DNA of 56,823 nucleotides from assembly GCA_021813505.1 (NCBI GenBank), contig JAKAKI010000019.1, positions 1 to 56,823 on the forward strand, in the 5' to 3' direction. The notes under the pieces are model-generated. The model was not told where the DNA came from, made no database searches, and worked only from the letters and a program-made list of their open reading frames with translations. Both the position numbers and the translations under genes were made by a program. Source of the stretch: a bacterium. GTDB taxonomy: Bacteria; Zixibacteria; MSB-5A5; WJJR01. Below, piece by piece: positions 1 through 56,823 of the stretch (its first letter is position 1; every line of letters starts with the position of its first letter).

Positions 1-1343
1 AGGCGCGACAGTTCACCGCCGGAGGCGATCTTGTCCAACGGTTTGAATCCCTCGCTGGGGTTGGCCTCAAACAGGAAGCGAATGGTCTCGGCACCTTGCG
101 CACGGACACAAATCGGGGCATCGGTCCCCTGGAGTTTGAGACCGCCGTCGGTGAATGTCTCCCACTCGATGCGCAACCGGGCATTCACCATGCCGAGCTT
201 TCCCAGAATCGCATTGACATTCTTCTCGAGATGAGCGCCAGCCGCGGTTCGTTCGCGGGTCAGCTCCGTGGCCAAACGCAGCAATGCGGATTCCAGGTCG
301 GCCTGCAGCGTCTTCAACTCGGCAACACGCCCGGTATCGCGGTCATCGGATTGATGCTCATCATCGAGTTCCTTGAGACGGTCGAGAATCGCGGCACAGG
401 TGCCGCCATATTTCGTCTTGAGGCGATGCAGTTCGGCGAGCCGGGTTTCGATTTGTTCGAGTCGTCCCGGATCGAAATCAAGCTGGCGGCGGTAGTCCGA
501 GAGAAACCGGGTGGCGTCGTCGATACCATCCTGCCAGAGGGTCAAACGCTCAACCAGTTGCTTCCAGCGGGCATCGATCTCGGACATCTTGCGCGCATCG
601 CGCAACAGTGTGCCGATCCGCGACGCGATGGAGCCTTCTGATTCGGACAGCTCACCGAGAGATTGCTCAGCCGATTCGATCAGGCGGCGGCCGTTCTTGA
701 GAATCCCGACCTCCGCGCGCAAACGTTCGTCCTCATCCGGCGCGACAGCGGCGCTCCGAATTTCGTTGATCTGGAACTCGGTGAGTTCGCGTTGGGCACG
801 GCGGCGTTCGATGATTGCGGCGAGTTCGGCCTGTGACTTGAGATTCTCCGAAAGCCGCGACCAGGCCTGCTTGACCTGATCGGCGAGCGGTTGCAGGCCA
901 CCAGCGGAGTCGACCAGATCGATGTGACGCGCCGGATCGAGGAGAATCTGTTGTTGATGCTGGCCACACAAATCGGCGAGATGTTCGCCGAGCGATAGCA
1001 GGCTGGTGCGCGTGATCAAACGATCACCGACAAAGCACCGTCCGGAACCTTTCAAGGGAAGTTCACGGCGAACCCATACCGGGCTGGTGATCTCGTCGGC
1101 CGAGGCGACGTCCTCGATGTTGAGACCGTGCGGCCAGTCGAACAATCCCTCGACAACAGTCAGATCGCTGCCGGTGCGGATCATCTCGACCGAGGCGCGT
1201 CCGCCCAGAAGAAAGCGAATCGCCTCGACCAGGATGCTTTTGCCGGCGCCGGTCTCACCGGTGAAGACCGCAAGGCCATCGGCGCACTCGATTTCCAGCG
1301 AGTCGACAATCGCGAAGTTTGTGATGCGCAGGCGGTGCAGCAT
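1..1343 (-). CDS. recN: DNA repair protein RecN, C-terminus cut by window edge
   Basis: RecN is an SMC-like ATPase that acts at double-strand breaks in recombinational repair. The start at 1343 gives MLHRLRITNFAIVDSLEIE, the usual RecN opening, and the Walker A GETGAGKS lies at residues 29-36. Near the window edge (about residues 434-443) the sequence reads KIASGGELSR, the RecN version of the ABC signature. The middle is the expected coiled-coil arm. About 447 codons are visible against a family length near 550-570, so roughly the last 110 residues, with Walker B, lie outside the window. The gene is last in a minus-strand run and is separated from the upstream membrane gene by 160 bp of repeat DNA. 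I see no SOS-type box just upstream. Confidence 0.95.
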   Translation of the reverse strand, partial: MLHRLRITNFAIVDSLEIECADGLAVFTGETGAGKSILVEAIRFLLGGRASVEMIRTGSDLTVVEGLFDWPHGLNIEDVASADEITSPVWVRRELPLKGSGRCFVGDRLITRTSLLSLGEHLADLCGQHQQQILLDPARHIDLVDSAGGLQPLADQVKQAWSRLSENLKSQAELAAIIERRRAQRELTEFQINEIRSAAVAPDEDERLRAEVGILKNGRRLIESAEQSLGELSESEGSIASRIGTLLRDARKMSEIDARWKQLVERLTLWQDGIDDATRFLSDYRRQLDFDPGRLEQIETRLAELHRLKTKYGGTCAAILDRLKELDDEHQSDDRDTGRVAELKTLQADLESALLRLATELTRERTAAGAHLEKNVNAILGKLGMVNARLRIEWETFTDGGLKLQGTDAPICVRAQGAETIRFLFEANPSEGFKPLDKIASGGELSR

Positions 1344-1409
1344 GGGTGTCTGAATCTTATACGATCAAGCGAGCAAGGCAAGAGGGATTGTTCGAAAATG
1401 AACTCGCGC

Positions 1410-1507
1410 GTAGGGGCGCCCCGGTGTGGGCGCCCGCGTGCCGCGCGGAGTTCGGGCGGTCGCGCGTTTCGCGCGGAATCCGGGCGGCCACATAGGGCCG
1501 CCCCTAC
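1410..1507. repeat. interspersed palindromic repeat (GGGGCGxCC type)
   Basis: This about 98-bp element has near-complementary ends: gtaggggcg at the left and cgcccctac at the right, with further inner complementary blocks. Shorter relatives occur at 9494-9525 and 9664-9693 (ggggcggcc...ggccgcccc). It fills most of the gap between recN and the upstream membrane gene and could fold into a hairpin. Confidence 0.7.
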
Positions 1508-1986
1508 GGATTGCTTCCCATGAACCCGTACAATAGGGCAATCAAAAACATCATCACACCGCCGGCCCAGAAGCCAATGGCCCAGTGGAGGGCGCGGTTC
1601 TTGCGGCGGGCGATCCGGACGATGGCCTGGCGCGCGGAATCGGGTGAATTCGAGAAGTAGCGGTAGCGCCGCACCGAGAAAACGCGCAGCGCGTAGAAGA
1701 TCGCCACCGACCAGGCAACCAGAGGAATCATCCAGATGAGCACAACGGTGGAGGATTTCCAGATCCCCGGCGCGGCATCAAACGCGAGGGCTGTCGCCAC
1801 CAGAATCCATCCAGCAAGAGCGGCGATAATCACCAGCATCGCCGCGGTATGGCCGGTGCGGATCGTATCGACGACAACCGTGCGCATGGTGCCAATCCAG
1901 TACAGATCATCATCGGTCGGCACGAAACCGGGCTTGGCGTGGTTGCCGCCGCTGGCTTTGGTGAGAAGGTCGCCGGTGGTCATCAT
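1504..1986 (-). CDS. small three-helix membrane protein, unknown function
   Basis: A 160-residue protein with three hydrophobic segments at about residues 47-69, 79-100 and 134-156. A basic loop, RVFSVRRYRY followed by RIARRKNR, lies between helices 2 and 3. The N-terminal 45 residues are polar and probably cytoplasmic or peripheral. I do not recognise the family. The start is a double ATG at 1986, four bases after the stop of the upstream zinc-ribbon gene, so the two are almost certainly co-transcribed. The close spacing suggests they act together, but the sequence gives no reaction or substrate. The 3' end overlaps the edge of a palindromic repeat by a few bases. Confidence 0.7.
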   Translation of the reverse strand: MMTTGDLLTKASGGNHAKPGFVPTDDDLYWIGTMRTVVVDTIRTGHTAAMLVIIAALAGWILVATALAFDAAPGIWKSSTVVLIWMIPLVAWSVAIFYALRVFSVRRYRYFSNSPDSARQAIVRIARRKNRALHWAIGFWAGGVMMFLIALLYGFMGSNP

Positions 1987-1990
1987 CGCA

Positions 1991-2179
1991 TCAGGGTTGA
2001 ATGACGAACTGGCGGCCGCAGTGCGTGCAGGTCACCAGCAGCCGCTTGGGTAGATCGAGTTTCAGGTCCTGCCTTTGGTCGATACGTTCGCGCAGATCGG
2101 TCTGGCCGCGTTCAAGCTCAGCGGTCAAATCGATCTCGACCGTGGTCTGGCACATCGGGCAGCGGTACGGCTCGAACAT
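1991..2179 (-). CDS. small zinc-ribbon protein
   Basis: A 62-residue protein with two CxxC knuckles, CPMC at residues 7-10 and CTHC at 51-54, joined by a charged segment. This is the layout of a one-zinc ribbon. The open frame extends upstream to 2326, but that part is a translated palindromic repeat and has no start signal, so the ATG at 2179 (MFEPYRCPMC) is preferred. The next gene begins four bases after the stop, indicating an operon. A nucleic-acid or protein-binding role is only an inference from the fold. Confidence 0.7.
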   Translation of the reverse strand: MFEPYRCPMCQTTVEIDLTAELERGQTDLRERIDQRQDLKLDLPKRLLVTCTHCGRQFVIQP

Positions 2180-2264
2180 GAGGCGATGATAGAACGGCGG
2201 GGAAATGGGGGCAATGGGAAAACGCGGAGCGGAAGGCCGAGGACAGAGGAAGATACTCGAACAT

Positions 2265-2315
2265 GGTAGCACGGGCGTCCCGCCCGTGCTGCATGGGCAG
2301 GATGCCCATGCTACC
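2265..2315. repeat. 51-bp palindromic interspersed repeat, full copy
   Basis: The outer ends ggtagc and gctacc pair. Inside are two perfect hairpins: agcacgggcg/cgcccgtgct and gcatgggca/tgcccatgc. The same 51-bp unit recurs at 8030-8080, with partial copies at 9538-9554 and 52750-52774. The unit can fold as a three-way junction. It lies just 3' of the phosphatase gene and may also act as a transcript end. Confidence 0.85.
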
Positions 2316-2322
2316 GGTTGAA

Positions 2323-3882
2323 TCACGGACAGATTGCAGGGTATGGACTACAAACGCAGGGATTGCACGGCGCGGGGCCACCGCTGAAAACATACTCGAT
2401 CAGCCGGACAACGTCGAGCACGTCGTCTGCCCCATTACAATCGACGTCACCACGATCAAGATGAGGGCATGCGGGATCGATTGGGGGCTGACCGGCACCC
2501 GAGAATGCGTGGTCGATCAAGGCGATCACATCGAAGAGATCGAGAACGCCATCGGGGGCGGCGTCACCGTGGGATGAGCAATCGCATGATGGACCATAGC
2601 CGGCGAACACGGAAAAGGTGTAGCCGACGCGTTGGACGTTCGTGTACGTGCGGCCACTCCATTGCACGCCAATAAACGGTCCGCCGGTATCGGTGACGGT
2701 CATCAGGCCAAACTGGCCACCACCGGCATACGCCCCCTCGCTGTAGGGCCCGCCTTTGATGCTGCCGGATTGGTCAAGCGCTGCTGTCTGGAAGACGGGG
2801 AATGACGCCCCTCCGCCGGTGGCGTAGTCGCTGTGGGAGCCATCATCGATAGCCAGCATGTGCGCATCGCCGGAAACCTGGCATAGTCCCTTGATCTGAT
2901 TGTCCTTGATGAAATTCGCAATTTCGCGCCGCTCGGTTGTGTAGAGATACCAGCCATCGTCGCCGGTGACGCCGATCCACGGGAGTGAGTTGACCCAGAC
3001 GATCAGCGGATACACGCCGTTGGCGTCGAGCAACTGCTGCTTGAACCAGGCCTTCTGCGTCGTGCCCAGCATGGTCTTGGACGCGTTGTCCGGAGCAATT
3101 GCCGGGCTGCGCGCCGACCGCGAGTCGGTCACGATGAAGCGCACGCGGCCAACGCTGAACGACTGATAGATCGGGACATTGCCGGTGCCGGCCGCCAGTG
3201 GGTAATGCGGGACATACTCCTGGTAGGTCAGCCGCGACGCTTCCCGTCCGGGCGCCAGCGAGTCACTGTTGTTGGGGCCGAAATCGTGGTCATCCCACAC
3301 GTACGCAATCGCGACGTCACGGTACAGATGCGACTGGGTCACCGACGCGAGCACGGTATCGAATGCCCGGCGAAACACATTGCGATCATTGACGGCGATG
3401 TTCAGGTAGTGCAGGTCCCCCATGTGGAGAAAGAAGAGCGGATCGTGCAACCGGATTGTTTCGAAGACCGTGTGTGCCGATGCCGTCCGCGCGCAGGAGC
3501 CGAGAGCGAGAGTGAACGATGCGGCGCCAGTGGGAAAGGTGTGGAACCTCCCCGGCATCGCTGAGTCCATCACACCGCTGACTTCGACCATATAGAAATA
3601 CTGCGTGTTGGGCGCCAGGCCGTTGATCGGCAGCACCACGACCCGGTTGTTGAGCGCGGCATTCGCGGTATCGGGCAGCGAATACGACGGGGCGCTCATG
3701 TCAGAATTCGGGCTGACGACAAGACGCGCTTCGGCGCCATCGGCGATGACCTTGGCGCGCACCTCCGCCGAGGTCGGCGTGACCGCGCCCGACCAGACGA
3801 ATTCCACGAGGGGTGCGGCAACCGCATGAGGCGCCTGGGCCAGAGCGGCGGGAATCAACACCATTAGCATCGAGGATCGCAT
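2323..3882 (-). CDS. secreted PhoD-like metallophosphatase with dockerin-like tail
   Basis: A 519-residue exported protein that probably hydrolyses phosphomono- or diesters outside the cytoplasm. A signal peptide (residues 1-about 23) is followed by an Fn3-like N-terminal domain of the PhoD family (about 25-118). The phosphatase core shows GSCAR (128-132), HMGDLHY (153-159), WDDHDFGPNNSD (about 196-207) and later SGDAHML, all PhoD metal-site motifs. The C-terminal 85 residues form a dockerin-like pair ending CNPCVCSPYPAICP, shared with five other proteins in this window. The open frame begins with TTG at 3891, but ATG at 3882 is the better start. The exact substrate cannot be read from sequence. 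Confidence 0.88.
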   Translation of the reverse strand: MRSSMLMVLIPAALAQAPHAVAAPLVEFVWSGAVTPTSAEVRAKVIADGAEARLVVSPNSDMSAPSYSLPDTANAALNNRVVVLPINGLAPNTQYFYMVEVSGVMDSAMPGRFHTFPTGAASFTLALGSCARTASAHTVFETIRLHDPLFFLHMGDLHYLNIAVNDRNVFRRAFDTVLASVTQSHLYRDVAIAYVWDDHDFGPNNSDSLAPGREASRLTYQEYVPHYPLAAGTGNVPIYQSFSVGRVRFIVTDSRSARSPAIAPDNASKTMLGTTQKAWFKQQLLDANGVYPLIVWVNSLPWIGVTGDDGWYLYTTERREIANFIKDNQIKGLCQVSGDAHMLAIDDGSHSDYATGGGASFPVFQTAALDQSGSIKGGPYSEGAYAGGGQFGLMTVTDTGGPFIGVQWSGRTYTNVQRVGYTFSVFAGYGPSCDCSSHGDAAPDGVLDLFDVIALIDHAFSGAGQPPIDPACPHLDRGDVDCNGADDVLDVVRLIEYVFSGGPAPCNPCVCSPYPAICP

Positions 3883-3944
3883 CAGTCTCAAGGTAATCAG
3901 AAGTGCGGGATGGGCAAGGGGGGCGGGGGGGAAAATGCGAGAAT

Positions 3945-5384
3945 CTAAGGGCAGCCCGTCGGGTACGGGCCGCAGGTGCAGGGATCGCAGGGAGCGGGGC
4001 CTCCACTGAAGACGTGGTTGATCAGGAAAACGACATCAAACACATCGTCGGCGCCGTCACAGTTGGCGTCACCACGGTCGATATGCGGACAGGTGGCATC
4101 GCGGATCGGAGCGGTTCCACCGGTAAAGACATAGTCGATGAGAGTTACGACGTCGAGGACGTCGAGGACGTCGAACACATTGTCCGACTGAATGTCGCCG
4201 TTGCGGGAGCAGTTGCAGTCACAATTCAACAAGACTACGACTTTGTTGCTGTCGAGGTCGGTCACCGCCAGGTCCATGAATCCGCGCCGATCCAAGTCAG
4301 TCGCGATGATCGACCAAGGGTAACGGCCAACCGGAAGATATGACGGCTCACCAAATGAACCACTACCATTGTTTTTCAAGAGTGATACCTGCCCGAGATC
4401 GCGATCAATGACTGCAAGATCGACGGAAGCATCGCCGGTAAGATCTGCGGCAGTGAGAAGGAGAGCACTCCAGCCCACTCCGTATCTGGATTTCGTGGGA
4501 AATGTACCGTCCCCACTGTTCAGGAGGACATTCACGTTTCCGAAGTAGATAGTGGAAACCGCCAAGTCCACGTCGCCGTCTCCATCGAAATCAGCTCCCA
4601 CAACCGACCAAGGATCGTGGTCGACGTAGTAATCCGAGCGATTGGAGAATGTGCCATCACCGTTGTTCTTCAATACGGAGACTATATTCACCGCCAAGCA
4701 AACCACCGCCAGGTCAATGTCACCATCACCGTCCAAATCAGCAGCGAACACCGACTTTGAATCCGGGCCAGTTTGGTAAAAAGCTGTGTTTGTGAAATCC
4801 CCCGTGCCGTTGTTCTTCAACACTGTCACGCCCCCGATGGATTGGTCATTTGCCACCGCCAAATCAATATCACCATCGCCATCCAAGTCGGCCGCAGAGA
4901 TCGAGAGTGGCCAGCCTCCGGCGAGGTACTTGGACGCAGGAGCGAAGGTTCCGTCACCATTGTTCATCAACACTGCCACTTCGGAGCTGTCGATGTTGGC
5001 CACCGCGAGATCCAGATCCCCGTCACCATCGAAATCAGCAGTCGTGATCGCATTAGGTCCTGGGCCTGCCGCGTAGTTGACCTCTGCATGAAAGCTGCCG
5101 TCGCCGTTATTCTTCGATATCGAAAGACTGTCGTCACTGTCGGCGATTGCCAAGTCCTTGTCGCCATCGCCATCGAAATCACCTGCACAGACCGAGACCG
5201 GGCCTGCGCCGACCGGGTATGTTCTGGGTGATTGGAAACAAAAGTCCTGTGCGTTGGCATGCGATGCGGCAAAGAGCAGCAATGCCAAAAGAGAAACCTG
5301 AATTGTGGCCAGGTGCGGTCGCGTGTTCCACCTCTGCTGGTGCGGAAAAAGAAACCTGACAATGGAAGTATACCGGTCCGCCAA
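3945..5384 (-). CDS. secreted seven-bladed FG-GAP/VCBS propeller with dockerin-like tail
   Basis: A protein of up to 479 residues with a hydrophobic signal segment ending near HANAQ. Seven consecutive VCBS/FG-GAP repeats follow, each with a calcium-type DxDGDGxxDLAV core and NNGDGTF turn, which should close one beta-propeller. Repeats six and seven have weaker Asp ladders. The tail is the same dockerin-like pair as in the phosphatase and ends CDPCTCGPYPTGCP. A 9-bp unit repeated three times (4149-4175) inserts DVLDVL into the first dockerin loop. The start is uncertain: the frame opens with TTG at 5384, but a good promoter (5367-5394) overlaps it, so translation may begin downstream at a non-ATG codon. 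Likely a surface binding or adhesion protein. Confidence 0.82.
   Translation of the reverse strand: MADRYTSIVRFLFPHQQRWNTRPHLATIQVSLLALLLFAASHANAQDFCFQSPRTYPVGAGPVSVCAGDFDGDGDKDLAIADSDDSLSISKNNGDGSFHAEVNYAAGPGPNAITTADFDGDGDLDLAVANIDSSEVAVLMNNGDGTFAPASKYLAGGWPLSISAADLDGDGDIDLAVANDQSIGGVTVLKNNGTGDFTNTAFYQTGPDSKSVFAADLDGDGDIDLAVVCLAVNIVSVLKNNGDGTFSNRSDYYVDHDPWSVVGADFDGDGDVDLAVSTIYFGNVNVLLNSGDGTFPTKSRYGVGWSALLLTAADLTGDASVDLAVIDRDLGQVSLLKNNGSGSFGEPSYLPVGRYPWSIIATDLDRRGFMDLAVTDLDSNKVVVLLNCDCNCSRNGDIQSDNVFDVLDVLDVVTLIDYVFTGGTAPIRDATCPHIDRGDANCDGADDVFDVVFLINHVFSGGPAPCDPCTCGPYPTGCP
4149..4175. repeat. 9-bp direct repeat, three copies, inside dockerin-like domain
   Basis: The unit gacgtcgag occurs twice, followed by a third copy with one change. 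On the coding strand it adds three residues per unit to the DVFDV loop, giving VFDVLDVLDVV where the paralogous modules have VFDVI or VFDVV. It looks like a slippage expansion. Confidence 0.8.
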
Positions 5385-5394
5385 GGAGTGTCAA
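5367..5394 (-). promoter_or_regulatory. candidate sigma-70 promoter of the propeller gene
   Basis: On the minus strand TTGACA (5394-5389), 16 bp, TATACT (5372-5367). This has the same form as the four promoters of the cysteine-repeat genes. It overlaps the annotated 5' end of the propeller gene and so questions that start codon. Confidence 0.55.
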
Positions 5395-5684
5395 GAAGGT
5401 ACGCATGCGGGTGTTGTAGCCTAGCCCCTTGTGGGCGTTGCTGGTGTTCGCTATCACGGTGCACGGATGCCACGAACGATAATCCGGTGCCCACGGTCGA
5501 CGGGCACAAGGCCCTATGCTACGGATGGACTTATTCGGCTACGGCCCCCCGGGCTTGCGCCCGGGGCTATTTTCTGGCGCCCCTGCGGGGCTTTTCGGAC
5601 CGGGAGCTGTGTAGTGACTCTGTTGAAAAACAATGAGTTACGTGTGGTCATATCACTTTCCGCATTATCCTATTACAAAGCCTC
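5395..5684. other. intergenic stretch with small hairpins, no gene seen
   Basis: The gap between the propeller gene and the small cysteine-rich gene holds REP-like hairpins around 5545-5600 (for example ccccgggcttgcgcccgggg). No supported open frame is present. The promoter that follows is listed separately. Confidence 0.5.
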
Positions 5685-5713
5685 TTGACACCTGAACGTT
5701 TGTTCAGTATAAT
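5685..5713 (+). promoter_or_regulatory. perfect consensus sigma-70 promoter with palindromic operator in the spacer
   Basis: TTGACA (5685-5690), 17 bp, TATAAT (5708-5713): both boxes match the consensus exactly. The spacer holds the palindrome CTGAACGTTTGTTCAG (5692-5707), which fits GAAC-N4-GTTC, the Gram-positive LexA box pattern, and also CTG-N10-CAG. Placed between -35 and -10 it would block RNA polymerase when bound. A TetR-type operator is the alternative. The predicted leader to the ATG at 5803 is about 83 nt. Confidence 0.8.
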
Positions 5714-5802
5714 CCGATCAGATAAGTGAAGGGCGCAAAGCCCCGGCAAACAAGCTCGCAGCGGCGGGCGGGATGTGGAAGAACAAAGACAAGGAGTCAG
5801 CA

Positions 5803-6030
5803 ATGTCAGCGACACCCATCGGAATGGCGCTTCAGGGCACCGGCCGGCCGGTTCCCATGACCATCACGGCGACGGCGGTTTGTCTGTGCGGGACACCGTT
5901 GCGAGCACGGGCCGGACACTGGGACTGCCAGCACTGCGGGCGGGCATTCTGCCGTGAATGCGGCGGCCCGATGATGCGCAGCGGCGGATGTGATGTGTGT
6001 TCGGTGTGCGGGAGCGGAGCGTGCGGGTGA
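5803..6030 (+). CDS. 75-residue cysteine-rich zinc-ribbon protein, RNR-tail-like
   Basis: Ten cysteines occur in 75 residues (27, 29, 42, 45, 50, 53, 63, 66, 69, 74). The C-terminal part, CGGPMMRSGGCDVCSVCG, resembles the zinc-binding tail of class II (B12-dependent) ribonucleotide reductases, which has the form CxxCGxxMxxxGxCxxCxxCG. Here it stands alone, with no reductase gene nearby. The ATG at 5803 has an AAGGAG six bases upstream. It sits behind a perfect promoter with an operator-like palindrome, so it is probably strongly but conditionally expressed. A zinc ribbon of unknown role is the safe call; the reductase link is inference from motif shape. Confidence 0.65.
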   Translation: MSATPIGMALQGTGRPVPMTITATAVCLCGTPLRARAGHWDCQHCGRAFCRECGGPMMRSGGCDVCSVCGSGACG

Positions 6031-6364
6031 GATCACACACTGGTCGGGGGGCAGGGACACCCACTGACCAAGGTCAGTGGCACGCGGCCGGTGATGTCAC
6101 CCCCGCACAAGCGGGAGATTGCTTCGCTCCGCTCGCAATGACAGAGTTGAGTTGCTCGCTCGCAATGACAGAGTTGAGTTGCTCGCTCGCAATGACTACC
6201 TCTGTCTATCCACGGACCGTATTCCCACAGTCATTGCGAGGCGCGGCTTTATGCGCCGAAGCAATCCCAGCCTCTCCTATCCGGGGAAGCCGAGATTGCT
6301 TCGCTCCGCTCGCAATGACTGCTGCTCCGCTCGCAATGACTGCCTTTTCCGATAGGATCAATCT
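6031..6364. repeat. cluster of 'tcattgcgag' palindromic repeats
   Basis: The gap before the helicase is filled by inverted and tandem copies of a repeat built on gctcgcaatgac / gtcattgcgag. A 27-bp unit (cgctcgcaatgacagagttg plus seven bases) is tandemly repeated around 6130-6195. Inverted partners lie at about 6231-6262 and 6289-6340. No gene is supported here. Confidence 0.75.
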
Positions 6365-9300
6365 ATGAAGATGGCGCAACTGCAGGAGTTTGGGATTTCG
6401 TCGTGGTTTGTCGAGCGGTGGGCCAAGACGATCGGGCCGGAGTTGCTCGACTGGCAGGCGGATGCGATCCGGCATTTTGATTTGTTCGGACGCGCGTCGC
6501 GTGCGGACCAATCCCCTGCTTCGGGCCATGGGCGCGGCCTGATTGTGATCGCGCCGACGTCATCGGGGAAAACATTCCTGGCGGAGCTGGCGATGGCGGA
6601 GGCGCTGATGCGGCGGCGCAAGGTGGTGTACATTGCGCCGCTCAAGGCGCTGACCGCACAGAAGTATGAGCATTTCCGCGAAGTGTTCGCACCGCTGGGA
6701 TTCCGGGTGGCGATCTCGACGCGCGACCGCCGTGGCGCCGACAACGCATTGCGCCGGGGGAATTTCGATATCGCGGTCACGGTGTATGAGAAATGGCAGA
6801 ACCTGCTTCTGACGCATCTGGATATTCTGACCGCGGTCGATCTGGTCATCTGCGACGAACCGCAACTTTTGTTCGACCCCGGACGCGGCCCGACAGTCGC
6901 GAGTATTTTCGATGTGATTGCCACCGTGCCGCGTGCGCCACGGGTGCTGCTTCTGGCGGCACGGCTGCCGCAGACAGAATCGCTGGCGGAATATCTCGGG
7001 GCATCGATCCAGCGGGTGCACCGCCGTCCGGTGGAGTTGCGTCTGGGTGTGCTCGATAACGGACGTTTCCATTTCCGGGAGCACAATTCGACCGAAATCG
7101 GCGACGAGGCATTCCCCTGGGATGAACATCTCCCCGATGCCGAGCGGCCGATGGCGCTGTTGCACACGCTGGCCGAACGCGGCGAGCAGGTGCTGGTGTT
7201 TTGCCCGTCGAAAGCCGAATGCCACCGTCGCGCACAGGCGCTCGCCGAACGGCGTACGGCAACACTCGAATTGGCCGACGATGACCGCTGGCGTTTGCAA
7301 AGCGGGCCATCGCTGGCGGCGCCGCTTGCAGAATGGCTGTCGCGCCAAATCGCAGTGCATCACGCCGATCTGACACCGCATCAGCGGACGCTGGTCGAAT
7401 CGTTGTTTATCGCGGGACGGGTGTCGGTGGTGTTTTGCACCGGGACGCTGGCGTGGGGCGTGAATCTTCCCGCGACAACCGTGTTCATCGACGCGGAGAA
7501 ATATACGAGCGGCCCCCACGCGGGCCGTCCGGTTCCGATGCCATTGGAACGTTTGGAATTCGAAGGTATGGCGGGGCGCGCCGGGCGTCTGGGATTGAAC
7601 CATCAGACGGTCCCCCCCACTGCTGATGCGATCGGCCGCGGGATTGTATGGAGCCACACGCCGTGCGAAGCGGAAGTGTTGTGGCAGACATACATCGCAC
7701 CCCCGACGGATCACCGGTCCGACCCCGCCGCATCCAGCGCCCCGCCTGCCTTCGCCCCTGAACAACGGTTGCTCAACTGGGTGGTGGCCGGGCTGGCGCA
7801 TTCGCCAGCGGAGGCGCTGGCGCTGGCGGAGCGGTCGCCGTTTGGGAGAGCGGACAAGAGTGTCCGCTCCACCGATGAGTTGAATTCAGTTGAGGGTTTG
7901 GGAGGGCGAGGTTCCCGCCGAGCCTTATCTCCGCACGCGAATGCTGAGTGCTCGCTGCAGATTCTCCGCGCGCAGCATCAAGGCTCGGCAGGAGCCTCGC
8001 CCTCCCTGTCTGCTTCGTCCTCTCCTGCTGGTAGCACGGGCGTCCCGCCCGTGCGGCATGGGCAGGATGCCCATGCTACCACAACAAATTCCACCATCTG
8101 GGATCAGGCGGCGGCGCGGCTGGTCAGCGCGGGAATGCTGCAGATCGCCGGGGATGGGCGGTTGGTGCCCACGCCGCGCGGATCGAAGACGGCAGCGGCG
8201 GGACTGAGTGCCGCATCGGCAGCCGCGATTGTGCGCGTGTTGAATGCGTGCGGTGATTTTGATGCGGCTCTCTGGACGGCGTTTTTGTCGGCGCTGCCGG
8301 AGACATCCGAAATGCGTCTGTGGCACACGCTCCGTCACGGAACGCAGCGGCGCACCAGCGAGAGCGCGCAGATCACGGCGTTCTGGCAGGAACGTTTCGG
8401 CGAGGGATTCATCGAGTCGATTGCGCGGCGGTTCCCATCGGATCCCGCCGCGATCACGGTGCATTTCCCCAGCACCGCGGCGCAGACGCGCGCGATGCTG
8501 ACCGCGCTGGTGCTCGACGATTGGGCAGCAGGAGTGCCGACGCGCGATCTCGAGCAGCGGTTCGGCCTGCCGATCGGACGGCTCGAACCGACCGCCGATA
8601 TGATCGCGTGGCTGTTCGAGACGGCGGCGGCGCTCGCCGAGACGGTGGAACCGGCGCGGCGTTTCGCCGCCGACTGCCATCGCGCGGGATTCGAAATTGG
8701 CCACGGGATTCCAGCGTCACGGAGCCGGCTGGTCGAGGCGCTCGGCCATCTGGTGCCCCGCCAGACGGTGCTGGATCTGATCGACCGGGGCTGGGACGAT
8801 CCGGAAACATTGAGTTTGCGCTGCAGCGCCGATCTGGCCGGCCTGGCGCCGCCGGGAATTATCGACGAGATGCTGCGGCGGTGCACCGAGTATGTGGCCG
8901 AGGCGACGGCCGCCATCAGCGACGCGCCATCATCGGAAAACAATTCCGCCAATTATCCCACCCGCCGCACGCGGCGGGGGAAAACGAAACACGATCCGAA
9001 GGAGGACGTCATGTCACCGATTCTGCACCTGAGCGGCTCACCGTCGCATTCCCGCATGTCGATCGAACTTGCGGGACGGCCTGTGACGCTGCGATTGAAG
9101 AGTTTCAAGTACCTTTTGGCTTTGGCGACGGCGCGGATTCTTACACGCGATGGCTGGATCGCCAAATCGGACATCGAGGGCGGCGAAAATCAGATCAAGT
9201 ATCTCTATCAGTTGCGGCGCGAACTCGCGCAGGCGGGATCGAACGATGTCGCGAGTCTGATCGAGAACGACGGCAATGGGCATTACCGTCTGACCTTGCC

Positions 9301-9412
9301 GGCGCAGGCGATCCGTCTCGATCTGAACCGTCTGCTCGAGCATTCCGACTGGGATATCCGTTCGCGCGCCGAACGTCTGGCAGCCGCAGGATTCGCGGCG
9401 GCCGCGGCGTGA
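6365..9412 (+). CDS. Ski2/Hel308-like superfamily 2 helicase with C-terminal winged-helix-like domain
   Basis: A 1015-residue ATP-dependent nucleic-acid helicase. Motif I APTSSGKT is at 63-70, motif Ia APLKALTAQK at 91-100, motif II DEPQ at 164-167 (DExH variant), motif IV VLVFCPSK near 279, motif V GVNLP near 366 and motif VI GRAGR near 403. This order and the GVNLP/GRAGR signatures fit the Ski2-like group. Residues about 505-578 are translated interspersed repeats (positions 7896-8080) inserted without breaking the frame. From about residue 882 a separate domain resembles winged-helix regulators of the OmpR/SARP type. No strong ribosome site is seen before the ATG. Its exact substrate and role in repair or RNA metabolism are unknown. 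Confidence 0.85.
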   Translation: MKMAQLQEFGISSWFVERWAKTIGPELLDWQADAIRHFDLFGRASRADQSPASGHGRGLIVIAPTSSGKTFLAELAMAEALMRRRKVVYIAPLKALTAQKYEHFREVFAPLGFRVAISTRDRRGADNALRRGNFDIAVTVYEKWQNLLLTHLDILTAVDLVICDEPQLLFDPGRGPTVASIFDVIATVPRAPRVLLLAARLPQTESLAEYLGASIQRVHRRPVELRLGVLDNGRFHFREHNSTEIGDEAFPWDEHLPDAERPMALLHTLAERGEQVLVFCPSKAECHRRAQALAERRTATLELADDDRWRLQSGPSLAAPLAEWLSRQIAVHHADLTPHQRTLVESLFIAGRVSVVFCTGTLAWGVNLPATTVFIDAEKYTSGPHAGRPVPMPLERLEFEGMAGRAGRLGLNHQTVPPTADAIGRGIVWSHTPCEAEVLWQTYIAPPTDHRSDPAASSAPPAFAPEQRLLNWVVAGLAHSPAEALALAERSPFGRADKSVRSTDELNSVEGLGGRGSRRALSPHANAECSLQILRAQHQGSAGASPSLSASSSPAGSTGVPPVRHGQDAHATTTNSTIWDQAAARLVSAGMLQIAGDGRLVPTPRGSKTAAAGLSAASAAAIVRVLNACGDFDAALWTAFLSALPETSEMRLWHTLRHGTQRRTSESAQITAFWQERFGEGFIESIARRFPSDPAAITVHFPSTAAQTRAMLTALVLDDWAAGVPTRDLEQRFGLPIGRLEPTADMIAWLFETAAALAETVEPARRFAADCHRAGFEIGHGIPASRSRLVEALGHLVPRQTVLDLIDRGWDDPETLSLRCSADLAGLAPPGIIDEMLRRCTEYVAEATAAISDAPSSENNSANYPTRRTRRGKTKHDPKEDVMSPILHLSGSPSHSRMSIELAGRPVTLRLKSFKYLLALATARILTRDGWIAKSDIEGGENQIKYLYQLRRELAQAGSNDVASLIENDGNGHYRLTLPAQAIRLDLNRLLEHSDWDIRSRAERLAAAGFAAAAA
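7896..8080. repeat. two interspersed repeats inserted in frame in the helicase gene
   Basis: A long inverted repeat (gggcgaggttcccgccgagcc at 7902 and ggctcggcaggagcctcgcc near 7982) is followed immediately by a full copy of the 51-bp palindrome (8030-8080). Both are read through by the helicase frame, giving peptides such as GSAGASPS and RHGQDAHAT. Relatives lie between genes at 23528-23601 and 2265-2315. Confidence 0.85.
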
Positions 9413-9714
9413 GGAAAGACGGAGGACGGCAACGCGCTCATGTGGCGAGGGCGCCCTCGCCCGCGCCGCATGTGACCGAGGACTCGTGACCATTGGTAGG
9501 GGCGGCCCTGTGTGGCCGCCCCGGTGTCGTGTGCTACATGGGCAGGATGCCCATACCATCAAATCTCGTCACACCAATCCAAAGAAAGACACGGACAAGG
9601 AAGACCGAGCAAAAGAGCCGCTCGGTCTTCCTTGTCCGTGGCACCCGTGTGACAGGTAACACAAGGGCGGCCACACGGGGCCGCCCCAACGAACGAAATC
9701 TTTGCCCACAGAAA
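9413..9714. repeat. intergenic mosaic of palindromic repeats with a 21-bp perfect hairpin
   Basis: Between the convergent helicase and TPR genes lie a partial tgtggcg...gccctcgcc repeat (about 9439-9470), a ggggcggcc palindrome (9494-9525), a partial 51-bp unit (9538-9554) and another ggccgcccc copy (9664-9693). The perfect inverted repeat 9590-9610/9620-9640 (cacggacaaggaagaccgag plus one base, 9-base loop) could stop transcription from both sides. Confidence 0.75.
9590..9640. terminator. 21-bp perfect stem between convergent genes, likely bidirectional terminator
   Basis: The arms at 9590-9610 and 9620-9640 are exact complements around the loop aaaagagcc. It lies between two gene ends facing each other. 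No long U-tract follows on either side, so termination is probable rather than certain. Confidence 0.55.
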
Positions 9715-10356
9715 CTACTTCATCGTGCGTTCGAGGCTGTCGATGGCTTTTTGCACGGCCTGTGCATGCTCGGACATGGGATTCAAGTCGAGGTAACGCT
9801 TCCAGGCGGCGATGGCGTCTTTCGAATTGTTCATGTCGAAGCTGTAAATCACGCCGAGATTGAACCACGCCTGCGCCATGGTCGAGTCCTTGGCCACAAC
9901 TTGTTTGAGCAGATCGACCGCCCCGGCGCCGTCACCGGTGGCGCGTTTCATGGTCGCCAGATCGGTCATGACACTGGGATCACCGGACTTGAGTCTTAGC
10001 GCACCCTCGTAGTACTGAATGGCCTCGACCGGCTTTTGGGCGTCGAAGTACAGATTCCCCAGCGCCACCCAGGCATCATAATTCGTGGAGTCCTTGGCCA
10101 GGATGCCCTTGATATGGTCGGCCTGCATATTGACATCCTGCATCATCGCGACGGCACCGGTATCATTGGGAATCCGGCCATTATCGGCTTCCATCTGCCC
10201 GCCGTCTTTTGGCGGTTCCAAGTTGGTCTTGATCAAATAGATGGTCACCAGCACAACCACGGCCAGGACGGCAATCAAAACGTACCGATTGGTGCGCACG
10301 GTTTCGGGACTCTTGCCGGCGTTTGGGGGCGATTGGGGGGTAGGGGCTTCTGACAT
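9715..10356 (-). CDS. membrane-anchored TPR protein
   Basis: A 213-residue protein with a single hydrophobic helix near the N-terminus (RYVLIAVLAVVVLVTIYLIK, about residues 24-43) and then about three to four TPR units (for example YDAWVALGNLYFDAQKPVEA and AQAWFNLGVIYSF). It is probably anchored in the inner membrane with the repeats in the periplasm. The layout resembles CcmH/NrfG-type TPR scaffolds, but I see no further link. The frame can open two codons earlier with GTG. The ATG at 10356 is preferred, although the GAGGTG before it is unusually close. It is divergent from the PEGA/TPR gene, with about 190 bp between them. Confidence 0.8.
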   Translation of the reverse strand: MSEAPTPQSPPNAGKSPETVRTNRYVLIAVLAVVVLVTIYLIKTNLEPPKDGGQMEADNGRIPNDTGAVAMMQDVNMQADHIKGILAKDSTNYDAWVALGNLYFDAQKPVEAIQYYEGALRLKSGDPSVMTDLATMKRATGDGAGAVDLLKQVVAKDSTMAQAWFNLGVIYSFDMNNSKDAIAAWKRYLDLNPMSEHAQAVQKAIDSLERTMK

Positions 10357-10549
10357 CGTCACCTCGGACTAGTTTGTACCGGCGGTTAGGTCCCCCGGTT
10401 GGGCGCAATGATAGAATGCCGATAAATCCGAGTCAACCCTTTGTCCAGCCGATTCTTAAGCGAAGCCCGAAATTTGCCGATAATTGACAGGGGTAGTCAT
10501 TGGGAACAACCGGGCCGGCAATGGGCGGCCGAACGACTGGGGTGGAATC

Positions 10550-12412
10550 GTGGCCACACAAACGGAAACCGAACGCAAGAATCCGGGCAAGCCGGAACGC
10601 ATCGGAGAGATAACACCGAATACTGATGATCTATTGCAGAAGGATCTTCCCCGGCCGGCGCGACGCGCCCCCGGCACGAAGCCATCCTCGCCGCTCGAAC
10701 TGGCCGAGGGTCCGCCGCCGGCGTACAACACGATCGATCTCGGCGATCCTGCGACTTCGACCGACGTGCTTCGTCCGGTGGAGTTGGGCGAGGAAGCGGC
10801 TGCGCCTGCCAGAGTGAGAGAGCCGATTGAGAGTCCCAAGCGCAGCGGCTCCGCTCCCAAGACTGGCGAGCCTGGTCTGATGGAAGGGATGACCCTCAAC
10901 GACGCCGTCGACACAGACCGCCACCACACAGCGGCTGCGACAGATCCGGTGCCGACTGCGCCGCACCCCGCTGAACCGCTCACGCCCACGAGTCCCAATC
11001 TGAAGGCGGCATTGGCCGGTGGCGTCATGGGGCCACAAGTCAGCACCAAGGCGGTTTCGCAGCATCGCGCGCCAGGCAAGACTGAGAGTCCGGCCAAATC
11101 GAAATTATGGATCAAAGTTGCCGGATATGCCGGCGTCACGCTGGCCGTTGTGATCGCGGTCGCGTTTCTGGTTGCGAAAAAGCCGGCGGTCGGCACGATC
11201 AGCGGCGTTGTGGTCGACGCGCAATCGGGGAGAATCATCCCCTCGGCAACGGTGGAGCTGGACGGCAAGAAGACCGCCACGACCAACGTGGCCGGTCTCT
11301 ACACCTTCGCGGACGTTGTCAGCGGGTCATACGTGATTAAAGCGACAGCGCCGGGGTACGAACCCCAAACAGGTACCATCAGTGCTTCCGCCCCACAAGC
11401 GGCACAGTTGTCTTTTGCGCTCGCGCCGTCAGCGCCCGCGGCACCCGCGCCGGGCACACCCGCCACACCCGCGGACGACTCCGACAGCACGCAATCGACA
11501 GCGTCGACCTCCACTTCACCGGGATTCGGCGGAGTGGAGCTGGTCGTGGACTTTGACGGGTATCTCGTCTTTGTCGATGGGGAAATCTACGGCAAGAACG
11601 CCAAAAAGCTGAAACGGCTGTCTTCTGGCGAGCACCGCATTGTGGTGCAAGCCGAGGGATTCCAGGATTTCTCGGCTACGGTGATGATCAAGGCGCGCGC
11701 CACAGCAACAATCACCATCGCCAAGGCGGATTTGACACCCAAGATCGATCCGATCAAACGCAGCCACGGGCTCTTCGCCGCTGGAAAAGACCTGGTCGAT
11801 CGCGGGCTGTGGGTGGCGGCCATCGACTCGTTCAACCTGGCGCTGAGTTCCGATCCGCAGAATGCCGACGCTGTACGCTATCGCGGCTGGGCGTACATGA
11901 AGTCGGGCGACACGGTCAAAGCCATCGACGATTTCAAGCACGCCGCTCAGATGTACGATGACACGAAGCGGGTGATGGAAGCGGTCACCTGCGCCGGGTA
12001 TCTGATTGATTTGAGGCCGGACGACCAGGCGTTGCTTCGCCAGCGCAGTGATTACTATCTGAGCCTGAGAGAATACGCCAAGGCGATCAGCGACATCGAG
12101 CACGCGATCAAGCTCGACAAGAAGTCAGTCGAGAGCCAGATGGCCCTCGGGGAGGCATATTATGCCTCCGGCGACTTCCGCCGCGCTGCCAAGGAATTCG
12201 ACCGGGCGCGCAAGATGTCCGGAGATCCTCTGAAGCCTTACATCCGCATGATCCTCGCGTACTACAATGCCGGGGAGAATGACGAACTGCTGAAGAAGTA
12301 CAAGGAGTTCGTGAAGATCGCGCCGCAAGACTTGCTCGACAAGCTGCAGCGTGATCCGGAATGGTTGCCGGTCCTGCAGATGATCGGTCCAGACGAACGG
12401 CACAAGAACTAG
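10550..12412 (+). CDS. membrane-anchored carboxypeptidase-regulatory-like/PEGA/TPR protein
   Basis: About 620 residues. A long disordered Pro/Thr-rich N-terminal part (1-180) precedes one transmembrane helix (about 189-208). A carboxypeptidase regulatory-like beta-domain follows (GTISGVVVDAQSGRIIPSAT..., about 212-293), then a Pro/Ala linker, a PEGA domain (about 327-397, with LVVDFDGYLVFVDGE and GEHRIVVQAEGF) and at least four TPRs to the end. The domain order suggests a cytoplasmic or periplasmic tail linked to an envelope-facing scaffold. The frame opens with TTG at 10484; GTG at 10550, with GGGGTGG just upstream, is the better start. A hairpin with a T-rich flank follows at 12440. Confidence 0.8.
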   Translation: MATQTETERKNPGKPERIGEITPNTDDLLQKDLPRPARRAPGTKPSSPLELAEGPPPAYNTIDLGDPATSTDVLRPVELGEEAAAPARVREPIESPKRSGSAPKTGEPGLMEGMTLNDAVDTDRHHTAAATDPVPTAPHPAEPLTPTSPNLKAALAGGVMGPQVSTKAVSQHRAPGKTESPAKSKLWIKVAGYAGVTLAVVIAVAFLVAKKPAVGTISGVVVDAQSGRIIPSATVELDGKKTATTNVAGLYTFADVVSGSYVIKATAPGYEPQTGTISASAPQAAQLSFALAPSAPAAPAPGTPATPADDSDSTQSTASTSTSPGFGGVELVVDFDGYLVFVDGEIYGKNAKKLKRLSSGEHRIVVQAEGFQDFSATVMIKARATATITIAKADLTPKIDPIKRSHGLFAAGKDLVDRGLWVAAIDSFNLALSSDPQNADAVRYRGWAYMKSGDTVKAIDDFKHAAQMYDDTKRVMEAVTCAGYLIDLRPDDQALLRQRSDYYLSLREYAKAISDIEHAIKLDKKSVESQMALGEAYYASGDFRRAAKEFDRARKMSGDPLKPYIRMILAYYNAGENDELLKKYKEFVKIAPQDLLDKLQRDPEWLPVLQMIGPDERHKN

Positions 12413-12439
12413 CGCATCACCAGATGATCGAGGATGCCA

Positions 12440-12470
12440 CAGGGGCGGGTCGTTGACCCGCCCCTGTTTC
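12440..12470 (+). terminator. hairpin terminator after the PEGA/TPR gene
   Basis: An 11-bp perfect stem, caggggcgggt / acccgcccctg (12440-12450 and 12456-12466, loop cgttg), is followed by TTTCGTT. Two more GC-rich hairpins follow at about 12535-12592, so the gap to the next gene also carries repeat-like palindromes. Confidence 0.65.
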
Positions 12471-12628
12471 GTTGGCGCGTTTTGAATTGGTTGTGTCGGA
12501 GGCTGGCCGATGGGAGTGTCTCCCGACGGCGAACGGGGGCGTATGCAATACGCCCCCACTTGAAACGGGGGCGGGTCCTGGACCCGTCCCCCGTGTATCG
12601 AGAGCAATTGTGGCGATCGGTATCGTGA

Positions 12629-13837
12629 TTAAGGACGCGACACTTGCATGGTGGTATCGGTGGTCGCTGAGACGGCGCGCACGAAGGCGAAACGCTTTTC
12701 CGGCATCGCCTTCATGATGATGACTTTCTTGGAGGTGCTGCGGCTCGAGTCGATGGCGATTCTCCCGGTGACGCCTTCATGGCGAACATCCAGCAGTGCG
12801 GCCTTAACGCCGATCTGAGTCGGGGAGCTGGCGGCGGCAATGGCATCAAGCACGACACCCATGGCATCATAACCCAGGGCCGAGGACGTGTTCGGGCGCC
12901 GCTTGTACTGATCCTCAAACATTGAGACGAACCCTTTGACTTTGACCCGCTGCATATCCGGGGAGAAATGGGAAGCGACAAAGATGCGCGATTTGTCGGT
13001 GACAGCGTCGCCGGCAATCGCGAAGAACTGATCGGCTTCCCAGGCATCTCCACCCAGGAAGACAGCGTCGAGGTTCTTGGCTTTGGCACCTTCAAGGATC
13101 GCCGCCGCCTCCGGATAAAAACCGGAGACCAGAATCGCATCGGCCTTACGCTCGCGGACCCGGTCTAGGGCATCGTTGAAGAGGGTCTGGCCGGGATTGT
13201 ACCCCAGTTGCAGCACGATTTCGCCGCCCAATTCCTTGAACCGGCGGCTGAAGTACCGGGTGAGCGAAATCGTGTAGTCGTGATTCTCCTCCATGAAGAT
13301 CGCGACTTTTCGGACACCCAGGTTCTGGTAGGAGAAGGTGGCCAGAGCGTTGGCCATATCGGGATCAACGAAACAGACACGGTAGATGCAGTCGCCGATG
13401 GAGGTGATGGCCGGATTGGTCGCCTCGGGAACGACCAGCGGCACACCGAGGTTCTGCGCCGCCACCGCAGCCGCGGACGTGACCATCGAGGTATTCGAGC
13501 CGACAATCGCCAAGGGGTGGTATTGCTTCATGAGAACGCGGACCCCCTCGGCGGCGAGGATGGGGTCGGACCGGTCGTCGTAGACCTCCAGCGAAATCAG
13601 GCGTCCGCCAATACCGCCCTCGGCGTTCGATTCGCCGACGGCCATTCTGAGCCCTGCGAGACATTCTTCGCCAAATGCGGAGTCACGTCCAGAGACCGAT
13701 ATGACGGCCCCCACAACGATTGGGTCGGGTGATTGCGACTGGGCGACTGCCGTTCCAGCGGAAAACACGGCGGCGGCTAAGAGCAGCCATCCAAGCCTGG
13801 CGGCTGTCGTCATCCAATGACCTTTCGAGCCTGTCAT
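12629..13837 (-). CDS. branched-chain amino-acid-type ABC substrate-binding protein
   Basis: A 402-residue periplasmic binding protein of the Peripla_BP_6 (LivJ/LivK) type. The signal peptide ends near TAVAQ. The mature part opens with PIVVGAVISVSGRDSAFGEE, the usual family start, and contains GVRVLMKQYHPLAIVGSNTS and LVVPEATNPAIT. The ATG at 13837 is chosen because GGAGGAGGA lies just upstream; the frame extends further but lacks a start signal. No permease or ATPase of the same type is adjacent, so it may serve a distant transporter or be a sensor ligand-binding protein. The ligand is unknown. Confidence 0.88.
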   Translation of the reverse strand: MTGSKGHWMTTAARLGWLLLAAAVFSAGTAVAQSQSPDPIVVGAVISVSGRDSAFGEECLAGLRMAVGESNAEGGIGGRLISLEVYDDRSDPILAAEGVRVLMKQYHPLAIVGSNTSMVTSAAAVAAQNLGVPLVVPEATNPAITSIGDCIYRVCFVDPDMANALATFSYQNLGVRKVAIFMEENHDYTISLTRYFSRRFKELGGEIVLQLGYNPGQTLFNDALDRVRERKADAILVSGFYPEAAAILEGAKAKNLDAVFLGGDAWEADQFFAIAGDAVTDKSRIFVASHFSPDMQRVKVKGFVSMFEDQYKRRPNTSSALGYDAMGVVLDAIAAASSPTQIGVKAALLDVRHEGVTGRIAIDSSRSTSKKVIIMKAMPEKRFAFVRAVSATTDTTMQVSRP

Positions 13838-14068
13838 GCGGTCCTCCTCCAAGGTGGCTGTCAAAAGATCGTTCAATTTCCCAGTTAACAGCAAGCGGAT
13901 ATTTTGCAAGTTGACAACCGGGACCAGTCCTTTTTCTAACACAAATACGTTGGCCGGTTACGAACCGAAAGCACCTGTTGGTGTCCGGCCAATACTTTCT
14001 ATTTCGTCACTCAGACAAGGCATCAAGAGCGGGAAATGACACCAGTTCAATGGGCTTTTGCACCCTGC

Positions 14069-15295
14069 TCAAAACCATTCCTCCATATGGGGAATGCCCG
14101 ATGGGAACATTCGGTCCAGTATTGTCAAGGCGGGCATAGAGGCGGACAGCAGGCCCACTTTTGCCAGTGCGGATGCACTGCGATGGCCCGAATAGATGAT
14201 GCCCAAAGTTTGAATGTCAATCTTCACCAGAGATGCTCTTGGCACTCCCCGGGTGAGCTTGCTAACACGGGCGGTGCCGTCGTGCCAATTAATTCTCCAT
14301 TTTCCGGCATTCCATGTGCTGGTCTCGTCGGCTGTGATGTCGAGGAGGAGTTCGCCCTTGAAATCGGCGTCGTACTTCCTGAGCTCGATGGCGGTCTTCA
14401 GATCAACCAGCTTGAACATCATTTTCGGCCAGTATGTGACCTTGATCTTGGGGTCCTCGAAAAAGGGAAACAGATCCACGTCGATTGGCAGAAACCAGCG
14501 CACTTCCTTGACCTGGTCGCGCAGGCCACGCAGGAATTGAAGAATGGCGTCCAGTGTCCCCGGATCCTGCCAGATTGCCTGCACCACTCGAAGATCAGCC
14601 CGTTCCATAGTGGGAAACAGGTTTGCGATGAGATAGCCAGTGACCTCGGCGCCTTTAGAGCGTTTGCCTCCCCCCTGCCGACGTTCGACGAGGTAGGTAT
14701 GTCTCTGACCTCTCCATGTATCGATCAGGCGTGATTGCCAGTAACGGGCATCGCGCCTGACGGTGCCAGTGTAGTGGGTGCTCCACTCCAGTCGGAGTTG
14801 CTCGAGTGTCTGCCAGTTCTTCGTGCCATCGACCTCGCGCAGGGTGTACGGTCCCACCGGGCGTCGTGCCAGTTGATGCGGTTCGAACACGTGTTCGTGG
14901 ATGAAAAAGGTATCCGCGTACCCCATCCGTCCATAGAAGGAATTCTTGAAAGGCATGAGCACCGACAGGGGCCGTTTCTCGGCGCGCATTTGCTGGTGCA
15001 TCCGGGTCATCAGGTCACGCACGAGCCCGTTGTTACGCGATTCCGGGCGGCTCACAACGGCAGCAACTCCTCCCATAGGGAGAAACACACCGTCCATTTG
15101 CATTTGGTACGGATAGTACCACAGCCCGGCATGCATCACGCCGCGGTCGAACGCGCCCCAGGTGTGATCGAGGTGGTGACTGATGATGCCCATGTAGCGG
15201 TCGCGATGTTCCGGAGTATCAATGTCGCGGAAGCAGTAGCGATTGAGCTCGCCGTACATGGCGAGATCACTCTTCTTCATGTGCCGAAACTCCAT
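14069..15295 (-). CDS. Eis-like GNAT N-acetyltransferase
   Basis: A 408-residue protein of the Eis class: an N-terminal GNAT domain, a second GNAT-like part and a sterol-carrier-like C-terminal domain. The acetyl-CoA site region reads GGVAAVVSRPESRNNGLVRD (residues about 75-95). FYGRMGYA carries the Tyr that is the general acid in Mycobacterium Eis. The last residue is Phe (MEEWF), matching the C-terminal Phe whose carboxylate is the catalytic base in Eis. The length also matches (about 400). The likely activity is multi-site acetylation of amines such as aminoglycosides or protein lysines; the real substrate is unknown. The start has a C-rich complement (AGGAGGCGC) upstream. Confidence 0.87.
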   Translation of the reverse strand: MEFRHMKKSDLAMYGELNRYCFRDIDTPEHRDRYMGIISHHLDHTWGAFDRGVMHAGLWYYPYQMQMDGVFLPMGGVAAVVSRPESRNNGLVRDLMTRMHQQMRAEKRPLSVLMPFKNSFYGRMGYADTFFIHEHVFEPHQLARRPVGPYTLREVDGTKNWQTLEQLRLEWSTHYTGTVRRDARYWQSRLIDTWRGQRHTYLVERRQGGGKRSKGAEVTGYLIANLFPTMERADLRVVQAIWQDPGTLDAILQFLRGLRDQVKEVRWFLPIDVDLFPFFEDPKIKVTYWPKMMFKLVDLKTAIELRKYDADFKGELLLDITADETSTWNAGKWRINWHDGTARVSKLTRGVPRASLVKIDIQTLGIIYSGHRSASALAKVGLLSASMPALTILDRMFPSGIPHMEEWF

Positions 15296-15471
15296 CGGTG
15301 CGCCTCCTTTCGCTGCGCCAAAGGTAATTCAGATTCCCCTCCCGGGGAATTAATAACCCTTGCTGGAGTGTACGGGAGGAACCTCTGGTAGTTTCGCCGG
15401 GCCGGGTACGGATTCGAAATGATCCGCCACGAGAAGATTTTGACGGAAACAGGAATGGGAAGCGGGACGAA

Positions 15472-15494
15472 GAAAAGGCGGGCATAGCCCGCCC
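15472..15494 (-). terminator. rho-independent terminator of the response regulator gene
   Basis: In the minus direction GGCGGGC-TAT-GCCCGCC is followed by TTTTCTTC. It begins four bases after the stop codon. Confidence 0.75.
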
Positions 15495-15497
15495 TTG

Positions 15498-15974
15498 CTA
15501 CACGACGGGCTCGAGGGACTTCGGCTTGCGCGGTCTTCCGGACTTTTGAGGTAACGTCGCCCGATCGGGAGCCGGTGTCGGCTTGCCCTTGCCTTGGAGC
15601 ACAATCCGTCGCCAGCAAACACGTTCCACGATGACCTCGATTTCGCGCGCGTTGAATGGCTTCGTGATGTACTCATCGGCGCCCTTGGCGCGCGCTTTGT
15701 CAGGAGTATGGGCGTCGCCGAAGCCGGTCATGACCACCACACCGACATCGGGCCAGGTTTCCTTGATGCGGGTTAACAGCTCGAACCCGTCGCAATCGGG
15801 CATGCGAAGGTCGGTGATGACCATATCGAAACCGGACTTTTCCAGTTTTTCCAGAGCATCTTTGACATCGGCTGAAGTCTCCACGCAATAGCCTCTGGCG
15901 ACCAGAATGCTGCGCACCATTTTGCGCATCAACGTCTCGTCATCGACTACAAGAACACGTGCTCTGGATTTCAT
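15498..15974 (-). CDS. single-domain response regulator with basic tail
   Basis: A 158-residue receiver protein. The acidic pair D11-D12, the phospho-acceptor D55 in ITDLRMPD, T83 in VMTG and K105 in ITKPF are all present, so it should be phosphorylated by a histidine kinase. Beyond about residue 122 there is no output domain, only a Lys/Arg/Pro-rich tail (GKGKPTPAPDR..., RPRKPKS) that may bind nucleic acid or a partner. No kinase gene is adjacent. The gene stands alone with its own terminator, so its partners cannot be read from context. Confidence 0.93.
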   Translation of the reverse strand: MKSRARVLVVDDETLMRKMVRSILVARGYCVETSADVKDALEKLEKSGFDMVITDLRMPDCDGFELLTRIKETWPDVGVVVMTGFGDAHTPDKARAKGADEYITKPFNAREIEVIVERVCWRRIVLQGKGKPTPAPDRATLPQKSGRPRKPKSLEPVV

Positions 15975-16099
15975 CGCTTGCGCCCCCCACTCAATCCGCC
16001 GGTAGTGGCGGCGTTGCCCTTAGTTTTATTGTCGGACTGTGGGGGCAGAGCTTGATAAGTTGATATTCGGTTGGTACAGACCGTGAATTCGGCTAAGGC

Positions 16100-16126
16100 G
16101 AACAAGGGGCTGGAAGCCCCTTGTTC
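16100..16126. terminator. 12-bp perfect hairpin downstream of the M14 peptidase gene
   Basis: The arms gaacaaggggct and agccccttgttc surround the loop gga. The hairpin lies about 55 bp past the peptidase stop, on the upstream side of the response regulator gene. No U-run follows in the minus direction, so a REP-like role is possible. Confidence 0.5.
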
Positions 16127-16179
16127 AGGCTTGAGACCTGATCACTTTACCCCGATTCGGTGAGGTTTTCAACGTTTCA

Positions 16180-19062
16180 TCACCATGGCGGTGTTTGGCG
16201 CGTGCCCAACCCAGGACCGAGCAAGACGGCGTTGAGCAAGAGACGTTTGGTCCCGTGAAAGTACGAGCGGAAATAGGGCTGGTCGGCGAATAGAATGACT
16301 TGTCCCTTTCCCATAGATTCACGCGTCATAAAGGCCGTTTTCGCCCAGCGCTGCCGCGCCTCGGGCCAGAGCAGTCCTGCCAAACGCATGTCTCCGGCCT
16401 CGGCAATACGTGCCGTGACTTCGACTGGGTCCTTGGCCAGAAGGGCATGGGATGAATACAGCAAAGCGACTGTCTCAGACCGTGTGCTATCGGCGGACGG
16501 ATTGGCGACGCCGAAATTGAGCCAATGCTCGGGGTTCAGATTCAAACGGACGAGGACTCCTTGCGGACCGAAGTTCTGGGCCTTCTCATCGGCACGGCGC
16601 AGGGCGTCGATTTCGGGCTTTCCTCCTCCGCCGTCGGGTTTTGCCGACGCACCGGACTTCTCGCTGGATTTCCCCTGCCAGATGGCGGCGGTATCGACCG
16701 TCGCGGTGAATGCGGCCTGGCGCGTCACATACGCCGTGTCGTAATCGGCGAGCTTGTCCAACACACTGCCCTTCTCGCGGGCACCCGATATGCCGCTGGC
16801 TGAATCCGCGCAAAAGTATGCGGCATCGCCCACGGCGATCAGCGTCCCTCCCGCCTTAATCCAATCCTTGATCTTCTGCAGGCCACTCTGGCCGAGTTGC
16901 TCACGCAAAGCTTCGGCGCCGGCCCAGTACGAAGGAAGGATCAGGACATTGTAAGCGGACAGGTCGTAACGCTGCACACCGGTGATGTCGAGGAGCGACT
17001 CGCGAAGTCTCAACTCGTAATCGAGGAGGCGCCACATCACGCCGCAACTGGTGAAGTCGATTCCGGAGCCCATGAACAAGCCCACGCGGGGCATCTTCAG
17101 TGGTTCGAAGTAGTCCGATCCGAGATCGGGACCCTGGGAGGAGTATCCAGTGGAGACGCCGATGACGCGGGCGCCGGTCGATTGGACGATTTCGGCCAGC
17201 CTGGCCTGAAGATCATCCGGGTTTTGGGAACGGCGCAACAGGAGCGTACCAGCGGCATAGGGTATCCCGTTGTTTACAAACGGCTCATGTGATGCGCAGA
17301 CATGGAGCCCGGATTCCAGGATTCTGACCAGCGCATTCATGCTACGGTCATCGAGAGTCGGAATCAGAAAACCGAAGGTCGCGCCAGCGTTCTCGAGTTT
17401 GCCGACGGGAGCCGGGGGATCGGCCACGGTCTCTGTCATGGCTCCGGGACGCGTTGAGGTGTAGGTGATGTCCAGGTCATACGCCAGCGAGAGGGACCAG
17501 CCGGAGACCTCGTACAGTCTCGTGCCGTTGCCTTTTTCCAATGAGCGGCGTTCTTCCTGCAAAAACGCGGCCGGCAAGTGCGGATCGAACTCGAGAATCG
17601 CCTTGGCCAGTACGCCAAGAGGCTGATTGAGGGGGATCAGGTATGTTCCCACCGGGAATCGGCGCGAGGACCTCTCCCCGCCGCGTTCTTCGACGCTGGC
17701 GGAGAATTCCTGTGTGGCGCGTTGGACCCGCAGCCCCTGCCGCCTGACCGCCGAAAGGAATTCGAATTCACGGCCGGGATTGCCTCCTGGGGCCAGGATG
17801 AACGCTCCGTGGAGACTCTTGTCGGCGCCAGTGACTGCATCACGACGGAATTTCGCGTAGTCGGTGAGGAGTTCCGCTCGGTGATTCGCGGCGGTCGTCA
17901 GATTCGACAGGGAACTAACGGCCTGGTGCGCCACGGATTCGGTGAACGTGAGCGTCTTTCCATCGAAGCGTTTGACGCCGGAACCCTGGACACCCGCCTC
18001 TTCGTAGAGAATACCGACAGCACCGCTGAATTGCGGCCAAGTCGAGGCGTAGCCCGGATACCAATCCTCGTTCCAATCACCGGTGTAGTAACTCCACTTG
18101 CGCCGGTCGAATTCTGCGCCCTGATCCGCCGCAAAGACATGCGACCAGCGGCGGAGATTCGGTTCGATGTTCAGGTTGGTCGGCTCGCGTCCGGGAGAGA
18201 ACAGATACGAACTGAACGCGCCCATTTCGTGCGCATCGACTTTCAATTGTGGATTCCAATGGTTGAACGCGGCGACGCGGCCCTGGGTTTCCTTGAGGGC
18301 TACAGGCAGCCAGTCGCGATTCATATCGAACAGGTAGTGATTGGCGCGTCCCCACGGCCAAAAGCCATCGTGCTGCAGACTTTGGACATCGGTATTCTCG
18401 ACTTCTCCCGAGAGCATGAGCATCTGCGCGAGGAAGCGCTCGCGGCCATCGGGATTCTGTGTCGGGTCAATCAGGACAAGACAATTGTCGCGGATTTTCT
18501 TCACATTCGGATCATTCGCCGCCAGCAGGTAGTAGGCTGTCCACAATCCGGCGTCGACTCCGGAGAGTTCGTCGCCGTGAATCGAGTATCCCAGCCAGGC
18601 AATCAATGGCGATTTGTTGATGATGTCGTTGGCGCCGGGAATCGTCCCGTCGGCGGTGGGATTGGCAAGACGCTCGATATCAGTGCGGATCTTCTCGGCA
18701 TTCTTCATGTTCTCGTCGGAGCCGATCAGGAGGTAATACAGCGCCCGTCCCTCATAGGTCGCGCCAAATGCGTGCAATTCCGCTTTAGGTGACGCATCAT
18801 CGAGGGCGCGCAGATACCGGACCACCTCTTCGTAACGGACCGGACGCGAACCAAGCTCGAATCCGAGCACCGACGCCGCAGTTGGAATTGCAGGATCATA
18901 AGTCACGCCTGGGAAAAACGTCGCGACCGAGCCGCCATAGGTGTAGGGAACGGGGGCGGTCTCCGGTGTGGCAGCGGTGGCGATCCCGCCGGCACAGATC
19001 GAGACAACAGCGATGGATGCCAGCAGCAGCCGAATCCGAACGAGCGATACCGATCGATTCAT
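16180..19062 (-). CDS. secreted M14 zinc carboxypeptidase
   Basis: A 960-residue exported metallopeptidase. The signal peptide covers residues 1 to about 32 (ends GGIATAATP). The M14 domain has HGDE at about 162-165 (zinc His and Glu), then the NPDGRER motif and KVDAHEMG with the third zinc His near 277. The remaining 600 residues include a GATase-like region near the C-terminus (LIAVGDAAYF, VILFADQPYFR) typical of large bacterial M14 proteins. The ATG at 19062 has GGAGGAG nine bases upstream; a longer frame to 19212 lacks such support. It probably trims peptides in the periplasm or outside the cell, possibly for nutrition together with the M16 peptidase just upstream. Confidence 0.9.
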   Translation of the reverse strand: MNRSVSLVRIRLLLASIAVVSICAGGIATAATPETAPVPYTYGGSVATFFPGVTYDPAIPTAASVLGFELGSRPVRYEEVVRYLRALDDASPKAELHAFGATYEGRALYYLLIGSDENMKNAEKIRTDIERLANPTADGTIPGANDIINKSPLIAWLGYSIHGDELSGVDAGLWTAYYLLAANDPNVKKIRDNCLVLIDPTQNPDGRERFLAQMLMLSGEVENTDVQSLQHDGFWPWGRANHYLFDMNRDWLPVALKETQGRVAAFNHWNPQLKVDAHEMGAFSSYLFSPGREPTNLNIEPNLRRWSHVFAADQGAEFDRRKWSYYTGDWNEDWYPGYASTWPQFSGAVGILYEEAGVQGSGVKRFDGKTLTFTESVAHQAVSSLSNLTTAANHRAELLTDYAKFRRDAVTGADKSLHGAFILAPGGNPGREFEFLSAVRRQGLRVQRATQEFSASVEERGGERSSRRFPVGTYLIPLNQPLGVLAKAILEFDPHLPAAFLQEERRSLEKGNGTRLYEVSGWSLSLAYDLDITYTSTRPGAMTETVADPPAPVGKLENAGATFGFLIPTLDDRSMNALVRILESGLHVCASHEPFVNNGIPYAAGTLLLRRSQNPDDLQARLAEIVQSTGARVIGVSTGYSSQGPDLGSDYFEPLKMPRVGLFMGSGIDFTSCGVMWRLLDYELRLRESLLDITGVQRYDLSAYNVLILPSYWAGAEALREQLGQSGLQKIKDWIKAGGTLIAVGDAAYFCADSASGISGAREKGSVLDKLADYDTAYVTRQAAFTATVDTAAIWQGKSSEKSGASAKPDGGGGKPEIDALRRADEKAQNFGPQGVLVRLNLNPEHWLNFGVANPSADSTRSETVALLYSSHALLAKDPVEVTARIAEAGDMRLAGLLWPEARQRWAKTAFMTRESMGKGQVILFADQPYFRSYFHGTKRLLLNAVLLGPGLGTRQTPPW

Positions 19063-19211
19063 TGACCAACTCCTCCGTGAGCGAGTGTTGTGAGAGCACT
19101 TCACCGGTGCGTTTCGATCACCGGCTTGGGGAGGAATATCGCGCAAGTGAGGCGCCGGGGCAAAGGGATCGTTGGGTGGGAGGGGGGATCTGCGTGAGAG
19201 GTCCGAGTGCA

Positions 19212-19417
19212 AGCCCCGAAGGGGCGGCCTAATTCAGCCCAGGCCGAAGGCCTGGGTGAAGGCCTGGGTTTAACGGGCGGAGGTATTGGCCAAGTGTTAG
19301 AAAGATAATGCAAGCCTTCGCTCACAATCTTAGAACGCCCTTTCAGGGCTGAAGGTGTTTACGTTGGCGATTCCCAGGCCTTCGGCCTGGGCTGAATTAG
19401 GACGCCCCTTCGGGGCT
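19212..19417. repeat. paired 45-bp inverted repeats (REP/BIME-like)
   Basis: The arms at 19212-19256 and 19373-19417 are inverted copies with one mismatch, 116 bp apart. Each arm is itself two small palindromes: agccccgaaggggc-like and cccaggccttcggcctggg. This resembles a head-to-head pair of extragenic palindromes or a short MITE without a gene inside. Confidence 0.85.
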
Positions 19418-19424
19418 AGTGCCT

Positions 19425-19544
19425 GCGGCGACATGTCGCCGCACTCCAAAAGTCGCGGCGACTTCTTGCCTTACTCCACAATTCGCGGCGACTGGTTGAC
19501 GCGCTCCGATATTTGCTGCGAGTTGTTGAAGCGCCCAAAAAGGT
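19425..19544. repeat. four degenerate 30-bp tandem repeats
   Basis: The word gcggcg (gctgcg in the last) starts at 19425, 19455, 19485 and 19515, exactly 30 bp apart. The surrounding unit (gcggcgac...actccaa) has diverged between copies. It directly abuts the terminator of the M16 peptidase gene. Confidence 0.75.
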
Positions 19545-19546
19545 GC

Positions 19547-19573
19547 GGGGCGTTCCGATTGTTGGAACGCCCC
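19547..19573 (-). terminator. rho-independent terminator of the M16 peptidase gene
   Basis: Minus direction: 10-bp stem GGGGCGTTCC/GGAACGCCCC with a seven-base loop, then GCACCTTTTT (A-run at 19537-19541 on the plus strand). It lies about 30 bp beyond the stop codon. Confidence 0.85.
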
Positions 19574-19601
19574 GTGCGATGGTGCTACTGTTTAATGCAG
19601 A

Positions 19602-22334
19602 TTACAGACCGCCGGTTTCCAGATAGACGATGTCGCCGAGCTGGAGGTCTTTGATGCCGGCTTCGATCTTGGCGCGATCGCCGACGACCACGATCAGGAG
19701 CGCATCGGGATGCAGATGATCCTTGGCGGCTTTGGTCGCGGCCGCGCCGTCGATGGCGTTCACGCGCGAGACATAGGTCTTCCACTCATCGGCCGGGAGG
19801 TCGTACTGGTACATCTCCGCCAACTGGCCGGCGATGCTGCCCATGTTTTCGAATCCCTGCGGGAATCCCTTGACCATGTTGTTCTTGCTGTCGCGGAGCT
19901 CAGCGTCGGTCAGGGGACGCGCATTGCAGATGTCACGGATTTCCTTGACCATCTCGACGATGGTTTCTTTGGTGTTCTGCGTCTGCACCGGTGCGTAGCA
20001 GGCAAACGGCCCGACACCGCGGAGCGCCCGGAAGAATGATCCGGCGCCATAGGTGTAGCCCTTGTCCTCGCGCAGGTTCATGTTCACACGGCTCGTGAAC
20101 TGGCCACCCAGGGCGTTGTTCATCACATCGCACGCCGTGAAATCGGCTGCATTGCGGGTGATCCCCAGATTGCCAACCATCACGACGCTCTGCGCGGCAC
20201 CCGGCTTGTCGATCACACAGACCTTGGTCTTGGTGAGCGGCGCCGGCGCCGGTACCTCATGCTGTGCGACGGTGCCCGGCTGCCACGACTTGAACGCGTT
20301 TTCGAGCTTGGCCTTGGCGTCATTGAGAGTGATGTCGCCCACCATCACGATGGCGGCGTTGTTCGGGAAGAAATTCGCCTTGTAGTAGTTCACGAGATCG
20401 TCACGTGTGATGGCCTTGATCGAGCTCTCAGTGCCGGTGCCGGTGTAGGGCTGGCCGTACGGATGATCCGCACCGAAGAGCGTGCGCAGGTACATCTTGA
20501 ACGCCGACGTGAACGGCTCTTTGCCTTCCTGCTGGATGCGTCCCAGGTAGATCTTGCGCTGGCGCTCGAGTTCCTCCTGCGGGAACGTCGGATTGAGAAT
20601 GACATCGGCCATCAAGGCCAGCGCCGGATCGAAGTTCCGGGTCAGCACGTTGATCGAAACGTTGGAACCATCGAAGCTGCTGCGGGTCCCGAGATTGGCG
20701 CCCAGCCGTTTGGCTTCCTCGGCGACTTGCAGCGAGGAACGCGTCTTGGTCCCTTCATCAAGCAACTCGGCCGTGAGGGAGGCGGAACCGGGGCGATCCT
20801 TGGGATCGGCGGCCCACCCGCTCTTCAAAACCAGATTGGCCTGCACCAAAGGCAGCTTGTGATCTTCGACCAGAAGCAGGTCGAGTCCGTTGGAGAGCTT
20901 GGCCTTCTGGATAGACGGTGGAGTGAAGGACGGCTCGGCAGCGGCCTGTGGTTCCTTGGAAAGATCCACATCGGACTTCGTGGCGGCGAGCGTACCCTGC
21001 GGAACGATATGCAGGATCACCCGCTTGTTCAGATCGATGTACTGCTTGATGTAGCGCTGCACGTCGGCTACTGTCGCTTTGGTGTAGCGTTCCATGTCCC
21101 ACTGGAATCTGTCGGGATTGCCGAACATGGTGTTGTATTCATTGAGCTTGTCGGCCCGGCCGCCAAACCCGCCGACGGGCTGGAGGCCGCGGACGAAGCG
21201 GGCTTCCCATGCCGTCTGGGCCTGCTGTAGCTCGGCCTGGGTGATCCCGGAGGTGATAACCTTCTGCAACTCGGCGTCGACAGCTTTCTCGAGTTCGGCC
21301 AGGGTGCGTCCCTCTTTCGCCGTAACGACGACATTGAACGTGCCACCCAACTCACCGGAGTTCTGGTAAGCACTCACGTCTTGAGCGATCTGCTGATCAT
21401 AGACGAGCGCCTTGTAGAGACGGGAGGTCTTGCCGGATGTGAGGGCGTTGGCGAGAAGGTCAAACTCCGCATCGCCGGGGGCGTAATAGGCGGAGCTGGG
21501 CCAGGCGTAGTAGAGTCTCGGCAGATTGACGTTGTCCTCCGCGACCGAACGCTTCACGCCATCGAGCAGGGGAACCCACCCGGACAAACGGTCAATGGCT
21601 GGTCCCGGCGGAATCGTCCCGAAGTACTTTTCGATCATCTTCTTGGCGGTTGCGGGATCAAAATCACCGGCGACGCACAGTGACGCGTTGTTGGGCGCGT
21701 AGTACATCTTGAAGAATTCCGACACGTCTGCGATCGAGGCCGCCGACAAGTCCTCCATGCTGCCGATGACCGGCCAGGAGTATGGATGATTCGGGGGATA
21801 CATCAGGCTCCCCATAATATCCTCGGCTTTGCCGTACGGCTCATTGTCGAGACCCTGCCGGCGCTCATTCTTGACCACATCGCGCTGATTGTCGAGCTTC
21901 TGCTGGGTCATGGCCGGGACCAGATATCCCATCCGGTCGGATTCCAGCCAGAGTGCCAGTTCCAGGTAATTGCTGGGGACGTTCTCCCAGTAATTGGTGC
22001 GGTCAGGCGATGTCGAGCCATTCAGGTTCCCGCCTATCTTCTCCAGCGGGGCGAAGTAGTCGGAATCGTGATGCTGCGATCCCTGGAACATCATGTGCTC
22101 GAACAGATGCGCAAAGCCGGTGCGGCCACGCTTCTCGTTCTTGGAGCCCACGTGGTACCACACGTTGACGGCAACTATCGGGATCGAATGATCCTCATGG
22201 AGAATCACGTCAAGCCCATTGGGCAAGGTGTACTTTTCGTACTTGATCGGTGGCAGCGTCTGAGCTGTTCCGGCGGTGGCGCAAAGACCCACCACAATGA
22301 ACGCCAAGACACTGGCCGTCAGCAAACGTCTCAT
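19602..22334 (-). CDS. secreted two-domain M16 (insulinase/pitrilysin) peptidase
   Basis: A 910-residue exported zinc peptidase. The signal peptide covers residues 1-24 (ends AGTAQ). The active-site motif HxxEH is HLFEH at 76-80. The downstream zinc Glu is expected near NERRQGLDNEP (about 150-160). The second half (from about residue 460, KLSNGLDLLLVEDH) is a second M16 module without HxxEH, the usual inactive partner that closes over the substrate. The GGAGAGGAGC before the ATG supports the start. It ends in a clear terminator. It probably degrades peptides in the periplasm; upstream of M14, it may belong to the same nutritional or quality-control set. Confidence 0.94.
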   Translation of the reverse strand: MRRLLTASVLAFIVVGLCATAGTAQTLPPIKYEKYTLPNGLDVILHEDHSIPIVAVNVWYHVGSKNEKRGRTGFAHLFEHMMFQGSQHHDSDYFAPLEKIGGNLNGSTSPDRTNYWENVPSNYLELALWLESDRMGYLVPAMTQQKLDNQRDVVKNERRQGLDNEPYGKAEDIMGSLMYPPNHPYSWPVIGSMEDLSAASIADVSEFFKMYYAPNNASLCVAGDFDPATAKKMIEKYFGTIPPGPAIDRLSGWVPLLDGVKRSVAEDNVNLPRLYYAWPSSAYYAPGDAEFDLLANALTSGKTSRLYKALVYDQQIAQDVSAYQNSGELGGTFNVVVTAKEGRTLAELEKAVDAELQKVITSGITQAELQQAQTAWEARFVRGLQPVGGFGGRADKLNEYNTMFGNPDRFQWDMERYTKATVADVQRYIKQYIDLNKRVILHIVPQGTLAATKSDVDLSKEPQAAAEPSFTPPSIQKAKLSNGLDLLLVEDHKLPLVQANLVLKSGWAADPKDRPGSASLTAELLDEGTKTRSSLQVAEEAKRLGANLGTRSSFDGSNVSINVLTRNFDPALALMADVILNPTFPQEELERQRKIYLGRIQQEGKEPFTSAFKMYLRTLFGADHPYGQPYTGTGTESSIKAITRDDLVNYYKANFFPNNAAIVMVGDITLNDAKAKLENAFKSWQPGTVAQHEVPAPAPLTKTKVCVIDKPGAAQSVVMVGNLGITRNAADFTACDVMNNALGGQFTSRVNMNLREDKGYTYGAGSFFRALRGVGPFACYAPVQTQNTKETIVEMVKEIRDICNARPLTDAELRDSKNNMVKGFPQGFENMGSIAGQLAEMYQYDLPADEWKTYVSRVNAIDGAAATKAAKDHLHPDALLIVVVGDRAKIEAGIKDLQLGDIVYLETGGL

Positions 22335-22631
22335 GCTCCTCTCCTTCCCTGTGAATAGAAACTGGTTACTGCGTTAGAATCCGATTCTAAACCCGTCCGT
22401 CGCGGATGGGGAGTCTGGAGTATACCGAAATCCGAGTGCGAATGCGAGTACCAGATTCGCCGAAGCCCCATATGCGTTAACTTTATCCGCTACTAAAGGT
22501 TATGACGCGATTGCACACCCATTTCGTCGTCGCAACGCGATCCTGCTCGGTTTCGTGCCGCGGGGGCGGTGGGCAGAGCGCACCCCACAGGGTCCACCTT
22601 CTTCAAGCACGCTGATAGATTCCGGCGTCGT

Positions 22632-23480
22632 TCACTTGCCGTTGGCACGCCAGTAGGCCTGAATGTGGTGCCAGGCTTCTTTCGCGGTCTCGGCATACCG
22701 GAACAGGTCGGTGTCGTCGGGATCAATGACGCCCTCATTGACGAGTCCTTCGAAGTCGATGACACTGTTCCAAAATTCGCGGCCCATAAGGACGATGGGC
22801 AAGCGCTTGACCTTGTGGGTCTGAACGAGGGTGAGCGCCTCGAATAATTCGTCCATGGTGCCGTAGCCGCCGGGGAATGCGACCAGGGCCTTGGCGCGCA
22901 TCATGAAGTGCAACTTGCGAATGGCGAAGTAGTGGAATTGAAAGCAAAGTTCGGGTGTAATGTAGCTGTTGGGCTGTTGCTCCATGGGGAGCGTGATGTT
23001 GAAACCAATACTCTTGGCGCCGGTTTCGAAGGCGCCACGGTTGGCAGCCTCCATAACACCGGGGCCCCCGCCGGTCACCACCACATACTCGTATCCGTCT
23101 TTCCCTCGTCCCGCCTCCGAAACCAGACGCCCAAACGTACGGGCCTCATCGTAATACTTGGATTTTGCCAGAATGTTGCGGGCAATTTCCAGCCGCCGGG
23201 CACGCTGCGGGTCGCGGGGATGCTCGGCGACCTCTTTCTCCAACTCCGCCACCCGGTTTCGCGCGGCCTCCGAGGGCAGAATGCGGGTCCCGCCAAAGAC
23301 GACGACGGTCGAATGGATGCCCTGTTCCGCAAGTGTCAATTCCGGTTTGAGCAGCTCCAATTGCAGCCGGACCGGTCGGCACTCGGGACGGTTGAGGAAA
23401 TCGACATCCTCGTAAGCCTTGGTGTATGACGGGGAGTTTTCCCACCAGCGGGATTCGTGCGGTGTTGGTGCGTCAATCAT
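22632..23480 (-). CDS. LOG-family (TIGR00730-type) nucleoside-monophosphate phosphoribohydrolase-like protein
   Basis: A 282-residue Rossmann-fold protein of the family once annotated as lysine decarboxylase. GGGPGVME (137-144) and PGGYGTMDE (203-211) are the two family signatures that bind the nucleotide and carry out ribose-base hydrolysis in characterised LOG proteins. The N-terminal extension of about 55 residues is longer than in the shortest members but usual for this subgroup. AAAGGACC precedes the ATG. The gap downstream to the M16 gene (297 bp) shows no gene. The physiological substrate (AMP or another NMP) is inferred from the family. Confidence 0.88.
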   Translation of the reverse strand: MIDAPTPHESRWWENSPSYTKAYEDVDFLNRPECRPVRLQLELLKPELTLAEQGIHSTVVVFGGTRILPSEAARNRVAELEKEVAEHPRDPQRARRLEIARNILAKSKYYDEARTFGRLVSEAGRGKDGYEYVVVTGGGPGVMEAANRGAFETGAKSIGFNITLPMEQQPNSYITPELCFQFHYFAIRKLHFMMRAKALVAFPGGYGTMDELFEALTLVQTHKVKRLPIVLMGREFWNSVIDFEGLVNEGVIDPDDTDLFRYAETAKEAWHHIQAYWRANGK

Positions 23481-23527
23481 TGGGGGTCCTTTGGGTTACG
23501 TTCGCAGAGACTAATAAAACTGGATTT

Positions 23528-23601
23528 GGGAGGGAGGGTGAGGCTCCTGCCGAGCCTTGTTCCCGCGCGGAAAGAAGGCTCGGCAGGAGCCTCGCCCTCC
23601 C
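23528..23601. repeat. long inverted repeat (GGCTCGGCAGGAGCC family)
   Basis: The arms gaggctcctgccgagcctt and aaggctcggcaggagcctc, with flanking g/c runs, enclose a short variable loop. The same family is inserted in frame in the helicase gene around 7896-8007. Here it lies between the LOG and metallo-hydrolase genes. Confidence 0.85.
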
Positions 23602-23652
23602 AAGTTGCGGCCGTGGTGATTCCTTTCGCATTCATCTTCGTTTTCAGGCAAC

Positions 23653-25038
23653 TCACAATTGGAACTCGTCGCCGAGATTGGGGATGACGGCTTTGAAGCC
23701 GCGCTCTTTTTGGACGCGGGCGGCCATGGCGGCAGCGGGACCTGGCTCACCGTGAGTGATGAATGTGGTCGTGGGCGCCTTTTCAAGGGCACCGAGCCAG
23801 CGCATCAACTCGGTGTAATCGGCGTGGCCGGAGAGACCACCGACATCGACGACCTCCGCGCGGACAGTGTGCATTTCACCATGGAATCGCAGCAGCTTCT
23901 TGCCATCGAGCAGATCACGCCCACGCGTCCCTGCCGCCTGGAAGCCAACCAGCGCGATGATGTTGCGGGCATCGCCCATGCGCTGCATCAGGTGATGCAG
24001 AACCCGGCCGCCGGTGAGCATCCCGCCGGAGGAAATGATCACGCGTGGCCCCTCGAGCTTGTTGATCGCCATCGACTGTTCCCGCGTGCGATGGTACGTG
24101 ATGTTCTTTGCATGCAACGCGCAGTCGGCGTCGCCAAGGCGGGACACTTCGATGCGATGCCATTTCTCGAACTGGCAATAGATGTCGGTGACATTGACGG
24201 CCATCGGGCTGTCGACATGGACTGGCACACGCGGGATGCGGCCCTGTTCCTCGAGTTCGCGCAGAATCAGCACCAATTGCTGCGTGCGGCCGACGGCAAA
24301 TGCGGGAATCAAAAGTACGCCCCGGGTCTCGACGATCTTATGCACGAGAGCGGCGATCGATTCGTACGGGTCGGCCACGTCATGCACCCGATCGCCATAG
24401 GTGGATTCCAAGACGAGATAGTCTGCCGCCAGGGGCGATTCGGGATCGCGCACCAAGGGAGCGTTATAGCGGCCGATATCGCCGCCAAAGTATATGGTTT
24501 TCGTTTGGGCGTCTTCGCGAACAGTCAGCAGAACCGAGCAGGCACCGAGGATGTGCCCCACCGGACGCAGGCGAAATGACAGGCGTGGTGTCAGTGGAAT
24601 GTCCTGCGCAAACGGCACCGGCCTGACCAGACGGCTGACCGCACGGGCATCGTCCTGTGTAAACAGCGGCAAGGCCGGTTTGTGGCGGGTCTTCCCCTCT
24701 TTGTTCAGGTAGTAGGCATCTTCTTCCTGCAAATGCGCGGCGTCCAGAAGAAGAATCTCCATCATCCGGGCGGTCGGCTCGGAGCAGAGAATCTCGCCGC
24801 GGAATCCACGCCGGAAGAGGCGCGGCAGGTAACCGATGTGGTCAATGTGGCAATGGGTGAGAACGATCCACGGAATTTTGTGTGCATCGAATGGCGGCGA
24901 GTCCCAGTTGCGCAACCGTAACTCTTTTAGACCCTGAAAGAGGCCGCAGTCGATTAACACCGAATCGTCGGCGACGCGAACGAGATACTTTGAGCCAGTG
25001 ACAGTCTGGGCGGCGCCATGGAAGGAAAGTGCGATCAT
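23653..25038 (-). CDS. beta-CASP metallo-beta-lactamase-fold RNA hydrolase
   Basis: A 461-residue protein of the MBL-fold RNA metallo-hydrolase family (CPSF-100/Ysh1-like). HCHIDH at 62-67 is the HxHxDH zinc motif and SGHADY near the C-terminus is a conserved beta-CASP motif. The beta-CASP insert holds PVHVDSPMAVNVTDIY and VIISSGGMLTGGR. The start at 25038 (MIALSFHGAAQTVTGS) is chosen because GGGGAG lies six bases upstream and the family begins this way; the frame runs open far upstream without signals. Likely an endo- or exoribonuclease in RNA processing. Confidence 0.92.
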   Translation of the reverse strand: MIALSFHGAAQTVTGSKYLVRVADDSVLIDCGLFQGLKELRLRNWDSPPFDAHKIPWIVLTHCHIDHIGYLPRLFRRGFRGEILCSEPTARMMEILLLDAAHLQEEDAYYLNKEGKTRHKPALPLFTQDDARAVSRLVRPVPFAQDIPLTPRLSFRLRPVGHILGACSVLLTVREDAQTKTIYFGGDIGRYNAPLVRDPESPLAADYLVLESTYGDRVHDVADPYESIAALVHKIVETRGVLLIPAFAVGRTQQLVLILRELEEQGRIPRVPVHVDSPMAVNVTDIYCQFEKWHRIEVSRLGDADCALHAKNITYHRTREQSMAINKLEGPRVIISSGGMLTGGRVLHHLMQRMGDARNIIALVGFQAAGTRGRDLLDGKKLLRFHGEMHTVRAEVVDVGGLSGHADYTELMRWLGALEKAPTTTFITHGEPGPAAAMAARVQKERGFKAVIPNLGDEFQL

Positions 25039-25189
25039 TGACATCTCCCCGCGGCAAGGCGATTCGGCCTTTCCATCGGAATCCGGATGATACCATGTTC
25101 CTGCGCCGGCGACCAGACGAATGATCGTCCCCTTGATGACGGGGATATGGTCAAACCCGCCTTTGAGTTTTTCATGATCGCATTTTCCC

Positions 25190-25219
25190 TTGACACGGCG
25201 CGAAGCGTTCTGCAATAAT
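25190..25219 (+). promoter_or_regulatory. candidate sigma-70 promoter of the lipoprotein gene
   Basis: TTGACA (25190-25195), 18 bp, AATAAT (25214-25219). It lies about 195 bp before the lipoprotein ATG. The rest of the gap between the divergent metallo-hydrolase and lipoprotein genes (25039-25414) shows no gene. Confidence 0.5.
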
Positions 25220-25414
25220 GACACTTGAATAGTAAGTGACGGCAGACCTCGGTCAAAAGTGGCGCAAGGCCATCGCGCATCGTCGTTGCTCGTGCCCGTT
25301 CGATGACCCCGCCCAAAAGGTCGTGGAGTCGACGGCTGGTATCTCTGTGCATTCCCATTTGTGGAGCACAGCGGTGCTGCTGGCATCTGTTCACCAGTTC
25401 GAAAGGAGCCCGAC

Positions 25415-26641
25415 ATGCGCAAACTCAAACTCATGCTTCCGGCGGCGTGCATAGGCCTGGCCATGACACTTGCCGCCTGTGAGCACAATTCAAACCCGAT
25501 CGGAGGGACATCGCAAGTTGGTGGAATCGGTTCGGTATCGAACAAGCCGGCTCCTTCATCGCCCCCGGGCCTGGTGACGACCCCGGTCTGGAGTGGCTCC
25601 CTGGCGTTCTGGCCATACACGGGTACGAGTTTCGCGGGACAGCCGCAAGATCCCATCAACTTGATCTTCGTTGGGCAATGTGCGCCGGGCGAGATTCGAG
25701 CCGCCCTCATGTCGCTCGACGGTGATCGAACCGCGTATGGCTTCCCGAACTCCTTCCCGTTCAATTCCACCTGGCGCGACGCGATTGGCGACGTGCAGAC
25801 AGCTTATGGTGAAACGTATGGCTGGGCGGGCAGCGCGGTACAGCTCGAATGCGGCGGGTACGATCCACTCCGGTTTCACATTCGATTGTTCCAGGTGGGT
25901 GACTGGACTCTCGGAAATGCGCATCTTGATCTTCTAATCCCCAACACGACTGAACATCAGGTAATCCAGTGGGAGCTGGCCGAGCAGTTGCTCACCATCG
26001 ACCTCATCCGCAGCGGTGTATTGGATGCTTCAAATCCGATGATGCCGACACCACCGATCAATCCAGCTCCCTACGGTGGGATTCCGCCATATATATACAA
26101 CGCGCTGCCGGTGGAGCTCAGAGTTCTGATCGGCGGACCGCTTGGCGATGTCACCGTTCCTGTTCCGATCATGTCGGACGGGCACGCGATGGTGTTCAAC
26201 CTGGAGGGGACGGCCGAGAGGACTCCGGGTTCCGCGACTCAGGATTTCGTTATCAACTTCGATCAAATCATCCCGAAGCCCTTCTGCGTCTCAGGGGGAT
26301 TCGAGTATTTGTACGTTCAAGGTCCCGTGAGGCTGCGGCAGTTCAATACTCAGACACCGTCAGGAAGACTGATGACGCAATTCCATGCCCTCGGGCACCT
26401 CAGTTTGACTCCTGTAAATCCAATGACCAATCCGCCGACTCCGATCGGCGAAACTTACAAAGCGATTGTCAACGAGCATCACAAAGGCATTGTGACCGAT
26501 CAGAACACACTCACCTCAGCGTTCCAGATGCGCATTGAGATTCCGCCGACCGGTCCAGCCCGTGGGCGGCTCCAGGTCAACCTGAATGTTGGGCCGGGAG
26601 GGTCGAGTCATTATTCGATGGAGATAAGCTGCGAGCCGTGA
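25415..26641 (+). CDS. lipoprotein of unknown function
   Basis: A 408-residue protein with a lipobox LAAC (Cys22) after a short basic and hydrophobic leader, so it should be lipid-anchored. AAAGGAG lies six bases before the ATG. The mature part is rich in Pro, Gly and Thr with beta-strand-like segments. I see no catalytic motif and do not recognise the family. It is followed 78 bp later by two more lipoprotein genes in the same direction, but shares no clear sequence with them. Confidence 0.75.
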   Translation: MRKLKLMLPAACIGLAMTLAACEHNSNPIGGTSQVGGIGSVSNKPAPSSPPGLVTTPVWSGSLAFWPYTGTSFAGQPQDPINLIFVGQCAPGEIRAALMSLDGDRTAYGFPNSFPFNSTWRDAIGDVQTAYGETYGWAGSAVQLECGGYDPLRFHIRLFQVGDWTLGNAHLDLLIPNTTEHQVIQWELAEQLLTIDLIRSGVLDASNPMMPTPPINPAPYGGIPPYIYNALPVELRVLIGGPLGDVTVPVPIMSDGHAMVFNLEGTAERTPGSATQDFVINFDQIIPKPFCVSGGFEYLYVQGPVRLRQFNTQTPSGRLMTQFHALGHLSLTPVNPMTNPPTPIGETYKAIVNEHHKGIVTDQNTLTSAFQMRIEIPPTGPARGRLQVNLNVGPGGSSHYSMEISCEP

Positions 26642-26718
26642 GCACAGAGAAGGTGGGATAAGTAGCAAGGACCAGCTTCGCATCAAATGGCAGTGGCCAC
26701 TGGGGTGAGGAGACCCTG

Positions 26719-28638
26719 ATGGACGGAGTGCGCGGGAATCATTCGATTACTAAGGCGATTGCAGTCGTCATCGCCGGGCTGGTCCTTGGCGGTTGCTCCA
26801 TCATCGGCCTCGTGACAGGTTTGATGCATGATGCGCGCAAACCAAAAGGCGGAGTGTACCCAGCCTGGCAATGGGCGAAGCTCGAGCCAGGTACGGATGT
26901 CAAGGTGCGCCTGACAGATGGTAAGAGACTCGACGGGACCTTCATTATGATCGACCAAGTCCCAGCTTACGAGTATTCCCGGAGTTATGAGAAGAGTCGC
27001 CAGAGCGATCCGGGAGTCGGGGCTCTCCCCGCCATCGGGGACTCCATCAATCTGACTCTGGCCACTGCGGAAGTCATCGCGGGCACGTTCCTCGGATTCG
27101 ATCAGACGTACGACAGCGCCGGCATCCTTCCGTGGATTCACTTGCGCACACAGGACAGTTGGAGCGCCCGGCGCATCGATGTTCGCCAGGTGTCTGAGTT
27201 TGGCGATATTCACCAGAAGCGGATCTCGATAGATTCAATCGCCGCGCTGGCTCGTCTCAAGCGTCTCCCAACTCTATCATCAGTTCTGTTGAGCACCAAC
27301 ACTGGCCTGACTCACGTTCCACTTGACAGGATTGACCGCCTGTACTTCAAAGGCCAATACGGCGCCGTGCAGGGTTTTTTCGTGGGCCTGTTGATAGACG
27401 GAGCGCTCATTGGATTAACGGCGGCGATGATCTCCTCGATCATGAGCGACCTGTGCATCTTCTGCGACTACGAGCCGGAGGGAACTTCGTGTCCTTTCGC
27501 TTACAGTTTCAATGGTGAGCAGTACGTCCGGGAGGCGGAGCTGTTTACTGGATCGATCTTTCGTGCGGCACAACGCGCCGATTGCGCCCGGCTCGACCAT
27601 CTTGCCGCAACCGACGGGCGGTATCAACTGGCCGTGACCAATGAGCGGGATGAGACGGAGTATATCGACCACCTCATGCTCTTAGCAATCGACCATCCGC
27701 CTGAGTCGGAAATCGTCCCGACGTTTGCGGGCACCCTCTGCGCGATTTCCCACCCCATTGGTCCGGAGGTGGCCACTGATCTGACAGGTGGGAATGTTCT
27801 CGATCTGGTTTGTGCGACCGATGAGGAGGTGTGGATCAGCAATCCGGTTGGACGGAACCCTGAGAAGAGCGATCATCGTCGAGACGGAATCGTGGTGCAA
27901 TTCCGCCGTCCGCCAGCAACCGATTCGGTCACGCTGGTGATTAATGTCCGCAACACCGTATGGGGTGCGAGTCTTCAAAACCACATCGTTCAAATGTTGG
28001 GAACCGACGCGGACGCCTGGTACGACTCGCTGAACTCGTCGCCCGCAGCGCGCGAGGCATTGCACCGAATGATGGTACTAGAAGGAATGCTCGCGATCTC
28101 CCTCTGGGACGGAACAACATGGCGCGCCTCCGGGCATGTTTGGGAAGTCGGCCCTTCGGTCAGCAAGGACGTGGCACTGCGCCTGAGTCTGCGCGGCACA
28201 CCGGGAAACATGTTGCGCGTGCGCCTGGAATCCACTGCCGGCTTGTGGATGATTAACAGCGTGAGGGTAGACTATTCGACTCCGATTCAACTGCTGGTCA
28301 CGGAACTCGCGTGTGACAGAGCTGTCGATCAGGCGGGCCACGATCTCCGCCCGAAGCTGTCCAAGGCAGATAACGATTGGCACGTCATGCCGGCCACTTC
28401 TGATCGCGCCGATATCAGCTTCAAAGTCCCACACGCAGTGTACGGCCAGGCTCGTACGCTTGTCTTAAAGAGCACCGGATACTACCGCATTCATTCGAAA
28501 GGGATCGTTGAACCGCAACCCGAACTGGTGCACCGGATTCTGACTGAACCGGGAGCATTCGGGCAATACTCATTGCGGTTGTTCAACGAACAGTTCCAGA
28601 TGAGGCTTAGCGCCGCATCCGATTCTGCGAGGCAATAG
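26719..28638 (+). CDS. large lipoprotein, paralogous N-terminus to the next gene
   Basis: A 639-residue protein with lipobox LGGC (Cys26). Residues about 26-230 match the whole next protein in outline: ...DARKPKGGVYPAWQWAKLEP, KVRLTDGKRLDGTFIMID, then IDRLYFKGQYGAVQGFFVGL with a hydrophobic helix near 215-240. A second part from about residue 250 opens CIFCDYEPEGTSCPFAYSFN and continues as a beta-rich domain with YQLAVTNERDETEYIDHLML. That domain looks like one I have seen in other bacterial proteins but cannot name. The function is unknown. Likely outer-membrane or periplasmic, and probably transcribed with its neighbours. Confidence 0.75.
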   Translation: MDGVRGNHSITKAIAVVIAGLVLGGCSIIGLVTGLMHDARKPKGGVYPAWQWAKLEPGTDVKVRLTDGKRLDGTFIMIDQVPAYEYSRSYEKSRQSDPGVGALPAIGDSINLTLATAEVIAGTFLGFDQTYDSAGILPWIHLRTQDSWSARRIDVRQVSEFGDIHQKRISIDSIAALARLKRLPTLSSVLLSTNTGLTHVPLDRIDRLYFKGQYGAVQGFFVGLLIDGALIGLTAAMISSIMSDLCIFCDYEPEGTSCPFAYSFNGEQYVREAELFTGSIFRAAQRADCARLDHLAATDGRYQLAVTNERDETEYIDHLMLLAIDHPPESEIVPTFAGTLCAISHPIGPEVATDLTGGNVLDLVCATDEEVWISNPVGRNPEKSDHRRDGIVVQFRRPPATDSVTLVINVRNTVWGASLQNHIVQMLGTDADAWYDSLNSSPAAREALHRMMVLEGMLAISLWDGTTWRASGHVWEVGPSVSKDVALRLSLRGTPGNMLRVRLESTAGLWMINSVRVDYSTPIQLLVTELACDRAVDQAGHDLRPKLSKADNDWHVMPATSDRADISFKVPHAVYGQARTLVLKSTGYYRIHSKGIVEPQPELVHRILTEPGAFGQYSLRLFNEQFQMRLSAASDSARQ

Positions 28639-28689
28639 GCAATTGATGCGGTCCAAGATACCGGGAACGAGCGAGGAGAGGGGAGATCC

Positions 28690-29439
28690 ATGACAGGGTA
28701 TTTCAATCGCGGTACCATCCATGTCCTTGACCTCTGCGTGGCGGTGGCGGCCGGTTTTCTGCTCTCCGGGTGCACGCTCATCGGCCTTGGCGTCGGGATG
28801 AGCAGCGACAACCGCAAACCCGCACCAAGGGAATTGCAGCGATGGGAATGGGCTTCGATCAAGTACGGCACGACCGTCAGTATCAGGACCACGGATGGGA
28901 TAAGGATCAAGGGTGAGTTCCTGTGGATCACAGAGGCCGCACCTGAGATATACTCTCAACGTTACGAGGTGGCGCGACGTACCGATTCGGCCTTAATGGA
29001 GCTTCCCCTCGTTGGCGACACTGTTACCATCGAAGGCCGGTTCGGCGAACCCATAACCGGCCCCCTCGTCGGGTTTGATTTGGGATATGACGACGGAACA
29101 GCCAGAACTGCTATTCGAATTGCCGCGAAAGACAGTAGTATGTCACGTTCGGTTGCCATCGACGGGCTGGCGAAGGCGGTAAGCAGGAATGGGCCGGTGA
29201 TCGAGGAGTCGATGCTCGTGCAGTTGATAGCGGCGAAACGGCTGCCACTGCTTTCTGAAATCATCCTGCTGAGTTCGAAGGGCCGGGAGTCGGTCCCGTT
29301 CGACATGATCGATCAGTTATCCTACCCGTCCCACCACGGGGCGCTTACAGGATTCTTGATCGGCGCGGGGATCGATGCAGCACTTGTGTTGATCTCTGCG
29401 CTCACGTTTCAGATGGGCCCGGTCCTCGGTGGCGAGTGA
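28690..29439 (+). CDS. short paralogous lipoprotein
   Basis: A 249-residue protein with lipobox LSGC (Cys28). It parallels the N-terminal third of the preceding protein: SDNRKPAPRELQRWEWASIK, VSIRTTDGIRIKGEFLWITE, DQLSYPSHHGALTGFLIGAG, ending in a hydrophobic helix. It lacks the large C-terminal domain. The 51-bp gap suggests one transcript and origin by tandem duplication. The function is unknown. Confidence 0.75.
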   Translation: MTGYFNRGTIHVLDLCVAVAAGFLLSGCTLIGLGVGMSSDNRKPAPRELQRWEWASIKYGTTVSIRTTDGIRIKGEFLWITEAAPEIYSQRYEVARRTDSALMELPLVGDTVTIEGRFGEPITGPLVGFDLGYDDGTARTAIRIAAKDSSMSRSVAIDGLAKAVSRNGPVIEESMLVQLIAAKRLPLLSEIILLSSKGRESVPFDMIDQLSYPSHHGALTGFLIGAGIDAALVLISALTFQMGPVLGGE

Positions 29440-29775
29440 AGTGGAGGGCTCGCATGTTCGTTCACGTTGGCTTTGACGTGATGGCCATAGACGGGTCCAC
29501 CGGATATCCTCTTCCATTCCCAAGCCTTCTTGATTAGTCCGGAAAGAAATGGTTAGGAAAGACCAGACAGCGTGGCTGACTGGTCTTATCTGTGCAGGGC
29601 GCCAATGCGGATGTGTCTGGCCCGGCGCTGTACAATACGAAAACGCCCGGAGGGGGCGTGAGACTCCTGAGCATTCTACCTGCAAAGCCGATCAAAGAGT
29701 ATATTAGGCGATTCCCTGGACCGAGTGGCCACGTAGAACGAGGTCCTGGGAAACCGAGACGGACCGGAGACGCTC
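29440..29775. other. intergenic region with one hairpin, no gene seen
   Basis: A stem aagaccag/ctggtctt around 29558-29585 may end the lipoprotein transcript. No reliable promoter or open frame was found before the ABC permease start. Confidence 0.45.
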
Positions 29776-31536
29776 ATGGACGCACCTGTGACAGGAGTAT
29801 CCATCTTCCAGAAGGCCTGGGGCGAGACCAGCGCGTTCATCGGGCGTTCGCGCAAGACGGGCGGGGTCGATCTTCTAATCCTGCTGGGGATGATCGGGCT
29901 ATTCTTCGGGCTTTTGGAGTTGCGCGGCGAATGGACCGGGAGCCTGCGGCCCACCGTCACCATTGACTTGTCACCTTGGGCCTTGCCCCGGTACGCGTTC
30001 TTCTCGTTGTCTCGCGGGCTTCTCGCTTATCTGTTTTCGCTGGCGTTCACGCTGGTCTACGGCTACTGGGCCGCCAAGAACCGCACGGCCGAGCGAATCC
30101 TGGTGCCGTTGCTGGATATTCTGCAAAGCGTCCCCGTCCTGGGGTTCATGCCGGGGTTGGTGCTGGGATTGGTCGCGCTGTTCCCCAGCAGCAACGTGGG
30201 ATTGGAGCTGGCGGCAGTGGTCATGATCTTCACCGGCCAGGCCTGGAATATGACTTTCAGTTTCTATTACTCACTGCGTTCAGTCCCCAAGGAATTGCAG
30301 GACGCGGGCGTGGTGTTCCGATTCAACTGGTGGCAACGGTTCAAGTGGGTGGAATTGCCGTCGGCGACGATGGGGCTGGTCTGGAACAGCATGATGAGTA
30401 TGGCGGGCGGCTGGTTCTTCCTCATGATCAGTGAAGCATTCGTTCTCGGAGACAAGGATTTCCGGCTGCCGGGGGTTGGCTCATACATGAGCGTCGCGGT
30501 CGCCCGGGGCGATGTACCGGCGATGTTGTGGGCGATTCTGGCGATGGTGGTGATGATCGTCATCCTGGACCAGTTCCTCTGGCGCCCGGTGGTCGTGTGG
30601 GCACAGAAGTTCCGGATCGAGGAGGATGGCCAACAGCAGGTCATGACCTCGTGGTTCCTCGATCTGTTGCGTTATTCGACTTTTGCGCGCTGGATCAAGC
30701 GGCGGTCCCAGGCCAGCAAGTCGCGGCCGGCGGTTGTCGCATCGAAAGAGGCGATTCGCCATGAGACGCCGGGGCCGGTTGGTTCGCTGGGGAGAATCGT
30801 TCCGGTCATCGCCCTGGGTGTGCTAACGATCGTGCTGGCGTACGGTGCATGGCGACTGATTGGCCTCGTTCGGTTCGTCTCGTTTGCACAATGGGCAGGT
30901 ATCGTAGGAGCGGCATTTACGACACTGGCGCGGGTTCTCACCGCGGTGGCACTGGGGACATTGTGGGCGCTTCCGGCGGGGCTGGCCATCGGTTTGTCGC
31001 CGAGGCTGTCGAGGACATTGCAGCCGGTGGTTCAGGTCGCGGCGTCGTTTCCGGCACCGATGCTGTTTCCGATGGTGATTGCCGTCATGGCTTGGGCGGG
31101 CATCCCACTGGGCTGGGGCAGCATCGTTCTGATGCTATTGGGAACACAGTGGTATATCCTCTTTAACGTGATTGCCGGAGCGATGGCGATACCGTCGGAT
31201 CTCAAAGAAGCGGCGCGAACCTACCAGATTCGCGGCTGGCAGCGCTTCAAGATCCTCTATGTTCCGTCAGTCTTCCCCTACCTGGTGACCGGCTGGGTGA
31301 CAGCGGCCGGCGGCGCGTGGAACGCGAGTATCGTATCAGAGTATGTGATGTACAAAGGACAGATGATGGCGGCATGGGGACTGGGGGCCGAGATCAGCAA
31401 GGTCGCTGCGGCGGCCGAATTCCCGCTTCTGGCCGCAAGTGTCATGGTGATGGCGGTCATGGTGGTCTTGTTCAATCGCATGGTCTGGCGGAGATTCTAC
31501 CGTATGGCCGCCGACCGGTATTCATTGTCGCGTTAG
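29776..31536 (+). CDS. fused double ABC permease, NitT/TauT type
   Basis: A 586-residue inner-membrane protein with two copies of the BPD_transp_1 permease fold. Each copy has an EAA loop that docks the ATPase: ELQDAGVVFRFNWWQRFKWV near residue 172 and DLKEAARTYQIRGWQRFKIL near residue 476. Nitrate/taurine/bicarbonate-type transporters normally use two separate chains, so this is a fusion of both. A cytoplasmic linker joins the halves near residues 295-330. The ATPase gene follows after eight bases. No binding-protein gene is adjacent, so the substrate is unknown. Confidence 0.9.
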   Translation: MDAPVTGVSIFQKAWGETSAFIGRSRKTGGVDLLILLGMIGLFFGLLELRGEWTGSLRPTVTIDLSPWALPRYAFFSLSRGLLAYLFSLAFTLVYGYWAAKNRTAERILVPLLDILQSVPVLGFMPGLVLGLVALFPSSNVGLELAAVVMIFTGQAWNMTFSFYYSLRSVPKELQDAGVVFRFNWWQRFKWVELPSATMGLVWNSMMSMAGGWFFLMISEAFVLGDKDFRLPGVGSYMSVAVARGDVPAMLWAILAMVVMIVILDQFLWRPVVVWAQKFRIEEDGQQQVMTSWFLDLLRYSTFARWIKRRSQASKSRPAVVASKEAIRHETPGPVGSLGRIVPVIALGVLTIVLAYGAWRLIGLVRFVSFAQWAGIVGAAFTTLARVLTAVALGTLWALPAGLAIGLSPRLSRTLQPVVQVAASFPAPMLFPMVIAVMAWAGIPLGWGSIVLMLLGTQWYILFNVIAGAMAIPSDLKEAARTYQIRGWQRFKILYVPSVFPYLVTGWVTAAGGAWNASIVSEYVMYKGQMMAAWGLGAEISKVAAAAEFPLLAASVMVMAVMVVLFNRMVWRRFYRMAADRYSLSR

Positions 31537-31544
31537 GAGAGGCC

Positions 31545-32852
31545 GTGGATTCTGTGTCGAACCAACAATTCCCGCCGGCAACAGGCGCACTCTGCGAAGC
31601 GAAGCGCATCTCGCACGATTTCGCGCTGCCCTCCGGGAGTCAGGTCAAAGTGCTGGAGGACATCAGCCTCGAAATCCATCCCAACGAAGTGATCGCCCTC
31701 CTCGGGCCATCAGGGTGCGGCAAATCGACCTTAATGCGAGCGCTGGCGGGCCTAATTCGTCCGACATCGGGAGAGGTCCTGTATCACGGCTTGCCGCTTC
31801 GGGGGCTGAATCCGGGGGTGGCGATCGTATTTCAGAATTTCGCGTTGTACCCGTGGATGGACGTTGTCGAAAACGTGCAGTCGGTGCTGAAGGCGATTGG
31901 ATTGCCGGATGACGAGGTACGGAGCCGCTCGGAAAGTGCCATCCGCACCGTGGGCCTTAGTGGATTCGAAGAGGCATATCCACGGGAGCTGTCCGGCGGC
32001 ATGAAACAGCGGGTCGGCATCGCACGCGCCCTCAGCGTGGATCCGGAGATTCTGTTCATGGACGAACCCTTCAGCCAGGTCGACGCGCTGACGGCGGAGA
32101 GTTTGCGAAGTGAAGTCATTGATATTTGGGCAATCAAAGAACGGAATCTGGCGTCGATCCTGATGGTGAGCCATGACATCAAAGAGGTCGTGTACATGGC
32201 GGACCGCATTGTCGTGATGGGCGCCGGTCCGGGTCGGGTGCGGGCGATCATGCCCAACCCTCTCCCCCGCCCGCGGGATTACTCGGCCGCGCATTTCCTG
32301 CGCATGGTCGACCACCTGCATGAAATCATTACCGGACACGAAATGCCGGACGTGCCGGAACTGCCGGGCGAAGAGCCGCCGGCGAGCGAGATTATCCCCG
32401 ACGCCGAAACCAGCGAGATTATCGGCTTGCTTGAATATCTGGATGGCCGCGCCGGGCGTCAGGATGTGTTCCGAATCGCTGCCGACACGAACAAAGAATT
32501 CGGACGCATGATCAATGTTGTGAAGGCGGCGGAGATTCTGGACTTCATCGACACGCCGGGACGGGACGCCGTGATCACGGCAACCGGACGGCGTTTTATC
32601 CGGGAGACTGCGGAAGGCCGGAAACCGATCTGGCGCGAACAGCTTCTCAAGCTGTGGCTGTTCCGCGATGTCTATGAAGTGCTCGACCGGCAGGAGCGCA
32701 AAGCCATCGGCTCGGACATCATCAAGGAAATGATCGTGTTCCAGATGCCGGCGGAGAATTTCGACCGGGTCTTCGACACGTTCGTGCGCTGGGCGCGATT
32801 CGGGAATCTGTTTGCGTACAACGAGGACACCGAAGAGATGTCACTGCAGTAG
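31545..32852 (+). CDS. ABC ATPase, NitT/TauT type, with AAA-associated C-terminal domain
   Basis: A 435-residue ATPase. Walker A GPSGCGKST at 54-62, signature LSGGMKQR near 149, Walker B and D-loop ILFMDEPFSQVD near 170. The extra C-terminal 150 residues (from about 285: ETSEIIGLLEYLDGRAGRQD...) match the AAA-associated domain found on nitrate/sulfonate/bicarbonate ATPases. The GTG at 31545 is chosen because AGGAGAG sits directly upstream and the permease stop is eight bases before; the longer frame overlaps the permease. Works with the fused permease as one importer. Confidence 0.92.
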   Translation: MDSVSNQQFPPATGALCEAKRISHDFALPSGSQVKVLEDISLEIHPNEVIALLGPSGCGKSTLMRALAGLIRPTSGEVLYHGLPLRGLNPGVAIVFQNFALYPWMDVVENVQSVLKAIGLPDDEVRSRSESAIRTVGLSGFEEAYPRELSGGMKQRVGIARALSVDPEILFMDEPFSQVDALTAESLRSEVIDIWAIKERNLASILMVSHDIKEVVYMADRIVVMGAGPGRVRAIMPNPLPRPRDYSAAHFLRMVDHLHEIITGHEMPDVPELPGEEPPASEIIPDAETSEIIGLLEYLDGRAGRQDVFRIAADTNKEFGRMINVVKAAEILDFIDTPGRDAVITATGRRFIRETAEGRKPIWREQLLKLWLFRDVYEVLDRQERKAIGSDIIKEMIVFQMPAENFDRVFDTFVRWARFGNLFAYNEDTEEMSLQ

Positions 32853-32871
32853 AAGGAATACGTCCTATTCA

Positions 32872-33178
32872 ATCGGGATAGGGGCCTCAGGCGTGTCCCT
32901 GAGGACCCCTCCCACACCACCCGGCATGCGGGTCCGCACCGGGCGGTTCCGAAGGTTGAGTAAACGTGACGAGCCGGGGAACACCCAGTCCGTCATGCGT
33001 TCCTGAGTGTTCCTCTCCGTGCCCCGCCATCGGCGCTTCCTCACTCCGTGGGATCATCGGGGCTTCACCCCTGCCTCCCAACGGGAGCTCCAGTTGCCTG
33101 GACATTTGAGACCTGGCGTCTTTGAGAGGCACGACCGAATCACTCTCCCCTGCGCCAACCACCTCCCCTATTCATCCG
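32872..33178 (-). mobile_element. decayed group II intron: start of maturase/RT frame joined to 3' ribozyme end
   Basis: The minus strand carries the text found around the start of group II intron reverse transcriptases (RSEEAPMAGHGEEHSGTHDG, about 33070-32990), then jumps to a domain V-like hairpin, ACCGCCCGGTGCGGACCCGC with its partner ending GGTGGTGTGG (about 32950-32910), and a domain VI-like stem (GGGGTCCTCAGGG...) ending CCCGAT at 32872. The entire RT core is missing, and domains I-III are cut off where the cysteine-repeat gene ends. It is a dead remnant, not an active intron. Confidence 0.65.
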
Positions 33179-33180
33179 CC

Positions 33181-36100
33181 TCACAGGCATGGGTCGCTCG
33201 GCCCGGGACCACCACTGAAGGCGTAGTCGATGCAAGCGATGACGTCAAAGACATCGATGACACCATCTGCGTTGAAATCGCATCTCGCCGTCGGGCAGAG
33301 CGGATCCTGCGGACAGATGGCGCCACTGAAGGCTGCGTCGATGATGGCAATGACGTCGAAGACATCGATCGCGCCGTCGCCGTTGGGATCACCCTGCATC
33401 GGGCAGGAGCACGGGCAGCAGTGATTCCCGTGCGACGCGAGTATGCTCGCATCCGCAATCGTGACCGTGCCATCGCAGTTGTAGTCGTTGCACACGCCCC
33501 CGGAGAAGTCCGCGGTCGTAACGCAGCGGTCACCGTTCGTGTCGAAGAAGTGCGCCGGGATGACGGCACACGGCACGCCGTTGACGTAGAGCACCGCTGA
33601 GCACAGCGTGCAGGAAAGCAGACTGGCGTCGACGTGGAAGAAATGCTCGCCGGTGACCGGATTGCAATCGAACGGGAACACGCGCGGCCAGGCGGGTTCC
33701 TCACCCAGGCACGGCTTGGCGTCGCCGCAACCGGCGAAATCGAGCCAGACACCTGCCGGGATGCAGGTCGGGGCGCCGCATGAATCCCTGAGGATTACCC
33801 TATAGATGGCGTCCGACGCCGGGCAGATGAGCAGACACGGGTCTGGCGACACCAGGTAACGGCCACACAATCCCGGCGGTGTAGTACACGGATCGCAAGC
33901 ATCGCCGATCCCGTCGCCGTCGGAATCCTCCTGGAGCGGATTGGGAACCGTCGGGCAGTTGTCGCAGGCATCGCCGACCGCGTCGCCATCGCCGTCGAGC
34001 TGGTCGAGATTGGGCACGGTGGGACAATTATCGCAGGCATTGCCGACACCATCGCCATCGTCATCCTCCTGGCCGGGATTCGGAATGCCACGGCAGTTAT
34101 CGCAGACGTCACCGACACCATCGCCATCCACATCGAACTGATCCGGGTTGTACTGCTTGAGGCAATTATCACAGGCGTCGCCAACACCGTCAGCATCGAT
34201 GTCCGCCTGGCCGGGATTGGCGATTCGTGGGCAATTGTCGCACAGATCATTGATCCCGTCGCCATCGGTATCCTGATCGCTGGGGCAGGCGGAATTGCAG
34301 CGGCCGATATCGAGCGCATCGAGATCGTCCTCGAAGAGCAGTCCGAGTGATGCGGCATTCGCATACATCATGATCGGACGAGTCGGCGGACCCACGTTGA
34401 GCGCGATTGAGTAGACATCACCGGGTGAGAGAGGTCCGGCAGGCATGTTGGGATTCGCGCCGGGAACCAGCGAGGGCGAACCGCCCGCCAGGGAGAAGAG
34501 GGCGACGTCGCCTGGGTTCAGGACTCCTAACGGCGCGATATCCCACAAGCAAAGCGCATCGAGATTGTCGCCGGGCAGGATCCCGATATCGGCAACGCCA
34601 CGCGCGTAGATCGCGTACGAGAACATCGGGCCACCGGGAGGCGGCGACACGAGGATATCGTTCGCGGTAACGCCATCGGGATCGGGCGCGGTGCTCAGTC
34701 CCGGATGCGGATCGGGCGTGCCGGAAACGACCTGAACCGATCCCCCGTCGAGCGAGAAGAACGCCGAGGAATCCGGGATACCGTCGCCATTGGGATCGAT
34801 GCGGCCGGCGCCCTCGGTTTCCAGCGCGTCGAGGTCATCTTCGCTCGTGCCAAGCCCGAGTGAGTGAGCGGTTGCGGGCGCCTGCAGTCCCAAATCCACC
34901 TCATCGATCTGGAGGCCGTTTGTGCCATAGGAAGTCGGCACCAGAGTCGGTCCGGCTCCGCCACCGAACGGTGCGTAGAGACGCGACCGGAAGACGTCGC
35001 CGCCGACCTCATGGCCGGGATCGCCACCGCCATTGCTGGGAGGCGGCGGGCCGATGGGCGGACCGGGCGGCGAGACACTGGACTGGAAGAACACCGCACT
35101 CGCCGGCCGGCCAATCGAACGGGAGGTCACGCTGAACAAGAGCACGTCCCCACCGTCACGGCCGTACGACAGAGAGTTGATGTTATCACCCGCGAGCAGA
35201 CCGAATGTGCCCAAGGCTCCGGGCGGCGGCGGGAATGGCGCCGGCGCTCCGATGTTGGGAGCGAACGGTCCGGCATACGGCGGACCACCACCCAGCAGCG
35301 CCGGGCCGATGCCTAACACCGCGGATATGCGGTCCACATTCGTGACATCGGGTGCAGCGCCTGGAATGGCACCGGACGATTGGAAGAGCTCGCCCTCAGT
35401 TTGGTAGCCACCGAATGGACCAAGAGCGTAGACGTCGTTCGGCTCCGGATGACCCGGCACGAGCAGACCTTCGGCGGGGTTGATCACCCCAGATACGGAG
35501 AAGACGACCGTGGACGGATCGAGCGGCAAAGTCCCGTTGCAAGAGATGGCACCAGCGCACGTCGGAGTACCGGCGCAAGTGTAGTAGCCCTGGCACGAGG
35601 GATAATTCGGGCAGCTTGGACTTGACGGACACGAGGGTGTTCCCGGACACGATTCGGTTCCCTGACAACTGATATAGCCCGGGCAGCTAATGTAGCCGGG
35701 ACACGACGGCGTGTTCTGGCAGGTCCAGTAGCTATTGCAGCTTGGGTAATAGTCGCAGCTTGGCGTCCACGGGCATGTTGACTCCCCGCGGCAGGAGGAA
35801 ACACCAGGACACGATGGTGTCGAGGGACAAGACGCGGTACCCGGGCAACTGGCGGTGCCGCCGCAGGAGGCGTAACGCGGGCAGGACGCCATTCCGGGAC
35901 AAGTTGGCGCGCCACCCATCGTGCACGGATACCCGGGACAACTGGGAAGCTGATCGCAAGTTGGAGTGCCGGGGCAAGTGGCGCCTCCGGGGCATGAGAC
36001 CGACATCGGACACGTCGGTGAACTCGGCATCGTCGGCTGCGATGGATCGCACGTGCAGCTACCGAACGGACCGGTGATTTGCGGCAGATTCGACGGCGCA

Positions 36101-37101
36101 CAGGTGACGAGCACCCAAGTCTGACAGCCACCGCCGATCGTCGTCGAAAACGAACCAGCACAAGTACCGTGTACGCAGGAACACATTGAGCCGATTCGTT
36201 CACCACCGACACAGGGAACATTATGTGCCGCCAAACTGTCGGGGTTGCCGGTGGCGCAGGTGAGCCTGTAGATGCACCAGCAAATCGAATCGCACGGAAC
36301 AGTCTGCGTGGGTGTGTGCCGGGCCGAGCAGAGCCATCCGATCAAGTTGCCGGTGACAACGTCGATCAGTGGAACCGGTGGCGAACTCGGAGGTGAGGCG
36401 TATGTGTTTCCGATTGGCGGCAGGGCGGAGATCGGGCCGGATTCCACGTGAATCGGATTGTTCCCGGTATTCATGACCAAGCCCAGACCCGGAATCTCGA
36501 TCTCGACAAAGACATCGAAGAAGCTATTGCTGCCACTAACGAAATTCCCGCCCCCGTCAGCAATCACACCGGTCACCTTGCCGTGCGATGGCATATCGAG
36601 ACGCTCGCGCACGTTGACGGAGCCGTAGGGACTGAAACCGGTGAGGTTCATGCCGATGATCTCAAGCGGAATGTCGGTGCCCGATGTGTAGGGCGGACCC
36701 AGGCGCTCCACCGACGTGGGACCCGTGACCTGAGCGATACCGCCCGCTTCGCAGGACAGATCCGTCGGATTGGCCGACATCAGGAACATGCCCATCGATT
36801 CAAAGCAATCGCGGACGATCGCAGGGCCATTGACGGCCGCCAATTGTGTGACGGCGGGAGGTTTGGCGGTCTGGGCACCGGGGACGACCGGGTATTGGGG
36901 TCGTGGCGGTTGGAGCGTATTCATCCCCTTAACCGATGTTTGCAGACTTTGCTGGTAAAGCGGGGATGGCGCCGGATCAGACATGGCGCGCGCATAGTAG
37001 GTGCGGGCAAGTACGCCTGCGAGGGCGGCGACTGCCACGAGCGTCCATCCGGCCGCTCGCAAAGAGCGTCGTCTGGAAAGAGAACCAAACGCTTCCTGCA
37101 T
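33181..37101 (-). CDS. secreted mosaic protein: cysteine hexapeptide repeat, TSP3 and dockerin-like modules
   Basis: 1306 residues. A basic and hydrophobic signal segment (about 14-38) is followed by the family motif [15 protein letters not shown]. The cysteine hexapeptide repeat is short here, about residues 350-525 ([16 protein letters not shown]...), with Ser more often than Thr before Cys. Residues about 530-940 contain several beta-rich units. Five thrombospondin type 3 calcium repeats (DxDGDGxxDxCDNCP) span about 943-1070. The last 75 residues are the dockerin-like pair, ending [18 protein letters not shown] lies five bases before the ATG. First by position but last in the tandem array; the most divergent member. 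Probably a surface or matrix protein. Confidence 0.85.
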
Positions 37102-37195
37102 GACTCACCTCCTGAGCCGCTGGTGTAACTATTCAGTTGTATTTCAGTGCACCACTCGAAGTCGCGCGTGTGGATGTGCCTGAGTGCTTAAGGGC

Positions 37196-37223
37196 AATGT
37201 AGCGGCGGCATGGACGGTGTCAA
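37196..37223 (-). promoter_or_regulatory. promoter of the mosaic cysteine-repeat gene
   Basis: Minus strand TTGACA (37223-37218), 16 bp, TACATT (37201-37196). The same -35 and spacing recur before the other three genes of the array. The leader to the ATG is about 90 nt. Confidence 0.65.
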
Positions 37224-37322
37224 GAGGATTGGCGATAAAATTTATCGCCAATGAGAAGATTTTCACATCCCCTCTCTCAGATCGCGAGCAAGTCTCTGGG
37301 AATCCGCTCCTTCCAAAGAGAA

Positions 37323-37350
37323 ACCCGTGGAGCTTTTGGGCTCCACGGGT
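37323..37350 (-). terminator. hairpin terminator of the 878-residue cysteine-repeat gene
   Basis: An 11-bp perfect stem, acccgtggagc/gctccacgggt with loop ttttgg, is followed in the minus direction by TTTCTCTTT. It lies about 40 bp past the stop. Confidence 0.75.
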
Positions 37351-37387
37351 CTCGTTCTCACTTCAGAGGTTGGGATTCAGGCTGCGA

Positions 37388-40024
37388 TCAGCATGGATTG
37401 ATCGGGCCGGGTCCTCCGCTGAAGGCGGTTCCAATCAGGTAGATCACGTCGAAGACATCCGTGTTGGAATCGTTGTTCACGTCTCCGCGCGTGATCGGGC
37501 AGGTCGGATCTTTCGGATCCGGCGCACCGCTGAACGCGACGTCAATCAACCCGATGACATCGAATACGTCGATAGTGCCATCACCATTCAGATCGCCCTG
37601 GTTGGCGCACAGGCACGGATTGCAGGTCGGCGTGGCGACGCAGGTCGCGTAGTAGCACGTCGGTGTGCCCGCGCAGCTCGCCATCGGCGCGCATGTCGGA
37701 TTGCCCTGGCAGGTTGTCCAGCCCGGACAGGTCGGCGTCTTCCAGCACGTCGCCGTGTGACTGCACGTCGGCTGGTGGAAGCACGAGGCACTGCCGAAGC
37801 AGGTTATGCTGCCTTCGCAGGTTTGCAGACCGGGGCAGGTGTGCGATCCCTGGCAGGTCGTGAAGCCCGGACAGGTCTGCTGGCTGGCGCAAGTCACGCC
37901 GTTCTGGCAGGTGGTGAATCCGGGGCAGGTCGCGAAGTACTGGCAGGTCTGGACATCCGCGCATGTGATGTGGGCCTTGCAAGTGGTGGCCCCGATGCAC
38001 GTCGGCGCGCCCTGGCATGTGAACAATTGGCAGGTTACCTGATTCACGCAGGTTGGGGACAACTTGCACGAGGCGGACCACTTGCATGTCGGATTGCCGA
38101 CACAGGTGGCGAGGCCCTGGCAGGAAATCGTGCCAACGAACGTGGGATGGCATCCCGCCGGATCGCAGGTGACTTGACCCGGACAGGTTACGGTGTGATT
38201 GCAAGTCGAGGTTCCGAAGCATGTCTGGAATCCCGTGCAGGTCGGAGCATTGGCGCAAGTGGCCGACCCGGTGGCGCTGCACGTGGTTGTCCCGGGGCAT
38301 GTCGGCGTACCGGGGCAGGTTCCCGCCGCCTGGCAGGTGGCCGCCACGTCACAGGTCGCGGTTCCAGCGCAAGTCTGGAATCCAGGACAAGTCTGGACGT
38401 CTTTGCACGTGGGCGCGCCCGGACAGGTCGCGGCACCGCAACTCACCGTTCCCGGACAGGTCGCCGCCGTACAGGAGGCCGTTCCGGCGCAAGTGGGCAA
38501 CGGATCGCACGATACTGTGTGACAGGTGGACGTTCCCGCGCAAGTGGGCGAGCCCGTACAACTCGGCTGATTGTAGCACGTCAATGATGTGCCGCAGGTC
38601 GGACTGGGCGCGCAAGTGGCACCACCGCCGGCGGCATCGCAACTGACGGTTCCCACGCAGGTCGCCGTGCCGGGACACGACACGGTGTTATCGCACGTCG
38701 CCGTCCCCGGACACGTGGTTGTCCCATCGCACGAGACAGTACCCGGACACGTCGGAGTGGCGGAGCAAGTGTTGGTGCCCGCGCACGTCAGGCTTCCCTG
38801 ACAGCTTGCCTCTCCCGGACATGTGGCCGTATGGCACGTCGCCGTCCCCGGACACGTGACTCCACCGGAGCAAGTGGCGGCCGTGGCCGAACAAGTGGGT
38901 GCTCCATCGCAAGTCGCCGTACCGTCGCAGGTCGCCAACGGGGCGCAGGTGGCTGTACCCTGACAGGTGTTCGCACCAGCGCAGGTGGCCTCACCAGGAC
39001 ACGTTGTCGTTCCGGCGCAGGTGTAAGTACCGGCGCATGTGTTTGCTCCACTGCACGTGGGTGCGCCATCGCACGAGATGTTACCGGCGCAAGTTGTCGC
39101 GCCAGGACATGTTGCCGCTCCCGGACAGGTCGCGGCCGTGCAGGTTTGCTGATCAACGCACGTCGGCGAGCCCTGGCAGGTGCTGGACCACGCGCAGGTG
39201 GCGCTGCCACTGCAGGTGGCTGCCGGATCGCACGTGACTTGCGTGCATGTCGGCGCACCAACGCAGGTGCTGAACCCGGCGCAGGTGGGTGCCGCATCGC
39301 AAGTCGGGAATCCCGCTGAGCCGCACGTTGTCGTTCCCTGACAGGTCGGCCAGCCGGGACAGGTTGCGACATCGGAGCACGTCGCACCGCCGGCGCAAGT
39401 GGATGTTCCTTTGCACGTGGCATAACCGGCGCAAGTCGCCGTGTTGCTGCACGTCGCTGCGCCATCGCAGCTCGCTGTGCCAGGGCACGTTACGCTATGA
39501 TCACACGTCGGTGTTCCCGCGCAGGTCGCCGTTCCTCCGGCCGCATCGCACGAGATGGTCCCCGCGCAAGTCGTGGAGCCGGTGCACGATGCCATTCCCG
39601 GGCAGGTGCCAACAGCGGCACAGGTCGTGGTTCCGCCGCAACTGGCGGTTCCCTGGCAGGTCGAAGTTCCCGGACAACTGGCCTCGCCGGCACAGGTCGC
39701 CGTCTTGCAGGTCGGGTACCCTGTGACCGTCGGCATCGAGTCTGCCCCGGCAGGCTTCACGACATACAACGAAGGTGCAGCCTCACCCTTCACGATCGGC
39801 GCCGCGGCCGGCTGCGGAGCATCGGTGGCCGTAAAGTGCTCCACCGACGTCTTCAAACTTTGTTTGTAAAGCGGCGACGGTTGTGGATCGGAGAGCGCGT
39901 GAACCCGGGGAGTGAGAGTAAGACACGAAATTACGGTTAGTGCAACGAGCGAGAACCCTGTTCTGAGACGACGTGTGGCCTCGGTAGTTCGGGACGACGC
40001 CGTTCCAGATCTACATCGACTCAT
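37388..40024 (-). CDS. secreted giant cysteine-hexapeptide repeat protein (116 repeats counted)
   Basis: 878 residues. After the signal peptide (to about 43) comes the family motif DPQPSPLYKQSL (46-57). Residues 106 to about 800 are an almost unbroken run of x-G-x-x-[TS]-C units (AGTPTC, PGTATC, DGAPTC...). I counted about 116 cysteines, most exactly six residues apart, with occasional 5-, 7-, 8- or 9-residue units. The last 73 residues (806-878) are a dockerin-like pair ending GGPGPINPC. The pattern of TxTC every six residues is compatible with a disulphide-stapled beta-solenoid. AAGGAGGTGG precedes the ATG. No catalytic motif is visible; structural or adhesive role is inference. Confidence 0.9.
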   Translation of the reverse strand: MSRCRSGTASSRTTEATRRLRTGFSLVALTVISCLTLTPRVHALSDPQPSPLYKQSLKTSVEHFTATDAPQPAAAPIVKGEAAPSLYVVKPAGADSMPTVTGYPTCKTATCAGEASCPGTSTCQGTASCGGTTTCAAVGTCPGMASCTGSTTCAGTISCDAAGGTATCAGTPTCDHSVTCPGTASCDGAATCSNTATCAGYATCKGTSTCAGGATCSDVATCPGWPTCQGTTTCGSAGFPTCDAAPTCAGFSTCVGAPTCTQVTCDPAATCSGSATCAWSSTCQGSPTCVDQQTCTAATCPGAATCPGATTCAGNISCDGAPTCSGANTCAGTYTCAGTTTCPGEATCAGANTCQGTATCAPLATCDGTATCDGAPTCSATAATCSGGVTCPGTATCHTATCPGEASCQGSLTCAGTNTCSATPTCPGTVSCDGTTTCPGTATCDNTVSCPGTATCVGTVSCDAAGGGATCAPSPTCGTSLTCYNQPSCTGSPTCAGTSTCHTVSCDPLPTCAGTASCTAATCPGTVSCGAATCPGAPTCKDVQTCPGFQTCAGTATCDVAATCQAAGTCPGTPTCPGTTTCSATGSATCANAPTCTGFQTCFGTSTCNHTVTCPGQVTCDPAGCHPTFVGTISCQGLATCVGNPTCKWSASCKLSPTCVNQVTCQLFTCQGAPTCIGATTCKAHITCADVQTCQYFATCPGFTTCQNGVTCASQQTCPGFTTCQGSHTCPGLQTCEGSITCFGSASCFHQPTCSHTATCWKTPTCPGWTTCQGNPTCAPMASCAGTPTCYYATCVATPTCNPCLCANQGDLNGDGTIDVFDVIGLIDVAFSGAPDPKDPTCPITRGDVNNDSNTDVFDVIYLIGTAFSGGPGPINPC

Positions 40025-40131
40025 GGGCCACCTCCTTAGGGGTACCCTGCCTGGTAGAACTGTTTAAGTTTTCTGTCCTTGTCGGACGTGAACACAAGTG
40101 CCGGTCGAACAGGCTCCGGCGCAACGAAATA

Positions 40132-40159
40132 AAAGTAATTCTATCTGGATTTATGTCAA
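40132..40159 (-). promoter_or_regulatory. promoter of the 878-residue cysteine-repeat gene
   Basis: Minus strand TTGACA (40159-40154), 16 bp, TACTTT (40137-40132). The -10 is weak by consensus but keeps the TAnnTT form of its three siblings. Confidence 0.6.
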
Positions 40160-40336
40160 GCGGAAATGACAACTATTTTCATCTTGGTGCACTTTTCCGG
40201 GAACCCGATTCGCGGATATTCCAGTGCTCGCTGCGGCTCAACGCGTTGCCGGTGTTTGGGTTAGGACTGCCAAAGCCGACAATTGGGAGGAACGGGGAAG
40301 ATGGGAAGAGTGAAAATCAACTCATTACATATGTGG

Positions 40337-40366
40337 AACGGGGCGGGAAGAATCTCCCGCCCCGTT
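40337..40366 (-). terminator. 12-bp hairpin after the 863-residue cysteine-repeat gene
   Basis: A perfect stem, aacggggcggga/tcccgccccgtt with loop agaatc, starts about 23 bp past the stop. No U-run follows in the minus direction, so it may terminate weakly or protect the 3' end. Confidence 0.55.
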
Positions 40367-40388
40367 GGTTTTGGGTATGGCCGGCCAA

Positions 40389-42980
40389 TCACGGACAATT
40401 GGTCGGGTAAGGTGAACAGAGACACGGGTCACACGGCGGCGTCCCGCCGCTGAAGACGAAGTCGATCAACCGGACTACGTCGAAAACGTCATCGACACCG
40501 TCGCAATTGACGTCACCGCGATCGACGTGCGGACAGGTCGGATCGATGGGAGGTGTCGGACCGCCGGAGAAGACGTAATCGATCAAATAGAGGATATCGA
40601 ACACGTCCGGCACGCCATCATTGTTCAAGTCGCCGGTCTGGTGCAGCCTACAGTCGCATGGGAAGCACTGCGGCACCGCGATGCAGGTCATGTATCCGCC
40701 ACATGTCGGAACGCCGGCGCACGAAGGCTGCGGCGCGCAGGTCGGATTTCCCTGACAGGTCGTCCAGCCCGGACAGGTCGGTACATTCCAGCAGGTGGCC
40801 GAGTAATCGCAGGTCGGCGTGATCGGGCAAGTGGCCGTCCCGGCACAAGTCGCGCTGCCGTCGCAGGTCACCATTCCGGGACAGGTGTTTGAGCCTTTGC
40901 AGGTGCTGCTCCCTGGGCACGTCACAACGTCACTGCAGGTCGTGGACCCGGCGCAGGTGGTATATCCCACACACGTCGCCGTGTACGGGCACGTCTGCCA
41001 GCCCTCGCAGGTCACGTAGACTTCGCAAGTCGTGGCGCCCTGGCACGTGGCGCCACCTGGGCATGTGTAATTGTAGCATGTGATCTGGTCGATGCACGTG
41101 GGGGTGTTGGCGCAGGTGTTCGACCAGGCACAAGTGGCGGTCCCATCGCATGACGTAGTTCCGAGACAGGTCGCCGTGTTGTTGCAGGTCTGATTGCCGT
41201 AGCAGGTCGGATAGAGCGTACATGTCGGCTGCGGGTCACACGTCACACTCGTTGCGCCGGCACAGGTCGTGGTGCCGGGGCAGGTCGGATACCCAGGCGA
41301 AGTCGGCGTACCGGGACAAGTCGGCGTATTGTCGCACGTGGCTGTCCCGCCGCAGGTGGCGTAGCCGGGGCATGACGGTGTGGTCTTGCAGGTCGGCGAG
41401 CCAAAGCAGGTCGCCAACTGGCAGGTCACGGTTCCCGCGCAACTGGCATCCAGGCAGGTCATCGTTCCCGCACAGGTGGGGAGCCCGCTGCAACTGACAA
41501 TCAAACAGGTCACAGTGCCGGGACAGGTGTGGGCGCCCGTGCAGGTGGCAACGCCAAAGCACGACGGTCCGGCGGCCTCGCAAGTTGGATTCGGTGCACA
41601 CGTCACCTGGCCCGCGCAACTCGCGAAACCCAGGCATGTGCTGGTTCCAGGGCATGTCAATTGACCGGGGCAGGTGGACGTTCCGGGACATGTGGTCGTT
41701 CCGTTACAGGACGCCGTACCGGGACAGGTTGTGGTCGCGGCGCATGTATTGGTCGATCCGCAGGTCACGGTTCCGGTGCAACTGGCCGCTCCGGGGCAGG
41801 TATTCTGCCCTGGACAAGTTGCCGCCCCGGGGCAGGTGTTGGCCGCGCCGCATGTCGGCGTGCCCGCACCGCACGTCGGTGACGTGCCGCATGTGGCAGC
41901 GGCATCGCAAGTCACCAGGCCGGGGCAGGTCGAGGTTCCGGTACAGGTGCTGGTTCCGACGCACGAGTTTTGCCCGAGGCAAGTCGGAGTTCCCGGGCAA
42001 GTGTAGAAGCCCTCGCACGTGAACGTGTAGTGGCACGTCTGGACGCCCTCGCATGTGATATTACCGGCGCATGTCGTCCCTTGGGGACAGGTGGCACCGC
42101 CGGGGCAGGTCGGCGCATTGCACGTCATCTGATCGACACAGGTGGGCGCACCATGGCACGTACTGGCCCAATTACAGGTGGCCGATCCACTGCACGTCGC
42201 CGACGGCATGCAGGTGATTTGTGTGCACGTGGCGAAACCGACACACGATTGCATTCCTGAGCAGGTCGGCGAGGGATCGCAAGTGGGCATACCGACCGCG
42301 CCGCACGTCGTGGTTCCTTCGCAGGTTGGATAGCCGGGGGACGTTGGATTCCCCGGACACGTCGGACCGTTTCCGCAGGTCGCCGTTCCGTAGCACGTCT
42401 GGTAACCCGGACATGTTCCCGTCGACCGGCATGTCGGAGATCCTTCGCAAGTCTCCGAGCCTTTGCAGGTCGTCGAACCGTTGCAGGTCGAGGCACCAAC
42501 ACAAGAAACGGAACCATCACAGGTCGTACTGCCGGGGCAGGTCGTTGTCCCCGTACATGTCGTTGTTCCCGCACAGGTGTTCACCGTCGTGCAAGTCGAG
42601 GTGTTCAGACAACTGGCGGAGCCTTTGCACGTGGGTGCTCCGGGACAGGTCACCACGTCAGTGCATGTCGCCGTGTTACAGGTGGGATACCCCGGCAAGG
42701 TGGGCATCGAATCGGCATCGGCCGGCGACACAGCCGCCAGCGCTCCTCCCCCTTCGGTTGTGTTGCGAACTACGGCAGCCCTCGGACCATCCCGCTCCGC
42801 AAACTTGTCGACCGACATCTTCAGGCTTTGCTGGAACAGCGGTGATGGCTGGGGATCGGTGAGGGCGTTGGCTTGGGGGGCGATCAGAAGCAAGGAAAGT
42901 ACGGCAAGTGCTACGAGCAGCAATCCGGTTGTGAGACAACATCGCATCCGCGGCGTAGTCCCCAAGAGATACTGGCGCAT
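40389..42980 (-). CDS. secreted giant cysteine-hexapeptide repeat protein
   Basis: 863 residues. Signal peptide to about 39, family motif DPQPSPLFQQSLKMS (42-56), then from residue 101 to about 770 continuous x-G-x-x-[TS]-C units, about 110 by length. Two units read PTSPGYPTC, where Ser stands in the place of a Cys. Blocks line up in order with the 878-residue paralogue, for example TCVDQMTCNAPTCPGGATC near the middle of the first half and TCIDQITCYNYTCPGGATC in the second, so each protein is itself a long duplication. The dockerin-like pair ends CDPCLCSPYPTNCP. AGGAGGTGGCCC before the ATG is nearly the same as in the 878-residue gene. Confidence 0.9.
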   Translation of the reverse strand: MRQYLLGTTPRMRCCLTTGLLLVALAVLSLLLIAPQANALTDPQPSPLFQQSLKMSVDKFAERDGPRAAVVRNTTEGGGALAAVSPADADSMPTLPGYPTCNTATCTDVVTCPGAPTCKGSASCLNTSTCTTVNTCAGTTTCTGTTTCPGSTTCDGSVSCVGASTCNGSTTCKGSETCEGSPTCRSTGTCPGYQTCYGTATCGNGPTCPGNPTSPGYPTCEGTTTCGAVGMPTCDPSPTCSGMQSCVGFATCTQITCMPSATCSGSATCNWASTCHGAPTCVDQMTCNAPTCPGGATCPQGTTCAGNITCEGVQTCHYTFTCEGFYTCPGTPTCLGQNSCVGTSTCTGTSTCPGLVTCDAAATCGTSPTCGAGTPTCGAANTCPGAATCPGQNTCPGAASCTGTVTCGSTNTCAATTTCPGTASCNGTTTCPGTSTCPGQLTCPGTSTCLGFASCAGQVTCAPNPTCEAAGPSCFGVATCTGAHTCPGTVTCLIVSCSGLPTCAGTMTCLDASCAGTVTCQLATCFGSPTCKTTPSCPGYATCGGTATCDNTPTCPGTPTSPGYPTCPGTTTCAGATSVTCDPQPTCTLYPTCYGNQTCNNTATCLGTTSCDGTATCAWSNTCANTPTCIDQITCYNYTCPGGATCQGATTCEVYVTCEGWQTCPYTATCVGYTTCAGSTTCSDVVTCPGSSTCKGSNTCPGMVTCDGSATCAGTATCPITPTCDYSATCWNVPTCPGWTTCQGNPTCAPQPSCAGVPTCGGYMTCIAVPQCFPCDCRLHQTGDLNNDGVPDVFDILYLIDYVFSGGPTPPIDPTCPHVDRGDVNCDGVDDVFDVVRLIDFVFSGGTPPCDPCLCSPYPTNCP

Positions 42981-43085
42981 GGGCCACCTCCTCTGGCGTA
43001 CCCTGAAACGATAAGACGTTATTCTTGTCTTTCTCGAACCTGCATCGCAACAACGGAGCTAGGAACTCCTGACTTTCAATAACTC

Positions 43086-43113
43086 AATTTACACGCGATT
43101 CCGCCGATGTCAA
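43086..43113 (-). promoter_or_regulatory. promoter of the 863-residue cysteine-repeat gene
   Basis: Minus strand TTGACA (43113-43108), 16 bp, TAAATT (43091-43086). The leader to the ATG is about 100 nt. Confidence 0.65.
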
Positions 43114-43187
43114 GTGGGCAAGTTCGAATATTCACGTCGAATTCCACTTTGATTGGCATGCGAATTGATCAGGACGCATTATGCCCC

Positions 43188-43223
43188 AAAAAAGCGGGGC
43201 GGGCAATCACGCCCGCCCCGCTT
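43188..43223 (-). terminator. strong rho-independent terminator of the 1088-residue cysteine-repeat gene
   Basis: A perfect 13-bp stem, aagcggggcgggc/gcccgccccgctt with loop aatcac, is followed in the minus direction by a six-base U-run (A43188-43193). It lies about 20 bp past the stop. Confidence 0.9.
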
Positions 43224-43244
43224 GCGATACCAACGACATCCCGA

Positions 43245-46200
43245 TTACGGACAATTCGTCGGGTAAGGCGTGCACAGGCAGGGGTCGCACGGAGGCATAC
43301 CGGAACTGAACACGTAGTCAATCAGCCGAACGATGTCGAAGACATCATCGACACCGTCACAGTTTGCGTCGCCGCGATCGATGTGGTAGCACAACGGATC
43401 GATCGGAGGCCTGGTGCCGCCGGAGAAGACGTAGTCGATCAAGTAGATGATATCGAAGACGTCCGGGACGCCATCGCTGTTCATATCCCCGAGCTGGTGC
43501 TGTGAACAGTCACAATGGCATTGCGGAATCGCCTGACAGGTGGCGTAACCGCCACAGGTCGCCATACCGGCACAGGTGGATTGCGGCGCGCAGGTGAGTG
43601 TTCCCGGACACGTGGTCATTCCCTGGCAGGTCTGTGTACCAAAGCAGGTTGCACCGCCCGCACAGGTGGCCGCGCCGCCACAGGTTATCTGAGGACCACA
43701 CGTCGCACCACCACAGGTCGCGTTGCCGGGGCAGGTGCTGACTCCGGGGCAGGTGGCAACACCCCAGCAAGTCGGCATGCCGTTGCAGGTGGGATTCGGG
43801 GCGCAGGTCACGCCGCCCGCACACGACACATCACCGGGGCATGTTCCGAAGCCGGCGCAAGTCGGCATCGGCGCACAGGTCATGACTCCAGCGCAGGTCG
43901 TCGTGCCCTCACAAGTCGGATATCCAGCACAGGTCGGGACACTCGAACAGGTCGCCGACTGCGCGCACGTTGTGGTGCCTTCACATGTCGAGTAGCCCGG
44001 AGACGTGGGATTATTGGGGCAAGTTGGCCCGTTGGCACACGTGGCAGTACCGGCGCATGTTTGAGATCCGGGACAGGTGTTGGTGGCCACACAAGTGGCG
44101 GTACCCGGACACGAGAACTGGCCAGCGCAGGTCGAACCACCGCAGGTGGCTGCCATATCGCAGGTAACCATGCCACCGCAGGTGAACGCCGGCGCACATG
44201 TCGTCGTGCCCTCACAGGACGGATATCCCGGTGACGTCGGGTTTTGCGGACAAGTCGGACCACCGGCGCACGTGGCCGTGCCGGAACAGGTTGAGTAGCC
44301 GGGGCAGGTCGAAACACTCTTGCACGTGTTCATACCGGCACACGTTGACACACCCTCGCAGGTTGGCTGCGCGAAGCAGGTCACCGATCCCATGCAGGTG
44401 GGCGACGCATCGCAAGTCGCCGAGCTCATACACGTCGTGGTTCCCAGGCATGTCACATATCCGGGGGAAGTGGGATTGGTCGCACAGGTTGGACCGCCGG
44501 CACACGTGGCCGTCCCATAGCACGTCTGATATCCGGGGCAGGTGCTGACGTCGGCGCAGGTCGCCGTCCCAGGACACGTGGTCTGACCCTGGCAGGTTGT
44601 CGCGCAGGTCGGGGATCCAACGCAGGTCACCGCGCTGCCACAAGTCGTCGTCCCATTGCAGGTCGGATACCCTGGAGAAGTTGGATTCTCCGGACAGGTT
44701 ACACCGCCCGCACATGTCGCGGTCCCGTAACAGGTCGGCATACCCGGACACGACGGTTCATCGGGACAAGTCGGCATGCCGCGGCAGGTCGTCAGATCAC
44801 CGCAGGTCGGCTGGCCCTTGCAGGTTGGAGTACCGTCGCAGGTCGGAGTCCCTTCGCACGTCGCAAATGGCGGACAGGTCGTCGTTCCCTCGCAGGTCGG
44901 GTACCCCGGCGAGGTTGGGTTTTGAGGGCAAGTTGGACCGCCCGCGCACGTTGCGGTTCCATAGCAGGTATAGAAGCCGGGACAGGTTTGCATATCTCGA
45001 CAGGTGGCCGTCCCAGGGCAGGTCATGCTCCCGGGACAAGTCCCCATGCCGGCACATGTAACCGAGATATCGCATGTCGGTCCTCCGACGCAGGTTGCCG
45101 CGGCGCAGGTTGGCGTGCCTTCGCATGTCGGGAACCCAGCGCATGTGTTTAACCCGGGGCAAGTTGGTGTGCCGGGACAGGAGTAGGTCCCCTCGCACGT
45201 CGTATACCCATGGCAGGTTGCCATATCGGGGCAAGTGAAACTGCCGGGACAGGTGGTCCACCCAGGACAGGTGGGCGTAGCGTCCATGGTCGGCGTGCAG
45301 GTCGCAAAACACGTCGAAGTGCCTGGGCAGGTCGGGTATCCCCCACAGGTGGACTGATCAGCGCAAGTCGGGGAGCCCGGACAAGTCCAGGTGCCGGCAC
45401 AGGTCGCGTAGCCATGGCAAGTCGCCATTTCCGGGCATGTATAGGAGCCGATGCAAGTCGTCGTACCGGTGCAGGTCGCTTGACCCGCACAGGTCGGCGT
45501 TCCCGGCATCGTGGCGTTACAGATCGGGCTGCAGGTCGTGGTGCCGGTGCAGGTATAATATCCCGGGCAGGTCGCCTGCCCGCTGCACGTCGGCGTCCCG
45601 GGACAGGTATAGGTTCCCTCACACGTGGCGAAACCGTGGCAGGTGCTCATATCCGGGCACGTGTAACTTCCGGGGCAGGTCGTTGCGCCATGACAGGTGG
45701 GCGTCCCCGCCATGGTCGGCAGGCAAATCATGTCGCAGGTATATGACCCCGGGCAAGTCGCATAGCCGGGACAAGTCGGGACATCCGAGCAGGTGACCGT
45801 CCCAGGGCACGTGGTCGTTCCGAGGCAGGTCGAATACCCGTGGCACGTCGACATATCAGGGCAGGTGTAAGAGCCCGGACAGGTCGTGGTCCCGGGGCAC
45901 GTCAATCCACCGGCACAGGTCGAGCTGCCCTGCATCGTGGGATAGCAGCCGGGATTGCATGTCGGTGTACTGGGGCAGGTCGTGGTGCCGGTGCAGGTCG
46001 CATAGCCCGGACATGTGGACTGGTCGGGACAGGTCGGCGTGCCGGCGCAGGTGGTGGTCCCGGCGCAGGTCGAGAATCCGTGGCAAGTGGACATGTCGGG
46101 ACATGTAAAGGAACTCGGGCATGTTGTCGTCCCCTTGCAGGTTGCTTGCCCGGAACAGGTGGCCATGGAGCAACTGACACCACAGGTCGTGGTGCCCTCA

Positions 46201-46511
46201 CATGTGATCGAGCCGCCGCAGGTCGGCCATCCCTGGCAGGTCATGGTGCCGACGCAGGTCGGGAAACCTTGCATCGTGGGCAGCGAATCGGCATTCGCCG
46301 GTTTCACAGCCGGGCTGGCCGCCTTGGCCGCCGCGGCCGCGGGGCCGTGGTCTTCGAACCGGTCGATGGATGTTTGCAGACTTTGCTGGAACAGCGGCGA
46401 TGGTTGCGGATCGGAAAGACCCCAAGCCGTTGGAGAGTGAAGTACGATGGTGAGGATCGCCGCCACCGTGAGACAACATGGCGACAACAATTTGCCCATG
46501 CCCTTACGCAT
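43245..46511 (-). CDS. largest secreted cysteine-hexapeptide repeat protein, with internal super-repeats
   Basis: 1088 residues. Signal peptide to about 31, family motif DPQPSPLFQQSLQTS (34-48), then from residue 86 to about 1000 hexapeptides of x-G-x-x-[TS]-C, about 150 by length. The N-terminal half repeats a 68-74-residue block about five times (PTMxGTPTC, PGSYTC, PDMSTC, HGYxTC ... CPGTPTC). The C-terminal half repeats a block with NPTSPGYPTCEGTTTC at least five times; its TSP replaces TCP. The dockerin-like pair ends CDPCLCTPYPTNCP. AGGAGGTG precedes the ATG. First gene of the tandem array in transcription order. A long disulphide-braced fibre is the best structural guess. Confidence 0.9.
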   Translation of the reverse strand: MRKGMGKLLSPCCLTVAAILTIVLHSPTAWGLSDPQPSPLFQQSLQTSIDRFEDHGPAAAAAKAASPAVKPANADSLPTMQGFPTCVGTMTCQGWPTCGGSITCEGTTTCGVSCSMATCSGQATCKGTTTCPSSFTCPDMSTCHGFSTCAGTTTCAGTPTCPDQSTCPGYATCTGTTTCPSTPTCNPGCYPTMQGSSTCAGGLTCPGTTTCPGSYTCPDMSTCHGYSTCLGTTTCPGTVTCSDVPTCPGYATCPGSYTCDMICLPTMAGTPTCHGATTCPGSYTCPDMSTCHGFATCEGTYTCPGTPTCSGQATCPGYYTCTGTTTCSPICNATMPGTPTCAGQATCTGTTTCIGSYTCPEMATCHGYATCAGTWTCPGSPTCADQSTCGGYPTCPGTSTCFATCTPTMDATPTCPGWTTCPGSFTCPDMATCHGYTTCEGTYSCPGTPTCPGLNTCAGFPTCEGTPTCAAATCVGGPTCDISVTCAGMGTCPGSMTCPGTATCRDMQTCPGFYTCYGTATCAGGPTCPQNPTSPGYPTCEGTTTCPPFATCEGTPTCDGTPTCKGQPTCGDLTTCRGMPTCPDEPSCPGMPTCYGTATCAGGVTCPENPTSPGYPTCNGTTTCGSAVTCVGSPTCATTCQGQTTCPGTATCADVSTCPGYQTCYGTATCAGGPTCATNPTSPGYVTCLGTTTCMSSATCDASPTCMGSVTCFAQPTCEGVSTCAGMNTCKSVSTCPGYSTCSGTATCAGGPTCPQNPTSPGYPSCEGTTTCAPAFTCGGMVTCDMAATCGGSTCAGQFSCPGTATCVATNTCPGSQTCAGTATCANGPTCPNNPTSPGYSTCEGTTTCAQSATCSSVPTCAGYPTCEGTTTCAGVMTCAPMPTCAGFGTCPGDVSCAGGVTCAPNPTCNGMPTCWGVATCPGVSTCPGNATCGGATCGPQITCGGAATCAGGATCFGTQTCQGMTTCPGTLTCAPQSTCAGMATCGGYATCQAIPQCHCDCSQHQLGDMNSDGVPDVFDIIYLIDYVFSGGTRPPIDPLCYHIDRGDANCDGVDDVFDIVRLIDYVFSSGMPPCDPCLCTPYPTNCP

Positions 46512-46916
46512 GACACACCTCCTGCGAGTACCACTCGGTCAGTAAACGGACTTTCGGTCGTCTCCAATTGGCCAGGGTGAGATTCCGGCCAACACCCCGG
46601 AGCACGCCTCATTAAACATAAGCCACCCCTGCCGATTGTCAAGAGTTGAAATGCATGTTTTCATAATACTGATCGAATTAGCCCTGATTGGCAAGTCCAG
46701 CCGCTCCCGGCCCAACGTGTTGGCCAGACGGCAACCTGCTCAGACGGCGGCATTTGCTGAGATCCGGACACCCGGCACGGCGGCTGGGACAACGGGGTCA
46801 GGCCTGACAGGATAAAATCAGTACGATTTCTGGGCCGATGGTCACGATTTCGCTACCAAGTCGGGGAGCCACCGTGTATCATCCATCTGAGCGAGAGGAT
46901 AATTGGAGGGAACCAC
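46512..46916. other. divergent intergenic region with one promoter, no gene seen
   Basis: Separates the cysteine-repeat array (minus) from the membrane-protein operon (plus). It holds the promoter at 46615-46642. A 10-bp palindrome tcaggcctga (46798-46807) lies just before TAAAAT at 46813, a possible but weak start for the plus operon. Confidence 0.5.
46615..46642 (-). promoter_or_regulatory. promoter of the 1088-residue cysteine-repeat gene
   Basis: Minus strand TTGACA (46642-46637), 16 bp, TATGTT (46620-46615). The leader to the ATG is about 100 nt. Confidence 0.65.
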
Positions 46917-49259
46917 ATGACATTTTGGTTTTTGGCTCTCTTGGCGGCGGCCACGCGGGCGCTCGGTGATTTCCGCGACCCGATCTATGCCATGGCGGCC
47001 GCCATTGCGCTGGGTTTCGTGTGGCGTGATTTCCCCTCGATTCGCATTTGGGGGCGCACAATCAACTGGCTGCTGCGCTGGTCGAGCTGGGCGCTGGCGG
47101 TCGGCGTGTTTGCCTGGCTGAACATGCCATTCAAGATCATTGTGGCGACGGCGATTGTGTGGGCATTCGACCGGTTCGGCGCACCCGAGAAGCGGGGACG
47201 GTTCGGTGCGCTGGTGGTCACCGGGGCGTTGTACTCGTTCTGGTGGACGATCTTCTTTCAGCTTCCACCCTTCTACCGGCTGATTTCCGAATGGTCCTTC
47301 TCATACACGCATTTGATCACCGGCGCCATGCAGAAGCCGCTCATTCTGGGGCCCTCGGCCTCAGCCGCCGACCTTCTGATTCTTGGCCTGTGCGCGATTG
47401 TCGCGGTGACTCTGACCGCCCGGCAGCGGCGTTGGGCATGGGCGATTGTCTGGGCGGTTCTGCTGGAAGCGGGACGGATCATCTATATATGGACGGCGCC
47501 GGCGATCCTGACATTGATCGGCAAAGTCATCCCCATCTCATCAACGCCCCATCTGGACCTCCCCTGGGTGTATCTGATCTTTGTCGCCTGTGTGATGTGG
47601 CTGTGCCAGCGCGCGGTTGAAAGCGGCCAAGCAGTGGCCGGCGGCAAAGTGGAAGTTCGCTGGAAGTACGCGACCGCGGTGATCGTTGTGCTCGGTTTCA
47701 TTATTGCCGGAGTGGGATCGTACACCAGCCGGCCGATCCGAGTGCTCTTCCTAGACCGGAAGACGCTCGACATGGGGCTGCCGCATCATGGATCTTATGG
47801 CGACCGGTCAGGTGGAATGTTCGGCTATCTTCCCCCCTTCCTTGCGGCGTCGGGATACACGGTGATCGAGCGGGATCTGTCGCCGGGGCTCCTGGACTCG
47901 GTTGATGTGATCTTCATGGCCAACGTGCTGAAGAAGTTCAGTCCCACGGAGCGCGACCAGATTTGGAAATTCGTTGCCGATGGCGGCGGACTGCTGATCG
48001 TGGGCGATCATACCGGGACCGACGCGATTCGCGATCCAACAAATGATCTTCTGGCTCCCTGCGGGATGGAAATCAATTTCGATACAGCAGATCCGTTGCG
48101 GCACAGTTGGGTTTCTGAAAAGAGTTTTCTCTTTCATCCGGCGGGCCGCTCCGGCGGTGTGATGGATGGGGAGTTGTGGCTTGGCGCCTCGATCACTCCG
48201 GGGCCCAACGGCGAGCCGTTCATTGTCGGACGCGGGGCGTTCTCGGATCCCGGGGACCTGAACAATAAGAACCGATCGTATCTCGGCAATCTCGCTTACG
48301 ATCCGGGGGAGCCGCTGGGGGACGTTGTCCTCGCGGCGGCGGCGCACTGGGGCAAGGGAAAGGCCGTATTGCACGGGGATACTTCTCCGTACCAAAACGG
48401 CACAATCGTGCGCTCGTACTCGATGATCAACCGCACGATCCGCTGGCTGGCCAATCGTGGTATATCGAGCATCCTGGACCGCTGGCGGAATTGGCTCCTG
48501 GCAATCCTTCTGGGTGTCGGAGGGACTCTATTGGTATTCGCAGCGAACCGGCAGCCCAATCTGATCCTCGCCGGACTGCTGATACCAGCCGTGAGTGTCG
48601 CGCTGTGGTCGGCGATTCCCGGTCCGAGGGGATCGACCTGGATACCCAAGGATTTCCGGCTGGCGTTGATCGACACCGGGCACAAGGAGCTGTTCGACGG
48701 GATGGCTTGGGAGCCGGCGTCCACCGGAGGATTGGAATTCAATCTGATGCGTAATGGTTATGCGCCGCGATTCGCCGACACTCCGGCACAGCTCGATTGC
48801 GATTCCGCCTCTCTCTATATACTGTCTGCCCCGTCCGTGGCCCCGTCAGGCGAGACCATTAACCGGTTTGAGCGTTACGTGAACAACGGCGGCTGGCTGC
48901 TGGTCAATGCCGGCTGGAATCTTGAACCGAAAGTTCATGATCTTCTCGACCGGTTCGGCGTGACGATGCAGAACATCCCCCTGGGGCAGACGATGGGAGT
49001 GGCGTTCGGTGATTCGGTGCGGATGGCCGACGCGTACCCATTGGCGGGCGATGGTCCCGGTATCGAGAATCTGATCACCGCGTATGACTACCCCGTGGCG
49101 AAGCTCGTGCACCGCGGGCGGGGCGGCGTTGTGGTCATCGGCGATTCGCAATTTCTTTACAACAAAAACCTGGAAGGTCAGAACGAGCTTCTGGTCATGG
49201 AGAACGTCACCTTCTTCCGGAAACTGATGGACCAGATCAAAGGACCAGCTAAGCCATGA
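46917..49259 (+). CDS. multi-pass membrane protein with two GATase/DUF4350-like domains
   Basis: 780 residues. About eight hydrophobic helices fill residues 1-270. A soluble domain follows (about 275-515) with IRVLFLDRKTLDMGLPHHGS, VADGGGLLIVGDHTG and NRTIRWLANRG, resembling DUF4350 and other class I glutamine amidotransferase-like sensors, but no catalytic Cys-His pair is evident. Two more helices (about 525-570) precede a second such domain (YVNNGGWLLVNAG, GGVVVIGDSQFL). The ATG has GGAGGG six bases upstream. The helix pattern near LLEAGRIIYI recalls the exosortase fold, but without its Cys. It overlaps the next gene by ATGA, so they are translationally coupled. The function is unknown. Confidence 0.8.
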   Translation: MTFWFLALLAAATRALGDFRDPIYAMAAAIALGFVWRDFPSIRIWGRTINWLLRWSSWALAVGVFAWLNMPFKIIVATAIVWAFDRFGAPEKRGRFGALVVTGALYSFWWTIFFQLPPFYRLISEWSFSYTHLITGAMQKPLILGPSASAADLLILGLCAIVAVTLTARQRRWAWAIVWAVLLEAGRIIYIWTAPAILTLIGKVIPISSTPHLDLPWVYLIFVACVMWLCQRAVESGQAVAGGKVEVRWKYATAVIVVLGFIIAGVGSYTSRPIRVLFLDRKTLDMGLPHHGSYGDRSGGMFGYLPPFLAASGYTVIERDLSPGLLDSVDVIFMANVLKKFSPTERDQIWKFVADGGGLLIVGDHTGTDAIRDPTNDLLAPCGMEINFDTADPLRHSWVSEKSFLFHPAGRSGGVMDGELWLGASITPGPNGEPFIVGRGAFSDPGDLNNKNRSYLGNLAYDPGEPLGDVVLAAAAHWGKGKAVLHGDTSPYQNGTIVRSYSMINRTIRWLANRGISSILDRWRNWLLAILLGVGGTLLVFAANRQPNLILAGLLIPAVSVALWSAIPGPRGSTWIPKDFRLALIDTGHKELFDGMAWEPASTGGLEFNLMRNGYAPRFADTPAQLDCDSASLYILSAPSVAPSGETINRFERYVNNGGWLLVNAGWNLEPKVHDLLDRFGVTMQNIPLGQTMGVAFGDSVRMADAYPLAGDGPGIENLITAYDYPVAKLVHRGRGGVVVIGDSQFLYNKNLEGQNELLVMENVTFFRKLMDQIKGPAKP

Positions 49260-51802
49260 AGAGATTCTACATTTGGGGCATGATTGCATGGGCAATCGGC
49301 TGGCTGTTCTTGTGGCCCAACCCCGATATTTCGAACAGTACGTTCCTCTGGCTGGCCGGGATCGGGACGTGTCTGATATTGATCGCCGGCTGGGGTGAAT
49401 CGGCTGCGCCGATGTCGAACCGCTGGCCCTGGCGCGCGGCCGTGCCGGGCGCTGCGCTGGCTGTGTTCTGGTGGTGGTTTGGCGATGTCTCGTACGGCGG
49501 CGTCGTCTTAATCGCCGCCGCCACAGCAGTGCTTGTGATCGCGGGCCGTTACCGCATCGGACGGTTTGTGGGGAATGGGCTGATCGTCGCCGGCACGGTT
49601 GGCGCGCTGCAGCTCGTCGGACTTTACCTCTACTTCGTTTATCTCGGACCGCGTGGGCATGGCACGTCGATACCGACGTCGATTCTCGCGTCGGCATTCT
49701 CCCTGTTCGGAATCAAGGCAACGGCGCTGGCCGACGGGCTTCGCCTGCTGGCAACCGACCGGATTTACCATGCTGTTCCGACGGCCAACAACATGGGCTT
49801 GCCGGTCTTCATTCAGATGGTGATGGGGCTGGTGGCGCTGGCGTTGGCCGGCAAGATCAAAGTCCGTTCGATCTTCATCGGCGGGATTATTCTCACGGTG
49901 TTCGCGTTCCTGCGTTACGCCGTGATCCTGCTTTGGGATTACAACCAGGGCGGGATGGTGGACACCTACTGGTCGCAGACGATTCTCGCCTGGACGGTCT
50001 GGCCGATCGGGTTGTTCCTGCACCATCTGGCGCAACGAGTCACCCCCGTCACATCGTCGGCGACGGCGATGTCATCGCATCCAACCCCGGAGCCGTTATT
50101 CCCGCGGCGGCTGTTGGTGGCGATTGTCGCCACGGCGCTGGGGATGTACCTGTGGACCGCATTCGAGGGATATCATCCCGCCGGTGAACGGAAAGCCGGG
50201 CGGATGCTGATCGACGAATTGCACTCCGACTGGGAATGGACGGAGATGCCGTTCGACACAATCTGGTATGGCCAGCAATCGACCTACAATTTCTACAGTC
50301 TGGCGGAGTTCTGGAAGAATTTCTACACAGTGGATCGCGGTCACGACACGCTGACACCGGCACTGCTGGAGAAGTACGATATCCTCGTCCTCAAAGTGCC
50401 GACCTCGCCTTATAGCCCAAAGGAGATCGAGGCGGTCCACGATTGGGTCAATGACGGCGGCGGGCTTCTGATTGTCGGGGAGCACACGAACGTGTTCGGC
50501 TATGCGACGTTCCTGAATCCGGTGATCGCGAAATTCGGCGTGCGCTACACCGCTGACATCGTCTATGAGCTGAAGACCGGCGATTTGAATTTGCATCGAA
50601 AACCGGAGCTTCTCCCTCACCCGATTGCGCAGAACATGCCGATAGATTTTCTCTTCGGGGGTCCGTGCAGTATGTGGGACGATCTGTCTGCGCGTTCGAT
50701 TATCACGGAGCGAATGATCAAGACGCTCCCCGCCGATTACACGCAACGGAACTTCTTCCCGGAACGAAATATCCAGACGTCGTACCGGTATGGAATCTTC
50801 TCGCTGGCGATGTCGACCCGATATGGCAAAGGCCACATCGTGGGATTCGGCGACTCGACCATCTGGTCGAACTTCTTTGTGTTTATTTCCGGCAAATGGG
50901 AATTGGCGCTGGGGCTTGCGGAGTACGCCAACCGGAAGGAGTCATTCCAGTACTGGCGAATACTGGCCTTCCTGTTCGGCGCCGGCCTGCTTATCGTGGG
51001 GGCAGTTGCGGCGGGGGGCCTGAAGCTGGAGGGATGGGTTTGGTTCGCCGCCGTGGCCTGTCTGACGTTTGGCGGGTCGGCGCGGCTGTTCGAATCGATC
51101 AACCGTAAGAACTTCCCGCTCCCGACCCCGCATACGGCATTCGCGCAACTGAATTTCGAACGGGAGCACTCGCAGTTTTTCCTGCCGGAGTTGCGGCTGG
51201 CGCGGGAGCCCGATAAGGACTTCAGCACGTTCTACCTGTGGACACAGCGCGTGGGCGTGGTCCCCCTGCGGTTTCCCACGCTGGAAGAGGCGTTGGCCCA
51301 GCCGGGAGCGCTCATGATTATCGATCCGGGGACGCCGTTCGATCAGAATGAACTGAAGCGTTTGAAGGATTTTGTGGAACGGGGGAGCACGCTCTACATC
51401 TTCGATGATCCACTGAATCGCATGACCACATCCGCACCGCTGATGGAACAGTTTGGCATGTCGTTCGATTTGCGGCCCGTCTCGTTGCCGGCGGCCGGAG
51501 CGGTGGATCTCAGTCCCACTTTGTGGCAGGCGGGCGGACGGGTCATTGGCGGCGACCCCATCGTCGCGCTGCCCGACGGCACAGCCAGTTGCGCGATCAA
51601 GAGGATCGGCGCAGGACAAGTCATTGCATTTGCCAATTCCCACATCTTCGAACGAAAGACGATGGGTTACACGGCGATGATACCCAATCCGATTCAGAAT
51701 ACGATCAGCCAGTTCGAATACCGTCTGATGAGGTATCTTAATTATCCGCCCAAGTCGGCTTCGGCTGACTCCACGGCGGCGACCAGCGAGAAACGAGACT
51801 AA
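49256..51802 (+). CDS. multi-pass membrane protein with GATase/DUF4350-like domains, partner of the upstream gene
   Basis: 848 residues with the same plan as the preceding protein: about eight N-terminal helices (1-270), a ninth near 285-305, then a soluble domain with MLIDELHSDWEWTEMPFDT and VNDGGGLLIVGEHTNVFGYA, another helix pair (about 560-600) and a second domain (LKDFVERGSTLYIFDDPLNR). The N-terminal order ASAFSLFGIKATALADGLRL ... NNMGLPVF ... FAFLRYAVILLW resembles an exosortase layout with Asn in place of the catalytic Cys region. It starts inside the stop codon of its partner (ATGA), so they probably form a complex. Function unknown. Confidence 0.8.
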   Translation: MKRFYIWGMIAWAIGWLFLWPNPDISNSTFLWLAGIGTCLILIAGWGESAAPMSNRWPWRAAVPGAALAVFWWWFGDVSYGGVVLIAAATAVLVIAGRYRIGRFVGNGLIVAGTVGALQLVGLYLYFVYLGPRGHGTSIPTSILASAFSLFGIKATALADGLRLLATDRIYHAVPTANNMGLPVFIQMVMGLVALALAGKIKVRSIFIGGIILTVFAFLRYAVILLWDYNQGGMVDTYWSQTILAWTVWPIGLFLHHLAQRVTPVTSSATAMSSHPTPEPLFPRRLLVAIVATALGMYLWTAFEGYHPAGERKAGRMLIDELHSDWEWTEMPFDTIWYGQQSTYNFYSLAEFWKNFYTVDRGHDTLTPALLEKYDILVLKVPTSPYSPKEIEAVHDWVNDGGGLLIVGEHTNVFGYATFLNPVIAKFGVRYTADIVYELKTGDLNLHRKPELLPHPIAQNMPIDFLFGGPCSMWDDLSARSIITERMIKTLPADYTQRNFFPERNIQTSYRYGIFSLAMSTRYGKGHIVGFGDSTIWSNFFVFISGKWELALGLAEYANRKESFQYWRILAFLFGAGLLIVGAVAAGGLKLEGWVWFAAVACLTFGGSARLFESINRKNFPLPTPHTAFAQLNFEREHSQFFLPELRLAREPDKDFSTFYLWTQRVGVVPLRFPTLEEALAQPGALMIIDPGTPFDQNELKRLKDFVERGSTLYIFDDPLNRMTTSAPLMEQFGMSFDLRPVSLPAAGAVDLSPTLWQAGGRVIGGDPIVALPDGTASCAIKRIGAGQVIAFANSHIFERKTMGYTAMIPNPIQNTISQFEYRLMRYLNYPPKSASADSTAATSEKRD

Positions 51803-51805
51803 CGT

Positions 51806-52168
51806 ATGGCAGAGAATGCATTGCAGAAAATCGGGCAGGTGAATCTGATCCTGGTGACACTGCTGGGAATACTGGTCGGCGGGATCGGGGGGTACATGGT
51901 CGGCGTACGGGGGCCAATTGCCGTCACGGCCGACCCCGGTGTGGCGCCGCCGGATCCGTTCGCACTTTCCGCGGCCGACGAGTACATTATCCAGGGGTTC
52001 TCGTGCCCAGCGCCGGCGTGCCAGGATCCGCTGCTCACCTGTCACTGCGAAATCGCGAATGGGGTCAAAACCTCAGTTAAAGAAGAACTCCAACTCGGTA
52101 AAGACGGATCGGTGATTCGGGAAGAACTGATCGCAAAATATGGCCCGCAATTAAGAAAGAGCATGTAA
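51806..52168 (+). CDS. CcmH-like small membrane-anchored protein
   Basis: 120 residues: an N-terminal membrane helix (about 12-34), then a CcmH/NrfF-like domain reading FSCPAPACQD...TCHCEIA, KTSVKEELQLGKDGSVIREE and KYGPQL. In CcmH the corresponding text is RCxxCQ... LRxxVxxxLxxGxSxxEIxxxLxxRYG. The usual CxxC has become C-PAPA-C, with an extra CHC. CcmH proteins reduce apocytochrome c thiols; no other cytochrome maturation gene is here, so a different thiol or metal role is possible. It begins three bases after the upstream gene. Confidence 0.65.
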   Translation: MAENALQKIGQVNLILVTLLGILVGGIGGYMVGVRGPIAVTADPGVAPPDPFALSAADEYIIQGFSCPAPACQDPLLTCHCEIANGVKTSVKEELQLGKDGSVIREELIAKYGPQLRKSM

Positions 52169-52178
52169 GGAGGCTCAG

Positions 52179-52565
52179 ATGAACGGTACCAAGGGGAATC
52201 CGATCAATGCGATTCTCATGGCATTGGTGGGATTACTAGTCGGGTTTATCGGCGGATACTTGATTGGACAAAGCCGCCCTCAGCCGGTGGCGCAAGTGGC
52301 CACCGTGGCCGGGCAAAACGCACCGGTCAATTGCCCCCACGATCTGCAACCCCAGGATGCATGGATTGAGGCTGGGTTCCGTTGCCCTGCAACCGACACA
52401 GTCCAAGTTCTCCTCTCCGATTGTCATTGTCCGGTTGCGCACGCCCTCAAAGACCGAATCAAAGCCGACCTCGCCCAGGGCAAGCAGGGGGCAGAGATTC
52501 GTCAGTCGCTCATCACCGAGTATGGAGACCGCCTGAAGTTGCGAGGGGAAGCCTCGCTGAGGTAA
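52179..52565 (+). CDS. second CcmH-like small membrane-anchored protein
   Basis: 128 residues with the same plan as its neighbour: a helix (about 12-30), then FRCPATDTVQ ... SDCHCPVAHALKDRIKADLA and GAEIRQSLITEYGDRL. The second Cys of CxxC is lost, but the CHC motif is kept in both proteins. GGAGG lies six bases before the ATG and ten bases separate the genes. Likely a tandem duplicate that works as a pair with the first. Confidence 0.65.
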   Translation: MNGTKGNPINAILMALVGLLVGFIGGYLIGQSRPQPVAQVATVAGQNAPVNCPHDLQPQDAWIEAGFRCPATDTVQVLLSDCHCPVAHALKDRIKADLAQGKQGAEIRQSLITEYGDRLKLRGEASLR

Positions 52566-52598
52566 TTCAGTTCTCCATCAGGGTCTCGACCAGGTAGA

Positions 52599-52716
52599 TG
52601 TGGCGCGGCCGCCCTCGGCCGCGTACACGAGTGAAGCTCGTGCACCTTTTGGGGCGGCATTCCGTGAAGAGATTCGACGCTTCGCGTCGATCGCGGCCGA
52701 GGGCGGCCGCGCCACA
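52599..52716. repeat. 118-bp inverted-repeat element with 25-bp perfect arms
   Basis: The arms 52599-52623 (tgtggcgcggccgccctcgg...) and 52692-52716 are exact complements. The centre holds gaagagattcg and a cgcttcgcg hairpin. A relative with the same centre lies at 54160-54280. A partial copy of the 51-bp palindrome follows at 52750-52774. The gap to the next gene (52566-52910) has no gene. Confidence 0.85.
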
Positions 52717-52910
52717 TTTCCTCGCCAAAGGCCATCGTTTGCGTAATGGGCATGGGCAGGATGCCCATGCTACCACCGACGGCAATCGATTTCATGTAAT
52801 TGCCTTGACAGGCTTGGGCGTACGGGGGAGATTCTGGCTGCACAGAAAGTTGCGTTGGCAACGGGAACTCGAGGGATCGAGGATCGTGTATCGGCGAGGA
52901 GGAGGGAGCG

Positions 52911-53510
52911 ATGAGCCTGATAACCAGAGTCCAGAATATTGCTCTGCGGCCAAAGGAAGAATGGCCGGTGATTGCGGGAGAGACGACCAGTGTTGCGTCG
53001 CTGTACACTGGAGTCATCGTACCTCTCGCTCTCATCGGGCCGGTGTGCCTGTTTTTGAGCGCGCTGATATTCGGACAGAGAATTCCCGTCCTGAATGTGA
53101 CGGTGCATCCCGCGGCTGGAGTTTTGCTCGGATCACTGATTGTCAGTTATGTGCTGACACTGGTCGGCGTCGGCATCACGGCGGTCATCGTCGAGAAACT
53201 GGCCCCGACTTTCCAATCATCGGGAGATCTCGCGCAGGCATTGAAACTGGTGGCCTACTCGCAGGCGCCGTTCTGGGTGGCGGGAGTGCTCAATCTGATT
53301 CCGTTTGTCGGCGTGCTGACTCTCCTTGTCGGGCTCTACGGACTGTACCTGGTCTACCTGGGGATGCCGACGGTCATGAAAACACCGCCGGACAAAGTGC
53401 TTCCCTATGTGCTGGTTGTGATTGGGATCTCGATCGTCGTCTGGATCGTGATCGCCGTTGTCACATCGACAATTGTCGGAACCGGGGGCATGCTGGGCAA
53501 CGGGGCGTGA
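52911..53510 (+). CDS. Yip1-family membrane protein
   Basis: 199 residues with about five hydrophobic helices (near 35-57, 75-100, 120-140, 145-160, 170-192). The opening RVQNIALRPKEEWPVIAGE and the helix pattern match bacterial Yip1-domain proteins, whose function is poorly known. AGGAGG precedes the ATG. It ends five bases before the end of the convergent methyltransferase gene. Confidence 0.8.
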   Translation: MSLITRVQNIALRPKEEWPVIAGETTSVASLYTGVIVPLALIGPVCLFLSALIFGQRIPVLNVTVHPAAGVLLGSLIVSYVLTLVGVGITAVIVEKLAPTFQSSGDLAQALKLVAYSQAPFWVAGVLNLIPFVGVLTLLVGLYGLYLVYLGMPTVMKTPPDKVLPYVLVVIGISIVVWIVIAVVTSTIVGTGGMLGNGA

Positions 53511-53514
53511 CGGG

Positions 53515-54093
53515 TTACACCTTGAATAGAAACGGGATGAGGCGCCGCGTGCGTTGGGCGTAGTTTGCATACACCGGGCCAAGCGCCTCGTTCAATGCGG
53601 CCTCTTCGATCCGCACACGGTGGAGAACAGCCAGGGTGATGGGGATGAGAATGATCACCACACTCAGGGCGTCGCCGAACGCGAGACCGAGACCGAGAAA
53701 TGACAAGAGCATACCGGTGTAAGCGGGGTGGCGGACCCGCCGGTAGATCCCTCTATCAATCAGGCGCTGACCCGTCGCAATCGCAACATCGACCGTAAAG
53801 AACTCTTTCAGTGTCATGATTGCGGTCCAACGGACTGCGAGCCCGGCCATGATCAGAACCAGGCCGGCGATCCTCCAAACATGAACACTCCCCGGCAGGG
53901 GAAGCAGGCGATTGGCCGCCGCGAAATATCCAACAGTGATTGACAGCGTAATCGCCAGCCAGAGGGTACGCTGTGATCCTGAGTCGGCCGATTCGGCGCC
54001 ACGATTCCGTGACCGTTTCGTGACAAGCAATACCAATTCTGAGAGGACCCAGAGTGCGCTTGTGACAATGAACAACAGGTTCAAATTCATCAT
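53515..54093 (-). CDS. isoprenylcysteine carboxyl methyltransferase-like (ICMT/PEMT) membrane protein
   Basis: 192 residues with four to five helices. YRRVRHPAYTGMLLSFLGLG is the ICMT/PEMT S-adenosylmethionine-binding signature, followed by RIEEAALNEALGPVYANYAQ, also typical. Bacterial members methylate lipids or small molecules; the substrate here is unknown. The start is a double ATG at 54093. Confidence 0.85.
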   Translation of the reverse strand: MMNLNLLFIVTSALWVLSELVLLVTKRSRNRGAESADSGSQRTLWLAITLSITVGYFAAANRLLPLPGSVHVWRIAGLVLIMAGLAVRWTAIMTLKEFFTVDVAIATGQRLIDRGIYRRVRHPAYTGMLLSFLGLGLAFGDALSVVIILIPITLAVLHRVRIEEAALNEALGPVYANYAQRTRRLIPFLFKV

Positions 54094-54159
54094 TTGAAGA
54101 TGCTACGGCCTTACGCGCCATTGAGTTTCAGCATTCGCTACGGGGTATGTGACAGGAAA

Positions 54160-54280
54160 TGTGGCGCGGGCGCCCTCGCCCGCGTTCTCAGGCGAACCCT
54201 GAGAATATTTGGTTCGAGTGCGTCCCGCGAAGGAGATTCGCCGCTTCGCGGCGAACACAGGCGAGGGCGCCTGCGCCACA
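54160..54280. repeat. 121-bp inverted-repeat element, second copy
   Basis: The arms 54160-54180 (tgtggcgcgggcgccctcgc...) and 54260-54280 pair with one mismatch. The centre again has gagattcgccgcttcgcgg, as in the copy at 52599-52716. A partial copy lies at about 9439-9470. Non-autonomous mobile or REP-like element. Confidence 0.85.
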
Positions 54281-54407
54281 CCTGCTCCTGCTTGGTTGCC
54301 AAAGGGCAAAGGTTGCGCCCCTGCCATGAGCCGGACGTCCGGTCCAAGGGCACGGATTGAGCTTTGAAATCAATGTCGGATTAGAGTTTTCCCCTAAAAG
54401 GAGGGAT

Positions 54408-54433
54408 CCCCGCCCCGTAGGATCGGGGCGGGG
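54408..54433 (-). terminator. hairpin terminator of the VIT/vWA gene
   Basis: A perfect 10-bp stem, ccccgccccg/cggggcgggg with loop taggat, is followed in the minus direction by ATCCCTCCTTTT. It lies about 55 bp past the stop. Confidence 0.65.
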
Positions 54434-54488
54434 AGATTGCGTCAGCGGAACAAGGAGGTGGCATTGTCCCGCATCGTGCTCACACCTC

Positions 54489-56777
54489 TTATAACAGGCG
54501 TTCCCATGTGGGGTTCCATTTTTCTTCACCGGAAATATCAATTTTCACCACACAGTTCACTTTCCAGAGGAACACAATCCGTTCCCCGACCGCCAGAAGT
54601 TGCGCCATCCCCGGGACTTGATTAAGCCGGAAATACGCGACGGAATAGGGCTTGATCTTGATGGTGTCCAGCAAGGACTTCGACGAAAATAGGGCCCAAT
54701 CAGTCCAGATTCCATTGATCAGGGTGAACTGGCGTCCGGCGGCGGAAATCGAGGGGGGTATGGCCGTCGAAGTCCGCGGCGCTGGTGCCCCGTTCATCGC
54801 CTCCGCCGACATGGCCCCCTTGAGCTTCGATTCACCGATATCACGCTTCGTGGCGGCCTCGTCCATTTGGATCATCTGGCGCTCACGAGTCACGACGATC
54901 TTCTGGTGATCTGGTACCACAGCCTGTCCGGGAGCTACTGTCGACGGGGGCAGAGACCTTCCTCCACGGAGGTGGGTGCGGTCGTTGCGGACCGTAACTC
55001 CGGAGCCGGTGAGACCAGGGCGGGTTGCCAGCCTCACCTCTTCAGGAGCGGCGAGGAACGCCGTGTATGGCGTCATGATTCCATACTTCTTGGAGAGGCG
55101 GATGACCTCATCTTTGACTTCGCGTGTTTCGCCGTTCCGGCGCATATCCTCCAGCAAGTTCCCGATCCGCCGCCCCGCCCAGAGTTTGGGGATGAATTCG
55201 TAGCGGCCGGATCTCGAGGTGAATTCGGCATTGAAGACATGGCTGACGGCGGCGGCGCCACGAGTACCCGTCAGGCGCGCCGTCACATTCGCATCCTCAT
55301 CGAACCGGCCGACCACGACAATCTCGGAGCCGGCGAAGACATCGGGAAGATCGAATGGGTACACGTCGCGCACATCAACCCCGGTGAACTGGAGTTTGCA
55401 GTCGCTTAGGACCGGGCGGCTGATTTTGCTGAAGAAGCTCGAGACCGCGATTTCGACGTCCTCCTTGGGAGCGACATACGACGACTGCCCCTTCCCCTCG
55501 GCAGCGAGATCGTTCAACAGCGCAGCATTGAGATCGTAACCGACACCAAAGGTGAAGAGGCGCACGTTGCTGGTATTGTGGGCGGTGACGCTTTGCTTGA
55601 TGGCTGCCGGATCGCGTGGTCCGACGGTCGGGAGTCCGTCCGTCAGGAAGACCAGGTACTTTGGGCGTTTCGCGCCGTCGAACATATCCATGGAACGTAC
55701 GAGTGCACCTTCAATGAAGGTGCCACCCTCGGCGTCGACATAGTAGAGGAAGCGGTGAGCCGAATCAACATTGGCTGCGGTCGCCTGGCGCAACGAACTG
55801 GCATAGGGTTCAATACGGTCATTGAACACGATCAAACCGAAGCGATCATCCGGATTGAGTTTGCTCAGGCAGAACTTCAGCGCCGCCCGTGCCTGCGTGA
55901 GCTTCTCCCCTGCCATGCTGCCCGAGTGATCGAAGCAGAAGACAACGTCCTTGGGGACGATCGCGTCGTTGCCGGCCTCTCCGGGGGCAATGATGGCCAT
56001 GAAGTAGTTCTGGCCGGCATCATCGGTTGTGGTCAGAAACTGGGCGCCGACTTCGCGTGCGTCGAAGGTGCAAAGGAGATGAAGATCGGATTTGGGACCA
56101 TCGGCACGCGGTGTGGCGGCGATTGTGGCCCGGTGCGAGCCGTCGTAGGTGACCTTTACTTCATGCGTCGGCGAGGTGACCGCTTTGAGCACCGACTGGG
56201 TTTCAATGTTGCCGATCAGCGAGATGGACGCGCCGGGAGCTGCGCGTTCGCCGGACAATGGGAAGGCGAAATCGGTGGTGCCGAAATCCGCCACCAGGGG
56301 ATGTGTGTAGTACAATCTGATCTTGGCATCGGAGTTGGGCTGAATCGGATAGATTCGTGCCTTGAGAAGCTGGCGATCGACATACTCCAGCAGCGCCGGG
56401 TCCTTCATGCGGCGCACGATCGATTCGTACTCGTTGCGCGCCGCAGTGGCGTCAAGGAGTTCGGCGCGAATCTCTTCGCCATCCACGAAAAGCGAGAACT
56501 TGTCGACTGCCGCTTCGGGCGGAAGCGGGAACAGGTAGGTTCCCTCGAGCACCCATTGCGAGGAGTTGTGATAGGTGCACTCGACATTGACCTGGGCGGC
56601 GCGGTCCGACAGATCGACACGCACGACCTCCGTGGTCAGTTGCAGCGCCTCGGGATTGTATGGATGCTGCACGGATGGGGTGACGATGATCATCGCGGAC
56701 ACATTGGCTGCCGCGAGGATACATCCCAGCACTGCGACGAGTCCCGCCACGGTTCGGGGGACCGATGACCTGGACAT
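54489..56777 (-). CDS. exported VIT and von Willebrand A domain protein
   Basis: 762 residues. A signal peptide (1-28), then a VIT domain (about 40-165, LTTEVVRVDLSDRAAQVNVE...). The vWA domain starts near 275 with the MIDAS motif DHSGSMAGE (DxSxS, near 281) and FLTDGLPTVGPRDP, so it should bind a divalent metal and a protein ligand. The last 250 residues lack a known domain. AAAGGAGG precedes the ATG. Secreted VIT-vWA proteins of this type often act in adhesion or envelope function; the ligand is unknown. The 46 bases upstream of the start show nothing else. Confidence 0.9.
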   Translation of the reverse strand: MSRSSVPRTVAGLVAVLGCILAAANVSAMIIVTPSVQHPYNPEALQLTTEVVRVDLSDRAAQVNVECTYHNSSQWVLEGTYLFPLPPEAAVDKFSLFVDGEEIRAELLDATAARNEYESIVRRMKDPALLEYVDRQLLKARIYPIQPNSDAKIRLYYTHPLVADFGTTDFAFPLSGERAAPGASISLIGNIETQSVLKAVTSPTHEVKVTYDGSHRATIAATPRADGPKSDLHLLCTFDAREVGAQFLTTTDDAGQNYFMAIIAPGEAGNDAIVPKDVVFCFDHSGSMAGEKLTQARAALKFCLSKLNPDDRFGLIVFNDRIEPYASSLRQATAANVDSAHRFLYYVDAEGGTFIEGALVRSMDMFDGAKRPKYLVFLTDGLPTVGPRDPAAIKQSVTAHNTSNVRLFTFGVGYDLNAALLNDLAAEGKGQSSYVAPKEDVEIAVSSFFSKISRPVLSDCKLQFTGVDVRDVYPFDLPDVFAGSEIVVVGRFDEDANVTARLTGTRGAAAVSHVFNAEFTSRSGRYEFIPKLWAGRRIGNLLEDMRRNGETREVKDEVIRLSKKYGIMTPYTAFLAAPEEVRLATRPGLTGSGVTVRNDRTHLRGGRSLPPSTVAPGQAVVPDHQKIVVTRERQMIQMDEAATKRDIGESKLKGAMSAEAMNGAPAPRTSTAIPPSISAAGRQFTLINGIWTDWALFSSKSLLDTIKIKPYSVAYFRLNQVPGMAQLLAVGERIVFLWKVNCVVKIDISGEEKWNPTWERLL

Positions 56778-56823
56778 GACGACCTCCTTTAATGGCTCAT
56801 GGCCATTCGACCGGCGTGTTCAC

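Follow-up and report, generated by a model that had tools for sequence, protein, structure and literature searches.

Which regulator controls a consensus promoter with a palindrome embedded in its spacer in a Zixibacteria genome, and what might the small cysteine-rich protein encoded behind it do? The locus lies on the forward strand of contig JAKAKI010000019.1 (assembly GCA_021813505.1); the whole stretch of 56,823 nucleotides that we analysed is referred to here as the window, and coordinates given by number alone are positions within it. We found that the -35 box (TTGACA, 5685..5690, plus strand) and the -10 box (TATAAT, 5708..5713, plus strand) match the consensus exactly, at 12 of 12 bases, with a spacer of 17 bp. 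An exact TTGACA-N16-18-TATAAT pair occurs once in the 56.8-kb window, which has a GC content of 60%, while approximately 0.001 such pairs are expected from base composition. The spacer contains the palindrome CTGAACGTTTGTTCAG (5692..5707, plus strand), in which two perfect 6-bp arms flank a 4-bp core that lacks symmetry, so that 12 of 16 positions are symmetric; no second copy was found in the window when up to three mismatches were allowed. A preliminary description of this DNA had reported exact promoter boxes, a 17-bp spacer and a palindrome within it, and each of these held. A Shine-Dalgarno sequence (AAGGAG, 5791..5796, plus strand) can be read ahead of an open reading frame that starts with ATG at 5803 and stops at 6028-6030. 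Just 5' of the promoter, positions 5547-5592 match the Acido-Lenti-1 RNA (Rfam RF01687, 53.7 bits, E 4.1e-11), and the same hairpin also scores as a terminator. Farther upstream, 2323-5384 encodes two minus-strand proteins with dockerin-like repeats at their ends, and a near-consensus minus-strand promoter (11 of 12 bases) is located at 5394-5367.

The palindrome fits 16 of 17 positions of the published delta-proteobacterial LexA consensus CTRHAMRYBYGTTCAGS. A LexA regulon in the genome itself was looked for by pattern search. The pattern TGAAC-N4-GTTCA occurs seven times in this genome. The copy most like the window operator, GTGAACATTTGTTCAC, has exact arms and lies upstream of recA (C59:11093, with the recA match beginning at 11298), and the lexA promoter of the same genome carries GGACAAATGTTCAGTAT, in which the left arm has one mismatch. 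A weak LexA-like box, TCATCATTTGTTCA, is found around position 1501 of L032, approximately 70 bp 5' of a recQ-like helicase gene. In this genome the motif therefore also lies upstream of further SOS genes (recA, lexA and, weakly, recQ). The reading in the preliminary description depended on the palindrome having other copies, and such copies exist, one with exact arms before recA and one with a single mismatch before lexA. The genome's LexA matches PF01726 (E 4.2e-21), and its translation contains the Ala-Gly site together with the Ser and Lys motifs of a self-cleaving LexA. The nearest relative, which belongs to the same genus and is 93% complete (G001; L158, L199), contains lexA and recA, each with a box; the small gene and the helicase gene that follows it in the window were not found there in our searches.

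We found that boxes of this kind are widespread across Zixibacteria. Within the same family and order, orthologues of the small gene are preceded by TTGACA-n-CTGAACATTTGTTCAG-TAT or close variants; other families carry the operator CTGCACAAATGTGCAG at the same position, and across the phylum the stand-alone genes lie behind TTGACA-nCTGCACAAATGTGCAG-TAT or its TGAAC variant. In the orthologues, as in the window, the operator therefore overlaps the promoter. The lexA promoters across Zixibacteria contain boxes of the same kind, while recA has a box in a minority of families only. We scanned 132 genomes with the strict promoter-operator pattern TTGACNNNTGNACANNTGTNCAGTA and used the reversed pattern as a control. 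The strict pattern gave 90 matches in 77 of the 132 genomes and the control gave none. These matches precede 66 small genes, 11 lexA genes, 7 helicase genes directly, 4 dinB genes and one free helicase C-terminal domain, with one match unassigned. More specifically, 57 of the 90 lie 86-429 bp 5' of a stand-alone gene found by the protein profile and 3 lie before lexA; the other 30 comprise 9 further small six-cysteine genes, 8 lexA, 7 helicase, 4 dinB, the C-terminal domain and the unassigned match. The window operator itself is not one of the 90, as the pattern requires ACA in the core and the window has ACG. Since promoter, operator and gene order are conserved across Zixibacteria, the arrangement is beyond chance.

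TetR sites, too, typically take the form of 16-bp palindromes within promoter spacers, and the preliminary description had left the choice between a LexA-like and a TetR-like operator. A repressor of the TetR family, or another palindrome-binding repressor, is the least probable of the readings weighed here, since the box precedes lexA phylum-wide and, in some families, also dinB and recA. Furthermore, no tetR gene was found downstream of the strict-pattern matches that were examined, and the two genomes in which LexA is not detectable (G016, G030) keep the helicase and have neither operator nor small gene. The LexA half of the alternative is thus upheld by the recA and lexA boxes and by the phylum-wide lexA boxes, the TetR half finds no support, and there is good support for the proposed tie to DNA damage. 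In family f14 (L221, L223, L224, L225), the same promoter-operator lies upstream of dinB, which encodes DNA polymerase IV, and lends further support to LexA. Our data indicate that the window operator is very probably a LexA box, and binding of LexA to it is strongly implied by these comparisons. Like the LexA operators of Firmicutes (CGAAC-N4-GTTCG) and delta-proteobacteria, the Zixibacteria box is a palindrome with the same spacing inside a promoter and precedes lexA, recA and dinB; unlike them, its main target is the operon of the small gene and the helicase gene, and it occurs with two half-site forms, TGAAC and TGCAC, within a single phylum. The Fibrobacter LexA motif, TGCNC-N4-GTGCA, is also a palindrome with this spacing. 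An acidic residue after NGVR in the LexA helix of families f1 and f2, which use TGAAC, is suggestive of a link between LexA residues and half-site type, to which f3, f4 and f13 show no clean fit.

The first gene of the operon encodes a small zinc protein of 75 amino acids (5803..6030, plus strand). Stand-alone homologues, which the preliminary description had suggested looking for, are present in many genomes of the phylum and form two subfamilies, a two-ribbon form (families f1, f2, f3, f5, f11 and f15, including the window protein) and a short one-ribbon form (f8, f18, f19 and others). Both share a module with six cysteines, in the window protein C50, C53, C63, C66, C69 and C74 (5950..6024, plus strand), spaced as in the tails of ribonucleotide reductases (RNRs). 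The two-ribbon subfamily alone has in addition an N-terminal zinc element, C27-x-C29 ... C42-x2-C45 (5881..5937, plus strand), which is invariant in alignment A1 and for which beta-hairpins are predicted with a pLDDT of about 70-90. All six cysteines are kept in each of the nine small ORFs that were found via the operator rather than via their cysteines. Pfam and NCBIfam gave weak matches only, mostly to zinc fingers, and a search of PDB sequences with the family profile returned generic RING, FYVE and zinc-ribbon likeness only. The AlphaFold model consists of beta-hairpin zinc elements (pLDDT 73.9, pTM 0.51) and had no Foldseek match at E<=0.001. No match was found in the phage records searched; in a wider search, one viral contig and one Pseudoflavonifractor contig matched residues 29-52 only.

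We found that the profile of the small protein, searched across the phylum, retrieves small stand-alone ORFs together with frames of about 500-1000 amino acids, and each of the 30 long frames that we examined encodes a class II RNR. The tails of the RNRs share a 27-residue six-cysteine layout with nearly all of the stand-alone ones, and the cysteine spacing of the window protein, 3-10-3-3-5, equals that of the genome's own RNR tail, although the window protein matches the RNR-tail profile weakly (E 0.004). The module is near-identical to the NrdJ tail described previously (PMC5704485), in which the spacing is 3-10-3-3-6 for S. nassauensis NrdJd. The RNR-tail likeness claimed in the preliminary description was thereby confirmed. 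Describing the protein as a free tail captures this likeness and is incomplete, given the upstream CxC/CxxC element, the intact RNR tail and the helicase in the operon. The window protein differs from a class II RNR tail or NrdJb in several respects: it has 75 amino acids rather than the 150-220 of that domain, its gene lies away from the RNR gene, part of its family carries the additional N-terminal zinc element, and its gene is linked to a helicase and apparently under LexA control. The shared module spans approximately 27 residues, a length at which convergence on a zinc ribbon could also account for the likeness. Some genomes contain a second, larger RNR (about 1230-1310 amino acids; L292-L296, L298, L309) with another tail type, CxxCxxFTMVRNGTCLKCxTCGxTSGCS.

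We considered whether the small protein complements RNRs that lack a tail and ruled this out: in genomes that carry the small gene and in those that lack it, every RNR with a readable C-terminus ends in a tail of its own. The small protein is neither part of RNR nor a replacement for a missing tail, and it is dispensable for completing RNR because RNR retains its own. A role in redox chemistry can nonetheless be argued to persist, since a zinc ribbon alone needs four cysteines, yet all six are retained. In Stackebrandtia NrdJ, four of the six cysteines are proposed zinc ligands and two the redox pair, all six are required for electron transfer with TCEP as reductant, and electron transfer can pass between subunits (PMC5704485). 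In NrdJa+b, the tail domain is encoded by a separate gene (PMC5704485). In the same study, a cysteine-rich domain (CRD) expressed on its own failed to rescue activity in trans. From the tail likeness we infer a tie between the small protein and nucleotide metabolism, and the more specific proposal that it acts on RNR is tentative, standing somewhat short of an even chance. The small protein could instead be induced in the SOS response to inhibit RNR, acting as a decoy that competes with the enzyme's own tail and slows dNTP synthesis or DNA replication during damage. Against this, dNTP supply usually goes up, not down, in SOS responses, and a decoy has no need of a conserved putative redox pair. 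We consider this reading unlikely, even though the RNR has a tail with which a free copy would compete and tail-based inhibition has a precedent in class I RNR, Sml1, as listed among the references of PMC5704485.

The second gene of the operon encodes a Hel308-like SF2 (Ski2-type) helicase of 1015 amino acids (6365..9412, plus strand), with matches to Pfam DEAD (1.3e-22), NCBIfam PRK02362 (1.6e-65) and PDB Hel308 (1.5e-39). The preliminary description had not mentioned this gene. Hel308-like helicases are best known from archaea and eukaryotes. The motor domains of the window protein are of the Ski2-type SF2 class and align with archaeal Hel308, and domain 4 is recognisable (PF21280), from which helicase activity may be inferred by family membership. 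Unlike Hel308, the protein scores 164 bits where the curated NCBIfam cut-off is 1200, has DEPQ as motif II and ends in a 133-residue C-terminal domain with its own internal start signal and no database match. The structure model of the helicase is poor (pLDDT 40). PADLOC models of HamB also match the helicase (best E 7.5e-31), as an anti-phage defence pair of a HamB-type helicase and a small effector would have it. We regard such a pair as very improbable: the Hel308-type NCBIfam models score far better (1.6e-65), the small protein has no match to HamA, the partner expected in Hachiman (HamAB), or to any other PADLOC model, and the operon appears conserved phylum-wide under SOS control rather than sporadic.

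The helicase occurs in 98 of the 132 genomes (E<=1e-60), and in all 62 distinct stand-alone loci the next gene downstream, in the same orientation, encodes a homologous helicase. Small gene and helicase gene nearly touch or overlap in many loci. The two genes are 335 bp apart in the window, where repeats of GAGATTGCTTCGCTCCGCTCGCAATGAC and shorter pieces (6115..6345, plus strand) lengthen the gap, and no terminator is predicted between them. These repeats are built on GATTGCTTCGCTCCGCTCGCAATGAC. Such strict coupling argues for a link to the helicase at least as much as for one to RNR, and we therefore considered that the small protein of a LexA operon serves the helicase as an accessory subunit (an adaptor, a DNA-binding protein or a loading factor), with its RNR likeness reflecting ancestry or convergence and no action on RNR. 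The absence of both genes, in our searches, from the 93% complete genome of the same genus is consistent with this, as is the persistence of the operon while N-terminal parts of the small protein vary. Against it, 7 of the 63 loci that lead from operator to helicase have no six-cysteine ORF in between (56 have one), and so the helicase does not always depend on the small protein; furthermore, a plain zinc-ribbon adaptor has no need of six cysteines with RNR spacing. Action on RNR remains our first choice, and partnership with the helicase, for which the odds are about one in three, is almost as likely.

The helicase gene may also yield a third product. An in-frame Shine-Dalgarno sequence and ATG (AAGGAGG, 8999..9013, plus strand) lie 5' of the C-terminal domain (9011..9412, plus strand), which is possibly a winged helix and had no sequence match in Pfam or PDB. 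At this junction, an ATG with a Shine-Dalgarno match of at least 5/6 is present in 17 of 28 helicase ORFs, compared to 10 of 319 other in-frame ATGs. In one genome (L212), the C-terminal domain is a separate ORF driven by the operator. These data suggest a nested product, in which the C-terminal domain would be translated separately from the ATG at 9011.

Taken together, our best explanation, with a confidence of roughly 0.6, is a LexA-repressed operon whose small protein may act on class II RNR in trans. The promoter, the operator, the order of the operon and the tail similarity are features of the DNA itself. That this is a LexA-controlled SOS operon of Zixibacteria is, on comparative sequence evidence, highly likely. 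Without damage, LexA would occupy CTGAACGTTTGTTCAG between the boxes and block the near-consensus promoter; upon damage, activated RecA would induce LexA self-cleavage and the promoter would fire strongly. The derepressed message would then supply the RNR-tail-like zinc protein and the Hel308-like helicase, which may act on stalled forks by remodelling or unwinding them. The small protein, in which the putative redox pair C63 and C74 is kept, would most likely serve as a second, inducible tail for class II RNR in trans, relaying electrons or tuning RNR activity so that dNTP supply tracks repair demand. In its fullest form this proposal is possible and rather doubtful: LexA would release a detached RNR redox tail along with the Hel308-like helicase, and perhaps a third protein translated from a start codon within the helicase gene, and dNTP supply would thereby be coupled directly to fork repair.

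Our literature search, in which subscription papers were sparsely covered so that it is weak evidence of novelty, found no paper joining Zixibacteria with SOS or Hel308 with LexA; with the same sparse coverage, it found none on a gene for a stand-alone RNR zinc tail. The operon, including its probable SOS control, looks undescribed in the papers searched. Our data define a probable SOS box for the uncultured phylum Zixibacteria, and the two half-site forms within one phylum present a case for studying the evolution of LexA specificity. They also suggest that a highly conserved SOS target in this phylum is the pair formed by the RNR-tail-like protein with the Hel308-like helicase, through which a connection of RNR redox chemistry to the response to DNA damage could be tested.
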